From Thermoguttaceae bacterium (GTDB lineage Bacteria; Planctomycetota; Planctomycetia; Pirellulales; Thermoguttaceae), in NCBI GenBank assembly GCA_017407125.1, contig JAFQXE010000028.1, positions 62,001 to 126,000 on the forward strand: DNA of 64,000 bases. Reading direction: 5' to 3'. The translations under genes and the position numbers were made by a program. The notes under the pieces are model-generated. The model searched no databases. It had not been told where the DNA came from and saw nothing but the letters and a program-made list of their open reading frames with translations. Positions within the stretch are counted from its first letter, which is position 1. Each line of letters opens with the position of its first letter. This document shows, in pieces, positions 1 to 64,000 of the stretch.

Positions 1-566
1 GCCGCGTCGACGCCGTTATTGTCGGGGCGGGAACGTTCTTTCACGACAACCCGACGCTCACCGCCCGGCTTCCAGAAGGGCGCGAGCCTCACCGCAAAGC
101 CGTCCGAGTCGTTTTCGGTCTGCACAAATCGACCCGGCAGGAAATGGAATCGTTCTTCCGACAGTCTAACTTATTCAAAACGCAAGCTCTCGCCCCGGTT
201 TGGCTGACGTGGGACGACGGCGAGATTACCGACCCGTTTACCAGCGCTGTCCTGTCCGAATCTTTAGAAGCCCCGTCTTTCCCAGCGCGGTTCAACCGTC
301 TATTAGAACGCCTTGCCGACTCCGGCGCGACGAACGTTCTGATCGAGGGCGGCGGACGTCTGCTCGGATCGCTGCTGGACGCCGATCTCATCGACGAAGT
401 CCATGCGTTTATCGCCCCGCAGCTTTTATGCGGCGGCGCCGACGCCGTTTCTCCCCTCATGGGCTTGGGCGCATCGTCCATGTCCCAGGCTAAAAAACTC
501 GTCGGAATTAAAACCCAGCTTCTCGACGGAGACGTGTACGTGCAGGGACGAATTAGCAATGAGTAA
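1..566 (+). CDS. ribD: RibD reductase domain (riboflavin biosynthesis), 5' truncated by window edge
   Basis: The frame is open from base 3 and ends at TAA 564-566. The visible ~187 residues are the C-terminal reductase half of the bifunctional pyrimidine deaminase/reductase, which in the cytoplasm reduces the ribosyl side chain of the deaminated pyrimidine with NADPH during riboflavin synthesis. Diagnostic pieces are DAVIVGAGT followed by DNPTLTAR near the left edge, and LIEGGGRLLGSLL near residue 110, the NADPH-binding part of the RibD_C (DHFR-like) fold. The zinc-binding deaminase half should lie left of the window. A hairpin terminator follows 20 bases after the stop. Truncation is due to the window, not to mutation. 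Confidence 0.9.
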   Translation, partial: RVDAVIVGAGTFFHDNPTLTARLPEGREPHRKAVRVVFGLHKSTRQEMESFFRQSNLFKTQALAPVWLTWDDGEITDPFTSAVLSESLEAPSFPARFNRLLERLADSGATNVLIEGGGRLLGSLLDADLIDEVHAFIAPQLLCGGADAVSPLMGLGASSMSQAKKLVGIKTQLLDGDVYVQGRISNE

Positions 567-570
567 GCGT

Positions 571-627
571 GACATTTTTTCGGAGTGCGAGAGTGAAGCG
601 AAAGCGGAACTCTCGCTTTTTTTATAA
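571..627 (+). terminator. Intrinsic terminator behind ribD, also a copy of a dispersed hairpin repeat
   Basis: The arms GCGAGAGT and ACTCTCGC enclose about 14 bases and are followed by a run of seven T. Nearly the same ~55-base unit, with two substituted bases in the loop (GCGAAAGC versus GCGTTAGC), occurs on the opposite strand at 58025-58080 behind the second PEP-CTERM gene. It is therefore both a terminator and a mobile or duplicated repeat beginning CGGAGTGCG. Confidence 0.8.
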
Positions 628-850
628 ATAGAATCGCTCAAACTGTCAAGCGTAGCTTGATACAGAAAATCAACCCTCTTGACGGCAAGCCGTCAAGTAC
701 GAAAGCGGCGCCAAGGCGCCGCACTCCGAAAAACGCGGACGAAGTCCGCCGAAGGATTTTAAGCCGCAAAGAACGCATAGTTTTTAAAATTTGCGAACAT
801 CCTCCGCACCTCCGCGTCTCCGCGTGAGTTTTTCCGGCGGTTGAGACAGC
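628..850. repeat. Intergenic train of short palindromes
   Basis: Between ribD and the PEP-CTERM gene lie successive small inverted repeats: TGTCAAGCG/TTGATACA near 645-665, TTGACGGC-AA-GCCGTCAA near 679-696, GCGGCGCC-AA-GGCGCCGC at 705-722 followed by ACTCC, and GCGGAC-GAA-GTCCGC near 736-750. At 796-830 follows a copy of the CTCCGCACCTCCGCGTCTCCGCG element that recurs near 7856 and 9230. No coding potential was seen here. Confidence 0.7.
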
Positions 851-958
851 CGCGATCCGGGTTGTACGGAGCGTCTTCTCATTTCACCTATCTTACCACA
901 CATCCAACTATTTTCTAATTTTTTTCTTTTCTTGTCTTCTCAAATGAAAAAACTGGGG

Positions 959-964
959 TATAAT
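959..964 (+). promoter_or_regulatory. Candidate -10 box upstream of PEP-CTERM gene
   Basis: TATAAT lies 55 bases before the start codon in an AT-rich stretch. The best -35 match, TTGTCT at 932-937, is 21 bases away, which is too far for a good sigma-70 promoter, so only the -10 element is moderately supported. Confidence 0.4.
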
Positions 965-1019
965 ATATTATAGTAAGTGAAAATACATTTATCCTGTTTC
1001 CCCATATCGGAGAATTAAT

Positions 1020-4000
1020 ATGTCTAACTCTCAAACCCGTTCATTTTTAACTCGCGTCAACGTTGCAGCGTTTGCGCTATTGTGCGCCGCGTTGTCTTTC
1101 TGTGCGTCGATTCTTTCAGCAGAAGAATATGACTTGAATCCAGGGGATACGCTCACTTTAGGAAGCGAATTGAACAACCCCGCCAATACCGTGAACGTCT
1201 TAGGCGGAACGTTGAAGGTGGACGGAACGACTGACATCACAGCCAACTTCAACTACGACGAAACTTCGGTTCTGACAATCGATTTGAGCAATAATTCTAT
1301 TTCGTCCAAGCACGTTACGCCCATGTCGCAGTCTCTGTTGAGCAGCGACAGCCGAGACATTTACTTTACCAACTCCGGGAACACGTCCGCCTATCTCCAC
1401 CTGGGCACAAGTTACGAATATGACAGAATGGATTACAGCGCCTATACAGGAACATACGTCGCCAAAGACGGGGCTATTGTCCACATTGAGTATGCTGACC
1501 ATAATATTGATGTAAATCTACGTATGGAATCCGGCACGACGCTTGTCATTCCATATAAAAGCGGCATTTATGCGTACAGAACCAGCAACAAATCGATTGA
1601 ACTGGAAAACGCCACTCTTCAATACGGAAGTTACGGGAATCTTTTCGCTAACGGAATAAGCTTTTCAGGCGATTGCACTCTGCAGTGCACCGGAAGCAAG
1701 GATTCAGACTGGTTTAGAATTACAAGCTCCAATCCCGACGACGGCAATTCATTTTCCGGCAGCGGTACGCTCACGTTTATTGGACCTGGTTATCTGGCAA
1801 TTAACAACTCCTATGCAGCAACTAAATATACCGGCGATTTCATTATTGGAACGAGCGCCGCAACAGGAAAATTGTCTCTGGAAGGCAACAACGCTATCAA
1901 TGCGGGTTCGTCAATTAAAGTTGTAAACGGAACCATCGATTGGTACGACAAATCGCAAGCGTTCAAGTCATTGGAATTTACCAAAGGCTCGATGGCGGGA
2001 ATGGCTGGAACGTTGACCATAAGCGACGAATTCCTGTTTAACTCATCCGACAATCTGACCGTCGGTAACGTTATTGCCGGCGCCGGCAAAGTTACCAAGA
2101 AGGGCGTCGGAACGCTGACGTTGTCCCAATCCAATTCGTACACCGGCGGAACGTCAATAACAGAAGGAACGCTGTCAGCTGGCAACGTCGGCGCTGTTGG
2201 AACAGGTCCGTTAACGGTCGACAACGCAACCTTCAGCGTCGTTTCCGGCACGGTTTCCGCCAGCAGCGTTACATTTACCGGCGACTGCACCTTTGATTCC
2301 TCTTCCGGCTGGAATTTATTAAAGAGCATTTCCGGTTCAGGAACGCTGACGCTCACCGGCTCTGGGTATTTAGCCGTCAAATCCGGCTATACCGCAACAA
2401 ATTATACTGGCGATATCATCGTTGGGACAGCCGCCAAAGCAGGCAAGCTCTCTTTTGAAGGCGGCAATGTAATGAACGCCAATACTGTCGTTAAAGTTGT
2501 CAATGGAACCGTTGACTGGAGAGAAAATGCAGAGTCATTCAAATCGTTTGAGTATTACAGCGGAACGATGCAAAATATGACAGGAACTTTAACGTTAAGC
2601 TCTGAATTCCTATACGATTCGTCAACCAATTTGACCGTTTCCTGCGTTCTTGCGGGCACAGCCAAACTCACCAAGAAGGGCAGCGGAACGCTGACGCTGT
2701 CGGCGGAAAACACGTATACCGGCGCAACGTCAATTAAAGGCGGAACTCTGGTTGCAACCACGCTCAAAGCTGTCGGGCCTGGACCGTTAACCATCGACAA
2801 TGGAACGTTGAGCATCGTTCAGGACATCGTTCCTGCCAGCAGCGTAACCATTACCGGCGATTCCACTTTTAATTCCTCGTCCGGCTGGAATTTGGTGAAG
2901 GGTCTTACCGGGTCTGGAACGCTGACGCTTACCGGAACCGGTTATTTAGCATTCAAAGACGGATATTCAGCAACCGGCTACACAGGCGATTTCCTTATTG
3001 GGACCACCGAAAAAAAGGGCGAGATCTCTTTTGAAAGCAACAATACAATCAACGCCGGCAGTTCTCTCAAGGTTGTCAACGGAACCGTCGACTGGAGAGG
3101 GCATACAGAGACGTTCAAATCGTTTGAATACTACGGCGGAGCAGGAATGAAGAATCCGGCCGGCGCCGTTATGATATTAAGCGACGAATTTATTTACGAT
3201 TCGTCCACCCCGCTGACCGTTGGCGTTGTCATTGACGGAGCTGCCTCGTTAACCAAAAACGGCGACGGGACGCTGTCTCTTTCCGCCGCTAACACGTATA
3301 CCGGCGGAACAACGATTTCATCGGGAACGCTGGCTCTGACCGGCTCCACTGGCTCACTGGGTTCCGGCGATGTAACAGTTGGCGAAAACGCGACGCTGGA
3401 AATTAACTACGACAACGCGTCAACAACGGCGACTTTACCGACGCTGTCGATGGCTGAAGGGTCTTCGCTCAAAGTTACATCCGGAAAGGTTGAATTTTCT
3501 GACGACGACGTTACTCTGAACAATCTTTCCGGCGAAAACGGGGATGTCAACGTAACCGGCGCTCTGACGCTCAACAACGACAAAAAGACGAAGTACTCCG
3601 GGGCGATCTCGGCGCAATCCATCACCAAGACGGGCGACGAAACGCTTCAGCTATACTGCGCCGCGGAAAACATGATTGACGCCTCCAGCTTCGTCGTCTC
3701 GTCCGGCCGTCTGGATATGCAAAAGTACTTCACAGGCGATTTGCAAATTAACTCCGGCGCGGCGTTCTCGCCCGGCAACTCCGTCGGAACGCTGGAACAG
3801 ACAGGTAACTTTACCCTCGACTCCGGCGCAATCCTGTTGATGGAACTGGGCGGAACCGACGTCGACGAAAACGACCAGCTGATTGTTAACGGCAATCTTA
3901 ATCTGACTAACGGATCGGTTATTGAGCTCGTTCTCTCTGACAACAGCTCGTTAAAGGGCGGCGATACCTTCACCGCTATTTTACATGCGAATAACAGCGG

Positions 4001-4193
4001 CGACCTTGCCGACGACTTTATTGACAATTACGTTCGTTCTTACTATTTCACCGGTTTGGAATACAGCCCAATGGGCGACGGCACGTACGCTATCACCGGT
4101 TATCTTGACCCCAACGCCATTCCGGAACCGTCAACCTGGGCGCTGTTGTTACTCGGCGCCGCGGGTCTGCTGTACTGGCGGAAAAGAAAGTAA
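1020..4193 (+). CDS. PEP-CTERM secreted protein with autotransporter-type repeats (1057 aa)
   Basis: The start ATG follows CGGAG by 7 bases. Residues 1-35 form a signal peptide. The middle holds three tandem units of about 193 residues (DNA period 576-579 bases, anchored by KVVNGT at about 1914, 2493 and 3067). Each contains the autotransporter-associated strand motif, for example GTLTLSAENTYTGATS, which predicts a long beta-helix. The C-terminus is a PEP-CTERM sorting signal: IPEPSTWALL, a hydrophobic helix, then RKRK. In other bacteria this signal is cleaved by an exosortase, with the product exported to the surface or extracellular matrix; no exosortase gene is in the window. The last ~170 residues match those of the gene at 58095-60653, so the two are paralogues. 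Its precise role is unknown; adhesion or an envelope/EPS role is only inferred. Confidence 0.88.
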   Translation: MSNSQTRSFLTRVNVAAFALLCAALSFCASILSAEEYDLNPGDTLTLGSELNNPANTVNVLGGTLKVDGTTDITANFNYDETSVLTIDLSNNSISSKHVTPMSQSLLSSDSRDIYFTNSGNTSAYLHLGTSYEYDRMDYSAYTGTYVAKDGAIVHIEYADHNIDVNLRMESGTTLVIPYKSGIYAYRTSNKSIELENATLQYGSYGNLFANGISFSGDCTLQCTGSKDSDWFRITSSNPDDGNSFSGSGTLTFIGPGYLAINNSYAATKYTGDFIIGTSAATGKLSLEGNNAINAGSSIKVVNGTIDWYDKSQAFKSLEFTKGSMAGMAGTLTISDEFLFNSSDNLTVGNVIAGAGKVTKKGVGTLTLSQSNSYTGGTSITEGTLSAGNVGAVGTGPLTVDNATFSVVSGTVSASSVTFTGDCTFDSSSGWNLLKSISGSGTLTLTGSGYLAVKSGYTATNYTGDIIVGTAAKAGKLSFEGGNVMNANTVVKVVNGTVDWRENAESFKSFEYYSGTMQNMTGTLTLSSEFLYDSSTNLTVSCVLAGTAKLTKKGSGTLTLSAENTYTGATSIKGGTLVATTLKAVGPGPLTIDNGTLSIVQDIVPASSVTITGDSTFNSSSGWNLVKGLTGSGTLTLTGTGYLAFKDGYSATGYTGDFLIGTTEKKGEISFESNNTINAGSSLKVVNGTVDWRGHTETFKSFEYYGGAGMKNPAGAVMILSDEFIYDSSTPLTVGVVIDGAASLTKNGDGTLSLSAANTYTGGTTISSGTLALTGSTGSLGSGDVTVGENATLEINYDNASTTATLPTLSMAEGSSLKVTSGKVEFSDDDVTLNNLSGENGDVNVTGALTLNNDKKTKYSGAISAQSITKTGDETLQLYCAAENMIDASSFVVSSGRLDMQKYFTGDLQINSGAAFSPGNSVGTLEQTGNFTLDSGAILLMELGGTDVDENDQLIVNGNLNLTNGSVIELVLSDNSSLKGGDTFTAILHANNSGDLADDFIDNYVRSYYFTGLEYSPMGDGTYAITGYLDPNAIPEPSTWALLLLGAAGLLYWRKRK

Positions 4194-4196
4194 TAT

Positions 4197-4223
4197 GGAG
4201 TGCGACGGCTTGACGTCGCTTTT
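4197..4223. repeat. GGAGTGCG-family hairpin, copy 2a
   Basis: GGAGTGCGACGGCTTGACGT, then CGCTTTT, starts just after the stop of the PEP-CTERM gene. The stem is GCGACG/CGTCGC. An inverted copy lies at 4381-4406, about 180 bases away. Confidence 0.75.
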
Positions 4224-4245
4224 CCAAGAAAAGAGTTGAGAACAA

Positions 4246-4296
4246 CAAATAAAGTAGTTCGTGCCAATAACGTGCGAACTACTTTTATTTTTCCTT
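4246..4296 (+). terminator. Intrinsic terminator of PEP-CTERM gene
   Basis: AAAGTAGTTCG and CGAACTACTTT enclose a loop of about 13 bases and are followed by TATTTTT. This is a typical Rho-independent terminator 55-100 bases behind the stop codon. Confidence 0.8.
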
Positions 4297-4380
4297 CGAC
4301 TGTTTTTTAGGTTCAGATAATTCTTCCCACGTTATCAGCACGAATAAATATTATCGTCGTTCGCGGCGGTTCTGGTAATG

Positions 4381-4406
4381 AAAGCGACGTCAAGCCGTCG
4401 CACTCC
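4381..4406. repeat. GGAGTGCG-family hairpin, copy 2b (inverted)
   Basis: AAAGCGACGTCAAGCCGTCG then CACTCC is the exact reverse complement of the core of the copy at 4197. The pair brackets the terminator and could fold into a larger structure. Confidence 0.75.
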
Positions 4407-4442
4407 ATAAGCCCCCCTATTCCAATTCTCTCTCGAATACTC

Positions 4443-4504
4443 TATAATCTTAGAATAGATTCCTCACCACTTACCACTAACCACTTACCACTAACCACTA
4501 AATA
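4443..4504 (+). promoter_or_regulatory. Possible promoter and heptamer repeat before the HzsA-related gene
   Basis: TATAAT at 4443-4448 has a weak TTCCAA 17 bases upstream. Downstream, 4468-4503 is a tandem array of the heptamer CCACTTA/CCACTAA (five units), which would lie in the 5' untranslated region directly before the gene. There is no Shine-Dalgarno match. Confidence 0.4.
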
Positions 4505-4510
4505 CCTGCC

Positions 4511-7500
4511 ATGCACCACCCCAAACTCACCGCGGCTTTAGCCGTTATACTCAACGCGCTGTTGTTGTCCCTCGTTCAGGCGCAGCCGGACGACGTCATT
4601 TTCCAAATCGGGACGCCGGACGCGTGTTCCGCCGAGTTCCTCAACAAGCCGGACTGGAAAGCGTTCGCGGACAAAGTCCCGGATAAATCCCAGCCTGTCC
4701 CGTTTCTTCATTTTACAGTCGGGAAAGACGAGGACGCTGCCTGGACGCCGTGGCACTGGTCGACTCACGAGGCGAAAGCCGGGTTCCGGCAGTTTACCGC
4801 TGAAATTGAGTTCACCGCCAATCGGGACTACAATCAGAATCTGTACCTGATCATCGGCGTTTGTCACGGTCTGGAGCCGTCGGAAGTCGTTGTCGATACC
4901 AACGGGACGCCGTCGCCGGTGATCCGGTCGGTCAAGTTCTCCCAGCGTGAAAATCCATGGGAGCAGTTCGAGCGAGTCGGGACGTATCAGCACGACGTCG
5001 TTGTCATTCCCGCCGGGGCGGTGAAGAAGGGCGTCAATACGATTTCTGTAACACTTCGCGACGGCAGTCTGATTTTTTACGATTACGTCTGTCTGAGAGA
5101 AAAACCGCAGCCGCTGGATCAAAAGGGGGTTGAGCCGCTTCTGACGCAGTTTCGACGCGCCGGAATGCCGGATGAAATTCTCTTCGTTCTCCGCAAGCCC
5201 AGTTACGACGCGCACTGGTACGCCAACATCGGCTATTACGGAGACAACGTCTGCCGGCTGCCGTTCCCGATGAACTCCGGCGGGGCGATTTGCATTTACA
5301 ACGTCGAAACGAAACAGGTCAGAACCATTTTCTCCGATCCCGGGGGGAACATTCGCGACCCGCAAATTCATTACGACGGAAAGAAAGTCCTCTTTTCCTA
5401 TTTGCCGTCCGGGAAAAAACACTACAGTCTGTACGAAATCAACATTGACGGAACAGGTCTGAAACAGATTACCGGCGTTGGGGAAGACGCCCCGCTGACG
5501 CTGCCGGACGGGGTCGTCCCGTCGACGACGCCGGAACACCGTTCGACCGCCGCCAGCCGCGGCAGCGACCGCGATTTCGCGCCCCCAGGCTGGGACGACT
5601 ACGAGCCGACGTACCTGCCGGACGATTCAATTATCTTCTGTTCCACGCGCGCCAAACGCTGGGTCAACTGCTGGCTGACGCAAGTCGGGACGATTCATAA
5701 ATGTAACGCCGACGGCTCCAATATTCGCCCGCTGTCGTGCAACGTCGAGCAGGACAACACGCCCTGGGTTCTTCCCAACGGACAGGTTATCTATATGCGG
5801 TGGGAATACGTCGACCGGGAACAGGTTACGTACCATCACCTCTGGACGATGAACCCGGACGGAACGCGGCAGATGGTCTACTACGGCAACCAGCGACCGT
5901 ACATCACCATGCTGGCGCCGAAACCCATTCCCGGAACGGACAAAGTCGTCTGTATTTTCTCGCCCGGTCACGGCAGACGCGAGCATTACGGCCCCATTAC
6001 GATTGTCGATCCGCGTCTGGGTCCGGACTCCCCCCTGGGCGCCAAGACGATTACCAAAACCAACGATTTCGCCGACCCCTGGGCGTTTTCCGAGGACATG
6101 TTCATGGCGGCGTCATACGATAAAATCGTGCTGGTCAACGGAGCAGGGCGGGTGGAAACCCTCTTCACGCTTCCCCCGGATCTGTTTAAGGGCGCCGACC
6201 CGGCTGACCAGTCCAACCAGGGCTACGCAGCAGACAACCGCTTGCCGTCGACCGACCTTAGTCCGCGCAGCTTCTGGATAAGCGAGCCGCGCCCGATCAT
6301 GCCCCGTCAGCGGGAACGCGTTATTTCAGACCAGACCGACCCGAACGCCCAATGGGGTTCTCTGGCTCTGGCGAATATTTATCGCGGACGCAAAATGAAA
6401 GACGTCCCGCCGGGAACTGTTACACATCTGCTGATTTACGAGACGCTGCCCAAGCCGATTCATTATTCCGGCGGCATGGAGCAGATGTCGTCTTTCGGGA
6501 CGTTTACCCTGGAGCGTCTTTACGGCTCCGTTCCCGTTACGCCGGAAGGATCCGCCTACTTCAACCTGCCGCCCAACAGAGCGTTCCTCTTCCTCGCGAT
6601 GGACAAAGACGGTCATTGCGTTAAACGAATGCACTCGTTTACGTCCGTCATGCCGGGAGAGCGCACCGCGTGCATCGGCTGTCACGAAGAGAGAACGGAA
6701 ACGCCCAACGCCGACGACCGGGATCGGCTCTTCCGGTTGATGAGAAGCGCGCCCGTCAATCCCGAACCCGTTGCAGGCTATCCCGATATTTTCTCTTTCC
6801 CCCGCGACATTCAGCCCATTCTCGACAAGTACTGCCTGGAATGTCACAACCCGGACAGGGAAGAGGGGGGATTCAACGCCTCAGGACACTGGAACCCGGT
6901 TTATACGTTCAGCTACATGCAGATGTCGTGGCGAAAAATGTTCGGCGACAACCGCAACCGACCCAGAAGCAACTTCGACCCGTACGAGATCGGAACGGGG
7001 TCCAGTACGCTGTTGAAGATGATCGAAGAACATCACGAGGGGGTCAACATGGACGAAAAAGACGTGAAGATGATTCGTCTTTGGCTGGACGCTGGCGCGA
7101 ACTACGCCGGAACGTACGCCGCCAACGCCTCCGGCGGGCTGGGATACTACATGCAAAACAGAAACGTCCGCAACGACCGCGACTGGCCCGAAACGAAAGC
7201 CATGGACGAGGCGATTACCCGCCGCTGCGACCCGTGTCACTGCCCGACGGCGAAGGAACGGCAAATCGGGACGTACAGGCTGTTCACAGACTATAAAGTC
7301 GACCATTTCCCTCCGCATCAGAACAATATGTTCGTCGCTCACACCCTGACCGAGGACGGCGGACGGTTCAACCGGCACGTCATTTTCGATTTATCGTATC
7401 CGGACCAGTCCAAAGCCCTCCGCGGTCCGCTGTCCAAGTCCGCCGGCGGATTAGGAACATGTGAAGCGAAGGCAGGAAAAGTCGTATTCAAAGATACGTC

Positions 7501-7765
7501 CGACCCGGACTACCAGACGATTCTGGCTGGAATCGAACGCGGCCGCCGTTACATTTTGGAAGAGGACAACCGATTCAGCATGTGGGATCCGTCGCCCAAC
7601 AACGGGAAAGACTGCCCGAAACGCTTCGTTCCCCGCTGGGCGTACCTGCGCGAGATGATTCGTTACGGACTCCTCCCCGTCGACGCCGACCCCAACGCCT
7701 CGTACAACCCCTACGAACTCGACCGCCTGTACTTTGAATCGCAGTGGTACAAGGGAGGCAATTAA
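4511..7765 (+). CDS. HzsA-related secreted protein with beta-propeller and CxxCH haem motifs (1084 aa)
   Basis: A signal peptide ends at about VQAQP, residue 25. Residues 26-200 resemble the carbohydrate-binding/lyase accessory fold that opens with FQIG and continues with WTPWHWST. Residues ~215-600 look like a TolB/WD40-type propeller, with strands such as SYLPSGKKHYSLYEI. The C-terminal third has three c-type haem motifs: CIGCH at 721, CLECH at 775 and CDPCH at 906. This layout matches proteins called HzsA-related in planctomycetes, after the hydrazine synthase alpha subunit, but nothing here supports anammox: no HzsB/C or hydrazine dehydrogenase genes are adjacent. It is probably a periplasmic or cell-surface redox or carbohydrate-linked protein. 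It stands alone between repeat-rich spacers. Confidence 0.75.
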   Translation: MHHPKLTAALAVILNALLLSLVQAQPDDVIFQIGTPDACSAEFLNKPDWKAFADKVPDKSQPVPFLHFTVGKDEDAAWTPWHWSTHEAKAGFRQFTAEIEFTANRDYNQNLYLIIGVCHGLEPSEVVVDTNGTPSPVIRSVKFSQRENPWEQFERVGTYQHDVVVIPAGAVKKGVNTISVTLRDGSLIFYDYVCLREKPQPLDQKGVEPLLTQFRRAGMPDEILFVLRKPSYDAHWYANIGYYGDNVCRLPFPMNSGGAICIYNVETKQVRTIFSDPGGNIRDPQIHYDGKKVLFSYLPSGKKHYSLYEINIDGTGLKQITGVGEDAPLTLPDGVVPSTTPEHRSTAASRGSDRDFAPPGWDDYEPTYLPDDSIIFCSTRAKRWVNCWLTQVGTIHKCNADGSNIRPLSCNVEQDNTPWVLPNGQVIYMRWEYVDREQVTYHHLWTMNPDGTRQMVYYGNQRPYITMLAPKPIPGTDKVVCIFSPGHGRREHYGPITIVDPRLGPDSPLGAKTITKTNDFADPWAFSEDMFMAASYDKIVLVNGAGRVETLFTLPPDLFKGADPADQSNQGYAADNRLPSTDLSPRSFWISEPRPIMPRQRERVISDQTDPNAQWGSLALANIYRGRKMKDVPPGTVTHLLIYETLPKPIHYSGGMEQMSSFGTFTLERLYGSVPVTPEGSAYFNLPPNRAFLFLAMDKDGHCVKRMHSFTSVMPGERTACIGCHEERTETPNADDRDRLFRLMRSAPVNPEPVAGYPDIFSFPRDIQPILDKYCLECHNPDREEGGFNASGHWNPVYTFSYMQMSWRKMFGDNRNRPRSNFDPYEIGTGSSTLLKMIEEHHEGVNMDEKDVKMIRLWLDAGANYAGTYAANASGGLGYYMQNRNVRNDRDWPETKAMDEAITRRCDPCHCPTAKERQIGTYRLFTDYKVDHFPPHQNNMFVAHTLTEDGGRFNRHVIFDLSYPDQSKALRGPLSKSAGGLGTCEAKAGKVVFKDTSDPDYQTILAGIERGRRYILEEDNRFSMWDPSPNNGKDCPKRFVPRWAYLREMIRYGLLPVDADPNASYNPYELDRLYFESQWYKGGN

Positions 7766-8046
7766 TGGAAGGCGGTAATGGAGCGACCATCGGGAGCGGA
7801 ATTACGCATTCGCCGTCAGGCGAACTAAACCAAGGTGCTTAAGCCCCCCGGAAAGCCTCACGCGGAGACGCGGAGATGCGGAGGAAGTTCGCGAAGTAAT
7901 GAAAGGCGGTAACGGAGCGAGCGAAGCGAGCGTAGTTACGCTTAGGTGAGCCACGGGTGTAAACCCGTGGGCGTGAGCGAAGCGAACAAAAAAGTCTCAC
8001 GCAAAGTCCGCGAAGTCCGCAAAGTTTTAAAAGTCCATATAGAACC
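7766..8046. repeat. Repeat-filled spacer (281 bp)
   Basis: This holds at least three elements found elsewhere in the window. GGAAGGCGGTAATGGAGCGA at 7768 and a variant at 7899 recur at 25682. The CGCGGAGACGCGGAGATGCG element at 7861 matches 796-830 in reverse. The hairpin CCACGGGTGT/AAACCCGTGG at 7951-7970, with following GTGAGCGAAGCGAACAAAAA, recurs at 25715-25757. No gene is visible. Confidence 0.75.
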
Positions 8047-8742
8047 ATGAGCATAGACTTAAACTTCAAACCAAACGATATCGATGAAAATGCGATTAAA
8101 CCGGTGGCTGCCGCCGCGATGGGAGCGTACTACTATCGGAAAATGCTATTAATGCTTTTTCAAATAAACCTCTATGGGGCATTAATATTCTTCTTTGCTT
8201 TGGCATCTGTATCCGAACAATTATCGAAGGTTCTTTTTGTTGTTCTTGCAATAGCGCTGCCGGGCATTTTCTTTGTTTTTTGTATCTGGTGGATGATATT
8301 ATTGTATAAATCCTCGAGAGCGTTTTGCCGGATTCGAAAAGAAATCATCCCAAATGCTAAATCCACTATTGTCAGATCGTGGATAGCGTTTTTTATATCA
8401 TCGGGAATCCTCATTTTTGTACAATCGATTTTACCTGACCTTGTTTTTCCAACTGTTCTTATTACACCAACATTTGTTAAAACTTTATGTCCAACATCAA
8501 TGACAGAATGGTATATACTGTTAGTAATACTTGCGCCCGCCATTTACAGTATTGGCGTTTTCGCATTATTCATTTATCGGATAAAGCAAAAATTCGTTCC
8601 TGACAAAATCCCGGGCTGGCTGGCGGCGCTGTTTTTCGTTTGCCTGTATCCGGTCGCCATATACTGTTATGTCGATAAAATCTATCGATTCTTTTCCAAA
8701 CAGTTTGGATATAAGGCGATTGAAAAGATATACATTCCATAA
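8047..8742 (+). CDS. Polytopic membrane protein, unknown function (231 aa)
   Basis: About five or six hydrophobic helices are visible: two around residues 38-85 (GALIFFFALASV, then LPGIFFVFCIWWMILL), one near 115-135, one near 155-178 and one near 190-205. No known family is recognised. The stop is followed after 2 bases by the next start, so it is probably the first gene of an operon with the 121-aa protein and possibly the DUF4132 protein. The region is AT-richer than the flanking genes. There is no signal peptide and no catalytic motif. Confidence 0.7.
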   Translation: MSIDLNFKPNDIDENAIKPVAAAAMGAYYYRKMLLMLFQINLYGALIFFFALASVSEQLSKVLFVVLAIALPGIFFVFCIWWMILLYKSSRAFCRIRKEIIPNAKSTIVRSWIAFFISSGILIFVQSILPDLVFPTVLITPTFVKTLCPTSMTEWYILLVILAPAIYSIGVFALFIYRIKQKFVPDKIPGWLAALFFVCLYPVAIYCYVDKIYRFFSKQFGYKAIEKIYIP

Positions 8743-8744
8743 CC

Positions 8745-9110
8745 ATGAAACTATACTTCACCATCAAGCGTTTGGATCGCATTTCCGACTTGACGGCGGA
8801 CGATTCAAACCCGCTGACGAAGCAGGAATTCGATTTCGACCCGGCGCCGAAGACGCTTCGGGAACTGTTAACCCAGCTTGTCAAGCACAACGTATTAGAA
8901 TACGAGAAGAAGATCCCGGAGTTGCCCAATAAAACCAAGCCGCAAGTAAACAAATCGGTCGAGACGGTAATTCAAGCGTTTGAAGACGGGCTGTTTCGCG
9001 CGTTCAGTCCAGACGGGGAACTCACCCAGCTGGACGAACCGCTCAACCTCGCCGACGGCTCAACGCTGACGTTTATCCGCCTTGCGTTTTTAGCTGGAAG
9101 TTATTTTTAA
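8745..9110 (+). CDS. Conserved-looking small protein upstream of DUF4132 gene (121 aa)
   Basis: A soluble acidic protein with no signal peptide or membrane segment. It begins MKLYFTIKRLDRI and ends in a compact region, FEDGLFRAFSPDGEL, followed by GSTLTFIRLAFLAG. It starts 2 bases after the membrane-protein gene and precedes the 1627-aa DUF4132-type gene by 223 bases of repeat DNA. I do not recognise a named domain. The tight linkage on the left and orientation suggest it works with its neighbours, but no function can be given. Confidence 0.65.
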   Translation: MKLYFTIKRLDRISDLTADDSNPLTKQEFDFDPAPKTLRELLTQLVKHNVLEYEKKIPELPNKTKPQVNKSVETVIQAFEDGLFRAFSPDGELTQLDEPLNLADGSTLTFIRLAFLAGSYF

Positions 9111-9132
9111 AATATGGTTTATTGAGGAACAT

Positions 9133-9275
9133 TTCCGGGGAGCGGACATTGTCCGCGAAACTTAGGTTGTCAGTTGGCGGGTAATACCCGCCCCCCGTAA
9201 AAGTACCCTTTATCCGCCAAATCCGTGGACATCCTCCGCGGCTCCGCGGCTCCGCGTGAGCCTTTTCCGGGGGCT
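9133..9275. repeat. Hairpin repeat pair (GCGGACATTGTCCGC + GGCGGGTAATACCCGCC) plus CTCCGCG element
   Basis: From 9133 to 9200 there are two hairpins separated by ~20 bases. The same pair occurs in inverted orientation at 42312-42376 with the same order and flanking CCCC tracts. At 9229-9270 follows a CTCCGCGGCTCCGCGGCTCC element and GTGAGCCTTTTCC, like the one near 800-835. This spacer separates the 121-aa gene from the DUF4132 gene. Confidence 0.75.
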
Positions 9276-9333
9276 TACGCACCCCGGCTCGCCGAAATTT
9301 ACCAGAAATCCCTTTTACCCAATTTGATTTGTC

Positions 9334-12300
9334 ATGAACAACTTCGACATTCACAACTTCGACAACGATATACAAGAAAAGCTCAATATCTTTTTGCAGA
9401 AACGAACGCTGCTGTCTCCCGGCGTATGGCGGGATTTATTCGACGCGGCGGCGTGGGAATGGATTTCCGACACAGCGTTTTCCGAAGACAAATCGGAGCT
9501 GGAAGAGGCGTGGAAAGAGCAGGGGATCGATCGGCAAGAGGTGAAACCGATTCTCTGTCAGGAAGAGGTTATCAGTCAGCTTGCCAAGCCGGGCTGTCCG
9601 TTCTGGTCGGCGTTTCCAGAATCCATTCAAGCGGTTTTGCCGCGGTCTGTTGAGATTCTATTCAGAACGCCGTGGCAGTCCGGGCTGTACAGAAGAACGT
9701 TTCGAACGTCGTACGATAAAACGCTCTACGCAGACGACGTCGCCCGGCTGATTGACTACTGTTTCAAATTGCTGGACAGTTCCCTGACTCTGGAGAAGGC
9801 TCTTTCTTTAGGCGTATCAGGCGGGGATGAAGACGAGGAAAAAGACCCATTGCTTCAACTCGTCTGCGTTAATCCGTTTATTGACTTCTGGATTGCCGAC
9901 GCTCTCGACCGCCGCGACCCGTTCGTCTGCCAGTACATTCACGACGCCTTCTACGAGGGAAACAAGGATCTAACCAACAGCGCGATTCTCGCCTGTTTTC
10001 AAACCGTCAATCCAGACGCCCTGACGTGGATTTCCGACTATATGCTGTCGCTTAAACTTGAGGAAGGAATTCGTCAAAAGATCGCAGAGTCCTGCGATCA
10101 GGGAACCTTCGACGCGTTTTGTTACATGGTTCATTTCATCGACAAGCACAACCTGATTCGATTCTCCTCGGTAACGCGCGCGTTTTTATGCTGGATTGGC
10201 TGGTCTGGAACCGGAACCGGGCAGGAAGCCGCCGCTCGTCCGGAAACGCTTAAAAAGCAGTTCAAGGAATTCGTTCAATTTCTGGACCACCCGGACAAAA
10301 TGACGAAAAGTCAAAAGAACAACCCTGTCAGCCGGTATCTGGCTCTGTCGGCGCTGGCGGCAAAGGACGCGGTTGTCGCAGTTCAAAGCTGCATGGAGAT
10401 TATCGAGTCCGACGACGAAACGTTTCCCGTCAAAGCAACAGCGGCGTACATGCTCAAACAGATCAAGTTGCCCATCGAACCCATCTGGATTCTCGACCAG
10501 CTGGATCGGTGCGTACCGGAGCCGATTTTAACCAACTTGCTTCTGGATCGAATTCAATGCTCTGCGTTCCCCGATGACGACGAGGGGGTTCAAGAAGCCC
10601 GGGAAATCTACTGGCGGCTGCGTAAACTGTTTGACCGTTTTCCCGCCAAATCCGTCTCCGCGTTTCATCCCGTCTTTCCTGAAATGGAACTGTCCGTCAG
10701 TCAGGAACTTCTGTTTGTAGAACTGATGATCTTCGTCAAATCTATTTGGGAAAAAGAGGAACTGGAAGATTTGTCGAAGTTGGCTGTTCAGCTCAAAGCT
10801 AACAGCTTTTCCAAGACGTGGTTTATCCGAACTGTTTTGAGATTCTTCGCGCCCACGCCTGATCTGGACGCGACGGATCCCTATTATAACCGGAAGGTAT
10901 ACAAAGAGGATCTGGAACGTTACAAAACCTTTCCGCGAACCGACGCGATTCGAAATTCGATTTTCGAATTCCTGTCAGACAGAACGCCGTCCGTTAAAGA
11001 GGAAGCGCTGAAGTTAATCGTTCAGCTGGAAAGTCTGACGGACGACGAACTAACCAAAGTGAAAAACCTGCTCAAAGTGAAATCCGCTTCCGTTCAGGAA
11101 CTGACAAACAAGATCATCAAAAAATTCGATTCCCAAACAGAGGACGACAAAAGCGCCGTTCTCTGGACGGAGCAAAACGGGTTCGGCTTGTACGACCCGA
11201 CGCTCGACTACTCTCTGCCAATTCCTCCCGCAAAGCCGGAATATCGTCTGGACAGCTTCGTTCCGAAAAACGCCGCAAACGCTATTGAATTGATTCGTCA
11301 GCTGGACAGTTTCATTTCAGAGCATAAATCCGACGAGATTACATACGTCAATTGGCAGGACGCCAAAACGATTACAACCATCAGCGCTATGGAAGCGGAA
11401 GAAGCGCAATCCTTTCGTTGGCATTTCTATGTTAACTATCCGAAAGCCGACCGGGCGGCGCCCGAACTGTGGGACTCATTTTTTGAAAAGCGTTCCTTTA
11501 ACATTCTGGAAGGGCTTGCCGCGTTGGCGATTATCGGCTGGAATAGCGCCAGCGACAAAACGCGAAAAGAACTCGCTCCTTTTTACGGCGCCGATTTCAA
11601 TCCCAAGCCGGGGAAAATCCAGTTTCCCTTTTTCTGCTTTTCCGTCATTGCCCGACAGGTCAATAAACAGCCCGACTTCGAACAGACGCTTTTGTCGATT
11701 TTGGAAGCCTTCGTCCAAACGCCAAAAGATTTGCTTTGCAAAACAATACCAGAAAAATATTACTATTCTCAATACGCTGTTATTGGCATAGACGAATTCG
11801 ATTTTTGGTTTGGCTTCTTCAGACGTCTCGCTCTCACACCGGAGAAAGTCGCGTGTCAGTGGCGGCTACTGTCGCTGACGACAGAACTCTATCTGGACGA
11901 TAAAGTCGGCGGTCTGCCGGTTATTCTCTATAGGTGCGACCTGCTCAAGGCGTACGATCAAAATCTTTTAACACAGCGCCACGTCTTTCTGGCTCTGATT
12001 AAATGGAGATACATGACAGAATACATCTATTTACCAGACGATGAAACGATAGAAGCCGAAAAAAGCCATCCGCTGCTGAGAACCCTGTTCAAACGTATTG
12101 CCGACGTGGAACTGACCCGGACGGCGGAACCGACGGGGCTGTCGGGATTCGTTTCCAAAGTCAGCGTTCTGCCCGGCGTGGAGTATGCTGTCAAACTTCT
12201 GGAAAAGATGGGCGACTTCAAGTACACGCAAACCTTCGGCTGGAACAACAATTGGCTGGAATCCGTCTGCTATTTGCTTCGCGTCAGCCGACCGGAAGAA

Positions 12301-14217
12301 TCGGATACAGCAGACGATCTGCGTCAGGCGCTCAAAAAACATCCCATTAAAAAGGAAACGCAGCGGCTTATCGAGTTGACGATGTACGCGCCGTGGTATG
12401 CGGAACTGGTCGGCGAATATCTAAAGCGCCCCGACCTTGCGACCGCGGTCTGGTTCTTTCAGGCGCACGTCCGCGACGAGTTCTCCCCGGAAATGACCGC
12501 CCGAATCGCTCGCTATTCCGACGTTACAACTCAGCAGTTCCAAAACGAGGCGATTGATCCGCAATGGCTTCAAAAAGCGATGGACGCTGCGGGACAGGAG
12601 CTTTTCCCCCTCATGTACGAGGCGTCCAAGTACATCGCCGGCGGGTCGCGCCATCGGCAGATTCAGATTTATATCGACGCCGTTTCCGGCAAGCTGAGCG
12701 TCGAACAGATTCAGGCGCAAATCGAGAAGTCGAGAAACCAGAACTACGTCCGCGCGTTAGGCGTTGCGCCGGTAAGGGAAGGCAGTAGGCAAGAGGCAGT
12801 AGGCAGTAGTGCAGATTCTTCTCGCAACTCGCAACTCGCAACTCGCAACTCAATAGACTCTGCATCGTTGGTTAAGGCGGCGCCTAAGGGCGCCGCACTC
12901 CCCGAGGACGTCCTGAGCCGCTATCAGTTCCTTCAAACGTTTTTGAAACAGTCGAAGCAGTTCGGCGCTCAAAAGCGCGCCTCGGAAAGCGCCGCCGTTG
13001 AAACCGCAGTCGAAAACCTCGCGCGGCTGGCGGGCTGCGACGAATCCGACCGATTCGTCTGGCGCATGGAAAACGCTCAGCTCGACGCCGTTCGTCAGAC
13101 GTTTCAACCGCAAGATGTCGCTGACGGCGTAACGGTTCGAATTCACGTCTCCGACGCCGGCAAGCCGGAACTGAAATGGGAAGGGCTGCCGTCTGGAAAA
13201 CGCACGCCCTCGGCTTCCATGAAAAGCGCGCCGGTTGTCAAGCAGCTTCAGGAAATCGTCAAGACGCTGTCGGATCAACAGTCCCGCATTAAACAGACGC
13301 TCGAGCAAGCCATGATTCGCGCCTCGGCGTTCTCCGTAGAGGAACTCGCCGGGCTGAGCGCCAACCCGGTTTTCGCGCCGATTGTCAACCGACTGATTTG
13401 GATTGACGAGTCTAACGTCCCGGGTTTCCCGTCGGAGCTTGCCGCGTCGAGCGGTACGGTTCGCATCGCGCACCCGCTTGACCTGTTGCAGTCCGGCCGC
13501 TGGACGGCGTTCCAAAAGAAAATTTGCGAAGAGCAAATCGTTCAGCCGTTCAAACAGGCGTTTCGGGAACTCTACGTTCTCGACAAAGACGAAAAGCTGG
13601 ACGGGGTCCGTTCGCGTCGATACGAGGGCTATCAGTTCATGGCGAAAAAGGGCGCGGGAGTTATGAAAAATCGCGGCTGGACTATCGACTACTACGACGG
13701 TCTGATTAAACGATACCGGCGCGAGGGGCTTGTCGCGATGGTGAACTCGGATTGCTGCTGGTTCACTCCCGCCGATATCGAACCGCCGGTTCTGGAAACG
13801 ATTGAGTTCTGTACCGAGTCCGGGCGTCCCGTCCGGCTGGAAGACGTCCCGCCGCGTCTGTTTTCCGAAACCATGCGAGACGTCGACCTGCTCGTTTCCG
13901 TCGCTCACGCCAGCGGCGTCGACCCGGAAGCCAGCCATTCCACGGTGGAAATGCGCTCGCAAATCCTCGCCCAGCTCATTCCGATTCTCCGCTTGGACAA
14001 CGTCCGAATCGAGAAATCGCACGCCTTTATTCACGGCACGAAAGGGGACTACTCCGTCCACCTGGGCAGCGGCGTCTGCCATCAAAGCGCAGCCGGGATG
14101 CTGGACATCGTCGCTGTCCATTCCCAAACCCGCGGACGAATGTTCCTTCCCTTCGCCGACGACGACCCGAAAACCGCCGAGATACTTTCCAAAATCCTGC
14201 TCTTGGCGAGGAAATAG
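9334..14217 (+). CDS. DUF4132-type giant protein, MolR-like (1627 aa)
   Basis: A large soluble protein built mostly of helical repeat-like sequence (HEAT-like at ~300-620), with a conserved C-terminal part from about residue 1390: RWTAFQKKICEEQIVQPFKQ, then RELYVLDKDE, then a terminal segment with HLGSGVCHQSAAGMLDIV. This matches the DUF4132/DUF5724 (E. coli MolR-like) family; family placement is from memory of the motif and its biochemical role is not settled. Members often occur with MoxR/vWA modules, none of which is adjacent here. Residues ~1145-1190 are encoded by an inserted mosaic of three repeat types (12773-12902) that stays in frame. No signal peptide. A strong hairpin terminator follows. 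Confidence 0.75.
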   Translation: MNNFDIHNFDNDIQEKLNIFLQKRTLLSPGVWRDLFDAAAWEWISDTAFSEDKSELEEAWKEQGIDRQEVKPILCQEEVISQLAKPGCPFWSAFPESIQAVLPRSVEILFRTPWQSGLYRRTFRTSYDKTLYADDVARLIDYCFKLLDSSLTLEKALSLGVSGGDEDEEKDPLLQLVCVNPFIDFWIADALDRRDPFVCQYIHDAFYEGNKDLTNSAILACFQTVNPDALTWISDYMLSLKLEEGIRQKIAESCDQGTFDAFCYMVHFIDKHNLIRFSSVTRAFLCWIGWSGTGTGQEAAARPETLKKQFKEFVQFLDHPDKMTKSQKNNPVSRYLALSALAAKDAVVAVQSCMEIIESDDETFPVKATAAYMLKQIKLPIEPIWILDQLDRCVPEPILTNLLLDRIQCSAFPDDDEGVQEAREIYWRLRKLFDRFPAKSVSAFHPVFPEMELSVSQELLFVELMIFVKSIWEKEELEDLSKLAVQLKANSFSKTWFIRTVLRFFAPTPDLDATDPYYNRKVYKEDLERYKTFPRTDAIRNSIFEFLSDRTPSVKEEALKLIVQLESLTDDELTKVKNLLKVKSASVQELTNKIIKKFDSQTEDDKSAVLWTEQNGFGLYDPTLDYSLPIPPAKPEYRLDSFVPKNAANAIELIRQLDSFISEHKSDEITYVNWQDAKTITTISAMEAEEAQSFRWHFYVNYPKADRAAPELWDSFFEKRSFNILEGLAALAIIGWNSASDKTRKELAPFYGADFNPKPGKIQFPFFCFSVIARQVNKQPDFEQTLLSILEAFVQTPKDLLCKTIPEKYYYSQYAVIGIDEFDFWFGFFRRLALTPEKVACQWRLLSLTTELYLDDKVGGLPVILYRCDLLKAYDQNLLTQRHVFLALIKWRYMTEYIYLPDDETIEAEKSHPLLRTLFKRIADVELTRTAEPTGLSGFVSKVSVLPGVEYAVKLLEKMGDFKYTQTFGWNNNWLESVCYLLRVSRPEESDTADDLRQALKKHPIKKETQRLIELTMYAPWYAELVGEYLKRPDLATAVWFFQAHVRDEFSPEMTARIARYSDVTTQQFQNEAIDPQWLQKAMDAAGQELFPLMYEASKYIAGGSRHRQIQIYIDAVSGKLSVEQIQAQIEKSRNQNYVRALGVAPVREGSRQEAVGSSADSSRNSQLATRNSIDSASLVKAAPKGAALPEDVLSRYQFLQTFLKQSKQFGAQKRASESAAVETAVENLARLAGCDESDRFVWRMENAQLDAVRQTFQPQDVADGVTVRIHVSDAGKPELKWEGLPSGKRTPSASMKSAPVVKQLQEIVKTLSDQQSRIKQTLEQAMIRASAFSVEELAGLSANPVFAPIVNRLIWIDESNVPGFPSELAASSGTVRIAHPLDLLQSGRWTAFQKKICEEQIVQPFKQAFRELYVLDKDEKLDGVRSRRYEGYQFMAKKGAGVMKNRGWTIDYYDGLIKRYRREGLVAMVNSDCCWFTPADIEPPVLETIEFCTESGRPVRLEDVPPRLFSETMRDVDLLVSVAHASGVDPEASHSTVEMRSQILAQLIPILRLDNVRIEKSHAFIHGTKGDYSVHLGSGVCHQSAAGMLDIVAVHSQTRGRMFLPFADDDPKTAEILSKILLLARK
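12773..12902 (+). repeat. Mosaic of three repeat elements inside the DUF4132 reading frame
   Basis: In order: heptamers of AGGCAGT/AGGCAAG type at 12778-12812 (encoding RQEAVGSS), four CTCGCAA heptamers at about 12828-12853 (encoding RNSQLATRNS), and a GGAGTGCG-family hairpin in reverse at 12874-12902 (AAGGCGGCGCC, loop, GGCGCCGCACTCC, encoding KAAPKGAAL). All three types also occur in intergenic DNA of this window. The insertion keeps the frame open. Confidence 0.85.
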
Positions 14218-14293
14218 GGGGGAGCAATCTTAGGTTGCAACTATGGATAGTTTTTGAACGCAGAGTTCGCAGACTCCTCGCAGAATACGCAGA

Positions 14294-14360
14294 GACGGGC
14301 TGGGAATGTGGCGACGACGCTAACTACGTTAGCTACGCCACGATTCCCGCCCGTTTTTTT
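14294..14360 (+). terminator. Long intrinsic terminator behind DUF4132 gene
   Basis: An imperfect hairpin of about 27 base pairs: ACGGGCTGGGAATGTGGCG pairs with CGCCACGATTCCCGCCCGT, with GCTAAC/GTTAGC closing near the top, followed by seven T. The inner part is long enough to be a duplicated repeat that took over terminator function. Confidence 0.85.
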
Positions 14361-14596
14361 ATTTTATAATTTATTTAATTATTTTAAAATCGCAAGCGGA
14401 CATTATGTCAATTCCTATAGATTTAATACACTATACTATCACAAAAATGCGCTTTAAGGGTAGTATACTACCCTTATTTTCCAGAAATAAGAGTAGTACG
14501 CTTCTTTTTGATGAATTGTGATGTATAATAGGGGATAATCAGAAAACAGCGGCGCTAACAGCCGAATTTCAAACTACCCCAAAAGTCCCCAAAACC
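14361..14596. other. AT-rich spacer with a perfect 20-bp palindrome
   Basis: Positions 14456-14475 are a perfect palindrome made of AAGGGTAGTA and its reverse complement with no loop, followed by a degenerate echo (AAGAGTAGTACGC) at 14488-14502. TATAAT at 14524-14529 may be the -10 of the following gene, though no good -35 is visible. The palindrome is 50 bases upstream of it and could be an operator. Confidence 0.45.
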
Positions 14597-15964
14597 ATGG
14601 AACAGCAATCATTCCTGAACGAACTGAAAACGAAAGTCGAAAACCGCTGCGCGCTCTGGCGCGTCGGCTGGCTGGGGCAGGTTGTCTGTTCGCCGATTTT
14701 CTGGATTGAGGCGCTGCTGATTGTTTACGTCGCTTTGGTTATGTCCAACCCGTTACCCATCACGACAGACGACACCAATTCCTACACGCTCAACCAAGTC
14801 GATCTGATGAATGGCTATACGGACGTTTATCGGACGCCTGCGTATCCGTATTTTATCAGAACGATTTACACGATAACCGGGGCGGAGCCAATCGAGGTTC
14901 GTCTTGCCCAGCCGGGGGAAGAGGCGATTTCCAATCACGTCTTTCTCTCTGGTCGCAAGACCTGTCTGTACGTCTTTTATGCCCAGCTGGCAATCTGGTT
15001 GCTGACGTTGATTCCGTTATACAAAGCCCTGCGATTGATACTGAACGCTCCCTGTCTGCCGTTTTTCCTGACGCTGTTTATCGGCTACGCTTTTTTGGAC
15101 AAACAGGCGTGGATTATCACCGAGCCGTTAGCCATTTCCGCGTCGTGTCAGTTTTTCTGCCTGATGATTTTCTACTGGAAGCGTCCGAGCCACATTTTGG
15201 CAACAGGAATTAACCTGTTCGCGTTATTTATCATGATTATGCTTCGTCCGGCGTTCCTGATTCTGCTTCCCTTGCTGGCAGGGTTCTGGATTGCCCGGCT
15301 TATTCTTTCCTCGTCCGACAGGCTCAAGTCGCTTACCGGCATCGTCGCGCTGGCGTTTATTGTCGCTCTGCTGGCAGGGTACTGCGAACTCAACAGGCGC
15401 AACCACGACAACTTTGCTATCAGCTCCGTCAGCGTATACAATCAGATTGACATACTTATCAACTCTGATCTGTACAAAAAAGGCAGTAATCCGGAAATCA
15501 TTTCGCTCATTGACAGCATGGAGCGGGAAGACGACGTTTTACAAAACAAAATCCGCGCCCAATTGATAGAGCAGTTCGGTTTCAAGGGCATGCAGCAATT
15601 CGCGTCCAAAACCATCAAAGATAATTTTATCAGTTACTTTATTCTGACTTTCAAAAGAATGTACTGGGAAATGAGCGTATATCATTTCGAACTGTATTAC
15701 ATAACGTTAGCAGTTGATTTCGTTCTGATTGCCTTGTTCTGGATTGTGTTCCGAGCTGTCCCGTGGCTGAGACTGACTGCATGGCTGTATTTCTTCTCGA
15801 TGCTTTTTATCTCATTCTTTGCGGTTCAGAATGCGTATCCGCGATTGATTCTGCCCGTTCTGCCGATATTTTACATTATTGTCGCCAGATACATAGACAT
15901 GACGCTTGGCGCGCTGACCCAAAAGCGCTCGGAGTTCATCGAACATCTCAAAACGACAGCGTAA
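14597..15964 (+). CDS. GT-C-like polytopic membrane glycosyltransferase candidate (455 aa)
   Basis: A membrane protein with about nine or ten hydrophobic helices. The first lies at residues 32-50; the loop after it holds TTDDTNSYTLNQ and then YRTPAYPYFIR near residue 77. Acidic residues in the first extracytoplasmic loop followed by an RTPxYP motif are typical of GT-C/ArnT-PMT-like lipid-linked sugar transferases, so this assignment is by motif only. The C-terminal tail is basic and cytoplasmic. It is convergent with the copper ATPase, with 11 bases between stops. The sugar donor and acceptor cannot be told. Confidence 0.6.
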   Translation: MEQQSFLNELKTKVENRCALWRVGWLGQVVCSPIFWIEALLIVYVALVMSNPLPITTDDTNSYTLNQVDLMNGYTDVYRTPAYPYFIRTIYTITGAEPIEVRLAQPGEEAISNHVFLSGRKTCLYVFYAQLAIWLLTLIPLYKALRLILNAPCLPFFLTLFIGYAFLDKQAWIITEPLAISASCQFFCLMIFYWKRPSHILATGINLFALFIMIMLRPAFLILLPLLAGFWIARLILSSSDRLKSLTGIVALAFIVALLAGYCELNRRNHDNFAISSVSVYNQIDILINSDLYKKGSNPEIISLIDSMEREDDVLQNKIRAQLIEQFGFKGMQQFASKTIKDNFISYFILTFKRMYWEMSVYHFELYYITLAVDFVLIALFWIVFRAVPWLRLTAWLYFFSMLFISFFAVQNAYPRLILPVLPIFYIIVARYIDMTLGALTQKRSEFIEHLKTTA

Positions 15965-15975
15965 CGCGTCAGCAA

Positions 15976-18330
15976 TTACTCAAATCTCATATTCCGAAGC
16001 CTCAGCGCGTTGAGGACGACGCAAATGCTCGACAGGCTCATAGCGACAGCGCCAATCATCGGGGAAAGCGTCCAGCCGAAAACCGGATAGAACAGCCCCA
16101 TAGCAATCGGGATGCCAATAATATTATAGAAGAACGCCCAGAACAGGTTCTGCTTGATGTTGACGACGACCGCCCGGCTGATTCGCAGCGCTTCCGGGAC
16201 GCATTCCACGTCCGGACGCTGCAGGATGACGTCGGCGGATTCCACCGCAATGTTCGCGCCGGTTCCCAGGGCAACGCCAACGTCCGCCTGAACCAGCGCG
16301 ACAGCGTCGTTGATGCCGTCTCCAACCATGGCGACAACATTTCCCGACTTCTGCTCAGCCGCAACCGATTCCGCTTTCTGCCCCGGCAGGACGTCAGCGA
16401 TTACCGTTTCGATTCCCGCTGACTGCGCAATCGTCTGAGCGGAACGCAGATTGTCGCCGGTTAGCAGGACAACGCGTCGACCGCTTGACCGCAATCGACC
16501 AACAGCGTCCGCCGCATCCGCTTTGAGCGTATCGCAGACCGCAATAAGTCCAACCAAGGCGCCGTCATTCCCAATCCAGATTGGACGTAAACCAGACTGA
16601 ACATACTCTTCCGCCTTGTCCTTGACAGCTTGCGGAATCGCTATCTCCCGTTCAGTCATGAACCGTTCCGATCCCAGCGTCCATACGCTCCCGTCAACCG
16701 TACCGACTACGCCTTTTCCCGAGAACAATTCAACGTCAGACGGCTGCGGATAACTCAAGCCGCGTCTTTTCGCTTCATTAACAATGGCAGACGCCAGAGG
16801 ATGTAACGCATTGGTCTTTAGGTCAAATAAAGAATTATCCTCTTGCCTACTGCCTACTGCCTCTTGCCTTCTTTCGCTCGCCCAGAATTCCAAACTCGCG
16901 GCGCAGCAGAGCAGGGCGTCTGCGGTAACGGCGCCGGTCGTGAAGACGTCTCCGACAGACGGCGCGCCCTGGGTTATTGTCCCGGTTTTGTCGAATACGA
17001 CAGTATCGACGCGGTCGAACGATTCCAGCGCAGCGGCGGACTTAAACAGAATCCCTCGTTTTGCCGCCTCGCCCAGTCCAACCATGACGGCAGTGGGAGT
17101 CGCCAATCCCAGCGCGCACGGGCAGGAAATAACCAGCGTCGCCACAGCGCACGTCAAGGCGAATTCGACCGTCTGCCCAGCAGCAAGCCAGTACGCAAAG
17201 GCGAGAAGAGCCAGCGACAAAATCGTCGGGACAAACACGGCGCAAACCTTATCCGCCAAGCGAGAGAGCGGGGCTTTTCCAGCCGCGGCGGCTTCGACCA
17301 TCTTCGCGATTTGAGCCGGAGTAGCGTCAGCGCCCACTCGAACCGTTTGGATTTCCAGAACGCCTGTCTGGTTTACCGTCCCAGCAGAAACCTCGTCGCC
17401 CGGTCGGCGCTCCACCGGCAGCGGTTCGCCGGTTAAAGCGGACGCGTCGATATCCGATTCCCCGCGGAGAATGACGCCGTCAACTGGAATCGATTCTCCC
17501 GGCTTGACGACGACCACGGCGCCGACCTGAACGCTCTCGACGGGAACGTCTTCAATCTGACCGTTAATTAATACGTGCGCCTGACGGGGCGTCAGCTTAA
17601 GCAGGGCTTCAATCGCCGACGTCGTGCGCTGTTTCGCTTTCCCTTCCAGGGCGCGGCCGATGGAAATGACAACCAGAATCATCGCTGCGGACTCAAAATA
17701 ATAATGACCCGAGGCGGCGGGATTTGCAATCCGGTTTATCAATACATAAACAGAATACAGAATCGACGCCCCTGACCCCAGCGCAACCAAGGCGTCCATG
17801 TTCGGGCTGCCGCGCCATAGCGACGCCAATCCCTGAACAAAGAACTCGCGGTTTATTATCAAAATCGGAATCGCCAAAACCAGCTCAACAATTCCAGCAA
17901 CGCGCATATCCTTCAAAAAAGCCGGCGTCGGCAACCCCAACATCGTCCCCATGGCGACGTACATCAACGCAACCAGAAAAGCAACGGAAATCCACAGTCC
18001 CCAGCTGGCGGCAGACAGCTTTTGAAACCAGCTGGAAGACTTCTCAGAAACCGCAGCCGGTTCAGACGTCGCGTTCTCAGGAACAGCAGGAGCCGTCGAT
18101 TCCTCTGGCTTTTCCAGAACAACCTCAAAACCCGTCTTTTGGACGATTTGAGATACCTTTTCGTCCGCCTCGACCGAGGGCAGGGCGTTTTCGTCAAACT
18201 CCAGGGACAGCGTATTGGTCAGAATACTGACCGCGACGTTCTGAAAAGCGGGTTCTTTTTTAACCGCCGATTCCAGCCGCATGGCGCAGCCCGCACAGTG
18301 CATTCCATTAATTTTATAGTTCTTTTGCAT
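15976..18330 (-). CDS. copA: Copper-exporting P1B-type ATPase (784 aa) with an in-frame repeat insertion
   Basis: An N-terminal heavy-metal domain has GMHCAGC at residues 9-15. The membrane ion site CPC is at 403-405, the phosphorylated Asp is in DKTGT (D447), the HP motif is H510-P511 and the hinge is GDGIND at 670-675. These define a P1B-1 Cu(I) efflux pump of the inner membrane. The start is preceded by CAGGAAG. About 25 residues between AASLE and the HP dipeptide ([18 protein letters not shown] and on) are extra compared with the usual short linker, and derive from AGGCAGT-type heptamers at 16838-16870. The insertion lies in the nucleotide-binding domain next to the ATP-contacting His, yet the rest is intact, so the pump is probably active. 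No copper regulator is adjacent. Confidence 0.93.
16797..16893 (-). repeat. Heptamer-repeat insertion within copA
   Basis: Read on the minus strand, GAAGGCAAGAGGCAGTAGGC, then AGTAGGCAAGAGG, is the same heptamer array as the one in the DUF4132 gene (12773-12812). It encodes [12 protein letters not shown]. The surrounding inserted bases keep frame; boundaries are estimated from where normal CopA sequence (AASLE, then HPLA) resumes. Confidence 0.8.
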
Positions 18331-18452
18331 ATCTTCCTGATTGGATTATATTCCGAACGTCAAATAGTTATTTTTTTATCGATATGGACTATTGTATATC
18401 ATTTCTTTAATATTTCAAGCCCCTACGTCCTTTTCAGACTTCTCCTTTTAGA

Positions 18453-18458
18453 TATAAT
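18453..18458 (+). promoter_or_regulatory. Candidate -10 box for trxB
   Basis: TATAAT lies 46 bases before the trxB start in the divergent copA-trxB spacer. No convincing -35 hexamer is seen at the right distance. Confidence 0.4.
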
Positions 18459-18504
18459 ACTAGGGAAACTTCTAATAATACAACCCTAACCCTTGGAGTT
18501 TTAC

Positions 18505-19557
18505 ATGTCTGACACAGTAGAAAAAATCGTGATTATCGGCAGCGGACCAGCAGCGTGGTCTGCCGCTATTTACGCCGCCAGAGCCAATCTCAACCCCGTC
18601 GTTTACGAAGGTTCCTATACCGAAGAAAACCGTCTGGCAAACAATCTGCCGATGGGGCAATTGTACACGACCACGGAAATCGAGAATTATCCTGGATTCC
18701 CCCACGGCGACGTCGGCGCGTATTTGAAATCCGCTATCGGAGAAGAACGCTCGTACATGCTGGCGCCGCATGCAGAAGGCGGATCTGTCACAGGTCCTGA
18801 ACTGGTCGAACTGATTCGTCAGCAAGCCGTCAATTTCGGGACTCGCGTCGTTTCTGCAGAAATCGTCGATCTGGACGTTACACAGCGTCCCTTCAAGCTG
18901 ACAGACAACGAAGGCGAAACGTGCATGGCGCAGACAATTATTATCGCCACCGGAGCCCGAGCGAACTGGCTGGGGCTGGCGTCTGAAGAGCAATTCAAAA
19001 ATCGCGGCGTAAGCGCGTGCGCCGTTTGCGATGGGGCTCTGCCTCGATTCCGCAATAAACCGCTGGCGGTTATCGGCGGGGGCGACAGCGCAATCGAAGA
19101 AGCTCTGTATCTGACAAACTTCGCATCAAAGGTTTACCTGATTCATCGTCGAGACGAATTCCGCGCCTCAAAAGCCATGGCAAAAAAAGCGTTCGACAAC
19201 GAAAAAATCGAAATCCTCTTTAACAGGGTTCCAGTTGAGTTTATCGGGAACGAAACAGAAGGTCTAACTTCTTTAAAAATAAAAAGTACAGTCGACGGGC
19301 AAGAAATGACGATATGTGTTTCTGGAGTATTTTGTGCGATAGGACACACGCCAAACACAGCGTTTTTACAAGGGAAAATCGCCCTGACAGAAAAACGATA
19401 CGTTCAGCTGCCCCAACCGCACAGAATGGCAACCAACGTTCCAGGGATATTTGCCGCAGGAGACTGCGCCGACGATTACTATCGACAGGCGATTACCTCG
19501 GCAGGAACAGGCGCAATGGCAGCATTAGAAGCGGAAAGATTCTTGGCTGCAGAATAA
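18505..19557 (+). CDS. trxB: Thioredoxin reductase (350 aa)
   Basis: An FAD/NADPH pyridine nucleotide-disulfide reductase that recycles thioredoxin in the cytoplasm. Seen: an N-terminal FAD-binding GSGPAAWSAA, a redox-active CAVC at residues 172-175, an NADPH-binding GGGDSAIEEA about ten residues later, and the C-terminal FAD motif GIFAAGDCAD. The start is ATG 18505, because GGAG ends 6 bases before it; an in-frame TTG at 18493 overlaps that site and is not used. It is about 30 residues longer than E. coli TrxB, partly through a loop after residue 65 (ERSYMLAPHAEGGS). It is transcribed away from copA. Confidence 0.92.
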   Translation: MSDTVEKIVIIGSGPAAWSAAIYAARANLNPVVYEGSYTEENRLANNLPMGQLYTTTEIENYPGFPHGDVGAYLKSAIGEERSYMLAPHAEGGSVTGPELVELIRQQAVNFGTRVVSAEIVDLDVTQRPFKLTDNEGETCMAQTIIIATGARANWLGLASEEQFKNRGVSACAVCDGALPRFRNKPLAVIGGGDSAIEEALYLTNFASKVYLIHRRDEFRASKAMAKKAFDNEKIEILFNRVPVEFIGNETEGLTSLKIKSTVDGQEMTICVSGVFCAIGHTPNTAFLQGKIALTEKRYVQLPQPHRMATNVPGIFAAGDCADDYYRQAITSAGTGAMAALEAERFLAAE

Positions 19558-20110
19558 AAATCCCAAAATCGTATTACATATAAAACGAAAAAAGCGCTCA
19601 AAATCGTTAAATTCGGTACAAGCATTAAAAATAAGAAAAAAAATAATAACTTTTCTTAGCAATGCACATAGCCGATTTAAAAAAGTGTAGTACAATAGTT
19701 ATGAAGTTGAGAGCAGTAAGCTTTAAGCTTATAAAACAAGATGAAAACGGGAGAAAAGAGACTCGGAAAAATCTTAATCTCCCCAAGAAATTGGCAAAAA
19801 TTCGGAAAATTTTGAAAAATTTCTAAAATTTTGTGGTGCACTCACTTGACAAAATGTGAAAATTTAGCCATAATAGGCAATTGACGTATGAATAATCTGA
19901 AAAGAATATTCAAAAGTCAGAAAACAGTTAAGCGAGCATGCAATCGCAAGACTGGTAAAATCGGTCAGGTAAAGTTTCAATAAAATAAAATGAACAAGGT
20001 ACCTACCACAACAGGCGCTCACATAACAGGGTATTGAGAGCGTCGTAAAATGGCCCTTGCGCCAAGTTAAAAATTTTATTTTTGTTTTACGTTTTGGAGG
20101 AATGATCATT
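19558..20110 (+). promoter_or_regulatory. Near-consensus promoter and long 5' leader of the Cys-rich protein gene
   Basis: TTGACA at 19846-19851, a 17-base spacer and CATAAT at 19869-19874 form the best sigma-70 promoter in the window. Transcription would start near 19881, giving a leader of about 230 bases before the start codon. The region before the promoter (19560-19845) is very AT-rich with runs of A and T such as AAAATTTCTAAAATTTTG, resembling an UP element or curved DNA. No gene is seen in this stretch. Confidence 0.7.
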
Positions 20111-20878
20111 ATGAAACGTTTCGTAGTAGCCATGATTGCTTTGGCTTTGGTTTCCGTTAGCGCTATTTCTTTCGCTGCTGATTGCGCTCCGGCTTGCGCT
20201 CCCGCTGCCGCCGCGTGTGAACCGGCTCCGGCTCCGGCTTGTGATCCAGCTCCGGCTTGTGATCCGGCCCCGGCTTGCGCCCCCGCTTGCAAACCCTGCA
20301 AGAAACTGGGTCTCGGCTGCCTGAAGAAGATCCGTTGCTGCAAACCGGCTTGCGCTCCGGCTTGTGATCCGGCCCCGGCTTGTGAACCGGCTCCGGCTTG
20401 CGCTCCCGCTTGCGAACCCGCTTGCAAACCCTGCAAGAAGTTCAACTTCAAGCTCTTCCGTTGCTGCAAACCCTGCAAACCGGCTTGCGCTCCCGCTTGC
20501 GAACCGGCTCCGGCTTGTGATCCGGCCCCGGCTTGCGCTCCGGCTGAAGCCGCTTGCGAACCGGCTTGCGCTCCCGCTTGCAAACCCTGCAAGAAATTCA
20601 GCTTCAAGAAGCTCGGTTGCTTCAAGAAGGCTTGCAAACCGGCTTGCGCTCCCGCTTGCGCTCCGGCTCCGGCTTGTGAACCGGCCCCGGCTTGCGATCC
20701 AGCTCCGGCTTGCGCTCCCGCTTGCAAACCCTGCAAGAAACTCTGCTGCAAGAAGGCTTGCAAACCCGCTTGCGTAAAGAAGTTCAACTTCAAGAAGGCC
20801 TGCAAACCGGCTTGCGCTCCCGCCTGCGCTCCGGCTTGCGAACCGGCTCCGGCTTGCGCTCCCGCTGCCGCTTGCTAA
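20111..20878 (+). CDS. Secreted Cys/Pro/Ala-rich repeat protein (255 aa)
   Basis: The start is chosen as ATG 20111 because GGAGG ends 10 bases before it; ATG 20102 is only 1 base away. Residues 1-22 form a signal peptide ending SFAAD. The rest is low-complexity: repeats of CAPACEPAPACDPAPA type alternate with basic stretches such as CKPCKKFNFK and CLKKIRCC. Roughly every third or fourth residue is Cys. Chemical analyses of planctomycete envelopes have reported Cys- and Pro-rich, disulfide-linked protein walls, so a structural envelope role is attractive, as is metal binding; neither is proven. A very strong promoter and a strong terminator suggest abundant expression. No homologue is named from memory. 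Confidence 0.85.
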   Translation: MKRFVVAMIALALVSVSAISFAADCAPACAPAAAACEPAPAPACDPAPACDPAPACAPACKPCKKLGLGCLKKIRCCKPACAPACDPAPACEPAPACAPACEPACKPCKKFNFKLFRCCKPCKPACAPACEPAPACDPAPACAPAEAACEPACAPACKPCKKFSFKKLGCFKKACKPACAPACAPAPACEPAPACDPAPACAPACKPCKKLCCKKACKPACVKKFNFKKACKPACAPACAPACEPAPACAPAAAC

Positions 20879-20959
20879 GTTAAGCTAAATTATCAATAAC
20901 TTGATTTTCGATTATCATAAGTAACTGGTACATCTACCCTGTGATTAGGCCAGTGAAAC

Positions 20960-20993
20960 AAGGAACCCCGTCAGTGAACGGGGTTTTTTGTTT
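20960..20993 (+). terminator. Intrinsic terminator of the Cys-rich protein gene
   Basis: AACCCCGT-type arm (GGAACCCCGT) and ACGGGGTT enclose a short loop and are followed by TTTTTTG. It lies about 85 bases behind the stop. Confidence 0.88.
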
Positions 20994-21123
20994 TAAATCG
21001 AGTTTTGGTATTTTCGTTGATTATCCTCAATATCTTTTAACGCCCTGCTTGACTTATATTTCAATAACGCTATAAATATTAGCGTCGATGTTACCATATA
21101 TTGGTCTTTCACTTTTAGTCGCG

Positions 21124-21606
21124 ATGCAAACGCTTTCCTTTGATTCTCACAATCTTGACGACACTCAAACATTGGGAACGATTCTCGAACAATCCATTCC
21201 CAACGGAGCAGTTGTTTCCCTCCTTGGCGCTCTCGGAGCTGGCAAAACAGCGTTAGTTCGCACTATTGCCGCAGCTGGCGGGGAGAATCCTCAGGACGTT
21301 TCCAGCCCGACTTTCGTCCTAATTCAGGAATACACTGCCGGACGTCGTCCGATTTACCATTTCGACGCTTACCGTATCGCGGACGACGACGAATTTCTCG
21401 AACTCGGTCCCGAGGAGTACTTTGACTCCTCTGGCATTACTTTCGTTGAATGGGCTGACAGAGTAGTTAACTGTCTTCCTGAACAATATATCCAAATTTC
21501 CGTTGAGCACACTGGAGACTCCTCCAGACGCTATAAAATTACCGCAATTGGCAATCAATATCAGGATTTTCTAAAAAAACTGGCTGATAATCCGATTTTT
21601 CCTTGA
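21124..21606 (+). CDS. tsaE: tRNA t6A biosynthesis ATPase TsaE (160 aa)
   Basis: TsaE works with TsaB/TsaD to make N6-threonylcarbamoyladenosine at A37 of ANN-decoding tRNAs. Seen: Walker A in LGALGAGKTALVR, followed by SSPTFVLIQEY, then HFDAYRI and a C-terminal FVEWAD, all characteristic of the family. The usual length is about 150 residues. The start is uncertain: ATG 21124 fits the family length; an in-frame ATG at 21088 would add 12 hydrophobic residues. Neither has a Shine-Dalgarno site. The promoter of the following sigma-factor gene starts just behind the stop. Confidence 0.88.
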   Translation: MQTLSFDSHNLDDTQTLGTILEQSIPNGAVVSLLGALGAGKTALVRTIAAAGGENPQDVSSPTFVLIQEYTAGRRPIYHFDAYRIADDDEFLELGPEEYFDSSGITFVEWADRVVNCLPEQYIQISVEHTGDSSRRYKITAIGNQYQDFLKKLADNPIFP

Positions 21607-21623
21607 AAGTTTCATAAAATTTG

Positions 21624-21652
21624 TTGCATTTTTTCAAATGGTCTGATATAAT
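21624..21652 (+). promoter_or_regulatory. Sigma-70-type promoter of the sigma-factor gene
   Basis: TTGCAT at 21624-21629, 17 bases, then TATAAT at 21647-21652 preceded by TGA (extended -10). Transcription would begin near 21659, 74 bases before the start codon. Confidence 0.65.
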
Positions 21653-21732
21653 AAGTATATAATATGTGAATCTATATAATATGGATTCTGTTTTTATATA
21701 AAACAATTTTTTCACCGATAAGGATTATTAAC

Positions 21733-22278
21733 ATGGCGTTATCAGAAATTGACCGCAACCTGCTTGACCGCTGTTTACAGCAAAAGCCTCGAGCGTGGGA
21801 AGATTTTGTTGATCGTTTTATTGGTCTGATTACGCATGTTGTTAAACACACGGTACAATCTTCATCGATAAGTTTTACGACAGAAGATTTGGGCGATTTT
21901 TGCAACGAGATCTTTTTGACCTTTATCGAAAACGATTACGCAGTACTGCGTCATTTTCGCGGTCAAAGTTCTCTGGCAACCTATTTAACCGTCGTTGCCC
22001 GCAGAAAGATGGTCAAACTTCTTAACAGTCGTATGGATTCGGTTTTGCTTACGGACGATGTTTCATCATTCGATGAGGACGACGCGTTAAATTATCTCTA
22101 CGACCGCGACGAAGTTGAGAATCTCCTTTCTGAACTCCCGCCTGTTGAAGCCGCGATTGTCAAGCTGTTTTACCTGGAACAAAAGCAGTATAAGGAAATC
22201 AGCGCCGAGTTGAACATCCCGGAAAACAGCATCGGTCCTATTCTTCATCGCGCTCGTCAACGCCTGAAAAACAAATAG
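21733..22278 (+). CDS. ECF-like RNA polymerase sigma factor (181 aa)
   Basis: Sigma-70 family protein of region 2 plus region 4. Region 2 contains DLGDFCNEIFLTFIEN and the core-binding/-10 stretch RHFRGQSSLATYLTVVARRK. Region 4 is an HTH: LPPVEAAIVKLFYLEQKQ followed by YKEISAELNIP and a final RARQRL. AAGGA precedes the start by about 10 bases. It has no adjacent anti-sigma factor gene; the following birA starts 15 bases behind it. Planctomycetes carry many such factors; the regulon cannot be told. Confidence 0.88.
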   Translation: MALSEIDRNLLDRCLQQKPRAWEDFVDRFIGLITHVVKHTVQSSSISFTTEDLGDFCNEIFLTFIENDYAVLRHFRGQSSLATYLTVVARRKMVKLLNSRMDSVLLTDDVSSFDEDDALNYLYDRDEVENLLSELPPVEAAIVKLFYLEQKQYKEISAELNIPENSIGPILHRARQRLKNK

Positions 22279-22293
22279 TTTTCATTTGCAAAA

Positions 22294-23046
22294 ATGTTGT
22301 TTGCATATCAGTCTGTGGATTCGACTAATCTGGAAGCCCTTCGTTGGTCTGAAAATAACGAGTCCATGGAAGACGTCTGGTTTTCCGCTTCTGAGCAGAC
22401 GGGAGGATTGGGGCAACGCAACAGAAAATGGTCTTCTCCGGCAGGAGGCGTTTACGTTTCAGTTTTGTATACGCCTCCGCTGTTGTTATCAGACTACTCC
22501 CTTTTTGGTCTGATAACTCTTGCCGCCGGAAACGCCGTTTACGAATTGGTCAAAGAGCTTTTATTGGAGAATGTCGTCGACGTTGAACCGTTAAAAATCC
22601 ATTGGCCCAACGACGTCTATTACAACGGTCGCAAACTATCCGGAATCCTCACGCAAAGCGCCAATAAGGGAAAACTCATTACCGGGATCGGAATCAACGC
22701 CAACGCGTCCTTTTCCATTTCAGAGACAAATCGTCCGATTTCATTGCGAGAAATACTGCAAAAAGAAGTCGATTTGAGTATAATAATCGATAGACTTCAA
22801 AAGAGTTGGAACAATCAGATTCGCCTGCTTGCCCAAAGCGTTCAAAATGGATTCGTCGACTACGTCTTCCAGACGGAACGCAAACTCGCCTGGCTGGGAG
22901 AGCCCGTTACGGTAACGCAAACAGACGAGTCCCAACAGCCAGCTATATCCGGCGTTCTGACTGGTCTGACAAGCGCTGGAGCGCTGAGAATTCAAACCGC
23001 AGACTGCGAACGCGTTCTCGTTTCTGGCTCGGTGCGAGCGAAATAA
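22294..23046 (+). CDS. birA: Biotin-protein ligase, catalytic form without HTH (250 aa)
   Basis: Activates biotin with ATP and transfers it to the carboxyl-carrier lysine of acetyl-CoA carboxylase and related enzymes. Seen: SVDSTNLEAL, the biotinyl-AMP loop TGGLGQRNRKWSS, then KIHWPNDVYYNGRKLSGIL, and a small C-terminal SH3-like domain (residues ~195-250). The N-terminal DNA-binding domain of E. coli BirA is absent, so this is a class I ligase that does not repress transcription. It lies 15 bases behind the sigma-factor gene and is probably co-transcribed with it and with the next two genes. Confidence 0.9.
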   Translation: MLFAYQSVDSTNLEALRWSENNESMEDVWFSASEQTGGLGQRNRKWSSPAGGVYVSVLYTPPLLLSDYSLFGLITLAAGNAVYELVKELLLENVVDVEPLKIHWPNDVYYNGRKLSGILTQSANKGKLITGIGINANASFSISETNRPISLREILQKEVDLSIIIDRLQKSWNNQIRLLAQSVQNGFVDYVFQTERKLAWLGEPVTVTQTDESQQPAISGVLTGLTSAGALRIQTADCERVLVSGSVRAK

Positions 23047-23070
23047 ATTATTCACAAAGAGTACAACACA

Positions 23071-23313
23071 ATGACGCAATTTCTGACCGCTATCGGCATA
23101 TTCCTTTTTTTCTTTCTGGCAATTGGACTTGTCCAACTGCTGGGATATCGAAACATGATGTGTTCCTGCAAGGCGCGTCGATACGTTCAAATGCGTCAGC
23201 AGGGGATTAAAGACGCCCAAAAGGCGCAGGACGCCCCGGAGCTGATTACCACAATAGAAACGATAGCCCCGAAAAACGATTCAAAAACTCAATCACAGGA
23301 ATCCGAACCATGA
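23071..23313 (+). CDS. Small single-span membrane protein (80 aa)
   Basis: One N-terminal hydrophobic helix (residues 4-26, IGIFLFFFLAIGLVQLLGY), then a CSCKARRY segment and a polar, acidic, Gln-rich tail. It begins 24 bases behind birA and its last codon and stop overlap the next gene's start by 4 bases (ATGA), so it belongs to that operon. No family is recognised. Confidence 0.65.
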   Translation: MTQFLTAIGIFLFFFLAIGLVQLLGYRNMMCSCKARRYVQMRQQGIKDAQKAQDAPELITTIETIAPKNDSKTQSQESEP

Positions 23314-23798
23314 GAATTGCCGTTTTGAGCGACACGCACGGAAACGTTCGTCCGGTTTCCGAGGCGTTGAGCATTTTGGAAAGTCTGGACGTCAAAACGA
23401 TTTTGCACTGCGGCGACGTCGGCGGCGAGGCGATTGTTCAAATGCTTGCCCCGTTTGACGCTCATATCGTCGGCGGCAATACTGACGAATGGATTTCCCT
23501 GGAAAAGGCGGTTAAAACCGCTAATCTGGACTGGCAGGGCGAATTCGGCTCTTTCCAGGCGGAATCGGTTAAAATCGGATTCACTCACGGTCATCTGTTT
23601 GATCGTCTTGCAAAAGAAATAAACAGCGGCTGCTGGAATCTGATATGCACTGGACATACGCACATTGAAGGGTACTTCATCGAACCAAACGGGACGCTTC
23701 GCCTCAATCCCGGAGCGTTCTATCGGGTTCCAGCGCCTGGTTTTGCGATTGTAACCGTTATTGGCGATAAAATAAGCGTAGAGCATATTCATTTATAA
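23310..23798 (+). CDS. YfcE/MJ0936-type metallophosphodiesterase (162 aa)
   Basis: A calcineurin-like phosphoesterase of the short YfcE type. The metal ligands are visible in order: DTHGN (residues 8-12), HCGDVGGE (35-42), GGNTDEW (~57) and near the C-terminal half GHT and HI in CTGHTHIE. It hydrolyses phosphodiesters in vitro in known family members; the physiological substrate is unknown. It is translationally coupled to the 80-aa membrane protein. Confidence 0.85.
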   Translation: MRIAVLSDTHGNVRPVSEALSILESLDVKTILHCGDVGGEAIVQMLAPFDAHIVGGNTDEWISLEKAVKTANLDWQGEFGSFQAESVKIGFTHGHLFDRLAKEINSGCWNLICTGHTHIEGYFIEPNGTLRLNPGAFYRVPAPGFAIVTVIGDKISVEHIHL

Positions 23799-23820
23799 CT
23801 ATAAAGAGAATTCGTCGCCC

Positions 23821-23848
23821 TTGTAATTCCATACAAAAGTGGTATAAT
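23821..23848 (+). promoter_or_regulatory. Promoter of the FHA histidine kinase
   Basis: TTGTAA at 23821-23826, 16 bases, then TATAAT at 23843-23848. The expected transcript would start about 50 bases before the GTG start codon. Confidence 0.6.
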
Positions 23849-23905
23849 CCAAAGCGGGGGTTGAACGCATATTCTACACGCGTTTGAATTATTGGAGAGA
23901 TAGCA

Positions 23906-25672
23906 GTGTCATCATTTTACGTTATCGAAGGACCAGACCGGGGACGACGTTTCGAACTCCTCCCCAATCGCGTCGAAACCATTGGACGGGAAGAAGGCGC
24001 CACCGTACAACTTCACGATACGGAAGTGTCGCGCAAGCACGCGCGAATTATATATGATAGCGGCCGCTATCTGATTACAGACCTCAACAGTTCTAACGGA
24101 ACGTACGTCAATCAGGTTCGTATAACTACAGCCGCCATCAACAGTGGCGACAAAGTCAACGTTGGATCCACGTGTCTGCAATTCACGCAAACGCCCAATA
24201 TTGAACAGGACGATTCCGGAGCGTCAAGCATCAGTTTCGAACTTCCCAGCGACGATCATTCTCAAATCGTTCAAACAATGCGGCATACGGAAGAAGGACG
24301 TCCTTTTTCCGTTCAGGACTGTCAGTCTTTCCTCAGTTCTTCTCTGGATAAAACAGAACAGGCGGAATCCTATTTGCGTCTGGTTTATGAAACCGCCACC
24401 GCTCTGAAATCAACCGGTTCCATTGACGACCTGATGGAAAAGATTCTCGATCTGATATTCCAATGGATCAATCCGGATCGCGGCTGTATTATCCTTTCTG
24501 AACCGCATACGCATGAACTTCAGGTTCGCTGTTATCGTGTTCGAGAACAGGGCGTAAGCGAAAAAATGACCATCAGCCGAACGATTCTGGACTACGTTAC
24601 CAACAAAAATGAAGGCGTTTTATCCAGAAACGCCATGAACGACGCCCGATTCGACGCTTCAGCAAGCATTGTTCATCAAAAGGTCAGCGAAGCCATCTGC
24701 GTGCCGCTTGACGGCCGTTACGGATGCGTTGGCGTTATCTATATTGATACGGAGGCCAACGACGCCTTAAATCCAGAGCGCAATTCAGCGCAGGGCAGAA
24801 CGGCTCATTTTGACGAAAACCACCTCAAAATGATGGTCGCGATCGCTCATCACGCCGCCATCGCCATTGAGGACATTCGTTTTTATTCCGCCATGATTCA
24901 GTCTGAACGTCTGGCGGCAATCGGTCAGACGGTCGCCAACCTGTCACACCACATTAAAAACATTCTCCAGGGCGTCAGCGGCGGAAGCTATTTGATCGAA
25001 TCCGGCTTGAAGAACCACGACGAAAAGCTCATTTCCAAGGGATGGGGCATCGTCGAACGCAACCAGGGAAAGATTTCCTCTCTGGTTATGGACATGCTCA
25101 CGTTCAGCAAAGAACGATCTGCGGAACCGGAATTAGACAACATGAACGACGCGCTGGACGAAGTTGTCGAATTGATGAAACCGCGAGCGGAAGAATTCCA
25201 CGTCGCTTTAACCTGGGTTCGCAACGAGCAGTTTCCCGAATTTTATTTCGACCGGAATCTGATTAACAGAGCGGTTTTGAACCTCATTACCAACGCCATC
25301 GACGCCGCGGCGGACAACGTCAGCCAACTCGTCGCGGAAGCGCAAGGCGATCAAAGCGCTCTGAACAACATCCCGCAGGGAGCCGTCAGCGTTACGCTCG
25401 GCTGGGGAGAAATCCCGACAAACGTCCGCATTTCCGTTTTCGACAACGGCGCCGGCGTTCCCGCCAATCAGGTGGAACAGATTTTCACGCCCTTTGTTTC
25501 CACAAAAGGATCCAAAGGCACCGGACTGGGCTTGCCAGTCGTGAAAAAGGTTGTTACAGAACACGGCGGAACCGTTACATGCGTCCCGCTGGAAAAAGGC
25601 GGAACCGCTTTCCACATCGACCTTCCGTTCCGCAAAGACCCGGACACCGATGGAACCGAGGAAGATGAATAG
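23906..25672 (+). CDS. FHA-GAF sensor histidine kinase (588 aa)
   Basis: The start is GTG 23906, preceded by GGAGAG at 7 bases. Domains: an N-terminal FHA phosphothreonine-binding domain (residues ~22-95, with GREEGATVQLHD, then SRKHARI and SSNGTYVN), a GAF domain (~165-310), a dimerisation/H-box with LSHHIKN (H348), and a C-terminal HATPase with NLITNAIDAA, DNGAGVP and GTGLGLPVV. There is no membrane segment, so it is a cytoplasmic kinase. It has no adjacent response regulator. The FHA domain implies input from a Ser/Thr kinase, a combination common in planctomycetes and delta-proteobacteria. The C-terminus is very acidic. Confidence 0.9.
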   Translation: MSSFYVIEGPDRGRRFELLPNRVETIGREEGATVQLHDTEVSRKHARIIYDSGRYLITDLNSSNGTYVNQVRITTAAINSGDKVNVGSTCLQFTQTPNIEQDDSGASSISFELPSDDHSQIVQTMRHTEEGRPFSVQDCQSFLSSSLDKTEQAESYLRLVYETATALKSTGSIDDLMEKILDLIFQWINPDRGCIILSEPHTHELQVRCYRVREQGVSEKMTISRTILDYVTNKNEGVLSRNAMNDARFDASASIVHQKVSEAICVPLDGRYGCVGVIYIDTEANDALNPERNSAQGRTAHFDENHLKMMVAIAHHAAIAIEDIRFYSAMIQSERLAAIGQTVANLSHHIKNILQGVSGGSYLIESGLKNHDEKLISKGWGIVERNQGKISSLVMDMLTFSKERSAEPELDNMNDALDEVVELMKPRAEEFHVALTWVRNEQFPEFYFDRNLINRAVLNLITNAIDAAADNVSQLVAEAQGDQSALNNIPQGAVSVTLGWGEIPTNVRISVFDNGAGVPANQVEQIFTPFVSTKGSKGTGLGLPVVKKVVTEHGGTVTCVPLEKGGTAFHIDLPFRKDPDTDGTEEDE

Positions 25673-25679
25673 ACAATAA

Positions 25680-25826
25680 ATGAAAGGCGGTAATGAAGCG
25701 ACCAATTTAGGCGAGCCACGGGTGTAAACCCGTGGGGATGAGCGCAGCGAACAAAAACAATAAACAACAGGCGCGAAGCTCTTCGCGCCTTCCTTAATTC
25801 CTCACTCCTCACCTCTCACTCCTAAC
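25680..25826. repeat. Repeat-filled spacer behind the histidine kinase
   Basis: GAAAGGCGGTAATGAAGCGACC at its start matches 7768 and 7899 over about 20 bases. The hairpin CCACGGGTGT/AAACCCGTGG at 25716-25735 and the following GAGCGCAGCGAACAAAAA match 7951-7991. Positions 25795-25826 are heptamers of CTCACTC type. Confidence 0.75.
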
Positions 25827-25857
25827 TAACTACACAATAGCATTCACAACAAATATC

Positions 25858-27075
25858 ATGAAATACGTAGTAATCATTCCTGACGGCGCGGCAGACGAAC
25901 CGATTCCCGCACTCAATAATAAAACAATAATCGAAGCTGCCAATATTCCCTGTCTGAATAAACTGGCGGGGCTGGGACAGATCGGAGTCGCTCATAACGT
26001 TCCGAAGAACCTGCCCGCCGGGTCGGACGTCGCCAATTTGAGCGTTTTGGGATGCAACCCGACGCTGTATTATACCGGTCGCGCACCGCTGGAAGCCGCC
26101 GCGCTGGGCCTGAAACTGGGTCCGAACGACTGGGTTGTCCGCTGCAACATGACGACTATCATCGACCAATACATGCGATCTTTCTCCGCCGGACAGATTT
26201 CTTCCGAGGAACAGCATGAACTGCTCACCGCGCTGCAGGACGCAGTGATCGGCGATTACCCGCCCGGCGCGCTGGAGTTCATTTCCGGCGTCGGCTATCG
26301 CGGTCTGCTCATTCTCCGCGAAGTTCCGGGATTCACGGTTCCGCTGTCACAAAATACGAGAACGTTCGCGCCGCACGACTATACAGACCAACGCGTCTGG
26401 CATGTCGGGCCGCAGGGCGCGGGCGGAGAACTGCTGCTGGAACTGATGGATAAGTCCATTGACGTCTTCGCCAACCATCCCGTCAACAAAAAGCGAATAG
26501 AGCAGGGCAAGCCGCCGGCAACCAACGTCTGGCTATGGGGACAGGGGCAGATGCCGGTTATCCCGTCCTTCAAAGAAACGTACGGCAAAACCGGCGCGAT
26601 GATTACCGCCGTTGACCTGCTGCGGGGTATCGCCAACTCCATCGGGTTTGACAATATTATTGTTCCCGGCGCAACCGGGTTTATCGACACCAACTTCTCC
26701 GGCAAAGCGGCCGCGGCAATTGAAGCGCTCAAAACGCACGACGTCGTTTGCGTTCATCTGGAAGCGACGGACGAGTCTGGACACGAAGGCAGCGTCGAGC
26801 ACAAGATTCAGTCCATGGAAAACATCGACTCCAAAGTCGTCGCCCCGATTTGGGAAGCTCTTTCCAGTTCCGGCGAGCCGTTTAGAATGTTTGTAACGCC
26901 AGACCACCCGACGCCGATTCGCACCAAAACGCATTCTTACGACACCGTACCGTGGCTGATGGTCGGAACAGGCGTTCCCGCTTGCGGCGCCGCGTCCTAC
27001 AATGAAAAAGCCGCTGCTCAAACAGGGCAATATCGGGAAGAAGGCTGGAAGCTCATGGGCGAGCTGTTATCATAA
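25858..27075 (+). CDS. apgM: Archaeal-type cofactor-independent phosphoglycerate mutase (405 aa)
   Basis: Interconverts 3- and 2-phosphoglycerate in glycolysis/gluconeogenesis. The alkaline-phosphatase-like metal site is visible: IIPDGAADEP at residues 6-15, PAGSDVANLSVLGC near 54-67 with the nucleophilic Ser, HLEATDESGHEG near 300 and TPDHPTP near 347. Length and motifs match the ApgM family rather than GpmI. A repeat-rich spacer precedes it and a RAYT transposase follows. Confidence 0.92.
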   Translation: MKYVVIIPDGAADEPIPALNNKTIIEAANIPCLNKLAGLGQIGVAHNVPKNLPAGSDVANLSVLGCNPTLYYTGRAPLEAAALGLKLGPNDWVVRCNMTTIIDQYMRSFSAGQISSEEQHELLTALQDAVIGDYPPGALEFISGVGYRGLLILREVPGFTVPLSQNTRTFAPHDYTDQRVWHVGPQGAGGELLLELMDKSIDVFANHPVNKKRIEQGKPPATNVWLWGQGQMPVIPSFKETYGKTGAMITAVDLLRGIANSIGFDNIIVPGATGFIDTNFSGKAAAAIEALKTHDVVCVHLEATDESGHEGSVEHKIQSMENIDSKVVAPIWEALSSSGEPFRMFVTPDHPTPIRTKTHSYDTVPWLMVGTGVPACGAASYNEKAAAQTGQYREEGWKLMGELLS

Positions 27076-27101
27076 AAAAACATCGGGGATCGCTTGCGAT
27101 T

Positions 27102-27144
27102 CGGAGGGTCGACGTCCTCGTCGACCGCAGGCGTCCTCGCCTGC
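27102..27144 (+). repeat. RAYT-associated double hairpin, copy 1
   Basis: Two adjacent hairpins, GGTCGACG-TCCT-CGTCGACC and GCAGGCG-TCCT-CGCCTGC, preceded by CGGA. The 43 bases are identical to 57806-57848. It lies 80 bases left of the transposase gene. Confidence 0.88.
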
Positions 27145-27224
27145 ATTCGCCGCAAGGCGAAAATTTGTCAATAGTTTACCCCCTTTTGCATTCGTCGTAA
27201 GTCAACAAAAACAAACTATATTAA

Positions 27225-27794
27225 ATGAATAATCTCGGATGTTATAGACCGCGACGTATTCCGCATAGGGATTTTGGCGATTGTATCCAATCTATAACCT
27301 ATCGTCTGGCAGATGCAATATCTCCGGGCGAAATGCAACGTATCGTTAATATTTCTCAACTCCAACCAACAGAACAACAAGAGATCTATAAAAGACGTCT
27401 TATAGAGGATTGGCTTCATGCCAACCGACACGGCATTTGCATATTATCTAATCCAGTTGCTGCAAGAATCGTAATTGATTCATGGTATTACTATAACGGA
27501 AAACAATACGATTTATTCGATTGGGTTGTTATGCGCAATCACGTTCACCTTATCATCCGCGTTTATGAGAATGTACAACTGGGCAGAATAATTGGTCATT
27601 GGAAGAGTTATACCGGAAGATTGATTTCAAATTATTTTTCAATTCAGCCGCCGATTTGGGAAAAAGGATATTGGGACAGAATAATACGTGACGACAATCA
27701 TTATCATAAATGCAGAGCGTATATAATCAATAATCCAATTAAAGCAGGTCTTGATAATTGGCCATATGTTTCAACAAAATGGCATAAAGAATAA
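27225..27794 (+). CDS. REP-associated tyrosine transposase (RAYT), Y1/IS200-like (189 aa)
   Basis: A single-domain HUH/Y1 endonuclease related to IS200/IS605 TnpA. Seen: the HUH motif in VVMRNHVHLIIRV near residue 105, then GRIIGHWKSYTGRLI, and near the C-terminus WEKGYWDRIIRDDNHY and YIINNPIKAGL, which are hallmark RAYT segments. RAYTs excise and move short REP hairpins in trans and are domesticated rather than self-mobile. Double-hairpin elements flank this gene in opposite orientations (left 27102; right 27832 and 27936), as expected for a RAYT-REP locus. The gene is AT-richer than its neighbours. The reading frame is intact. Confidence 0.85.
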   Translation: MNNLGCYRPRRIPHRDFGDCIQSITYRLADAISPGEMQRIVNISQLQPTEQQEIYKRRLIEDWLHANRHGICILSNPVAARIVIDSWYYYNGKQYDLFDWVVMRNHVHLIIRVYENVQLGRIIGHWKSYTGRLISNYFSIQPPIWEKGYWDRIIRDDNHYHKCRAYIINNPIKAGLDNWPYVSTKWHKE

Positions 27795-27796
27795 CA

Positions 27797-27985
27797 CCCT
27801 TCAAGATTAAACGCAAGTCAATGTGCGTGTGGCAAGCTGGAACGCTCGCGCTCGGCGGGAACGCCGACCCTCCGTAGAATTACACTACTTTCTTTTTATG
27901 CCCTTCAAGATTAAACGCGAGTCAATGTGCATGTGGCGAGCGGGGACGCTCGCGGTCGGCGGGGACGCCGACCCTCCGTAGAATT
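27797..27985 (-). repeat. Tandem duplication carrying two inverted copies of the RAYT-associated double hairpin
   Basis: A unit of about 88 bases starting CCCTTCAAGATTAAACGC is repeated with a period of 104 bases (27797 and 27901). Each unit holds the double hairpin in minus orientation (27832-27874 and 27936-27978), with compensating changes in the stems (GGCGTTCCCGCC versus GGCGTCCCCGCC-type). Confidence 0.85.
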
Positions 27986-28010
27986 TTTACTAAAATTTAA
28001 AATCATCTAT

Positions 28011-28856
28011 TTAGCTGACAATTCCGCTTAACGCTGCATAGACGTTGTCGAGTTCATTGGCGACGACTTCCGCCCAAACCGCTCCGACGGCGCGGCAGGC
28101 GGAGTTCCATTGATTTTGATGCCGGTGCAAGTTCTGTTCGTACATTTTGAACAGCCCGGTATCGGCGCGGCGGACGGCGAACTCTTCAGTCTCGCTGTCC
28201 GTCAGTCGGACGTCGCCGGAGAAGTCCGGGTGAACGTCCTGCTTATCTAAAACCTGAACGTACGCCACCCAGGCGCCGCTCGACCCCAGACGACGAGTAA
28301 TCGCAAACGGGTCTTCTTCCCACAGAAAATCAGAGAGAATTATCTTGAACGTCTTGGCGTTCCAGTCCGGCCCGGATTCCAGAATCGTCCTCCCCAAAGA
28401 AGTTGTTGAATCGAAATCCATCGGCGCGCTTTGCTCGGTTACAAGCTGTCGATACGTCGACCGGTCAAAGACGCCGCCGTTTAGTCTCCACAGCTGACAG
28501 GAAAAGCGGGAATTTTCCGCCGCGCCCATAAAGTACCCGGTCAGAAACTCTGCCGCCGCCTGTTTTTGAGGCGTAATCGCCATCGACCGGGACGCGTCGA
28601 GAAGAATATCGACGTGGGGCTGAATCTCGTTTTCAAACCGTTTGACAATCAGCCGATCCGTTCTGCCGTAGGCGTTCCAGTCTATGTGACGCAAATCGTC
28701 GCCGGGCACGTAGGCGCGATAGTCCATAAATTCCAGCGACGCGCCCGCGTCTCGACCCAGTTTTTCGCCCCAGCGGCCGTGAGACGTCGTCTGAGAATCA
28801 AAGCGTCTCTCCGCGCCCGCGGCAAATCCGGCAGAAAGGTTGTCTATAGAACTCAT
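28011..28856 (-). CDS. DUF58 family protein (281 aa)
   Basis: The conserved DUF58 core is visible: DYRAYVPGDDLRHIDWNAYG followed by RLIVKRFENE, then a vWA-like segment beginning DILLDASRSM (DxSxS MIDAS-like). Such proteins usually accompany a MoxR AAA ATPase in bacterial chaperone/maturation modules; no moxR is found beside this one. The start is placed at 28856; 24 upstream codons are open but cover a TAATTCG heptamer-type repeat. No Shine-Dalgarno site is seen. It is soluble and cytoplasmic by sequence. Confidence 0.82.
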   Translation of the reverse strand: MSSIDNLSAGFAAGAERRFDSQTTSHGRWGEKLGRDAGASLEFMDYRAYVPGDDLRHIDWNAYGRTDRLIVKRFENEIQPHVDILLDASRSMAITPQKQAAAEFLTGYFMGAAENSRFSCQLWRLNGGVFDRSTYRQLVTEQSAPMDFDSTTSLGRTILESGPDWNAKTFKIILSDFLWEEDPFAITRRLGSSGAWVAYVQVLDKQDVHPDFSGDVRLTDSETEEFAVRRADTGLFKMYEQNLHRHQNQWNSACRAVGAVWAEVVANELDNVYAALSGIVS

Positions 28857-29038
28857 AACGATATTGTAATACAAGTTTAATATATTGCAAGACGGGGGAG
28901 CAAGAATGCGTAATTCGTAATTACGCAAGCGGCCAATAAAAATGAGCCAGAAATTCCTGACTCATTATAGCAAGTATCAAACAGAAACGCCTGAACGTTC
29001 ACTGCAGTTCTTTAGACTCGCTTTGATCAGGGGGCGTC

Positions 29039-29659
29039 TTAATCCGAAGCGCCATCGTATTCATCTTGCTGAACGTCGTCCTCAGTTTGCGAATCAGACG
29101 ACGCATCTTGAACGTCGCTTTCAATTTGAAGAGTTGGCGTTTGATTTGCAGCGTTGTTTTCTAGCTGAGGCGTTGAAGAGACGTTATCCAGACTGGAACC
29201 GAGCTGAACCAACTGAACCGTCGGCTTGGGTGCGGCCTTTGTTCGAATACGAAGTTTGTCTTCCGTCTCATTGCGCAACTCAATCAAGTTTTCGTTTGTC
29301 GTTTGATTCTTGCTGTATACGACAAGAATCAGTAACGCGGAAAGAATGAAAAATATAAAGAGAGCAAAAGCAATCGGATATGACGGATTAGCATACGACA
29401 TCTCCATGTTATGCAATTTCTCTTTATACTCCTCAATCTTGAGCTGATCTGCTTTAATTCTCCCGAGCTCTTCTTCTGAAAGAATTTGATTTTTCTTAAG
29501 AACAATCAGCTCTTCGTTGTATTTTTGCTTCAATTCCTGAAGTTGCTGCCGTTCAACCTGATTATCAGGACGGATGTAGTAATAATCAAGCCCCATTCCC
29601 AATAAACAACCAATAAACAATAAAACGACAGCGCCCAAAATTAACGATAATCTATTCAT
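29039..29659 (-). CDS. Coiled-coil membrane protein with two helices (206 aa)
   Basis: An N-terminal hydrophobic helix (residues 4-26), a coiled coil of about 65 residues (QVERQQLQELKQKYNEEL onward), a second helix (~95-116, AFALFIFFILSALLILVV) and an acidic, Gln/Asn-rich C-terminal tail ending DEYDGASD. No family is recognised. Its start overlaps the end of the upstream gene by 8 bases, and the two proteins share the same layout of anchor, coiled coil, helix and tail, so they are likely partners. An envelope-spanning or tethering role is only a guess. Confidence 0.75.
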   Translation of the reverse strand: MNRLSLILGAVVLLFIGCLLGMGLDYYYIRPDNQVERQQLQELKQKYNEELIVLKKNQILSEEELGRIKADQLKIEEYKEKLHNMEMSYANPSYPIAFALFIFFILSALLILVVYSKNQTTNENLIELRNETEDKLRIRTKAAPKPTVQLVQLGSSLDNVSSTPQLENNAANQTPTLQIESDVQDASSDSQTEDDVQQDEYDGASD

Positions 29660-30263
29660 TTTCTTTCAATTGTTGAATGTTGGAGTTAATGCTTGATAAC
29701 AACTGGTTTTTAAGAGTAAAGTATTTCAAAATAACCAGGCTTAAAATTCCAAGCAAAATGATTGAAAATGTGATATATATAATAGCGCACGTCCACAAAT
29801 AGGTTTTGTAACGATCTGGAAGCCGATTAATCATGTTTTGCGTCATCTGATCAATCTGACTGCTTTTTTCATAAGCTTGTATCTTCTCAGTCTGTTTGTT
29901 AATTTCCTCTTGCAGTTTGTTGATTTCATCCTGTTTCCAGCTCAGTTCTTCAGCATGGCGCTTTTTCAATCTTTCGATTTCTTCACTTTGGCTTGTCTTA
30001 CTGTCTTTATCCTGATCTTCCAACCGTTGATTTAACCTGTCAATTTCTGCTTTGTATTGTTCTTCCAGCTTTTGGATTTCAGCTTTACGATCGTTATCCT
30101 TATTAACAAGCTCCTCTTTAAGCTTCTCGATCTGGTTTTGAAGGATTTTATTCGTTTCTTTTAATCCGTCTACTGTTTTTGGACCTCTATCACAACTAAG
30201 ATTGCATGATAACGCTATAAATGCAAACAGGAATAAAACGCTGGATGATAACTTGTAATTCAT
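29652..30263 (-). CDS. Coiled-coil lipoprotein-like membrane protein (203 aa)
   Basis: The start is placed at 30263, giving a signal peptide with a lipobox-like FIALSC or NLSC near residues 17-23. A long charged coiled coil follows (residues ~30-135, Lys/Glu-rich with ILQNQIEKLKEELVN), then a hydrophobic helix (~160-182) and a short polar tail. The frame stays open upstream to a GTG at 30356 but that part looks unrelated. It overlaps the next gene by 8 bases. Function unknown; a lipid anchor at one end and a membrane helix at the other would let the coiled coil loop or span the periplasm. Confidence 0.7.
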   Translation of the reverse strand: MNYKLSSSVLFLFAFIALSCNLSCDRGPKTVDGLKETNKILQNQIEKLKEELVNKDNDRKAEIQKLEEQYKAEIDRLNQRLEDQDKDSKTSQSEEIERLKKRHAEELSWKQDEINKLQEEINKQTEKIQAYEKSSQIDQMTQNMINRLPDRYKTYLWTCAIIYITFSIILLGILSLVILKYFTLKNQLLSSINSNIQQLKENE

Positions 30264-30511
30264 TTTAGTGTCTGGCAATGAGAAACATTTGAAACACAAT
30301 AATAAGGAGATTATTATAAAAACATTATCTCTCCAAATGTAAATAGAATTATACACCTATTTTAAATCCTGTTCAAGGGGGGAGAGATTTTTGAAGGAGA
30401 ATGTAGATATAATTATCGTTTAGTAAAGAACTCAGCGGCGAAAACGGGATGGTTGCGGAGGAGTATAAGTCTAAAAATTCGGTGGAGTGAAAAGGCAAGA
30501 GAACGCCGGGC

Positions 30512-31432
30512 TTACAACTGAGCGCTATTCCGCAGCGTAACTTTGACAATTTGCGGCGGGGCGAAGAATCGCAGCGGGACGCCGGTCGTGCCGACGCCGT
30601 TGGAGGTAATAATCGCAGTCGTTTTATTGTACGGATAATGCTCGACGTCGACGCGCCCTGACAGGTACGTCCGATTGCGAAGCATGCTGATCGGAGCGTA
30701 GAGTCCGAAAAACGTTATCTGTCCGCCGTGCGAATGTCCCGATAAAACCAGATCGATGCACCGCTGCTGTTCCGGGTCGAAGCGGTCGAACAGGTCAGCA
30801 GAATGAGTCAGCAGAAGAACAAACTCGTCTTCCGTCCGGTCGTTCATTTCGTAATAGGGAAACTGGAGCGGAAAACGTCGATTCCAAACGTACTCCGTCC
30901 CGACGAGGCGAATTCTTTGTCCGTTCTTTTCCAGCCAGACGCCTTTGTCGGTCAGGTTGACAATCCCCCCCTTTTCCTGAAGAATTCCCATGACCTTTTC
31001 CATCGTCAGATGAACGTAATCGTGATTTCCCGGGACGCCGAATTTGCCCAGCGGGGCGGAAAGAGCGTTCATCGACTCCGCCAGGGCTTCGACTTTGTAA
31101 TACTGTTTATCAGCGTAGTCGCCGCCGAAAAGAATCAAGTCCGGCTTTTCCTTTTCGGTCAGTTCGACGACTTTACTCCTCAGATCAAACGTTCCCCAGC
31201 GTCCCTGGTGAGTGTCGGTAATAAAGACGATAACCGTTCCGTCGAACTCAGGCGGCAAATCGGGAGAAACGACAGTATACTCTACCGTCCTCAGAGCGCG
31301 GGACTCTATAAAATGAGCGTATGCGAGAACGCAGAACCCTGTAACAGCGGCAAGCAGAAACAAAATTGCACCTGCCGCCCGCAACCGGGTCGAAAAGAAC
31401 AGGCGATACAGTCTGCTGGTCAACGTCGGCAT
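30512..31432 (-). CDS. Membrane-anchored metallophosphoesterase, YkuE/YaeI-like (306 aa)
   Basis: One N-terminal membrane helix (residues ~16-38) and a calcineurin-like phosphoesterase domain with all metal motifs: ITDTHQGRW, GGDYAD, GNHDYVH, LLTHSAD and GHSHGGQ. Relatives such as YaeI/LpxG act on phospholipid or lipid A precursors at the membrane, so a lipid substrate is plausible but not shown. ATG 31432 is chosen as start because AGGAG lies 9 bases before it; the in-frame TTG at 31438 is too close. Confidence 0.87.
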   Translation of the reverse strand: MPTLTSRLYRLFFSTRLRAAGAILFLLAAVTGFCVLAYAHFIESRALRTVEYTVVSPDLPPEFDGTVIVFITDTHQGRWGTFDLRSKVVELTEKEKPDLILFGGDYADKQYYKVEALAESMNALSAPLGKFGVPGNHDYVHLTMEKVMGILQEKGGIVNLTDKGVWLEKNGQRIRLVGTEYVWNRRFPLQFPYYEMNDRTEDEFVLLLTHSADLFDRFDPEQQRCIDLVLSGHSHGGQITFFGLYAPISMLRNRTYLSGRVDVEHYPYNKTTAIITSNGVGTTGVPLRFFAPPQIVKVTLRNSAQL

Positions 31433-31475
31433 TCCCAATAACTCCTGTTCTTAAATCGCGAGCGGCTTCCCGCTG

Positions 31476-33953
31476 TTAGTTGAACGAAAGCGAATACCGC
31501 GACGACGTGTATTTTCCGTTGGCATTGTCGGCGAGATATCCCTGCAAGGCGGCGTCGTGAATGGCGACCCGGTCAGCGTCCGTCAGACGTCCAACGCGGC
31601 GCATAGCGAAGTTGGAAATCGTAACAGACCGCGTTCCGTCGGTAAGGGTCGTTCCTGCGCTGGTCGCTGTAACAGTTTCAGAGCTGTTCGTACCGTACAG
31701 CGCCGCAACGTCGACGCCGGAAGAGCTTGTATCAGACGAAATCGCCTTGACGCTTTGGAACCCGTTAACCGTCGTCTGGTAGCTGGACGAATACATTTTC
31801 GTCTGACCGACGTCTGCAATGACGTAGTCCGGTTTGGAGGCGTCTTGAGTATCCTTGAGCGTAGCGGTGCAGTACCCGGTTCCCGCGTAGGCGTAGGTAT
31901 AATAAAAGCCGGATGCGGAATAGGTCGCAATGTTCGTTTTGAACGTTGACGCGCCCGCCTGAGCGTTGAGCGTTGCCGCGGCGGCGCCGGCGGTGTAACG
32001 AACGGAATCTTTCCCACCGTTGACGGACTTCAATACAACGTTGTTCAAGCCAACCAGATACGATCTGAACGCAGTTCCGTTATAGGCAAACGCGCTCTCT
32101 GTAACGCTGAACAGATCAGACTCGTCGGTGTCGTAAATAACAGCGGAATTCTGACCGCCCGCCGTTTGTGACACGTTGACTTCTTTCATGCCGGACGCCG
32201 TCCACGTATTGACGCCGGTCGTCCACGTCGCCGTCTTGGCTTTGAGGTTCAGGTCGAGATTGTCCGCGCCGGTGGAATCGTAAAACGCGACGGAGTCGGC
32301 GGCGTCCGCCTTGATTGTAGTCGTCTGAGCGCCAAACGCCTTGACCACGTACCCGCTGCCGTTGATAAGCGTGTATTCCTGATAACAGCGAATCGAATCA
32401 GTTCCCGACGAGGCGATAAATTCAAACGTATCCGCGCCAGCGCCGAGGTTGCACTGAACCGAATTGATTGTCCCAAAGGAATACGTAAACGTACTGCCGT
32501 TGAACGTGAATTTCCACTGAGAACCCGATGCGTCTACTTTCAGCGAGTCCGCCCCGGACGTTCCCGTAAAGAGAATCTTCGTTCCGGAAACCGTTACGCC
32601 GTCAGGCAGATTCGCTCGACTGGACGTCTGCTGAACGTTCGTATTGGTCGACGTATTTGTATTGGTATTGGTCGACGTATTTGTGTTGGTATTCGTTTTG
32701 GTATTGCTTGTCTTGTTGGTATTCGTACTGGTAGACGTATTTGTATTGGTCTGAGTACTCGTGTTCGTCGGCTTATTTGTGTTGGTATTGGTATTTGTGT
32801 TGGTCGACGTATTAGTATTGGTTTGAGTATTCGTGTTACTCGCAGTCGTTTGGGCGTCAAGGGAATAGATGTACTCAACCGCTTTGGCGACGTTGATTCG
32901 GCTGTAGGTTTGCCGGGTTGCCGCGTCATAGACTTTGTCCGCTGTCGACGTCATGACGGAATAGATATCCTGCTGTGTAACAGACGTGTAGCCCATGTTG
33001 GCGTACGCCTCCCTCAGCAAGCAGGAAACGCCGGTAATGACGGGCGTCGCCATGCTGGTGCCGGTCATGCGGGTAAAGTCGTCGCTGCGATTGTTGTTGT
33101 TGCCCAGGATGTCGGGAACGGAAGAATAAATCCCGTATCCAGGGGCGAAAATCGTGTTGGAGTCACGCTGAGAGTACGTTGCGATGTCGCCGTCGCCGTC
33201 AACCGCGCCAACGGAAACCGTGTACTGACTGCACGCCGGATACGCAACGCCCGCCGTCGGGTAGTCTTTGTAGTCGTTCCCGGCGGCAACGCTGATAAAT
33301 ACTCCGGAATTATAGAGCGATTCCAGCTCGTCGTCCAGAATTTTCCAGTCCGTTGCGTTGGAATTGCTCGAAACGGATCCGACCGACAGGTTGACCGCTG
33401 TAATCGGGTTGTCGAACGAATTGAGGTTGGCGTCAATCCATTGCAGAGCCTGTTCAATCAGTTCAAACGAGCCGACGCCGTTGTCGTCAAAGACGCGCAG
33501 AATAACCAGATCCACGCCGGGCGCAACGCCGGTGTACTTTGTTGTAGATCCCGCTAAAATGCCAGCTAAATGCGTCCCGTGACCGCCGTAAGAAGAATCG
33601 TCTGACGGGTTAGAGTCGTTCTCTGCAAAGTCCCATCCGCCGACAATCTGTCCAGAACGAAACGCCGCGTGATCAGCCGTAATCCCGGAATCGACGATGA
33701 CAACCGTCTGACCGGCTCCGGACAGTCCGTATTCCTGCTGCACTTCCGTCAGTCCGATTAAATCGTCCACGACGGAATTGTATTTCATCACGCCGGACTT
33801 CGCGTACGACGTGTAACTGTAATCGCTTTCCAGACCGGACAGGTCAACGGGTTGCGTGACGCTGAGCATCCGGCGCGATTCCAGCCCCTCAATGCGCAGT
33901 GTCCTATACCGCCCTGCCGCGCGTCTGGCGCGGGCGCTTTCATTTCTACTCAT
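31476..33953 (-). CDS. Secreted S8 subtilisin-like protease with planctomycete N-terminal motif (825 aa)
   Basis: The N-terminus is Arg-rich with GLESRRMLS at residues 23-31, matching the LEPR-XLL type signal seen in planctomycete extracellular proteins. The catalytic triad is visible: D88 (VVIVDSGI), H125 (GGHGTHLAG) and S300 (GTSMATP), with N226 in AAGND as the oxyanion residue. After the protease domain (to ~375) comes a Thr/Asn linker of about 70 residues built from NTNT/STNT units, then a ~380-residue beta-rich region with repeated DSV and GAD-type turns, reminiscent of calcium-binding/beta-helix repeats. It is probably exported and self-processed. Confidence 0.88.
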   Translation of the reverse strand: MSRNESARARRAAGRYRTLRIEGLESRRMLSVTQPVDLSGLESDYSYTSYAKSGVMKYNSVVDDLIGLTEVQQEYGLSGAGQTVVIVDSGITADHAAFRSGQIVGGWDFAENDSNPSDDSSYGGHGTHLAGILAGSTTKYTGVAPGVDLVILRVFDDNGVGSFELIEQALQWIDANLNSFDNPITAVNLSVGSVSSNSNATDWKILDDELESLYNSGVFISVAAGNDYKDYPTAGVAYPACSQYTVSVGAVDGDGDIATYSQRDSNTIFAPGYGIYSSVPDILGNNNNRSDDFTRMTGTSMATPVITGVSCLLREAYANMGYTSVTQQDIYSVMTSTADKVYDAATRQTYSRINVAKAVEYIYSLDAQTTASNTNTQTNTNTSTNTNTNTNTNKPTNTSTQTNTNTSTSTNTNKTSNTKTNTNTNTSTNTNTNTSTNTNVQQTSSRANLPDGVTVSGTKILFTGTSGADSLKVDASGSQWKFTFNGSTFTYSFGTINSVQCNLGAGADTFEFIASSGTDSIRCYQEYTLINGSGYVVKAFGAQTTTIKADAADSVAFYDSTGADNLDLNLKAKTATWTTGVNTWTASGMKEVNVSQTAGGQNSAVIYDTDESDLFSVTESAFAYNGTAFRSYLVGLNNVVLKSVNGGKDSVRYTAGAAAATLNAQAGASTFKTNIATYSASGFYYTYAYAGTGYCTATLKDTQDASKPDYVIADVGQTKMYSSSYQTTVNGFQSVKAISSDTSSSGVDVAALYGTNSSETVTATSAGTTLTDGTRSVTISNFAMRRVGRLTDADRVAIHDAALQGYLADNANGKYTSSRYSLSFN

Positions 33954-34420
33954 GGTGCCTACTCAATGCTGCTGAAAAGAAAAGCTGAAGTCTTTGCCAT
34001 TCTCGGACGATATATCCAAGTGAAGGCAAAATGATTCTCAAATCTTAAAATCATGGTGTTGTCTCGGAGCTATCGATACAATCGATATAACCGGACTTTT
34101 CAGGCGTGACAGTTCTGCGGGTTAATCCACATATACGGTTCATGCCAGTAAATCCAGATATAACGATTATACCAATCGCAACAATTTTAATTATACACTA
34201 AATTGGAATCTTGTCATGTTCCAATTACGAATTTGGAAAATATTTTCCCGTTTTTTTATTTAAGCGGTCGGTTTGGACCGATTATGCAAAATATAACGAT
34301 TGTATCGATTTTAACGATTACGATTTTTTGACAAAAAAATCCCCGTCTTGTTTTTCAAACAAAAACAGGAATCTTTTCAGAATGCGGCGCTATCTAAATT
34401 ATAATCACCGCTGACATTTT
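33954..34420. other. AT-rich spacer without a recognisable gene (467 bp)
   Basis: Contains scattered ATCGATACAATCGATATAAC and AACGATT motifs and a 67-codon plus-strand open frame with no start signal or protein-like composition. No convincing promoter or terminator was identified. Confidence 0.4.
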
Positions 34421-35488
34421 TTATTGCTGTCTAACAATCAGAATTAGCGTTTCTACGCGATCTCCGCCCAAAGCGGATAATCCGGGAACGTTGTTGCGTT
34501 CCGGAATGGGCGAAGGCGTAATCCCTACAGAAATCAGCAGAGCTCTGTCTGCCGCCCACATGAAACGTTCCTGAAATCGGAACTGGTCAATACGGGGCGT
34601 TTGTATCTTAAATGAACCCGAACGACCGGACGGCGTCGGGAAATTGACGTCGTAAACCCGTTCGAGGTTATCGATATGAACCTGAACCAGAGCGTCGACG
34701 ATGCGGTCGTCGCCCGTTACCAACGGCGTGAATTCCAGCTTGCACCCGGATTCTACCAAGCCGGTGGCAGTGCGAAATCCGCCGCCGTTGGGATCCGGAT
34801 AAACGCCTCGAACGTATTGCCGCGGGTGAGTCAGATTAACTGTAATCGGCTGACCGTTATGTACAGTCGCAACAGGCGAATTGACCTGCTGCAAGCCGTA
34901 TCTCTCCTGAAAAATGCGAATTAGATTGGGAACGTCAGAGGCGTTGAGAATCCAGGCGGACGATCCTGGGCTTTGCGTTTCCGCCGCCCGCATAAAAGAA
35001 GCCGTCTGAGCGCGCCAGGCGGGGCTGTTGACCGTCATGACGCGGAACTGCCACGTAATCGTTCTGTTTCCAGAAAAAATGTATTGATTGACTATCGCCT
35101 CAACCTGCTCCTGAATTTCCGGAGTGTGATAAACGCGAACGACGTCCGGTTTAACAATGAGCATGCCCGGCGTTTCTCCGCACCAGACGTTATGCCCCGT
35201 CTGACGCAAAATCGCGTCGAGAATCGCCTGTTCCGGCCGGCTGGTATTGGTAACGCCCTGCGTGTACGCGCTGATATTGTAGCTTTTCCAGATCTGTCCC
35301 TGTTCGGGAAACTGCGCTGTCGCCAGCGGCGCAAACAGGACAAGAATAACAATCGACAGGAAGAAAGACAATAATGTAACACGCCTAAACGGCTTTGAAT
35401 TTCGGATTGAATGAGAAATCCGGAATGGACGCAAGAGTTCTGTAAACGACGATTCCATTCTCTTGCTTTTCGCTTCCTGCGCGTTCAT
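34421..35488 (-). CDS. Secreted protein with secretin N-domain-like features (355 aa)
   Basis: AGGAG precedes the start by 7 bases. A membrane helix or uncleaved signal lies at residues ~38-58 after a basic N-terminal tail. The segment AILDAILRQTGHNVWC followed by LIVKPDVVRVYHTPEIQEQV resembles the N-domains that precede secretin pores in type II/IV systems, and later LEFTPLVTGDDRI resembles the secretin core's first strands. The membrane-spanning secretin channel is not complete, so this is perhaps a pilotin- or ring-like relative. It lies 16 bases behind the 125-aa gene, with which it is probably co-transcribed. Assignment is tentative. Confidence 0.55.
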   Translation of the reverse strand: MNAQEAKSKRMESSFTELLRPFRISHSIRNSKPFRRVTLLSFFLSIVILVLFAPLATAQFPEQGQIWKSYNISAYTQGVTNTSRPEQAILDAILRQTGHNVWCGETPGMLIVKPDVVRVYHTPEIQEQVEAIVNQYIFSGNRTITWQFRVMTVNSPAWRAQTASFMRAAETQSPGSSAWILNASDVPNLIRIFQERYGLQQVNSPVATVHNGQPITVNLTHPRQYVRGVYPDPNGGGFRTATGLVESGCKLEFTPLVTGDDRIVDALVQVHIDNLERVYDVNFPTPSGRSGSFKIQTPRIDQFRFQERFMWAADRALLISVGITPSPIPERNNVPGLSALGGDRVETLILIVRQQ

Positions 35489-35504
35489 AATCTTTCTCCT
35501 GAAG

Positions 35505-35882
35505 TTATGGTCCGAACTCCTGCCGGTATCCCAAAGAACGGATGACCGTCAGCAGTTCTTCATGACTGATAAACCGGCGATGAAAATGGATTTTATAGGC
35601 GTCAATCGCCAAAGCCAGCTCCCGGGCTTCCGGAGACAGATCCGCGTACGAATCGACAAACTGCCGGCGTTCAACGCGAGCCGAATCCTCTTTGTCCTGC
35701 GTTCTGCCTGTTACAGACGAACCGTCTGACGAATCCTCTGTCAGTTCTCCGGGCGGAATCCTGTTTTCGTGCTTTTTCTGCCTGTCCCGCCGTTCCCAAT
35801 ACGCGATTCGGGACGGTTTGACGTTTTCGCTTGAACCGGGATAATGAGCCGGTTTCGGACGGCGCGACGCTTTTTTATCCAT
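35505..35882 (-). CDS. Small basic/charged protein of unknown function (125 aa)
   Basis: Start chosen at 35882 because AAGAGG lies 5 bases before it. The N-terminal half is highly charged and disordered-looking (KKASRRPKPAHYPG), and the C-terminal half is a compact helical region (PEARELALAIDAYKIHFHRR). No family is recognised. It precedes the secretin-like gene on the same strand. Confidence 0.6.
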   Translation of the reverse strand: MDKKASRRPKPAHYPGSSENVKPSRIAYWERRDRQKKHENRIPPGELTEDSSDGSSVTGRTQDKEDSARVERRQFVDSYADLSPEARELALAIDAYKIHFHRRFISHEELLTVIRSLGYRQEFGP

Positions 35883-36085
35883 GACGACCTCTTGACATTG
35901 AAAAATGAGGGAAGTATAAACGAAACTCGCTTCTCGCAACTTCATTATACCCGCCCAAGTCAAGGGTAGTCGGCGGGAGTATAGGGATTTTTCTCAAACC
36001 CGTCAAGAGAGATTCTGAAAAGTTAGGAATGAGGAGGGAGGAGGGAGGAGTTGCGCAAGCGATGCTCGTTGATTAGCGCGACGCC

Positions 36086-36113
36086 TTGACAAAAAACCGT
36101 ATTAATATATATT
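36086..36113 (+). promoter_or_regulatory. Promoter of tgt predicting a leaderless transcript
   Basis: TTGACA at 36086-36091, 16 bases, TATATT at 36108-36113. The tgt ATG at 36121 lies 8 bases behind the -10 box, where transcription would normally begin. No Shine-Dalgarno site is present. Confidence 0.55.
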
Positions 36114-36120
36114 CTACAGC

Positions 36121-37248
36121 ATGAATCCTAACTTTAACTTTGATATTTTAGCAGTCGATCACAACAGCCGGGCAAGACGCGGCGCGTTCCATACCCCGCA
36201 CGGTGTCGTTCAGACGCCGGCGTTCATGCCGATCGGGACGGTCGGGTCCGTCAAGGGAATCGAAATCAGCCAGCTCGAAGCAACCGGATCCCAGATGATT
36301 CTCGGGAACACGTACCATCTGTCGCTGCGTCCCGGCGAAGAAATCGTCGCCAAACTCGGTGGACTCCACAAATTCTGCGGCTGGAACGGTCCGATTCTCA
36401 CCGACAGCGGGGGATTTCAAATATTCTCTCTGGCAAAACTGCTCAAAATCAAAGAGGAAGGGGCGAATTTCCGGTCGCATATTGACGGGCGGCTGCTGTC
36501 GCTGACCCCGGAACGCTCGGTTCAGATTCAGGAAGCGCTCGGGTCGGACGTTGCCATGGTTCTCGACCACGTCGTTGGGCTGCCCAATACAGACAAGGTC
36601 ATTCGCGACGCTTTTGAGCGTACTCTCCGCTGGGCGAAACGCTGTCGAGACGCCCATACCCGGGAAGATCAGGCGCAGTTTGGAATCGTTCAAGGCGGGC
36701 TTTCTCGAGAAATGCGCGTCGAATCCGCTCAAAAGCTGGCGGAAATCGGCTTTGAAGGCTACGCTATCGGTGGTCTGAGCGTCGGAGAGCCGCCGGAAGA
36801 CATGTACAGAACGATTGATTTTACCGAACCCGCCATGCCGACAGATCGGCCGCGATACCTGATGGGCGTCGGGACGCCGCGCGATTTAATCGAATGCATC
36901 CACCGGGGCGTCGACCTGTTCGACTGCGTCATGCCGACGCGCAACGGCCGCAACGCGTTCGCCTTTACAGACAACGGCCCAATGAGAATGCGTAACGCTC
37001 AGTATATAGAAGACCCGCGCCCGATCGACGAAACCTGCCCATGCCCGGCGTGCAAACGGAGCCGAGCGTACATCCGGCACCTGTTCGCCGCAGACGAAAT
37101 GCTCGGTCCGATTCTGCTGTCGATTCACAACATCACGTACTACCAGAGACTTGTCAGCCGCGCCCGAGACGCCATCGTCAACGGAACGTGGAACGAATTC
37201 CGCAAAGAACGCCTGGCAGGCTGGGGGGTAGAGCCGTTCGAAGAGTAA
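36121..37248 (+). CDS. tgt: tRNA-guanine transglycosylase (375 aa)
   Basis: Exchanges the wobble guanine of GUN-anticodon tRNAs for preQ1 in queuosine synthesis. Seen: general base Asp in [10 protein letters not shown] (D95), [11 protein letters not shown], the recognition loop [11 protein letters not shown], the nucleophile region [13 protein letters not shown] (D268), and the zinc site CPCPAC with a downstream H (residues ~306-335). Length is as usual for bacterial Tgt. No queA or yajC is adjacent. The mRNA may be leaderless. Confidence 0.95.
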
Positions 37249-37300
37249 TTATCAATTAGCAATTTGCAATTAGAAATTAGAAATTGCGTTTTTGCCATCA

Positions 37301-37672
37301 TTATGAAATCATCATAAAGAACGCTGTCGTTATTGCTAAAACTGCCGCTGCGTAAACGAGAATTATATTCGTTACAAAGACGATTCTTTTAATCCAAACG
37401 TAATGACGGCTTGAGGCGTCTTCGTCTTTGGATAAATACTTCAGCAATAAAGACCCGATTATTCCTAAAAAAACCAGAGCGACGCTTGCCATTGACGAAT
37501 AGACTACCAAATACCCTTCAGCCAGTTCGTCCATCTTATCAACCGTCTCGAGCGGCGATAAATTGATTTTAATCAGCTGAATCAAATGGTATACAGAAAA
37601 CGTCGTTGATATAAACAGCGCTAATACAACGACGAGCGTCAGTCCAAGCGTCAGGACGCAAAGTTGTTTCAT
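37301..37672 (-). CDS. Small three-helix membrane protein (123 aa)
   Basis: The start is ATG 37672, since GGAGG lies 5 bases before it (the upstream ATG at 37684 overlaps that site). Three hydrophobic helices are seen at residues ~4-28, ~55-78 and ~93-118, with a short charged loop LKYLSKDEDASSRHY. No family is recognised. Confidence 0.65.
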   Translation of the reverse strand: MKQLCVLTLGLTLVVVLALFISTTFSVYHLIQLIKINLSPLETVDKMDELAEGYLVVYSSMASVALVFLGIIGSLLLKYLSKDEDASSRHYVWIKRIVFVTNIILVYAAAVLAITTAFFMMIS

Positions 37673-37966
37673 GTATGCCTCCATTCAGGATAAGGAAATA
37701 AAGCAGAATAGAAAAAACTATTCCCTATTCCCTACTCCCTACTCCCTACTAAATATAACGATTATTTTAGTTCTATCAAATTTTGAGAACTATTTTCTAT
37801 ATATTATAGTATAAAGATTGAATTATTTCTCATTGAAAAACGTCTAAATATCGATATTTCTGATAAGGAGAAATATATTGTAAGGATTAGGCAGTAGGGG
37901 ATATATATTCCCCCCGACTTCCTAATTTAATAATTCCACATTCCGAATTCATCATTCCGAATTAAC
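37673..37966. repeat. Heptamer array and AT-rich leader (294 bp)
   Basis: Heptamers of TCCCTAC/TCCCTAT type occupy about 37719-37750. A GGCAGTAGGGGAT remnant lies near 37891. The remainder is AT-rich, with TATAGTATAAAG near 37803-37814 as a possible -10 region. No gene was seen. Confidence 0.5.
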
Positions 37967-38824
37967 ATGTCTTTAATTGCGCGCAACTTAAGCAAGACGT
38001 ATAAAGAAGGCGTCAACAATCAGACGGTTTTTACCGGCGTGAGCATCGTGCTCGATAAAGGCGAAACGCTGCTGGTCGTCGGCCCTGCCGGATCGGGAAA
38101 ATCGACGTTAATCAATATTTTGGGGTGTCTGGAATCGCCCACCACGGGAACGTATCTGATTGGCGAGACCGACCCGCTGACCTTTGGCCGGAGCAAAATT
38201 TCCCGATTTCGCCGCGATTATCTCGGGTTCATCTTTTCCGAGGCGTACCTTCTGCCGCAGCTGACGGTTCTGGAAAACACGCTCATTCCATGTTTGGCAA
38301 CCGGGCTTCCGCTCAAGGCGGACGTCGCGTTTGCGAAAGAGCTTTTAGAGCAGATGAAAATCGACAACTGCCAAGGCCTCTATCCGGAAACTCTCAGCCG
38401 AGATCAACAGCAGCGCGCCGCGGCTGTCAGAGCGATGATCAAACGCCCGTCGCTCATCCTGGCAGACGAACCGGTCAGTCGGCTGGACGCTCGCGCCGTC
38501 GAACCGTTCGTCGACGATTTTCTGGCAGCGCAAAAGTCCTGCGGATCCATGCTGATCATGGCTTCAGATTCCCCTGACTTCAAAGAAAAATTCGACCGCA
38601 CGGCGAGACTGGAAAAGACGCGATGGACTATTTCCGGACGCCGCAAATACGGGCTGGACGAAAACGATTCCGTTCTCAATATCAGGAACGAATCTGAACC
38701 GGCGCCAGCATTGGGCCTGGACGAAGACGAATACATTCAGGACATTGAAATGACGCAGCCTAAACCGGAACCGCAGCCGGAAGAGGGCGCCGAACTGGAC
38801 GCTTTTCGGAGGAGGTTTCAATGA
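37967..38824 (+). CDS. MacB/LolD-type ABC ATPase with degenerate Q-loop, signature and H-loop (285 aa)
   Basis: Walker A is intact (VGPAGSGKST, ~42-51) and Walker B keeps its Glu (LILADEPVSRLD). However, the Q-loop Gln is Ser (FIFSEAYLLP, S91), the signature LSGGQ is LSRDQ (143-147), and the switch His region, normally THD, is ASD (199-201). These residues form the ATP sandwich and transmit it to the permease, so the enzyme should bind ATP but its hydrolysis or coupling may be altered. Residues ~225-285 form an acidic/Pro-rich tail absent from LolD/MacB. It overlaps the FtsX-like permease gene by 4 bases, so both form one complex. Confidence 0.88.
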   Translation: MSLIARNLSKTYKEGVNNQTVFTGVSIVLDKGETLLVVGPAGSGKSTLINILGCLESPTTGTYLIGETDPLTFGRSKISRFRRDYLGFIFSEAYLLPQLTVLENTLIPCLATGLPLKADVAFAKELLEQMKIDNCQGLYPETLSRDQQQRAAAVRAMIKRPSLILADEPVSRLDARAVEPFVDDFLAAQKSCGSMLIMASDSPDFKEKFDRTARLEKTRWTISGRRKYGLDENDSVLNIRNESEPAPALGLDEDEYIQDIEMTQPKPEPQPEEGAELDAFRRRFQ

Positions 38825-41800
38825 AGGCTCCCATTCCCTACAAGCTTGCATTAAGAACGTCAAAGTTTTTCTGGCGCGACAACCTGGCTCCGACGCTGTG
38901 CGCCGCCATGCTGACCGGCATTTTCGTTTGCGCTCTATGCTTAAGTACGTCGCTGGTTACCAGCATGAAGCGGCAGGTTAACAGCCGTCTTGGACGCATT
39001 GAATCCTGTCTGCCGGCGCCGACGACGTTTCGAACTCAGCTGGCATACGATATCGCTATTGGGCAAAAAAACGTCAATGAAAAAATTCACAGCCTCAAGC
39101 CCCCGGCAATTTTAGTATCGGCTCTGAAATTTAACGCGGCGCTAGTTTCTCATGTCAAAGAATCGGACGATTTTAAGACGCTGCCTATCGGCGATATTCG
39201 CTCCTGCTTTTTATGGGGCGTCGACGATAATTTTTCCCATCTGGAAGCGCCGGGAAAACCGGAATTCCGCGACCCGAAGCCCGGCGAAGCGACAGTAAGT
39301 CAGTACGTCGCAAAACTCTGGAATCTGAAAGTTGGCGACGGCTTGATTTTAGCGGTCGAACGTCCGCAGGACATCCCGCTGGACTCCCCCTTTGCCAAGC
39401 GAACCGGGACGATAATTCAGCTGTCTGTTACAGTAAAAAACATCGTTCCTGACAATACAATCGCGTCTTTGAATCTGAAAGCGTCACAGCGTCCCGCGGT
39501 AAACGTATTCGTATCGCTGAACTGGCTTCAGAAAAAAATGGAATTGGAAGATCGAGCCAATATTATTCTTTCCGATTCCGAAATTACGTACAATTACCAT
39601 CCGACGCTGGACGACTACGGTTTCCAGTTCAGAGCGACCGATCTGGATTTCTGGACGGTGTCTTCCAACCGTCTGGCGTTTTCCGAACAGGAACGCGCCG
39701 CGTTAATGAACCGTATTGACGCTCTTTTTCCCAATAAACGGGTCGAACTGGCAAACGTCATGACAACGCTTGTCAATAAAACAACCGTTGTAAAAAAGGA
39801 AATCAGAAAAGAGGACAGACCTTATATCGCCTATTCATTTTTAGCCGCAACGGACGACGCCAGAGTTCCGTTTGTCAAATCGGGACAGATTGCCGTAACG
39901 CAAATAGCGGCAAGCGACCTGGAAATAGCCGTAGACGATAATCTGGAACTGGAATTCTACGTTCCAGACCCGGCAACCGGCGAATGCGTTCTGAAAAAAC
40001 GCGTCTTTCAGGTCAGCCGCATTTTAGAAGACGATCCGCTGTATTACGAACGTTCCTGGGTTCCGTTCATCAAAGGCGTTTCTGATAAAAACAGCATTCA
40101 CAACTGGGACATCTCGTTTCCCATAGACGGTCGAATCACCCGACCGGAAGACGAAGAATACTGGGATTTATACGGTGCGCTTCCCAAGTTTTATATCAAT
40201 CTGGACGAAGCCAAAGAACTGTTTACCAACAGCGCGGGAGCGATTACATCCGTACGCGTCTGGGGCCTGGCGGCGCCCAGTTCCAGCGTCCTGGCTCCCA
40301 CGCCGCAGGAAGTCGGCTGGACGTTTATACCGCTTCGTGACAAACTGTCGCTGTGCTCAATCGGCGCGTACGACTTCGCCTTGTTCTTTATTTGCATCTC
40401 GTTGACGATTATCTTTTTCTCTCTCATTTTGACCGTTCTGCAAATGAGGCTGAACATGGATTATCGATGCAAAGACATTGGGCTGCTGCAAATTGTCGGC
40501 TGGAATGTAACAGAGATTCGGCAGTCGTTCATTTATGAAAACATGATTATCAGCTCCGTTGGAGCGCTGCTGGGCATAGGCGTTGGAATTGTTCTGACGG
40601 CGTTCGCCGTTGTATACCTCAACCATTTCGGGTTGGAAATCATCGGCGTTCCGTTCGTGAGCGTAAACCTCAACCCGTGGGATTTGGTTCCCGGCGCGAT
40701 TATCGGCTGGTTGGTAACGTTTATCGCAACAATTATCAGCATCCGAAAACTGGACAAAGTCCGATCCATCCATCGGCTTCAGGGAATATTTGATTTCCCG
40801 ACCCCATACGAACCGAATTTTGCAAGCGGCATTGCCAAAGCGCTGCTTCAGATAATATTCTGGCTTATTATTTTCGGAGTCGCGTTGGCGCCAATGACCT
40901 GGAATCTGGAATCGATGAAACTGCTTCCTCGAATCATTTTCTTCGCCGCAGCCGTTTCGCTCGCTTTTGGGATCTGGGCGTACTACTATAAGCTCAAGCG
41001 CAAACCGTCGGCAACGTTTTCCAGCGATTTATGCAATTACGTTCGACATCCTGGACGCTCGTTTTTTATCATGGCGACTGGCGCTGTGATGTTGTTCCTC
41101 ATACCGTCGCTGTCGCTGTTCATGTACCGCACCGACCGCAGCGACGCCATTACGGTTCGCGACAACGGCGGCTATCGTTTGATTGTCAAAACAGCGCTGC
41201 CAATTATCGGCAATTTAGACCTGCCCAAAGATCGAGACGCCGTTGGCTTTACAGTCAAACATCAGGAAATACTCAAAGACGCCGTTATTGATCAGGCGCT
41301 TCTCCGCGACGGCGACGACGCGTCATTGGACAACCTGTATTATCCATGCGTTCCGCGAATTGTCGGCGTTTCGCCCAAGATGATGAACAACCCGCTTTTC
41401 GCCTGGAAAAACGCGTTGGTTCCGTCGTTCCCGTGGGACGCGCTGTGGCGAAAAGAATACGCTTTCCCGATGGTTCAAAAAGAAGAAATCAAACAGGAAT
41501 TCCAGACGGAAGACCCGGACGTTATTGCCGTCAAAAAGAAAGTGGCGATGATGACGCGAGTCATGCCGTTCATTATAGACGTCCAAACGATGAAAAATCG
41601 ATACCATCTTAAAGGGCTGGATTCCAGACTGCTGCTCGACGACCGACCCGGACGCGAAGTGCAAGGGCGCGTTGTCGCCGTTATGGATAACGACATGTTC
41701 CGCGGCAGCCTTGTAACAAGCGACGAAAACGTCCGACGCTTTTTCCCGGAAACCCGCGGATACAGAATGTTCTTCGTCGATTGCCCGGCAGACAAGACGC

Positions 41801-42291
41801 TTCAGGTTCGTCAGGCGCTTCTGGAAGGTCTGGAAGCCTACGGTCCGGAAATAGAGTCCGTTTTCGAAAGCCAAAATCGACAAATGGCCGTTCACAACTC
41901 CTGGATTCGTCTGACTCAGGTTTGGCTTCTGGTCGGGTTGGGACTGGGCTGTTTATGCTACGCCCCGATTCTGCGCCGAAGTCTGCTGCGTTCTCAATCG
42001 GAACTGGCAAACCTGTATTCCATGGGATTCAGCGTCTCGCATATCAGACGCATTGCCATTCTGGAGCTGATTCGTCCGTTAAGTCACGGAATCAATATCG
42101 GGACGATCGCCGCGATCGCAGCAACGGTCGGCGCAACGCTGACGTTCAAGAACTCGTCTCTGCTGGCGTGGACCGGCGGAGTCTGGCTGGCGGCCGCCGC
42201 AGGAAGTCTGATTATTTCCTGGCTTGCAAGCTCCCGCGCCGCGAAATCGCTAACCAACGACTCCATGAGCGAAACGCTAAAGGGAAATTGA
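38821..42291 (+). CDS. FtsX/MacB-type ABC permease (1156 aa)
   Basis: An N-terminal membrane helix (~22-44) is followed by a large extracytoplasmic domain (~45-510). A first FtsX module has three helices at ~518-545, ~575-605 and ~620-650, with the typical RCKDIGLLQIVGWN coupling segment after the first. Two more helices lie at ~685-725, then a second extracytoplasmic region to ~1030 and a second FtsX module (~1035-1145), with NLYSMGFSVSHI. It is translationally coupled to the ATPase. Such exporters move lipoproteins, lipids or peptides, or transmit force to envelope proteins as in FtsEX; the substrate is not visible. Confidence 0.87.
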   Translation: MKAPIPYKLALRTSKFFWRDNLAPTLCAAMLTGIFVCALCLSTSLVTSMKRQVNSRLGRIESCLPAPTTFRTQLAYDIAIGQKNVNEKIHSLKPPAILVSALKFNAALVSHVKESDDFKTLPIGDIRSCFLWGVDDNFSHLEAPGKPEFRDPKPGEATVSQYVAKLWNLKVGDGLILAVERPQDIPLDSPFAKRTGTIIQLSVTVKNIVPDNTIASLNLKASQRPAVNVFVSLNWLQKKMELEDRANIILSDSEITYNYHPTLDDYGFQFRATDLDFWTVSSNRLAFSEQERAALMNRIDALFPNKRVELANVMTTLVNKTTVVKKEIRKEDRPYIAYSFLAATDDARVPFVKSGQIAVTQIAASDLEIAVDDNLELEFYVPDPATGECVLKKRVFQVSRILEDDPLYYERSWVPFIKGVSDKNSIHNWDISFPIDGRITRPEDEEYWDLYGALPKFYINLDEAKELFTNSAGAITSVRVWGLAAPSSSVLAPTPQEVGWTFIPLRDKLSLCSIGAYDFALFFICISLTIIFFSLILTVLQMRLNMDYRCKDIGLLQIVGWNVTEIRQSFIYENMIISSVGALLGIGVGIVLTAFAVVYLNHFGLEIIGVPFVSVNLNPWDLVPGAIIGWLVTFIATIISIRKLDKVRSIHRLQGIFDFPTPYEPNFASGIAKALLQIIFWLIIFGVALAPMTWNLESMKLLPRIIFFAAAVSLAFGIWAYYYKLKRKPSATFSSDLCNYVRHPGRSFFIMATGAVMLFLIPSLSLFMYRTDRSDAITVRDNGGYRLIVKTALPIIGNLDLPKDRDAVGFTVKHQEILKDAVIDQALLRDGDDASLDNLYYPCVPRIVGVSPKMMNNPLFAWKNALVPSFPWDALWRKEYAFPMVQKEEIKQEFQTEDPDVIAVKKKVAMMTRVMPFIIDVQTMKNRYHLKGLDSRLLLDDRPGREVQGRVVAVMDNDMFRGSLVTSDENVRRFFPETRGYRMFFVDCPADKTLQVRQALLEGLEAYGPEIESVFESQNRQMAVHNSWIRLTQVWLLVGLGLGCLCYAPILRRSLLRSQSELANLYSMGFSVSHIRRIAILELIRPLSHGINIGTIAAIAATVGATLTFKNSSLLAWTGGVWLAAAAGSLIISWLASSRAAKSLTNDSMSETLKGN

Positions 42292-42295
42292 TTGC

Positions 42296-42377
42296 GGGGC
42301 GGGTATTTTATGGGGGGCGGGTATTACCCGCCAAAAACAACAACCTTTGATTTTCGCGGACAATGTCCGCTCCCCAG
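42296..42377. repeat. Hairpin repeat pair, inverted relative to 9133
   Basis: GGCGGGTATTACCCGCC and GCGGACAATGTCCGC separated by about 20 bases, flanked by GGGG and CCCC. It is the reverse complement of the 9133-9200 element, with divergence only in the spacer. It lies between two convergent genes and may also act as a terminator for either. Confidence 0.75.
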
Positions 42378-42393
42378 AATGTTCACTCCCCGA

Positions 42394-44772
42394 TTACAAT
42401 TTACGCGATATGTCCACCTTCGCCCAAAACGGGTTTTGACGGTCGCCGCGGGTTCGGACGTCTTCCAATAGAATCTCCAAATCCGGCTCGATGTATTCGG
42501 TTAACAGCCTGATGGTTTTGCGCCCGTTGACTAAAACGGTCGTCTGTTTTTTGCTGTTAATCAGAAAGATCATTTTCTTGTCAAAGTCGACGATATTCGG
42601 ATTGAGCCAAACTGTAATCTTGGACGCAGACGTCGAAATGTTCAAGCTGGCTTTGGCTCGAATCTCGCAGCTGGTAATAGCGGCGGTCGTGCCGCGCGCC
42701 GGCGGCCAGCGAACAGGGTCCGCGACCCTTTTAGCCGGGAAATTCGCCTGCTCCAGATTCCAAAAGAAATTGTCGAACGTCCGCATCGACCTGCATTCAA
42801 ACTTTGAGGGATAAAAATCTCGTTTGCGGCGGTTCATCCAGTCCATCATTTTCAGAATTTCTTCCTGAAAATCCTCGTGACCGCGCCCTTGATATTCTAC
42901 CAAGGTAATATCATAATTCCGTAAAAAATACCCGTTGAGCAGTTTGGAAGCGTTTTTGACAATGGCGCCGTTGTCATACTGACCGAATACGAAATACGTA
43001 GGCATGTATCGGGCGTTGAACCCGCAGAAGAGCAAAAACCGATCCGCCATAGGCCCGACCGGCAAAACGCCCGCCCATAAGTCCGGATGTGCAATCGCAA
43101 TATCCCATGCCGCCGTAGCGCCAATGGAAAAACCGGACAGAAAAACGCGGTCTGTATCGATGGAAAAATGCCGGCAGGCGTCGTGAAGACAGCCCAACAC
43201 AGCGCCGTGTGACGTTCCGGAATAATCGTACGAACGCGTCGTTTCCGGCGTCCAGGCAGGGGCGATGACAATATATCCCTGACGTCCCGCCTGACCGTTT
43301 CGGGTTCCTTTTTCGTTCACTGAGCCCGCCCACCAGTCGATTTGCATCTGCGGCGTTGAGAATTCGCCATGAAGTGTAACAATGGTCGGGTATTTTCGAT
43401 GCGGGTCGTATTCTGGAGGCAGCTGAACGAAGTATTCCAGTTCAGAATCGTCAAAGACGTTTCGGCAGGTTATTCGGAAAAAGTCGTCTGTAATGCGGGA
43501 ATTCGCCTCGACGGCTTCCGGCGGCTCCATGACGTTCAAAATATGCGAAACCGTTCGCACGGACGACGCTTCTTCCGATTTGAACTGTTTGAAAATTTCC
43601 GATCTCTGAAAGTCGTTTTCCGCCGACATGTACTGCTCAATCAGATCGCGAACTCTGTACGCAGACAGACTGACGGCGATGTTGCTTGTCGCGAACTCGG
43701 CGCCCATAAGCCACCCGCTGACAGCCAAAGAAATATGCTCGTCCGGCTGAAGCGAGTTGTCGTCCAGATTCTGCTCAAAAGCCGCCATTCGATCCAGCGT
43801 GTTGCGATTGAGATTCAGTACAATCTCTCGCAAAACCGGAGCCAGGCGCGTCTTTTCCTCTCCGTTTGGAAGCTGCTGATACAGCTTTTTGAGGTTGTCC
43901 AGGACGTCCTGCTTTTGCTGGTTGATTTGCTCTATATCCTGAATCTTGCGTCGAACCTGCTGCAGAATCTCAGACGAAACGCCGTCGACGGGGAAGTTGG
44001 CAAGGAGTCGGGAAACCAGCTCGTACTGACCGGCTTCCTCGCGGGCGTTGAGTTCCTCCAGCAGCTGACGGGACTCCATCTGCTTAATCGCCTGGAACGT
44101 CTCCTCAAATTTCTGCTTGACTTCCGGGCTGACGTCCGGCTGAGCCAACGCCGCTTTCATGACTCGAACCGCGTTGTGGTACTGTCGGAGCTGAATGTAA
44201 AATCGAGCGACTTGGACAATTCCATCCGGATTGCCCGGCGAAACCTGTCGCTGAAGAATCGCGTCCAGTATCGGCGTTGGGATGCTGCTGGTTGAGATTC
44301 GCATGTCCCACGTATGAGTTATGCCTTCCACCTTGACGTATTCCGGCGTCAACTCCGTAATTCCCTGAACCACATCGACCGGGCCGCGGGCTGTCGCCAT
44401 CGTCAGCGTGCGGCGCCCAAACTGGTCAAACGGCGTTTTTTTAGAGAAAAAACCAACGCTGCTGACAACGGAAGAAGAAACCTTTATCCGCTGCGGCAAG
44501 ATAAACTTCACCGACACGTCCAGTGGGTCGTCCTGATTGACGTTGGCAATCTGAAAGCGCGGAACGTAAACCCGGCGAAGGTTGTCGTCCAGAAAGACAA
44601 TCGTCTGCGCTGCTACCGTTGACCCCGTTTCCGGTTCTTCGCCAATCGAGGGCAGCGTTCCAAGCTTCCCGTTAAGAAGACGCCCGTCTTTCATTGTCAA
44701 TTCCGCGCCTCTGGCGAAACTAACAACGAACAGGCTTGCAAATGTCAATAATAACAGACGTTTATAGTTCAT
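42394..44772 (-). CDS. Secreted alpha/beta-hydrolase with N-terminal repeat region (792 aa)
   Basis: A signal peptide ends near FARGAE. Residues ~24-150 are beta-rich (LTMKDGRLLNGKLG), ~180-420 are helical and TPR/coiled-coil-like, and ~450-680 form an alpha/beta-hydrolase with YPTIVTLHGEF, the nucleophile elbow GFSIG (S549), and a late GRGHEDF that supplies the His. The fold is of the prolyl-oligopeptidase/esterase D (phospholipase/carboxylesterase) type. The substrate is unknown. The gene faces the FtsX gene. Confidence 0.8.
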   Translation of the reverse strand: MNYKRLLLLTFASLFVVSFARGAELTMKDGRLLNGKLGTLPSIGEEPETGSTVAAQTIVFLDDNLRRVYVPRFQIANVNQDDPLDVSVKFILPQRIKVSSSVVSSVGFFSKKTPFDQFGRRTLTMATARGPVDVVQGITELTPEYVKVEGITHTWDMRISTSSIPTPILDAILQRQVSPGNPDGIVQVARFYIQLRQYHNAVRVMKAALAQPDVSPEVKQKFEETFQAIKQMESRQLLEELNAREEAGQYELVSRLLANFPVDGVSSEILQQVRRKIQDIEQINQQKQDVLDNLKKLYQQLPNGEEKTRLAPVLREIVLNLNRNTLDRMAAFEQNLDDNSLQPDEHISLAVSGWLMGAEFATSNIAVSLSAYRVRDLIEQYMSAENDFQRSEIFKQFKSEEASSVRTVSHILNVMEPPEAVEANSRITDDFFRITCRNVFDDSELEYFVQLPPEYDPHRKYPTIVTLHGEFSTPQMQIDWWAGSVNEKGTRNGQAGRQGYIVIAPAWTPETTRSYDYSGTSHGAVLGCLHDACRHFSIDTDRVFLSGFSIGATAAWDIAIAHPDLWAGVLPVGPMADRFLLFCGFNARYMPTYFVFGQYDNGAIVKNASKLLNGYFLRNYDITLVEYQGRGHEDFQEEILKMMDWMNRRKRDFYPSKFECRSMRTFDNFFWNLEQANFPAKRVADPVRWPPARGTTAAITSCEIRAKASLNISTSASKITVWLNPNIVDFDKKMIFLINSKKQTTVLVNGRKTIRLLTEYIEPDLEILLEDVRTRGDRQNPFWAKVDISRKL

Positions 44773-45112
44773 AGCGGTTTTTATATAAGTTTTTAGTGGT
44801 TAGTGATTAGTGAGAAGTACGCAAGCGCACATCAGTGGTTAGTAAGAAGTTTTTAGTGGTTTAGTGGTTAGGACGCAAGCGATCATCTAACTTACTACTT
44901 ACCACTTTCCACTTACCACTTTCTAATAATATAACACAGTTCAGAATAAACTGCAACCGGGATTCTCTCAGTTTTTTAAAAATTGATCTTGTGTAAAAAC
45001 TGAAAAAACGATATTGTCGAGTAAAACCGCATAACGGTATTGACTCACATCCAATAATTACATGGAGCGCCAGCGTTTTATTATAGACAATCCATCATCA
45101 TTGAATAATACC
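44773..45112. repeat. Spacer with three heptamer arrays (340 bp)
   Basis: TTAGTGG/TTAGTGA units at about 44793-44815 and 44845-44870, and ACTTACC/ACTTTCC units at about 44890-44925, alternate with ACGCAAGCG motifs. The two array types are reverse complements of the CCACTAA array at 4468. The last 150 bases are AT-rich and may hold divergent promoters. Confidence 0.65.
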
Positions 45113-45343
45113 ATGAATCCGAAAAAATTGGCTGTTCTTACTGCTATTTCCATTATATTTTTTATTTTCCTGCTCATCGCAGCCCTTTTTGGCTTGCTCG
45201 GCTACGGATTATTTGCCATTCTGGGAGACGTTGGCATCGCAAAACTGTTTTTCTACGGAACCGTTTCAACTGGAATCCTGTCAGCGATTGCGCTCATTGT
45301 CGCCGTTGTTGCCAATACAATTCTGGTAACGTACAGAATTTAA
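45113..45343 (+). CDS. Small two-helix membrane protein (76 aa)
   Basis: Two strong hydrophobic helices (residues ~8-38 and ~46-72) with Gly-rich faces (LFGLLGYGLFAILG). The frame is open to an ATG at 45062, but the upstream 17 residues are polar and no Shine-Dalgarno site distinguishes the starts. No family is recognised, and it stands alone between divergent and convergent neighbours. Confidence 0.5.
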   Translation: MNPKKLAVLTAISIIFFIFLLIAALFGLLGYGLFAILGDVGIAKLFFYGTVSTGILSAIALIVAVVANTILVTYRI

Positions 45344-45361
45344 CTGCATACAAAAGTTTTT

Positions 45362-45438
45362 TTAACACGAAATAAGCGAAAGAGATGAAAGTTTTTAAAA
45401 ATTTAATTATAAAATTTTCGTGTCATTTCGTAATTTTC
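45362..45438. repeat. ACACGAAATA-family repeat, copy 1
   Basis: AACACGAAATAAGCGAAAGA followed by TTTTTAAAA and TTTTCGTGT. A diverged inverted copy is at 57905-58003. The ends are complementary (ACACGAAA and TTTCGTGT), so the whole ~70 bases can fold. Confidence 0.65.
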
Positions 45439-45469
45439 ATGTTTAAATATCCCTCTTACCGGAAAAGCC

Positions 45470-46858
45470 TTATTTTTGAGGCGTTTCAGCCGAATTCGCG
45501 TCTTCAATCGGTTTTAGAATCATCGTAACAGGCGTACCGCACGGCGGGATTTTCGCCTCGTTGGCAATAAACAGTCTGGAATCGTTGTCTCCAGAGCTTT
45601 CTATCGGAACGTCCATAACGGCGGACGGGAAGTTGGAAACGCAAATCAGCTCTCCGTCGGCGTCGCCCATATACATGCGCCTTCCGTCTCGGTTTACCAT
45701 GAACATAGACCCTGTAAACACAAACGGCGTTTTCATGGTTTCTTTGGTCTGTTCGTCTAAAACCCATTCCCCGGCAGAGGTTTGCTGAACATTCCCCTCC
45801 GCGTCCTTCCAGCGAAGCGTAACGTCAATCCGAGTCCCAGACGGCGGAATGAATTCAGGCGAAAAGACCGCCGGTTTGCCTGGCTGCGCCCCGGACGCCA
45901 GCAGAGCCGCGTGCATCAAATGCGGAATGATGTCAAAAACCAGCACAGACTCGTGCGCCTTGGGACCGTCGGCAAAAATGCGATCTTTGAAAGATCGATC
46001 CCGCGTTACACGACCGGTGCAGGCGAACAGTTCCAGCGGTCCGCGATTCAATCCAACTGCGCCATGAAGCACCGCGGTTTTATTCTTTTTATCAAACCAG
46101 ATGTTTTGCTTGGGATGAAGCCGAACCAAATCATCCGGATTGTCGATAATCGGGTCGCCCAAATCGACCAGCAGCGGCTTCGCCTTGACAGCCGCCTTCC
46201 AGTCGTAATCCGGAGAATTCGGGTCAAGAACCGAATCCGGATAATCGCCCTCTTGACCGATAGCGCCATTGTCAATCGCCTGTTGAGTAAGCGTCTTTCT
46301 GGGCGTTTCAGACGCAATCGACAGGAACGCGTCTTTATCCGCCCGGGACGAATCCGCCTGCTTTTGCTTTTCCTTTAACTCCGCTTCCTGTTCCGGCGTC
46401 AATTCCGGTTCCTGATAGTCAGCAGCGTTGAACTCCTGCGCTTTTTTTATCGCCTCGTCCAGCTTCGCTTCTTCCTCCGGAGTTAATTTACGGTCGAAAG
46501 GATATTCGACATCGTCTGAATCGGAAACGTCGTCTGGAATCGGGACGCTGTCGCTGTCGTCTTGTCCGTCAGACGCTTCAGTCGCAACTGGCGCGTTTTC
46601 AACCGTGACGGAATCCTGATCATTGGACGGAGCGACAGAACTGGCGTCTGACGTTGCCGCCGCGTCGTTTGAATTATTCTCTCCCTTGTCAATTTCAACA
46701 GACGCCTGAGCCGACGGTTCCGAAACCTCTGGAACGTCTGTATTAGACGTTTTCCAGCAGCCGGACATTGCCAGGCTTATCGTCAAAACAAAATACAACG
46801 ACAGACGTCGAACGGCAGAATTGGAAAACGTTGCGATCAGAAAACGTGGATATTTCAT
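45470..46858 (-). CDS. Putative lipoprotein (462 aa)
   Basis: Start placed at 46858, giving a signal with lipobox LAMSGC (Cys at about residue 33). A long acidic Ser/Asp/Glu-rich linker (~35-165) follows, with a coiled segment LTPEQEAELKEKQKQAD, then a C-terminal beta-rich domain of about 250 residues starting near LVDLGDPIIDNP. It matches the layout of planctomycete secreted or lipoprotein domains of unknown function; no named family is recognised. Sixteen further upstream codons are open but look unrelated. Confidence 0.65.
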   Translation of the reverse strand: MKYPRFLIATFSNSAVRRLSLYFVLTISLAMSGCWKTSNTDVPEVSEPSAQASVEIDKGENNSNDAAATSDASSVAPSNDQDSVTVENAPVATEASDGQDDSDSVPIPDDVSDSDDVEYPFDRKLTPEEEAKLDEAIKKAQEFNAADYQEPELTPEQEAELKEKQKQADSSRADKDAFLSIASETPRKTLTQQAIDNGAIGQEGDYPDSVLDPNSPDYDWKAAVKAKPLLVDLGDPIIDNPDDLVRLHPKQNIWFDKKNKTAVLHGAVGLNRGPLELFACTGRVTRDRSFKDRIFADGPKAHESVLVFDIIPHLMHAALLASGAQPGKPAVFSPEFIPPSGTRIDVTLRWKDAEGNVQQTSAGEWVLDEQTKETMKTPFVFTGSMFMVNRDGRRMYMGDADGELICVSNFPSAVMDVPIESSGDNDSRLFIANEAKIPPCGTPVTMILKPIEDANSAETPQK

Positions 46859-46991
46859 GACAGCTTTTTTGTAACAGGCTAAACAGGGCAAACCGGTCAT
46901 AGGCAATAAAAGACGAGAAACAGAATCGCCAATGCGGTTGACGTCCTGTTTCTCGCATCTAATTTAATAATCTAAATTGTCTGACGCTCGC

Positions 46992-48854
46992 TTACTGACG
47001 AATAGACAATACAAATTCTTCGAAGCTGAATCCGTCTGCTTCCATTTTGAAAAATCCGCCGGAAGTTCCGAAATAGGTTTTAATCTGTTCAAACGGCGGC
47101 AACGAGCTGGCGTCCAACATTTGCGTCTGCTTCGACTTCGGGCTGTCAGTTCCAGCAATCGCTTTGACAATTCGTGCAAGCGTGGTTTTGCTTTCGACCG
47201 ACTTGCCGGATTTAAACAATTCGTAGTTCAGACGGTAGCTGTTTTCTGTCGGGCTGTAAATCCAAACGCAGGCAGAATCGCCGCAGCGCTGCTTGGCGAC
47301 AGCCATGGTTCGTTTGAATCCAACAGAATCTTTCAGCGGCTGAGCGGACGGGGTAAGCAGCTGAGCTAAAAATTCCCTTTTGGAAGCGATAATCAAATAT
47401 CCGTTTTCAACGGCGATTGCGGCATGCGCCATCGGTCCTTCCGGCTTTTCTTTTTTGGATGACGATCCGACAGCGGGAAGGTTCAATGAGCTCTTCTTTT
47501 TCTGTTTCGGAACGCATTGCCAAATATTATACTGACCCAGTTTTTCTGGCAAAACCTCCTTGTCGCCATTGAACAGTCTTTCCAGAGCGGAACGAACGGC
47601 ATTGGCGTCTTTAACGCGCAAGGCGTAGGCTTTGCATTCGGATTCCGGTCCGAGAGGCTCCAACGCCTGGCTGATAATTAAAAGCTGACCTTCAAAATAG
47701 CGAACCAGATCGTTTTTGAGGTTGATTCTCGGTCCCATCGGATCTTGTTCCAGACCTTCTACAACGTCCGCCCAGACGCCTTGTTCGCCATCGCCGAAAT
47801 AGGTGTCAAAGAACGGGGCGATGTTGTCAAAGACCAATTCGGGAGTTCCCTGAATTGCTGTGAACGAGGAAATTTTGGAACTGATCCAGACTGGCGGCTC
47901 CGGACACGAAACGTTGGTCAACTCGAACATGTTCATGGCTCCTGACCACGGTTTGGGAGCGTAAATATAACCCTTGACAAATCGGTTAAAAGCGGCAGCC
48001 GGTTTAAGCTGAACGGATCCGCCCGCAGCGCGATATCCGATAAGCCCTGACTTCTTCATACCGTCAGTCGGGCTTTTACTGCTGAGATTTCCAGCGGAGT
48101 ATTTGTCGTTGAGAAGCTGGACGGCTTCGGCATAACGATCAATCTGAACAAAGCTGAAGAATTCGTTCTTTTGAGATGAATGTTGTTTAATCTTCTGATA
48201 ATAAGCGCTGGCGACAATTGGTTTGACTGACGCTACCGCCGCGTTATTGGACGCCTTCTGCCACAACATTTTGGCTATCATCAGGTTATCGCAGACAACC
48301 ATCAGGTCGCCGTCAATAATATAAACGATCTTCTGATTTTTGCCGTGGTCGTCGACAAAGTCCAGCTGAACAAACGACGCCGTTCCAACCTGGTTGCGAA
48401 TAACGGTTCCTTTTTTCTGCTGAATGTTGGCGCTGACCTTGTTCACCAGCTGGTTAGCTTCAGCAGAATGACCGGAAATATTAGCCATCAAAGCAATCGC
48501 CAGAAGTTCTTTATTGGGATAAATCGTTCCAAAAGCGACTTCGCCGTTGGCTACGTTGCGTAAATCGTTGAGTGTAATTCCAAGGCGATCTTTAAGCGGT
48601 CCGCTGGCAACCTGTTCTGAAATTGAATCCTGAAAAGGTTTCATATTGGGTTGAGAAGCAAGAATACCCAAATCGGTTTGTTCGAACTGGCTTGACAAAC
48701 GAGCGACGTCTGGAATAGACGTAAACTGCGCCGTATAGTACGGGAAATAACGATCCATTGGAACGCTCAAATCTATTTGAGCAAACGCTGCCGCGCTAAA
48801 AAGCATTGTGCATAATAAGCACAGACTGACGGAAAATAAATGTTGTCGGGTCAC
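46992..48854 (-). CDS. Secreted protein of unknown function (620 aa)
   Basis: Start is GTG 48854, preceded by GGAG at 6 bases. A signal peptide ends near AAFAQ (residue ~27). The mature part is alpha/beta with repeated hydrophobic strands (KIVYIIDGDLMVVCDN) and no cysteine pattern or catalytic motif. It ends in FSFEEFVLSIRQ. No family is recognised. It is transcribed toward the lipoprotein gene, 133 bases away, and may share its operon. Confidence 0.7.
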   Translation of the reverse strand: MTRQHLFSVSLCLLCTMLFSAAAFAQIDLSVPMDRYFPYYTAQFTSIPDVARLSSQFEQTDLGILASQPNMKPFQDSISEQVASGPLKDRLGITLNDLRNVANGEVAFGTIYPNKELLAIALMANISGHSAEANQLVNKVSANIQQKKGTVIRNQVGTASFVQLDFVDDHGKNQKIVYIIDGDLMVVCDNLMIAKMLWQKASNNAAVASVKPIVASAYYQKIKQHSSQKNEFFSFVQIDRYAEAVQLLNDKYSAGNLSSKSPTDGMKKSGLIGYRAAGGSVQLKPAAAFNRFVKGYIYAPKPWSGAMNMFELTNVSCPEPPVWISSKISSFTAIQGTPELVFDNIAPFFDTYFGDGEQGVWADVVEGLEQDPMGPRINLKNDLVRYFEGQLLIISQALEPLGPESECKAYALRVKDANAVRSALERLFNGDKEVLPEKLGQYNIWQCVPKQKKKSSLNLPAVGSSSKKEKPEGPMAHAAIAVENGYLIIASKREFLAQLLTPSAQPLKDSVGFKRTMAVAKQRCGDSACVWIYSPTENSYRLNYELFKSGKSVESKTTLARIVKAIAGTDSPKSKQTQMLDASSLPPFEQIKTYFGTSGGFFKMEADGFSFEEFVLSIRQ

Positions 48855-49141
48855 TGGATACTCCAATTAAAGGGATAAATGTTAACGCCGCGAACAAAGT
48901 CGCATCAGGAAAACATGCCTGACATAAACTCCATCTTACCCCATTTAATTATCTGAAAACCATAATAACTAATCAGGGCAAAATGGCGAAATTCAAAATA
49001 CTCTTTTAACGTATTATAACAATTAATGAAATCTAAGCAATAGGAATTTAGGAAATTATTTGGATTTTGGAATACAAAAGGCGGAAACCTGCCGCGTTTT
49101 GCGCTCAAATCCCGTAATTTCGTTACTGAGCGTAATTCTGA

Positions 49142-50527
49142 TCATTCTGGAATGCCAATCAGGTCGTATTCCTCTTGGTCAACGATATTGACGTTAAGGA
49201 ACTGACCTTCTTTGAGCGGGCGTTTCTTCGGACCTTCCGTATCTTCTTGAGGATAGGTAACATAGACAACCCCGTCAACGTCTGGAGCGTCCATCCAGGT
49301 GCGACCGATAAACACGCCCGGCGCGTCTTCCAGCTCGTAGTCCAGAACGCATTCGACCACGTTCCCGATGATTTCCTCGTTGTTTTGGACGTTGATTTCC
49401 GCCTGAACGTCCATCAGCTCCTGAGAGCGTTCATGAATCGTCTTTTCGTCCACCTGATCCGGCAGCTGCGCCGCCTCGGTTCCCAATTCCGGCGAAAATT
49501 CAAACACGCCGACGTGATTAAACCTCTGCTGTTTGAGGAACTTGACCAAGCTCTTATGCGCCGACTTCGTTTCGCCGGGGAATCCGGAAATGAACGTCGT
49601 TCTCAAAACCAGACCGTCGATTTTACGGCGCATTTTATCCAGCAGGGCGCGGGTTTTGTCGCCTGAAACGCCGCGGTGCATCAGCCGAAGAACCTCGTTG
49701 TCGATATGCTGCAAGGGCATGTCGATATACGGCAAGACGCGCTGCGCCCCGGCAATCGTGTCGATTAAATAATCGTCTACCGCCAGCGGATAGAGATACA
49801 TGAGCCGAATCCAGTTCAGATTCTCGATTTTATCCAACTGCTGCAGCAGCTGCGCCAGCTGCGGTTTTCCGTACAAGTCCGCTCCGTAATAAGACGTGTC
49901 CTGAGCCAGCAAAACCAGCTCCTTAACGCCGGAATCCGCCAGACGTTTCGCTTCCTCAACGCACTGTTCGATCGGTTTGCTGATATACTGCCCGCGAATT
50001 TTCGGAATGAGACAAAACGAACACGTCCGATTGCAGCCCTCGGCGATTTTCATAAACGCGACGTGGTCAGGCGTCAAGGCGTGGCGCGTCTCGTCCGCCG
50101 GCAGCGTGTCCGGCTGATAGTTCTCGTAGAACATCGGCAGCTTCATCTGAGACGCATTTTTCGGGTCAGCGTCCAAACGTTCCAACGCTTCCAGAATCGC
50201 CTCGCGGGAAAAAACGTCCAGAATGATATCGACGTCTTTGCAGGTTTCCAGCACAACCTCTTTATCCGTCTGAACGAGGCAGCCAGCAACAATAACGTGT
50301 TTCGCCTGACGGTTGCGTTTGCGAGTCAGCGCCTCGTCAATCGTATCGTACGATTCCTTTCGCGACGACGCCAGAAACCCGCACGTGTTGACAATAATCA
50401 CGTCCGCCTCGTCGAGGTCGTGAGTAATCGGATACCCCGCCTGTTCCAGCTTCCCGAGCATCTGTTCGCTGTCGACCAGGTTCTTGGCGCAGCCCAACGA
50501 TATAATTGTACAGCAATTCTTAAGCAT
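49142..50527 (-). CDS. rimO: Ribosomal protein S12 methylthiotransferase (461 aa)
   Basis: A radical-SAM enzyme that adds a methylthio group to the conserved Asp of ribosomal protein S12. The N-terminal UPF0004 cluster site is present (SLGCAKNLVDSE and VNTCGF, a third Cys in VAGCLVQ), the radical-SAM CNRTCSFC at ~150, and a C-terminal TRAM domain ending GPKKRPLKEGQFLNV. GCAKN with the VDSE context separates RimO from MiaB. No Shine-Dalgarno site is seen. Confidence 0.93.
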   Translation of the reverse strand: MLKNCCTIISLGCAKNLVDSEQMLGKLEQAGYPITHDLDEADVIIVNTCGFLASSRKESYDTIDEALTRKRNRQAKHVIVAGCLVQTDKEVVLETCKDVDIILDVFSREAILEALERLDADPKNASQMKLPMFYENYQPDTLPADETRHALTPDHVAFMKIAEGCNRTCSFCLIPKIRGQYISKPIEQCVEEAKRLADSGVKELVLLAQDTSYYGADLYGKPQLAQLLQQLDKIENLNWIRLMYLYPLAVDDYLIDTIAGAQRVLPYIDMPLQHIDNEVLRLMHRGVSGDKTRALLDKMRRKIDGLVLRTTFISGFPGETKSAHKSLVKFLKQQRFNHVGVFEFSPELGTEAAQLPDQVDEKTIHERSQELMDVQAEINVQNNEEIIGNVVECVLDYELEDAPGVFIGRTWMDAPDVDGVVYVTYPQEDTEGPKKRPLKEGQFLNVNIVDQEEYDLIGIPE

Positions 50528-50954
50528 AATATTCCGTCTTGTTAGAGGTCAGGGGAGAACGTCCGCATTCCGCACAGACGCCCTCCACGCTTAATATTAT
50601 ACTAGAATCTCAAATAAATGGAAGGAGCAGGGCGGCGGGGAATTAGCAATTGTCAATTACGCAAAGCGCCGCCTTGTCTAGTGAAAAATCCGTTGAGTCC
50701 GGTTCTAGCCCGGTCTTCGCCCGCTGAAGGTTCCCCAATGCGGTTGTTACGTCTGCAAGTCAAATATCTACATTTGATTAGGCAAAAACGAATTTTAGAG
50801 AAATTCCCCCAAAATTTGATTTTTCCATAATTACCCCCTTGCAAAAAAACAAAATCCTTGAATAATTGATATTCAAAGAGGCTAAAAGCATTCAGAAATA
50901 TATTTTTGAAGCGTCAATCGTTATTATTCAAACTTGCAATTGGGAGCGTATTCT
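50528..50954. other. Spacer with heptamer remnant and AT-rich leader of the motor-GTPase operon
   Basis: Positions 50640-50665 hold GCAATTG/TCAATTA heptamers followed by ACGCAAAGCG. From 50800 to 50940 the DNA is AT-rich; TTGCAA at 50839-50844 and TAATTG at 50863-50868 (18-base spacing) are a weak promoter guess for the following operon. No tRNA or gene was found. Confidence 0.4.
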
Positions 50955-51542
50955 ATGCGAAAATTGTTATTGACATTTATCCTGATAGTTTTAGGATTGC
51001 TAATATTCGCTGCATCACAATCGTCATTTGCAGCTGATACAAACATCAGCGAAAGCGAAGCTGTTTCCGAAACCGAAACCGACGCCGACGCTGAAACAGA
51101 CGCGTCTAAAAAGGAAAGCTCTGTTCACGGTCTGTTCAAGGGATATGTTTACGCAGTTTCTCAAAACCCCTGGTTTGATCTCGCAATTTTGATAACGGGA
51201 GCTATTTTGTTTATTGTGCAAGCGTTCTTTCTTGTCAGTTATCTTTCCAGAAAATACTGGGCAACTCAAAACGCCACGATCATTTCAGAACTTTTCTTGG
51301 CGCTTTGTGAAGTCTTTCCGCTGCTTGGTTTGTTGGGAACCGTCCTGGGATTGCTTGATACATTTAGCGCGCTGCCAAACGGCAATATGGCTGAAATGTC
51401 AAATGTAATTAAGGATTTGCTTCCAAAATTTGCTCCTGCATTAACCACAACGGTTTCTGGAATGCTGGCGATGATTTTTAATCTGATGTTGTGCGTTTTC
51501 TCTTGGTTTTGCATCCAGTTTATCAGTCAGGAGGAAAAATAA
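50955..51542 (+). CDS. MotA/TolQ/ExbB-like membrane protein (195 aa)
   Basis: Start is ATG 50955, with GGGAG 9 bases before it. A cleavable-looking signal (1-27, ending SFAAD) is followed by an acidic linker with TETDADAETDA (residues 28-56) and three helices (~73-95, ~115-140, ~160-190). The last two match the ExbB/TolQ pore helices: GLLGTVLGLLDTF at 125-137 and APALTTTVSGMLAMIFN at 160-176. It lacks the large cytoplasmic domain of classic ExbB, so it is a short member. Together with the next gene it should form a proton-conducting stator. Its stop shares one base with the next start. Confidence 0.85.
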   Translation: MRKLLLTFILIVLGLLIFAASQSSFAADTNISESEAVSETETDADAETDASKKESSVHGLFKGYVYAVSQNPWFDLAILITGAILFIVQAFFLVSYLSRKYWATQNATIISELFLALCEVFPLLGLLGTVLGLLDTFSALPNGNMAEMSNVIKDLLPKFAPALTTTVSGMLAMIFNLMLCVFSWFCIQFISQEEK

Positions 51543-52054
51543 TGAACGTTTCCAAAGTAATGGCGCGATTTCTGCCGTTGATGGACTTGTCCATTTTGTT
51601 GCTTGGCATGTTTTTGCTCGTTCTCAGCATTGCAAAGTTTAACGAATACAAGTCAGAAAGAATAGTAGTATTTAATGGAGTAATTAAAGACGACAGCAAA
51701 CAATCCTACGACGCCAAGAAGGTCTTGAAACAAACGCTCACATTGGAATTTCTCCCTATCTATGGGTGCTGTAATTCAAGTAATGGGTGTCTTGTAGGGC
51801 ATTGCTACTCCCTGGACGCCCAATTAAATCCGGGAAAAGAAATTCGCATGGATACCGATGCGGACTATAAGGAATTACTCCAGAAGTCCGGATTCAAGGA
51901 AGATAATATGCCAATTGTCTGTTTAATCACAATAAGCGACGGATGGCTTGCCTCTTGGGATTCAGAGACAGTCCGCAAGTTGGGAGAGACTTGGAATTGC
52001 GGTCGTATTTATCGGATATACAATTTTGCAGATTTTCCATTTAAAGAAGAGTAA
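51542..52054 (+). CDS. ExbD/TolR-like protein (170 aa)
   Basis: Start ATG 51542 overlaps the previous stop (TAATG), with GGAGG at 51529-51533. It has a single N-terminal helix (residues ~11-30) of the form LPLMDLSILLLGMFLLVL. The Asp at 15 corresponds to the conserved membrane Asp that carries protons in ExbD/TolR/MotB. The remaining ~140 residues are extracytoplasmic, with a Cys-rich loop (CCNSSNGCLVGHC), an unusual feature for ExbD. Family assignment rests on the helix and the partner gene, since the periplasmic domain is diverged. Confidence 0.75.
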   Translation: MNVSKVMARFLPLMDLSILLLGMFLLVLSIAKFNEYKSERIVVFNGVIKDDSKQSYDAKKVLKQTLTLEFLPIYGCCNSSNGCLVGHCYSLDAQLNPGKEIRMDTDADYKELLQKSGFKEDNMPIVCLITISDGWLASWDSETVRKLGETWNCGRIYRIYNFADFPFKEE

Positions 52055-52074
52055 TCAGGAAAAAGGATTCAACA

Positions 52075-52755
52075 ATGAATATTATCATTCTCGGGTTCTT
52101 TGGCGGCTTTTTATGGTCGTGCTTTCGAGTTGCCGCCGCTATTGTCGTTGGGGTAACAGTCGGGATTGCCGTTGCTGCAATTGCTTCTGCAGCTGGTTTA
52201 GCCCCTGTGGCGGGCGCTGCATTAGGAATAGCAGCCGCGGTGGGGGCGGGGGCGGCAACATACGCTATAATTGGACCATATCAAGAGACTACGTCTTCAT
52301 CAAAGGCTATAAAAGAAAATGAAAAGCCTGCGATTAATCCTGTAAAACCTAAAATAGAGATAGTGTCTAAAGAGGTAGTCATACCAATTCGATTTAAGGA
52401 GCCTGACGTCCAATTAGAAGGTGAGAGATGTCCATCTAAACGCTATTATTGCGAAATTAAAGAAGACAATGACTGGAAATCAATCCAGGGGAATTCGCCA
52501 AAAGACATGCTGGATCAGGTTCGCAGCCATTTTACTAAAATAATTGAACAGCGCCGCATTTCAGACCAAAAAGTTGTAGACAACAAAAAAACGAAAACGT
52601 TTTTTACAATTGACGTCTATAAGAAACCATTTCCTGGCGACAACATTCTTTCAGAATTGTGGGAACTGAAGAAGGAGTGTTTTAACGACAACGACAATTA
52701 CAACGCATACGATAAGGAATATTCAGAATCTGAAAGCGAAGGAGACAAAAAATAA
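52075..52755 (+). CDS. Gly/Ala-rich membrane-anchored protein (226 aa)
   Basis: Residues ~4-68 are a very hydrophobic Gly/Ala/Val-rich stretch (VVGVTVGIAVAAIASAAGLA) that could form one or two packed helices. The C-terminal 150 residues are soluble and charged (KRYYCEIKEDNDWKSIQG), with acidic tail ESESEGDKK. No family is recognised. It lies 20 bases behind the ExbD-like gene and its stop overlaps the next start by one base, so it is part of the operon. Confidence 0.7.
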   Translation: MNIIILGFFGGFLWSCFRVAAAIVVGVTVGIAVAAIASAAGLAPVAGAALGIAAAVGAGAATYAIIGPYQETTSSSKAIKENEKPAINPVKPKIEIVSKEVVIPIRFKEPDVQLEGERCPSKRYYCEIKEDNDWKSIQGNSPKDMLDQVRSHFTKIIEQRRISDQKVVDNKKTKTFFTIDVYKKPFPGDNILSELWELKKECFNDNDNYNAYDKEYSESESEGDKK

Positions 52756-53396
52756 TGAGTTTTACAGCTTTTTCATTCATTTCCCCAATGCCGCTTGCGA
52801 CACTGTTTGATTTATTTAAATGGTATGATAAATTATTTAGCCCGCAGGTTTCCATAGCGTGTACTTTAATCGTATGCCTTGTTGTTATTTGGGTTACCGG
52901 CGCGCTGTTTGACAACTGGTTTAAAACCAAAAAACTCCTCTTGGCAATAATTAAGACGGCGATCATTGGCGTCATTCTCTTTAGCGTCTTGAAAGCTACC
53001 GGAAAAGGCGACGGAGACGATGGAAAAACGCCGCCACCGCCGCCACCGCCGCCACGTCCAGTAGCCCCGGCCCCTGTTAAAAGAGATCCTGTTGATATAG
53101 CCATTACTTATTCAAATAATGGCGTTACCATTGATTATAAAGGAGCTGTAGCTACTTTACCCAATCCTACATCGCAAAAGATTTTTAATGAACTCAAAAA
53201 AAATTTGGAAGATAATCAATGTTTCGGAACGATAACCATTAAGCTCGAAAAGGATATTAAAGACCTGGAGAGCGTTAATGGAAACATTGATCGTTTGAAA
53301 GAGTTGTTGGATCAAGATAACGAGGCGCAGAATAATGCTACAAAGATACACTACAACGATTCAGACGCTAACATATCAACAGGAGTTAAAAAATGA
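52755..53396 (+). CDS. Membrane protein with proline-rich linker (213 aa)
   Basis: Two helices (residues ~34-54 and ~63-80) are followed by PPPPPPPPRPVAPAPVKR at about 93-110 and an alpha/beta C-terminal domain (DIAITYSNNGVTIDYKG, then ITIKLEKD). A helix, Pro-rich spacer and small domain recalls TonB/ExbD-type periplasmic reach, but the helix carries no Asp. It starts at TAATG with the previous stop, with GGAG 10 bases before, and overlaps the next gene by 4 bases (ATGA). Confidence 0.7.
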   Translation: MSFTAFSFISPMPLATLFDLFKWYDKLFSPQVSIACTLIVCLVVIWVTGALFDNWFKTKKLLLAIIKTAIIGVILFSVLKATGKGDGDDGKTPPPPPPPPRPVAPAPVKRDPVDIAITYSNNGVTIDYKGAVATLPNPTSQKIFNELKKNLEDNQCFGTITIKLEKDIKDLESVNGNIDRLKELLDQDNEAQNNATKIHYNDSDANISTGVKK

Positions 53397-55351
53397 GCAG
53401 CAAACAGAATAAACCGTTGACAATTGGACTTTGCAGTGAACCGGGAACAGGTAAAACTCAGTATGTATATCAGTTTTTATCTGACGTTCTTGCTCTGAAC
53501 GCTCAATCTGGCGCGAACAATGAATTGGACGGCGATGCGAAGCAATACTACCAAAAGCTGTCCGCCGAAATCGAAAAAGGCGCGTTGTCCCCAACGCGTG
53601 ACGAGAAATCGTTTACGGTTTCCCTGCCGGAAAAAACGGAAACGTCTCAGGATGTCAATTTGAAACAGTATAATTTTTACGATGAGTCAGGCGACAGCTT
53701 TGTCAATTATGTTGAAGACGATGAAAAGTCTGACGATATTTTTAACCAGCTCATCAATAACTCTGACGTTCTGATTTATACCATTAATCCCGCCAGTCCA
53801 GAGTTCGTTTCCGAAACGTATTTTCAAACGCTTCAGGAGCATATTCATCAGTTGCTCAAAACCATTGCTAAAAAGAGAGGAAATCGATATTTACCGGTAT
53901 ACTTTCTCTTCACGCATCAAAACGATTTGGATGCCGCGTCAGAGGATGACAAAGCGGTTGTTCAAAAGCAAATGGATTCTTTGATGGCGTTTGTTAAACA
54001 GGAATACCAGAATCGCTATAACAGGACGTTCCCTAGAGAACTGGCGTCTCCCAAAACAGCTTTTGGCGCTTTTGATTTAAAGCGCCCGGGTTCTGCTTTA
54101 CAAGTCATGGAAGAAACGCTGAACCTGCACGCCTGTCTTGAAAAATTCGACAAGAAGTTTCGCGCTCGATCAAGAATCGTTCTTATCCCATTTATAATTT
54201 TTCTGTTTGGATTTGCTCTTGCATTCCTTTGCTGGTTTTTGCCCAAACTTTTAGGGCATAGTGGAATGATAGGCGGAGAATCCTTGACCGAGCTTAAACA
54301 ACGAATCAGCGATATCGAAGAACAATTGCTGGATTTAAACCGGAATCAGAAAGAATTTAACGATACAATCAGCAGCATTAACTCAAATATTGACAACATT
54401 GAGAACAGACTCCGCATTCTTGAAAAAGGTCCCAGTAGTTCATATGTTCCTGGAACCCCATTACCAGAACCTGTAATAGATGAATTTTTGCTGAAGGGGG
54501 GGATGCTTAATTCTTTTGCAGTCGCGGAAGGAATAGTTAAAAACCGTTCACAAATCCAAAGTATCATTCAAAGGCTTGAAAAGCTCGAAAGAGGTACAGA
54601 AACCAATCCTCTGAACTCGGTTATTGATGGAGAAGATAAATACGGAAAATTTAAAAAGATTACATACAATGGTTTGACGTTTGCATTTCGGTATTGTGAG
54701 TCCTGTAAAGCTAATGGATTTCCTATGGGGAGAGAGGGAATTAACGTTAAACTGCACCCTGGTTTTTGGATTCTGGAATCTGAAGTAACTAATGAAATGT
54801 GGGAGACGATTGAAGGTAATCGTAAAAATGATAACGGAAAAAGTTTTCCTGTAGGTCAGGTTAATTGGTACGAGTGTGAAAGCTTTTGTCTCGACCTGTC
54901 TGAAAAAATAAATAAAGCCTGTAATACCAACTTCAAATTCCAGTTGCCAACAGAAGCCCAGTGGGAATATGCCTGCCGTGCCGGAAATACTCTTAAAGTA
55001 CCATCTGATGATAAGGTTATAGAGATAATATCAGATCTGGCATGGTATAATAAAAACAGCAATAATACCGTACATGCCGTTAAGACAAAAAATCCCAATG
55101 CCTGGGGTATATACGATATGTACGGGAATGTTGATGAGATAGTTCGAGACGGTTGGAATAGTGAATTAGTCAGCTCAAATAACCCGATTGGTACAAATGA
55201 TAAAGATTGCGTGTATCGTGGAGGATGTTATAGCGACTCATGCTGGCGTGTTAACTGGCATTTCCGCAAAGCTCTTAATAAAGGCGATTCCTTTAAGGAA
55301 TGTGGATTCCGCATTTGCTTTGAAGACGAGGAGCCTGAAAGCAAGAAATAA
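53393..55351 (+). CDS. P-loop GTPase-like / transmembrane / coiled-coil / FGE-sulfatase-like fusion (652 aa)
   Basis: AGGAG precedes the start. The N-terminal ~250 residues have a P-loop SEPGTGKTQ (15-23), a DxxG switch in YDESGD (D97-G100) and a THQND (174-178) in the position of the NKxD guanine motif, so a diverged GTPase is likely. A membrane helix lies at ~261-286, then a coiled coil (~298-345, LKQRISDIEEQLLDL). From ~417 to 650 is an FGE-sulfatase/C-type-lectin fold: FWILESEVTNEMWE, FQLPTEAQWEYACRAGN, WGIYDMYGNVDE and VYRGGCYSDSCW. The two Cys of true formylglycine-generating enzymes (three and eight residues after GG[S]) are not in place, so it is probably a binding domain on the outside of the inner membrane. 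Confidence 0.82.
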   Translation: MSSKQNKPLTIGLCSEPGTGKTQYVYQFLSDVLALNAQSGANNELDGDAKQYYQKLSAEIEKGALSPTRDEKSFTVSLPEKTETSQDVNLKQYNFYDESGDSFVNYVEDDEKSDDIFNQLINNSDVLIYTINPASPEFVSETYFQTLQEHIHQLLKTIAKKRGNRYLPVYFLFTHQNDLDAASEDDKAVVQKQMDSLMAFVKQEYQNRYNRTFPRELASPKTAFGAFDLKRPGSALQVMEETLNLHACLEKFDKKFRARSRIVLIPFIIFLFGFALAFLCWFLPKLLGHSGMIGGESLTELKQRISDIEEQLLDLNRNQKEFNDTISSINSNIDNIENRLRILEKGPSSSYVPGTPLPEPVIDEFLLKGGMLNSFAVAEGIVKNRSQIQSIIQRLEKLERGTETNPLNSVIDGEDKYGKFKKITYNGLTFAFRYCESCKANGFPMGREGINVKLHPGFWILESEVTNEMWETIEGNRKNDNGKSFPVGQVNWYECESFCLDLSEKINKACNTNFKFQLPTEAQWEYACRAGNTLKVPSDDKVIEIISDLAWYNKNSNNTVHAVKTKNPNAWGIYDMYGNVDEIVRDGWNSELVSSNNPIGTNDKDCVYRGGCYSDSCWRVNWHFRKALNKGDSFKECGFRICFEDEEPESKK

Positions 55352-55503
55352 GCATTTTTGTTAGTTCAAAGAAATCTTTCCGTTCTCCTCTCTGGCTCCG
55401 TCGACGCGAAAGGGGAGAACGGGAGAATTCGCTATTCCGCCCACAAAGCCGATCTTGCGATTTACTGTCAAATTCTCAATCAGCGGTCAGAAACAGTCAA
55501 TAA

Positions 55504-55773
55504 TCATGTCAATAGGTTCATAATGAACTTCCCCAGATAGCACAACGCGCCAATAAGGAATGCTAATACTAACAGAATTCCATAAGCTCTCTCATTACGA
55601 GTGTTTTCTGCCTGAGTAGAGGGACGTTTTATAAAATCTGGTCCATTGCTCTCGACGGGAGTTTTGTCGTTTTTTTCTTCATCCGTCATTGTCGCTTCAG
55701 CAAGCTTGTAAACGAAGGGCAAAACAAGAAAAAAAGCGACAATTCCAATAAAAGCCAAAAGGAATCTGAACAT
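55504..55773 (-). CDS. Small two-helix membrane protein (89 aa)
   Basis: A helix at residues ~4-24, an acidic/polar loop with TMTDEEKNDKTPVES, and a second helix at ~65-87. GGGGGAAG lies 5-12 bases before the ATG. It is a paralogue of the neighbouring 55825-56091 locus: FLVLPFVYKLAEATMTDEEK aligns with FLVFLVCKFVESSMIEKEKK. Convergent with the GTPase operon and possibly functionally tied to it. No family is recognised. Confidence 0.65.
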   Translation of the reverse strand: MFRFLLAFIGIVAFFLVLPFVYKLAEATMTDEEKNDKTPVESNGPDFIKRPSTQAENTRNERAYGILLVLAFLIGALCYLGKFIMNLLT

Positions 55774-55824
55774 TATGCTTCCCCCTATTTAAAACTGAAT
55801 GCAATACGAAGCGTCTTTCATTAA

Positions 55825-56091
55825 TTACCAAATTAAGGAGACAATAAAACTAATCAGCTGAAAAATTACATATCCGATGACAAATAATACGAACAAACAC
55901 TGATAAACGCTCTGCTCAAAATCATAATCCACTTGTGTGGCTGTACGCCAGACGCCCCATTCGTCAGGGTATTCGACCAGGGTTTGGTCTTTTTTTTCTT
56001 TCTCTATCATTGAGGATTCCACAAACTTACAAACGAGAAATACGAGAAAAAGGGAAAAACAAAAAAGAAAAATGCCAATGATTTTCTACAT
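55825..56091 (-). pseudogene. Paralogous small membrane-protein gene with TAG as second codon
   Basis: A strong AAGGAGG at 56099-56105 is followed 7 bases later by ATG (56091-56089) and at once by TAG (56088-56086). The same frame then runs open for 87 codons (KIIGIFLFCFSLFLVF, then KFVESSMIEKEKK and a second helix near the end) and aligns with the 89-aa protein beside it. So a nonsense codon has closed the gene right after the start, unless translation begins at GTG 56022 or ATG 56010, which would drop the first helix, or the codon is read through. Another reading frame (56007-56216) across it is a shadow. Confidence 0.7.
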
Positions 56092-56364
56092 GATATTGCC
56101 TCCTTAGCAAAATTAAAAAACAGTCTGTCCAACGCTGAAAAAGCCTTTTCAGCTTCTGAACAAGCCATCCAGACTATTTCAGGATTATGACTGCAAAAAG
56201 AATCCGAATTAATCAAAATCCAAATGGACGATTAATCCGTTTTCGCTTCCTTGCTGTTGAAATTTTTAATAATTATACTTAATCAATATTTGTTTGTCAA
56301 GCAACTATGAAAGAATTTGAAAAAATTTTTATAAGAATTAAAGGGAAATACCGTTTTATCAATT
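56092..56364. other. AT-rich spacer (273 bp)
   Basis: Contains the AAGGAGG ribosome binding site of the broken gene at its left end. Runs of A/T with GAAAAAATTTTTATAAGAATT near 56317 could serve as promoter DNA for the minus strand. No gene was seen. Confidence 0.35.
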
Positions 56365-57708
56365 TCAAAACCGTTCCTGTTTCCAGAGTCCGGTGGAGAT
56401 GTAACCCGCCATGAGGAAAACAGTTATAAACGATGCCAGCGGGGAAGCGAATCCGATTCCGTAGAGCGTCGCGCCCGCCATGCGGCTGACGAACCAGGCA
56501 AACGGGATTCGAGCGGCGAACGTTGGAATGACGTTCATCATCATGGACGTGCGGGTATGTCCGCTGCCGTTGAGAAAGCCGTTGCTGGAAAAGACGAATC
56601 CCAAAACCAGTATCTCAAAGCAGAACGAGCGCATGTACTGCGACCCCGCCGCGATAACGTCCGGGTCTCTGGTAAAGATGGCAAACGCCGATTCCGGGAA
56701 GTACCTCATCCAGACGAAAAGCCCGATGCCAATCAGGGTCGAGTAGAAAACGCTCAGCTTGAAAAACTCTAAGGCGCGGTCGAACTTCTTCGCCCCGATG
56801 TTTTGCGCTGTAATGGGCGCCATCGCCATACCCATCGACATGGCGGGCAGAAGAATGATTCCGTTCAGACGTCCGCAGACGCCGTACCCGGCAGAGGCGT
56901 TAAGCCCGAATTCGTTCACAATTGCGAAAATAATCATGAACGACAAGTCGATTAAAATGGACTGAATTGCAATCGGCATTCCAATTGCCAGCAGTTTCGC
57001 AACATGCGATTTATCGAGTTTCAGATTGTTCCAATGGAACTTAAATATCGTCGGATGATAATGCAAATATCCCAGCGTCAAGACAGCGCCGATCGCCTGA
57101 GACGCAACGGTGGAAATCGCCGCCCCGGTTGCGTCCAGATGGAAGACGCCGATTAAAACCACGTCGCCGATAATATTGCAAATGCACGCCGCGGCGACGC
57201 AAATCATGGGGTAAACCGAGTTCCCGACGCCTCGCAAAATCCCGGACGGGACGTTGTATCCGATCGTAAAAATCAGCCCGGCGGAACAGATATAGATATA
57301 CGTCAGCGCGCCGTTATACGCTTCATCCGGCGTATTGATAAACTTCAGCAGTAACGGCGCCAGCATGAACGCCAGCCCAGTCATAAAAAGCGTTAAGAGA
57401 AAAAACAGCGTCAAAGAAGAGCCGATAAACCGCTGCAGGGACTCGAAATCTTTCTCGCCGAAGTATTTCCCGATAATAACCGTCATACCGGTTGACAAGC
57501 CAATTACGAAGAGCATAAGCAGCATCATCGCCTGACCGCCGTTGGCGACGGCGGCGGTCGACTGTGCGCCTGTGCAAAACTGACCGATTACCAGCAAATC
57601 CACCGCCATGTACATTGCCTGCAAAAGATTGGCAATGAAAAACGGCAGAGCGAAGGTAAACAGTATCCTGGTAGGCGATCCGACAGTTAAATCGCGTTGT
57701 CCATCCAT
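56365..57708 (-). CDS. MATE family multidrug/sodium efflux transporter (447 aa)
   Basis: Twelve hydrophobic helices with the MATE repeat features: DLTVGSPTRILFTFALPF at the N-terminus, MAVDLLVIGQF in helix 1-2, and in the second half FGLNASAGYGVCGRLNG. It exchanges Na+ or H+ for cationic drugs or metabolites across the inner membrane. Start placed at ATG 57708, as TTG 57717 lacks support. An 8-base inverted repeat spans the start codon. The second gene half shows normal MATE signatures, so it is intact. Confidence 0.9.
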   Translation of the reverse strand: MDGQRDLTVGSPTRILFTFALPFFIANLLQAMYMAVDLLVIGQFCTGAQSTAAVANGGQAMMLLMLFVIGLSTGMTVIIGKYFGEKDFESLQRFIGSSLTLFFLLTLFMTGLAFMLAPLLLKFINTPDEAYNGALTYIYICSAGLIFTIGYNVPSGILRGVGNSVYPMICVAAACICNIIGDVVLIGVFHLDATGAAISTVASQAIGAVLTLGYLHYHPTIFKFHWNNLKLDKSHVAKLLAIGMPIAIQSILIDLSFMIIFAIVNEFGLNASAGYGVCGRLNGIILLPAMSMGMAMAPITAQNIGAKKFDRALEFFKLSVFYSTLIGIGLFVWMRYFPESAFAIFTRDPDVIAAGSQYMRSFCFEILVLGFVFSSNGFLNGSGHTRTSMMMNVIPTFAARIPFAWFVSRMAGATLYGIGFASPLASFITVFLMAGYISTGLWKQERF

Positions 57709-57718
57709 ATTGGACAAC
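57696..57718 (-). promoter_or_regulatory. Inverted repeat across the MATE start codon
   Basis: GTTGTCCA and TGGACAAC, perfect arms of 8 bases with a 7-base centre that contains the ATG (57708-57706). It could be an operator or an RNA hairpin that hides the start codon. Confidence 0.45.
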
Positions 57719-58024
57719 TATTATTCCCTAAATGCCAGAATTGTCAATAGGGCAGGGGGAGAATTCGCCCTGATGAGGGAAAGAAAGAGCGAATAACGTT
57801 ACTTCGGAGGGTCGACGTCCTCGTCGACCGCAGGCGTCCTCGCCTGCCAATGGAACAACGTCCCAGAGAACGACGCCGCCAGTCCCCTGCCGCTGTTGAT
57901 TTTTAAACACGAAAAACACGAAAAGAACGAAACAACACGAAAATTTTAAAATATATTTTAAAAAACTTTCGTCTCTTTCGCTTATTTCGTGTATTTCGTG
58001 TTAAAAAAAGGCGGACTTTGTCCG
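57709..58024. repeat. Repeat-filled spacer between MATE and PEP-CTERM genes
   Basis: 57806-57848 is the second, identical copy of the RAYT-associated double hairpin, 30 kb from the transposase. 57905-58003 is the second ACACGAAATA element with internal inverted repeats (ACACGAAA and TTTCGTGT). 58007-58027 is GGCGGACTTTGTCCGCC, a short hairpin of the GCGGAC type. No gene was seen. Confidence 0.8.
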
Positions 58025-58080
58025 CCTATAAAAAAGCGAGAGTTCCGCTAACGCTTCACTCTCGCACTCCGAAATTGTCA
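58025..58080 (-). terminator. Intrinsic terminator of the second PEP-CTERM gene
   Basis: Read on the minus strand: CGGAGTGCGAGAGTGAAGCG, then TTAGCGGAACTCTCGCTTTTTT, a hairpin with T-run 20-70 bases behind the stop. It is the same repeat as the ribD terminator (571-627), differing at two bases. Confidence 0.85.
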
Positions 58081-58094
58081 CATTTTTGTATTGA

Positions 58095-60653
58095 TTATTT
58101 TCTTTTCCGCCAGTACAGCAGCCCGGCAGCGCCGAGAACAAGCAGCGCCCAGGTTGACGGTTCCGGAACGGCGTTGGGATCGTAAACGCCGCGAATATAA
58201 TATTCGTTGCCGGATTTATTAACCGACCAATCGTAGAACGGCCAGCCCGGGACTATAGCGCTCGAAATCGCGTCTGTAAAATCATCGTCTGCGCTTCCAG
58301 CCTGAATCAGAGCTTCAAAAGCGTCGCCGGTCGAAAAAGCGCCCATATCCGCCAAAGCAAGATAAATAATCGCGTCGTCTGCTATTGTGAAGTCGCCGGT
58401 TACAATCAGCTTATCGTTGTCGTCAGCCGACTTTCCGCCGATTTCCATCAACAGCGTTGAACCGGGATTGAGTTCAAAATCGCCGTCTATAGTCAGCGTA
58501 TCGATGGAATTCCCCGGCGAGAACGTCGCGGTCGTATACACGCCATCTTCAAGTTCTTCACCAATTATGAGAGAGCCTTTGAAATAGGATTTCATATCCA
58601 GCCGACCGGAGGAAACAACAAAGCTATAGGCGTCAACAGCTCCTTCAGCAGCGTCAATTTTCAGCGTTCCTTCGCCGGTCTTAATAACTTTTCCGTCGCT
58701 GACAATAGCGTTGTCGGCTGTGATTGTTACTTTTTCCGTCTGACCGCTTGGAATATTATATTCCAGCGTTCCATCCGTTTCGACAGTAATCGGTCCGCTG
58801 GTTTGAACCGCGTCGCCGGTCAGTTGGAGAGTTCCTTCGGTAACGGTCGTTTCGCCGGTATACGTATTAGCGCCGGAAAGCGTCAGCGTTCCCGCGCCGA
58901 TCTTTTCTAATCCGTTATTGCCGGAAATGGAACCGGAAATAGTCAGGGTCTTTTCCTCGCCGACTTCAAACGTACCGTCTGCATTGAGAACTATCGAATT
59001 CTCAAACGTTGCCGACTGGTCGCCTTGAGTAAACAAGACGCCCTGTTTATCCGTTCCATTAATAGTCCAGGAAGCCAAGTCAATGTCTGCCGTATTGACA
59101 AAATAATACGGTTGCTGATAGAAGGCGATTTCAGCAAATCCGACTCGGTCGCCGCCGCTGGAATTAAACCAATAATAGCCGTTATCCAAAGCCGTCAATC
59201 GGGCTTTACTAAACAAATAGTTGGCGCCCAAAGAGAACGTAACATAATTATTGTTGGATAACAGTTGAGTAATTTTATATTCTTCAGCAAAAACCAGGTT
59301 GCCGGAACTGTCAAACAGTTCCAAAATAAAGTCGGTCATTTGGCTTCTTCGATAATCCTCAAAGTAACCCCAAATAGAGAAACTGTCATACATGCTTTCT
59401 GACGGCATGGTAAAATCAATAACGGGCGAAAAGCCTTTATTAAAGTAGTCGTTTTCACTCATTATGGTACACCAAACGCCATTGCCGCTGTTAGTTCCAG
59501 TCCCATCAAAAAGGTTGGTTAAGGGATAACCACTATCAGCCGCGCTTTCCGATCCGGGGGTAAAAAACGATGCAGATATTGGACGAACAATATTGTCGGC
59601 ATGCATTGGAGAATCGTACATAACAGGAGTTAAATGCGATTCCGTTGCAATCGTATTGAAATAAACTTCCGAAAAAGCAATTCTATCTCCGCCAGATCCA
59701 ACGCCTTTGAAGTTGCCAGTTACGGTCATTTTAACTTTACTTACCCCTTCAACCGTGGGAAACGAAAAAGAGTTTTGAACCGTGTTGGCTGAATCCGTCA
59801 TCGAAAATTTATACTTGGACGCGTCTTCAACAGAAATGGTATTTTCTGCCGAATCCAGAAATTCCAGTTCGAAATTCTTTATGGAATTACCGCTGATGTG
59901 ATAAGCTTGAACTGTTACGCCGGAAAGATTTTTCGTACCATTCAAGTCAAACGTGAATACAGGGTCCTCAAATTTGTCAAAATAATCATTGCCTGAACCT
60001 GCTCCATCGTTTGAACACCATCGAGTAGACGAACTGTTATCATAAAGATTTGCCACTGACATACCGCTGATTGTAGCAACACTTACTGTTCCCGAGGTTG
60101 GCCTTACATTAGAACTGACGTTAAACATTATGTCTGAAATGCCGACACGGTTACCGCCATGGTTTCCTGTAACAGTAATCTTAACATACTTGGCATTGAC
60201 TGGATCTGTTAATGTACAGGTTGTGGATTTATTACTTTGAATACCGGAAAACGTCTGAGAGGCAACAGGCGTACCGTCAATTGCTGGCGAAGTGTAGAAC
60301 TCTACCAGCATATCCTTAATGCTATTCACGGCGGCTGTTGTATAAGGCGATAAAGTAATGCTGTTAATCGTTTGAATGGAACCCAAATCGTACAACATAA
60401 CCGGGTTAAGACCATTATCAAAATTATAGGTCGTAGAATTGGGTTCCGTACACCATTGCGAAGAATTGTTATCACTGGACGCGTAATTACTGTAGAAATT
60501 AGAATTCCCCGGTCCATTCAAGGCGTTTACGCGAACCGCGTAAATCGCATCTGCCTGAGCTGAGCTTGTCAAAAAAAGCCCCAGCAAAAGGAAAGCAATT
60601 CCGCCGCATGTCAAAAGGCGGACGAAGGAAAAACGATCTTGAGTGTTGTACAT
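58095..60653 (-). CDS. PEP-CTERM secreted protein with F5/8-type-C-like domains (852 aa)
   Basis: CGGAG lies 8 bases before the ATG and residues 1-35 are a signal peptide. Three related beta-sandwich units of about 150 residues follow (~40-170, ~175-310, ~330-500), recognisable by WCTEPNSTTYNFDNGLNPVM, WCSNDGAGSGNDYFDK and WCTIMSENDYFNKG; they resemble F5/8 type C (discoidin) sugar-binding domains. Then come autotransporter-type repeats (TLSGANTYTGETTVTEG) and a C-terminal PEP-CTERM signal VPEPSTWALL with RKRK. The last ~170 residues parallel the protein at 1020-4193. Probably a surface or matrix protein that binds polysaccharide; the partner is not known. Confidence 0.87.
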   Translation of the reverse strand: MYNTQDRFSFVRLLTCGGIAFLLLGLFLTSSAQADAIYAVRVNALNGPGNSNFYSNYASSDNNSSQWCTEPNSTTYNFDNGLNPVMLYDLGSIQTINSITLSPYTTAAVNSIKDMLVEFYTSPAIDGTPVASQTFSGIQSNKSTTCTLTDPVNAKYVKITVTGNHGGNRVGISDIMFNVSSNVRPTSGTVSVATISGMSVANLYDNSSSTRWCSNDGAGSGNDYFDKFEDPVFTFDLNGTKNLSGVTVQAYHISGNSIKNFELEFLDSAENTISVEDASKYKFSMTDSANTVQNSFSFPTVEGVSKVKMTVTGNFKGVGSGGDRIAFSEVYFNTIATESHLTPVMYDSPMHADNIVRPISASFFTPGSESAADSGYPLTNLFDGTGTNSGNGVWCTIMSENDYFNKGFSPVIDFTMPSESMYDSFSIWGYFEDYRRSQMTDFILELFDSSGNLVFAEEYKITQLLSNNNYVTFSLGANYLFSKARLTALDNGYYWFNSSGGDRVGFAEIAFYQQPYYFVNTADIDLASWTINGTDKQGVLFTQGDQSATFENSIVLNADGTFEVGEEKTLTISGSISGNNGLEKIGAGTLTLSGANTYTGETTVTEGTLQLTGDAVQTSGPITVETDGTLEYNIPSGQTEKVTITADNAIVSDGKVIKTGEGTLKIDAAEGAVDAYSFVVSSGRLDMKSYFKGSLIIGEELEDGVYTTATFSPGNSIDTLTIDGDFELNPGSTLLMEIGGKSADDNDKLIVTGDFTIADDAIIYLALADMGAFSTGDAFEALIQAGSADDDFTDAISSAIVPGWPFYDWSVNKSGNEYYIRGVYDPNAVPEPSTWALLVLGAAGLLYWRKRK

Positions 60654-61019
60654 ATTTTTACTCCGATTAAGGGTAAAAGGAAAGGATGTATGGTTTTAAA
60701 CTTTGTATATATTATACACACAATTTTGCTGTCGTGAAGGAGAAAATAAAAGATTTTTGGGAAAAAGCTGGAGAGGAAGATAAGATGAGGAAGATAAGAA
60801 ACTTTGTTTTAAAAACTGGGAGGTTTCTGGGAGGAGCTGGGAGACTTCTGGGAGAAGCTGGGATGTCTTCAGCAGATCCCAGAAAATTCCCAGCAGTTCC
60901 CAGCTTTTTCTTTTGCGGCAGGGGACTGCCGCGTGCCGGCTCATCCATGATTTTTAGCGGGTCATTGGACAAGGCGGCGTCAAGCCGCCGCATTCCCCGT
61001 CGCAAGCGCTCCCTGGCGC
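60654..61019. repeat. Spacer with a Gly-like GGGAG/CTGGGA repeat and hairpin
   Basis: Positions 60818-60912 repeat CTGGGAGG/CTGGGAGA/CTGGGAATT-type units, and end with their reverse complement CCCAG, giving a large inverted repeat. A GGAGTGCG-family hairpin copy (AAGGCGGCGTCAAGCCGCCG then CATTCC) lies at 60971-60998. A plus-strand open frame here (60686-61036) has no start signal and is built of repeat, so it is not reported as a gene. Confidence 0.6.
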
Positions 61020-64000
61020 CTACTTTGTCGTCTTAAGTATAAACGACTTTACTGCGTCGTTGAGGTCGGCGTCTGTTACAAATCGAATTCGGACGATGTC
61101 GCGTTTGGCTTTGGAGTCGTCCAACTCAATGTTGTTCCCAATTGACAGCAGCTCTCCAACGGAATATTTGTTCTTCTCGGCTTCAATATCCAACCGGACG
61201 GCGTCTGTCTGTTTGGTCGAAACGCGGCCCCAAATCGCTTTGCGTCCGGCGAGTTTAATCGGGACGACGCATTTGTTCGTCCAGCCGAACTCGGCGTCGT
61301 TAAACGTCTCTTCCAGCCACGTTACAACGGCGGAAAGAAGCGCCGCTTTCCATTTGGGACGCCGGTTTTTATGGAATCCTTTGGACGGCATTAAATGCCA
61401 CGTCCGCCCGAGAACTTTCCACGGTTCCGCGTTGGCAGAGATGATATTGAGCTTCGGCTTGTCCTCCTCTTGCTGATCCGGCTGCGCTTCCGGTTTCGGG
61501 GCGTCTGTTACATTTTCCTCCGCCGGGCTGGGGTCTTTCGGTTCCGGCTTGTCGAGCAGTTCGTCGGCAAAGGCGTTGATGGCTTTATCGATAAACGCCC
61601 AGAATTCCGGTCGGTCGATTTCCCGCAGGTAATGGACTTTCATCTCAATTTCCTGGAATCGCGGGTCGTGAGCCGTTTCGATCTTGACGCGGGAATGAGC
61701 CCCGTAGAGCGGCAGTTCCGGCATGTCGTTGAGCGGCTTGAGGTCAAGCTGTTTGTCGAGTTCCTCTTGCGTAAAGACGCCCCGGGGAACCTGAACTTTG
61801 AGTTTAAGCAGCCATTCTTCGTTGGTGATGGCGCGGAAGAACCAGAACATCGGCTTTTTCGGCGCGGCGACGCTGACCGTGGCGCGATCGCCCCAGTCTG
61901 GAATGCCCAGCAGTTCTTTCGCGTCGATATAGTCTACAATATGCGTTAAAATCGCGCCGTCCCACCGGCAGGCGTTCCCGTTTCGGGCGACGCGCTGCTG
62001 AGTATGCCATTTGACGCCGTCGGTTTCCCACGGGGCTTTCGCGTCCAAGCCGATAGCGCCGAAGTCGATAGAGCGTTCAATTTCCATCTCGGTTGGAAGC
62101 GGAACCGGCTGTTCGACCCGGTCGAATTTCTCCCGTTTGACGTACGTCCCGGATTCCAGTTCCGGAACCAGCGCCCGCCCGGTATAAGAGACAAGCCCTT
62201 TCCCGGACTTCTGCTGCCGCTTTGTGTATTCCGCCAGATTTTCCGGCGTTCCGGCAAAGACAATTTTCCCGCCGTCTTCCCCGGCTTCCGGTCCGAGGTC
62301 GATAATCCAGTCCGCCGTTTTGACGATGTCAAGGTTATGTTCAATCACGACGACCGTGTTGCCCAGGTCAACCAGACGCTGTAACACTTCCAGCAGCTTG
62401 GCGAGGTCTTCAAAATGAAGGCCGGTCGTCGGTTCGTCGAGAACGTAGAGCGTTCGCCCGGTGTCGGGGCGCGACAGTTCCGACGCCAGCTTGATTCTCT
62501 GCGCTTCGCCGCCGGACAGGGTCGGGGCGGGCTGACCCAGAGCGAGGTAATCCAGCCCAACGTCGCACAAGGTTTGAAGGATTCGTCGAATGGGCGGCTG
62601 AGAGCTGAACAGCGTCAGCGCCTCTTTGCAGGACAGGTTGAGCACGTCGGCGATGGAAAAGCCGTGGTATTTCACCGACAGCGTTTCCGGCTCGTATCGC
62701 TGACCGTTGCAGGCGTCACAGTTGACCCAGACGTCCGGCAGGAAGTGCATTTCGACTTTAATCTGCCCGTAGCCCTCGCACTTTTCGCAGCGGCCGCCCG
62801 GAGCGTTGAAGCTGAACCGGCGCGCGGAAAAGCCCTTGATTTTCGCCTCCGGCAGAGACGCGAACAGGTTGCGGATGTAGTCGAACACGCCCGTATAAGT
62901 CGCCAGATTGCTCAGCGGCGTTTGACCGATTGGGCGCTGGTCGACGTTGATAACCTTGTTGAAATGCTCGATCCCGACGATGTTGCGGTACACGCCCGCC
63001 TGAACCGTTGACCGCTGCAGGATTCTCGCCATGCCGCAGTACAAAACGTCTTCTACCAGAGAGCTTTTTCCTGACCCCGAAACGCCTGTTACAACGGTAA
63101 ACGCGCCGACGGGAATGTGAACGTCGACGTCTTTGAGGTTGTTCTGTCGGACGCCGTAAACGTGAAGCCATCGCCCCAAATCGGACGCCAGCGCGATGTT
63201 CGGTTCCGCGGTCTTTTGACCCTTTCGGGCGCGAATTTTAGGCGCAGGCGCTGGAACGGAGTCCAGCCCGACGCTGTACAGTTCCGCCCCGGGAATGGCG
63301 CGCCGGTTAGACGGAATCGCAATCGATTTCTGATTAACCAAGTACGGTCCTGTAACAGATCGTTCCTGATCGGCAAGCGTTTTCGGTTTGCCCTGAGCGA
63401 CCAGTTCTCCGCCGAAATCGCCGGCTTTGGGGCCGAAGTCGAGAACGTCGTCCGCGCCGGAAATGATCTCTTTGTCGTGTTCAACGACCAAAACCGTGTT
63501 GCCGATGTCCCGCAAATTCCGCAGCGCGTTGAGCAGTTTGACGTTGTCTCGGGGGTGCAGCCCGATGGTCGGTTCGTCCAGCACGTACAGCGCGCCGCAC
63601 AAGCCGGAGCCGATTTGCGACGCCAGGCGGATTCGCTGCATTTCTCCCCCGGAAAGCGACGTCGCCGGGCGTGACAAGGTGAGGTAGTCCAGACCGACGT
63701 CGAGCAGGAACTTCACGCGGTTGAGAATTTCGTTACAGATGTCGCCGGCGATTTTCTGTTCCGTTGGAGACAGTTTCCAGGAACTGAACTCGTCGTAGAG
63801 TTTGTTGAGCGGCATACGGCACAGCTCGTCAACCGACCGACCCTTGAGCCGAACGGCAGAGGCGTCTGCGCGCAGTCGGCTGCCGCCGCAAGTGGGGCAT
63901 TCAATTTCCGCCCTCAGCCCGCTGAGCTTGACCCGCAAGCCCGGCAGAATTCGCGACGCCGTATCGAGAGTCGGATACAAACCGGCGTACTGGAATTTGA
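61020..64000 (-). CDS. uvrA: UvrA excinuclease subunit with long C-terminal extension, 5' part beyond window
   Basis: DNA-damage recognition ATPase of nucleotide excision repair. The frame is open through the right edge, so the N-terminal ~400 residues are missing. Seen: CPTCGGSRL, then the first signature LSGGEMQRIRLASQ and Walker B VLDEPTIGLH; the second Walker A GVSGSGKSSL; the zinc finger CEKC...CDAC; and a second signature LSGGEAQRIKLASE with VLDEPTTGLH. Usual UvrA ends near the SYTGRAL at about 62180. Here another ~385 residues follow (62170-61023), with PEPKDPSPAEENVTDAPKPE as a linker and a compact C-terminal region (WKVLGRTWHLMPSKGFH). The extension has no domain I recognise. Confidence 0.92.
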   Translation of the reverse strand, partial: KFQYAGLYPTLDTASRILPGLRVKLSGLRAEIECPTCGGSRLRADASAVRLKGRSVDELCRMPLNKLYDEFSSWKLSPTEQKIAGDICNEILNRVKFLLDVGLDYLTLSRPATSLSGGEMQRIRLASQIGSGLCGALYVLDEPTIGLHPRDNVKLLNALRNLRDIGNTVLVVEHDKEIISGADDVLDFGPKAGDFGGELVAQGKPKTLADQERSVTGPYLVNQKSIAIPSNRRAIPGAELYSVGLDSVPAPAPKIRARKGQKTAEPNIALASDLGRWLHVYGVRQNNLKDVDVHIPVGAFTVVTGVSGSGKSSLVEDVLYCGMARILQRSTVQAGVYRNIVGIEHFNKVINVDQRPIGQTPLSNLATYTGVFDYIRNLFASLPEAKIKGFSARRFSFNAPGGRCEKCEGYGQIKVEMHFLPDVWVNCDACNGQRYEPETLSVKYHGFSIADVLNLSCKEALTLFSSQPPIRRILQTLCDVGLDYLALGQPAPTLSGGEAQRIKLASELSRPDTGRTLYVLDEPTTGLHFEDLAKLLEVLQRLVDLGNTVVVIEHNLDIVKTADWIIDLGPEAGEDGGKIVFAGTPENLAEYTKRQQKSGKGLVSYTGRALVPELESGTYVKREKFDRVEQPVPLPTEMEIERSIDFGAIGLDAKAPWETDGVKWHTQQRVARNGNACRWDGAILTHIVDYIDAKELLGIPDWGDRATVSVAAPKKPMFWFFRAITNEEWLLKLKVQVPRGVFTQEELDKQLDLKPLNDMPELPLYGAHSRVKIETAHDPRFQEIEMKVHYLREIDRPEFWAFIDKAINAFADELLDKPEPKDPSPAEENVTDAPKPEAQPDQQEEDKPKLNIISANAEPWKVLGRTWHLMPSKGFHKNRRPKWKAALLSAVVTWLEETFNDAEFGWTNKCVVPIKLAGRKAIWGRVSTKQTDAVRLDIEAEKNKYSVGELLSIGNNIELDDSKAKRDIVRIRFVTDADLNDAVKSFILKTTK

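Follow-up and report, generated by a model that had tools for sequence, protein, structure and literature searches.

Results

The window, a stretch of 64,000 nt from the Thermoguttaceae bacterium genome GCA_017407125.1 (contig JAFQXE010000028.1, positions 62,001-126,000 of the forward strand; genome completeness 87%), carries an operon of five tightly packed genes (Table 1), whose reading frames and junctions (from gene 1 to gene 5: TAATG, a 20-base gap, TAATG, and ATGA) are as given in the original prediction. The block was further expected to be richer in AT than its surroundings, and this is borne out by a GC content of 41.2% compared to 52.9 ± 3.3% in the flanking genes (n = 21) as well as by GC3 values of 0.39-0.48 in the operon genes versus 0.62 in the flanks. 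A search for promoters and terminators at the operon returned signals not above those of shuffled sequences.

Table 1. Features of the operon and its insertion site (positions in the window).
Feature	Position	Strand	Description
gene 1	50955..51542	+	short ExbB/TolQ/MotA-type proton-channel protein, 195 aa
gene 2	51542..52054	+	ExbD/TolR-like protein, 170 aa
gene 3	52075..52755	+	membrane-anchored, 226 aa, PFPG motif in predicted periplasmic domain
gene 4	52755..53396	+	213 aa, 2-/3-helix membrane anchor, Gly/Pro-rich spacer, possibly TolR-like periplasmic domain
gene 5	53393..55351	+	DO-GTPase-like, membrane helix, coiled coil, FGE/C-type-lectin fold
accessory insert	50665..56364	.	operon and small membrane ORF; absent in G002, replaced in G001/G003
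small membrane ORF	55504-55773	minus	inside the insert
rimO	49142-50527		one border of the insert
MATE gene	56365-57717		other border of the insert

In the same-genus genome G002, the site is empty and only about 165 bp separate the counterparts of window positions 50664 and 56365, while other genes occupy the position of the insert in G001 and G003, including Azaca defence genes and type I restriction (HsdR) in G003. The operon is distributed patchily, being carried by 8 of 119 genomes of the family and by none of three same-genus relatives. Its composition, its patchy distribution and its absence from the site in a sister species thus support an acquired accessory module at a variable chromosomal locus, as originally suggested.

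Gene 1 matches the Pfam family MotA_ExbB PF01618 with 37.5 bits (cut-off 22.9; E 2.3e-9), and the profile of its family finds solved ExbB/TolQ chains in the PDB (best E 1.3e-5). Behind an N-terminus consisting of a hydrophobic segment and an acidic spacer, the protein features the anticipated pore motifs GLLGTVLG (Thr129) and FAPALTTTVSG (Thr166), with both threonines invariant in all ten members. Judged by sequence, gene 1 is hence a member of the MotA/TolQ/ExbB family.

The assignment of gene 2 to the ExbD/TolR fold class is based on its predicted structure, the match to ExbD being structural only. An AlphaFold2 model (pLDDT 75) places a single membrane helix (residues 3-45) with Asp15, invariant in 15/15 relatives, in front of a periplasmic domain of the order b-b-b-a-b-a-b. 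In a structural alignment against 999 chains, TolR and ExbD took ranks 1-4 with moderate Z-scores of 5.9-6.5 over 70-84 residues (best TolR Z 6.5, best ExbD Z 6.0), and none of the families in the compared list outranked them; Foldseek likewise retrieved ExbD (prob 0.77). In contrast, the ExbD sequence model PF02472 found no match in gene 2 and reached E 0.29 in one relative and E 0.0032 in a relative from Gemmatales, and hhalign of the gene 2 family against canonical ExbD gave a probability of 2.4%, although the Asp positions align. The proposed ExbD/TolR-like character of gene 2 is therefore upheld by predicted fold and invariant Asp, but not by the ExbD sequence model. Placement of the first two proteins outside the MotA/TolQ and ExbD/TolR classes had been named in advance as a result that would count against the proposal; Pfam, the PDB profile and the predicted fold place them inside.

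Genes 3 and 4 each encode a multi-helix membrane anchor and a small, predicted periplasmic domain and could be related to each other (hhalign probability 77% for the gene 3 profile against the gene 4 family). Relatives of gene 3 are located in G011, G012 and G060, whereas gene 4 was found at 10/10 loci. The model of gene 4 (pLDDT 64.5, order b-b-b-a-b-a) retrieved TolR on rank 1 in Foldseek (prob 1.00, at a model pLDDT of only about 65), and its Z-score of 7.1 versus TolR is tied with those of unrelated RNase-H-like folds, while profiles of both genes were negative against canonical ExbD. With low confidence, the domain of gene 4 thus looks TolR-like in its predicted structure.

Gene 5 combines a DO-GTPase-like domain (residues 1-260), a membrane helix (about 264-286), a coiled coil (295-345) and an FGE/C-type-lectin fold (about 410-645; FGE-sulfatase match, E 2.3e-25). 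The window copy itself matches DO-GTPase1 (E 1.2e-4) and DO-GTPase2 (E 1.4e-3) below threshold (21.9 bits; Pfam cut-off 27), but its relatives in G012 (48 bits) and G060 (32 bits) pass the curated DO-GTPase cut-off of 27. Based on these profile matches, the GTPase belongs to the DO-GTPase family, in line with the proposed kinship to the GTPases described by Aravind and co-workers. The residues G-K-T, D97 and G100 are invariant; the P-loop was lost in the G011 relative, showing that GTP binding is not kept in every member.

A GTPase-FGE fusion, as highlighted in the original prediction, is present in the window copy, but this is the only one of ten members with an FGE part. The periplasmic, C-terminal end is swapped among members, and the recurrent feature is consequently a GTPase with a variable C-terminal part. 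Since the genome contains 37 FGE-domain matches, the gain of one by gene 5 is unremarkable. Among solved structures the FGE part is nearest to TvpA (2y3c, E 1.3e-18), and it also matches GldK/PorK (NCBIfam E 1.7e-11; PDB PorK E 4e-7). Catalytic FGE carries a copper-binding Cys pair in a C-terminal GGS-x-x-C-x4-C motif; gene 5 holds RGGCYSDSC, a C-x4-C pair three residues off this motif, and its nearest solved relative is TvpA rather than an FGE enzyme. We also considered the FGE domain as target of a diversity-generating retroelement and rejected this option, as no template repeat closely resembling the final 472 bases of gene 5 was found in the window's own genome (87% complete), where only short conserved-motif matches appeared.

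The order ExbB-ExbD-membrane protein-GTPase is repeated in ten genomes, eight of the Thermoguttaceae type and two of another family, which argues against a chance arrangement; the latter include Planctomycetes bacterium CA13, with a near-complete genome. A contig search with gene 1 as single sequence gave no match, but the alignment as query did. That the ExbB-like and GTPase genes recur together was a test set beforehand, and all of the strong GTPase matches among the 119 family genomes (7/7) are located at an ExbB locus (Fisher p 1.4e-10). Between-gene distances correlate with r 0.92-0.97, a value inflated by three close pairs and hence of little weight. Related trios lacking the GTPase exist as well (group B, f47/f75 loci), implying that the motor can work without it. 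At CA13-type loci, a GAP1-N2-like nature of the fifth gene (MAEKVLYGHSSG..) was guessed, for which Pfam gave no support.

Discussion

Proton-driven 5:2 motors power flagella, gliding, the Ton and Tol systems and Zorya defence. For the operon described here, an accessory trans-envelope machine powered by the proton motive force and equipped with a DO-GTPase switch has, in our view, an even chance of being the correct reading, whereby assembly, topology, GTP hydrolysis and gating are inferred. A gene 1 pentamer and a gene 2 dimer would form the ExbB/ExbD-type 5:2 motor, with genes 3 and 4 as additional periplasmic partners, the latter probably contributing a TolR-like domain. Gene 5 would act as membrane-anchored DO-GTPase switch on the cytoplasmic side and would expose a rod and an exchangeable outer domain (the FGE/C-type-lectin fold in the window copy) to the periplasm. 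Binding of an envelope ligand or a disturbance outside could represent the first step, upon which the GTPase state may gate the motor, or the motor may reset the GTPase, and proton flow would then drive an envelope response.

The recurrence in planctomycetes together with the defence genes at the same spot in a sister species suggests that this may be an undescribed GTP-controlled envelope machine. The weakest part of this explanation is an output in anti-phage defence, which we regard as possible at somewhat less than even chance. Of the role originally put forward, defence or envelope sensing, the defence half is plausible but unproven and circumstantial, as the link comes mainly from the single hotspot at which Azaca and type I restriction are also found. 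Among the few neighbours scanned at the remaining group-A loci, no known defence system was seen in directly flanking position, and, apart from an FGE match, the five proteins returned nothing convincing from PADLOC and PHROGs. More tentatively, the operon could stand for a new class of machines for immunity or surveillance of the envelope, in which a DO-GTPase gates an ExbB/ExbD-type motor with exchangeable outer sensors. This would be a principle akin to that of Zorya but of independent origin, a GTPase taking the place of the nuclease/helicase set.

The main rival to a defence role is a lineage-specific Tol-like machine for envelope maintenance or division, a reading that we judge rather unlikely. 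In this case, the operon would derive from TolQ-TolR and have gained new partners in the periplasm, its GTPase would couple the motor to envelope growth, and the window would hold a diverged, horizontally moved copy. In Gemmatales, a related ExbB-ExbD-gene4-like set indeed has a constant position behind lepB and the gene of a YbgC-type thioesterase, with lepA also seen, reminiscent of ybgC-tolQ-tolR of Tol-Pal, and ybgC is known to be linked with tol genes (PMC12204202). The TolR fold matches of gene 2 and, tentatively, of gene 4 point in the same direction, as does the fact that most Gemmatales versions of gene 5 have no P-loop but retain a membrane helix along with a long stretch in the periplasm (between Gemmatales and Thermoguttaceae, alignment of the C-terminal domains is confined to a few terminal residues and is not significant). 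Housekeeping machines are, however, not usually patchy, foreign in composition or located at variable loci, as is the case for this operon in the window's family, where it is moreover missing from close relatives. The operon also comprises no gene for a TolA-type transducer, TolB or Pal, and the SHLS-type motif with His of TolA/TonB transducer helices (PMC12204202) is missing from genes 3-5, whose hydrophobic segments contain no His by inspection.

A motor for surface motility or secretion like type IX GldL/GldM-GldK, with the FGE-fold domain as outer ring-like partner, appears improbable. In the type IX system, too, an FGE-fold protein accompanies a proton-driven motor (PMC12421860), and the FGE part does match GldK/PorK; yet its restriction to the window copy, its closer solved relative TvpA, the abundance of such domains in the genome and the lack of other T9SS genes seen nearby argue against this option. 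A TonB-like energiser for nutrient uptake across the outer membrane is similarly improbable: besides the family of genes 1 and 2, the Pro-rich spacer behind the membrane helix of gene 4 recalls TonB, but the domain of this protein looks more TolR-like than TonB-like, the operon contains no receptor gene and canonical ExbD genes lie elsewhere in the genome (7 matches). To our knowledge, a GTPase furthermore has no place in Ton systems. Finally, a small motor operon beside a GTPase-FGE gene as mere chance neighbours could be supported by genus g9, where this ExbB and a related GTPase sit at separate loci, but is contradicted by the identical order across two families, the overlapping frames, the confinement of strong GTPase matches to ExbB loci and the correlated divergence, and is thus most improbable of all.

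Returning to the proposed GTP-controlled envelope machine, a literature search revealed no description of this operon, and none of the searched papers connects a motor of this kind with a GTPase. Should the motor be gated by the GTPase, this would represent a new mode of control for such motors. The operon connects the separate literatures on DO-GTPase conflict systems and on Exb/Tol motors, and CA13, as a strain with a near-complete genome, offers testable genes. With the DO-GTPase/GAP1 conflict systems it shares the GTPase family, membrane anchoring and swappable C-terminal domains, and FGS domains have been noted in planctomycetes for these systems (Kaur et al., 2020, PMC7159879), in a main text which never mentions ExbB, TolQ or MotA. 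A canonical DO-GTPase/GAP1 system is nevertheless ruled out, as no GAP1 gene lies beside the GTPase: the five operon proteins gave no GAP1 match, and a genome-wide search for GAP1-N2 located it in 12/13 genomes at other loci, never at the operon.

Zorya, originally named as a relative in logic, likewise combines a proton motor of the same superfamily with further genes at a defence hotspot. Membership is contradicted, as gene 1 has no long ZorA tail, gene 2 shows no match to an OmpA-like/PG-binding domain, and the PADLOC scan of the operon found no ZorC/D/E, with ZorA models reaching E 1e-3 at best. GldLM/GldK shares the proton motor with an FGE-fold partner and differs in the points raised above. 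Parallels exist to ExbB/ExbD and TolQ/TolR, namely the pore threonines, the membrane Asp, the order of motor-A before motor-B and the TolR/ExbD periplasmic fold of gene 2, whereas gene 2 is missed by ExbD models, and the motor is accompanied not by TonB/TolA but by a GTPase and additional proteins with 2-3 helices. The vWA force transducers of PVC bacteria, described as tolQ with paired tolR-like genes in a study in which GTPases are not mentioned (PMC12204202), similarly feature a TolQ-like protein, more than one TolR-like gene (in the operon, gene 2 and possibly gene 4) and a membrane-tethered partner. In the operon this partner would, however, be a GTPase on the cytoplasmic side whose rod reaches into the periplasm, in place of a vWA protein.

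Operon layout and the motor genes

The five open reading frames of the original prediction are present with overlapping or nearly overlapping junctions and clearly form one operon (see table). The AT-richer composition ascribed to this block was likewise recovered, with a GC content of 41.2% versus 52.9 ± 3.3% in 21 surrounding genes and a third-position GC of 0.39–0.48 versus 0.62. The assembly holding the window comprises 4.4 Mb in 57 contigs.

Coordinates of features in the window and at compared loci (L-numbers, sequence stretches)
Feature	Location	Strand	Content
Gene 1	window 50955-51542	+	ExbB/TolQ-type
Gene 2	window 51542-52054	+	ExbD/TolR-like
Gene 3	window 52075-52755	+	membrane protein
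Gene 4	window 52755-53396	+	membrane protein
Gene 5	window 53393-55351	+	GTPase–FGE fusion
Transposase gene	window 27225-27794		Y1_Tnp (IS200-like/REP-associated)
Cys- and Pro-rich protein gene	window 20057-20878		273 aa, repeated PACAPACEP/CKPCKK units
G001 (same genus), operon locus	L184:3042-5180		GYF domain fused to PrsW intramembrane protease gene; membrane protein
G003 (same genus), next to rimO	L186:3474-13137		ZacC/B/A (E 7e-255, 1e-104, 9e-72); type I restriction subunit HsdR
Planctomycetes bacterium CA13, upstream of operon	L065:936-7170	all one strand	NACHT-like ATPase, DUF2868 protein, DUF3482 GTPase, putative metallopeptidase
G031, directly upstream of ExbB gene	L031:4359-4874		dual-specificity/PTP-type phosphatase; best matches Tc-R-P, PTP-SAK

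Gene 1 matches Pfam MotA_ExbB above the curated cut-off, its family profile finds ExbB and TolQ chains of known structure (best E 1.3e-5), and its pore-threonine positions Thr129 and Thr166 are invariant in 10 members. The ExbD sequence model gave no match to gene 2, in which Arg9, Leu13, Asp15 and Gly22 are invariant among 15 aligned sequences. Its AlphaFold2 model (pLDDT 75) places a single membrane helix before a β-β-β-α-β-α-β arrangement; TolR and ExbD were the best four of 999 solved chains aligned to it (Z 5.9–6.5), and ExbD had the top Foldseek probability (0.77). Because of these structural matches and the invariant Asp15, and despite the ExbD model miss, we name gene 2 ExbD/TolR-like, which it is by predicted fold, position and Asp, without support from the sequence model.

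The products of genes 3 and 4 are both anchored in the membrane and have mutually related soluble ends (hhalign 77%), and the Asp at the position seen in gene 2 is absent from both. TolR is the best Foldseek match of the weak gene 4 model (pLDDT 64.5; probability 1.00), with a structural Z that ties with RNase-H-like folds, and gene 4 likely carries a TolR-like domain.

The GTPase fusion

Gene 5 indeed has the architecture originally predicted: a P-loop domain at the N terminus, followed by a membrane helix, a coiled coil and a domain of FGE fold (E 2e-25). Its GTPase part matches DO-GTPase1/2 below the cut-off of 27 bits, which two relatives exceed (G012, 48 bits; G060, 32 bits), and the family profile finds the solved GTPases Nug1 (E 2e-5) and LRRK2 Roc (E 0.008). 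GKT, Asp97 and Gly100 do not vary among nine members, and the P-loop has been lost in one relative, G011. The part C-terminal to the membrane helix varies, being FGE in the window, a common helical/beta domain in five others and a Cys-rich spacer in G011, while gene 5 of G012 lacks the extension and a separate membrane/coiled-coil gene is present instead. Such variability would be expected if a constant motor-switch were combined with exchangeable outer parts. The FGE part is nearest to TvpA of Treponema, followed by PorK/GldK and PvdO, and since its own genome holds 37 FGE-domain matches, the gain of one by gene 5 is unsurprising. A diversity-generating retroelement was considered for this part, with no template repeat in support.

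Recurrence in planctomycetes

Relatives with a name are Thermoguttaceae and other planctomycetes. With a threshold of 1e-10, the ExbB profile matched 16 of 119 family genomes, all at E ≤ 3.5e-29 and none between these values. All eight best ExbB genomes (window, G011, G012, G027, G031, G060, G075, G112) show the order ExbB-ExbD-(gene 3)-gene 4-GTPase; the remaining eight have no adjoining GTPase. The GTPase profile gave seven matches at E ≤ 2.2e-79 in the same 119 genomes, all at ExbB loci of the former group (Fisher p 1.4e-10). A weaker tier (1e-24 to 1e-28) in one genus, g9 (L212–L215), consists of stand-alone GTPases of ~720–770 aa, and some of these genomes carry ExbB at another locus. Two genomes of another family, one being CA13 (G384), have this set with an additional gene; CA13 is not a metagenome bin, which speaks against a binning artefact. 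In the group lacking an adjoining GTPase (group B; L054, L055, L058, L059 and L060, from rumen/gut planctomycetes), the related ExbB-ExbD set lies beside a gene for a large surface protein of LEPR-XLL type and more genes for small membrane proteins.

In Gemmatales, a related ExbB-ExbD-gene 4-like set mostly follows lepB and a gene for a YbgC-type thioesterase, which are preceded by lepA where the contig extends far enough (L111, L130). Loci with ExbB-ExbD-membrane protein-gene 5 include L104, L106, L109, L111, L119, L120, L122 and L130. In two Gemmatales a GTPase gene comes next (profile E 9e-8 and 3e-3; DO-GTPase2 at a sub-threshold 25 and 19 bits); in the others examined no P-loop was found in the gene at this place, as if it had decayed. 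In two more families the trio stands alone within the short stretches read. Because of these related sets, the ExbB-ExbD-gene 4 core seems to be an old one in planctomycetes, with the DO-GTPase as its partner of greatest interest.

Insertion site and possible function

In the same-genus relative G002, DNA on either side of the operon is 87–88% identical to the window, and the positions matching 50664 and 56365 lie ~165 bp apart, so that the whole 5.7 kb is missing. The operon is real, recurrent and accessory, and is predicted to join a proton motor of the 5:2 type to a membrane-bound DO-GTPase. As most likely working model, proton flow would be put to an envelope response under GTP control. 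The strongest rival explanation is a Tol-like maintenance machine. The site next to rimO holds ZacC/B/A, the Azaca defence system, in G003, and a MoxR-type AAA gene precedes the operon in G027. Azaca and type I restriction at the shared site, together with the CA13 and G027 neighbours, led us to propose a conflict role, for which the case is circumstantial; within the model of a GTP-controlled envelope response, an anti-phage role is plausible, if somewhat less probable than its opposite. The GYF protein found at this locus in G001 has a counterpart in Kaur et al. (2020; PMC7159879), who linked planctomycete DO-GTPase systems with GYF proteins.

Comparison with known systems

The motor superfamily includes the Mot, Pom, Exb, Tol, Agl, Gld and Zor systems (PMC12204202, PMC12505986, PMC12905483), and vWA transducers occur with tolQ and paired tolR-like genes (PMC12204202); GTPases are not mentioned in these three papers. 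No earlier description of the operon was found in the open-licence literature, and one may exist elsewhere; there is an open chance that it represents a new class of system. DO-GTPases were described with GAP1 as second constant part (PMC7159879), in a main text where ExbB, TolQ and MotA do not occur. The window's own genome has three GAP1-N2 loci, and on its contig C37 GAP1-N2 and a weak GTPase-profile match lie ~3 kb from each other, in what looks like a canonical DO-GTPase system. The operon shares its GTPase family with the DO-GTPase/GAP1 systems but has no GAP1-N2 beside the GTPase; GAP1-N2 is present in 12 of 13 genomes tested and never at the operon, which therefore represents a different use of the DO-GTPase family.
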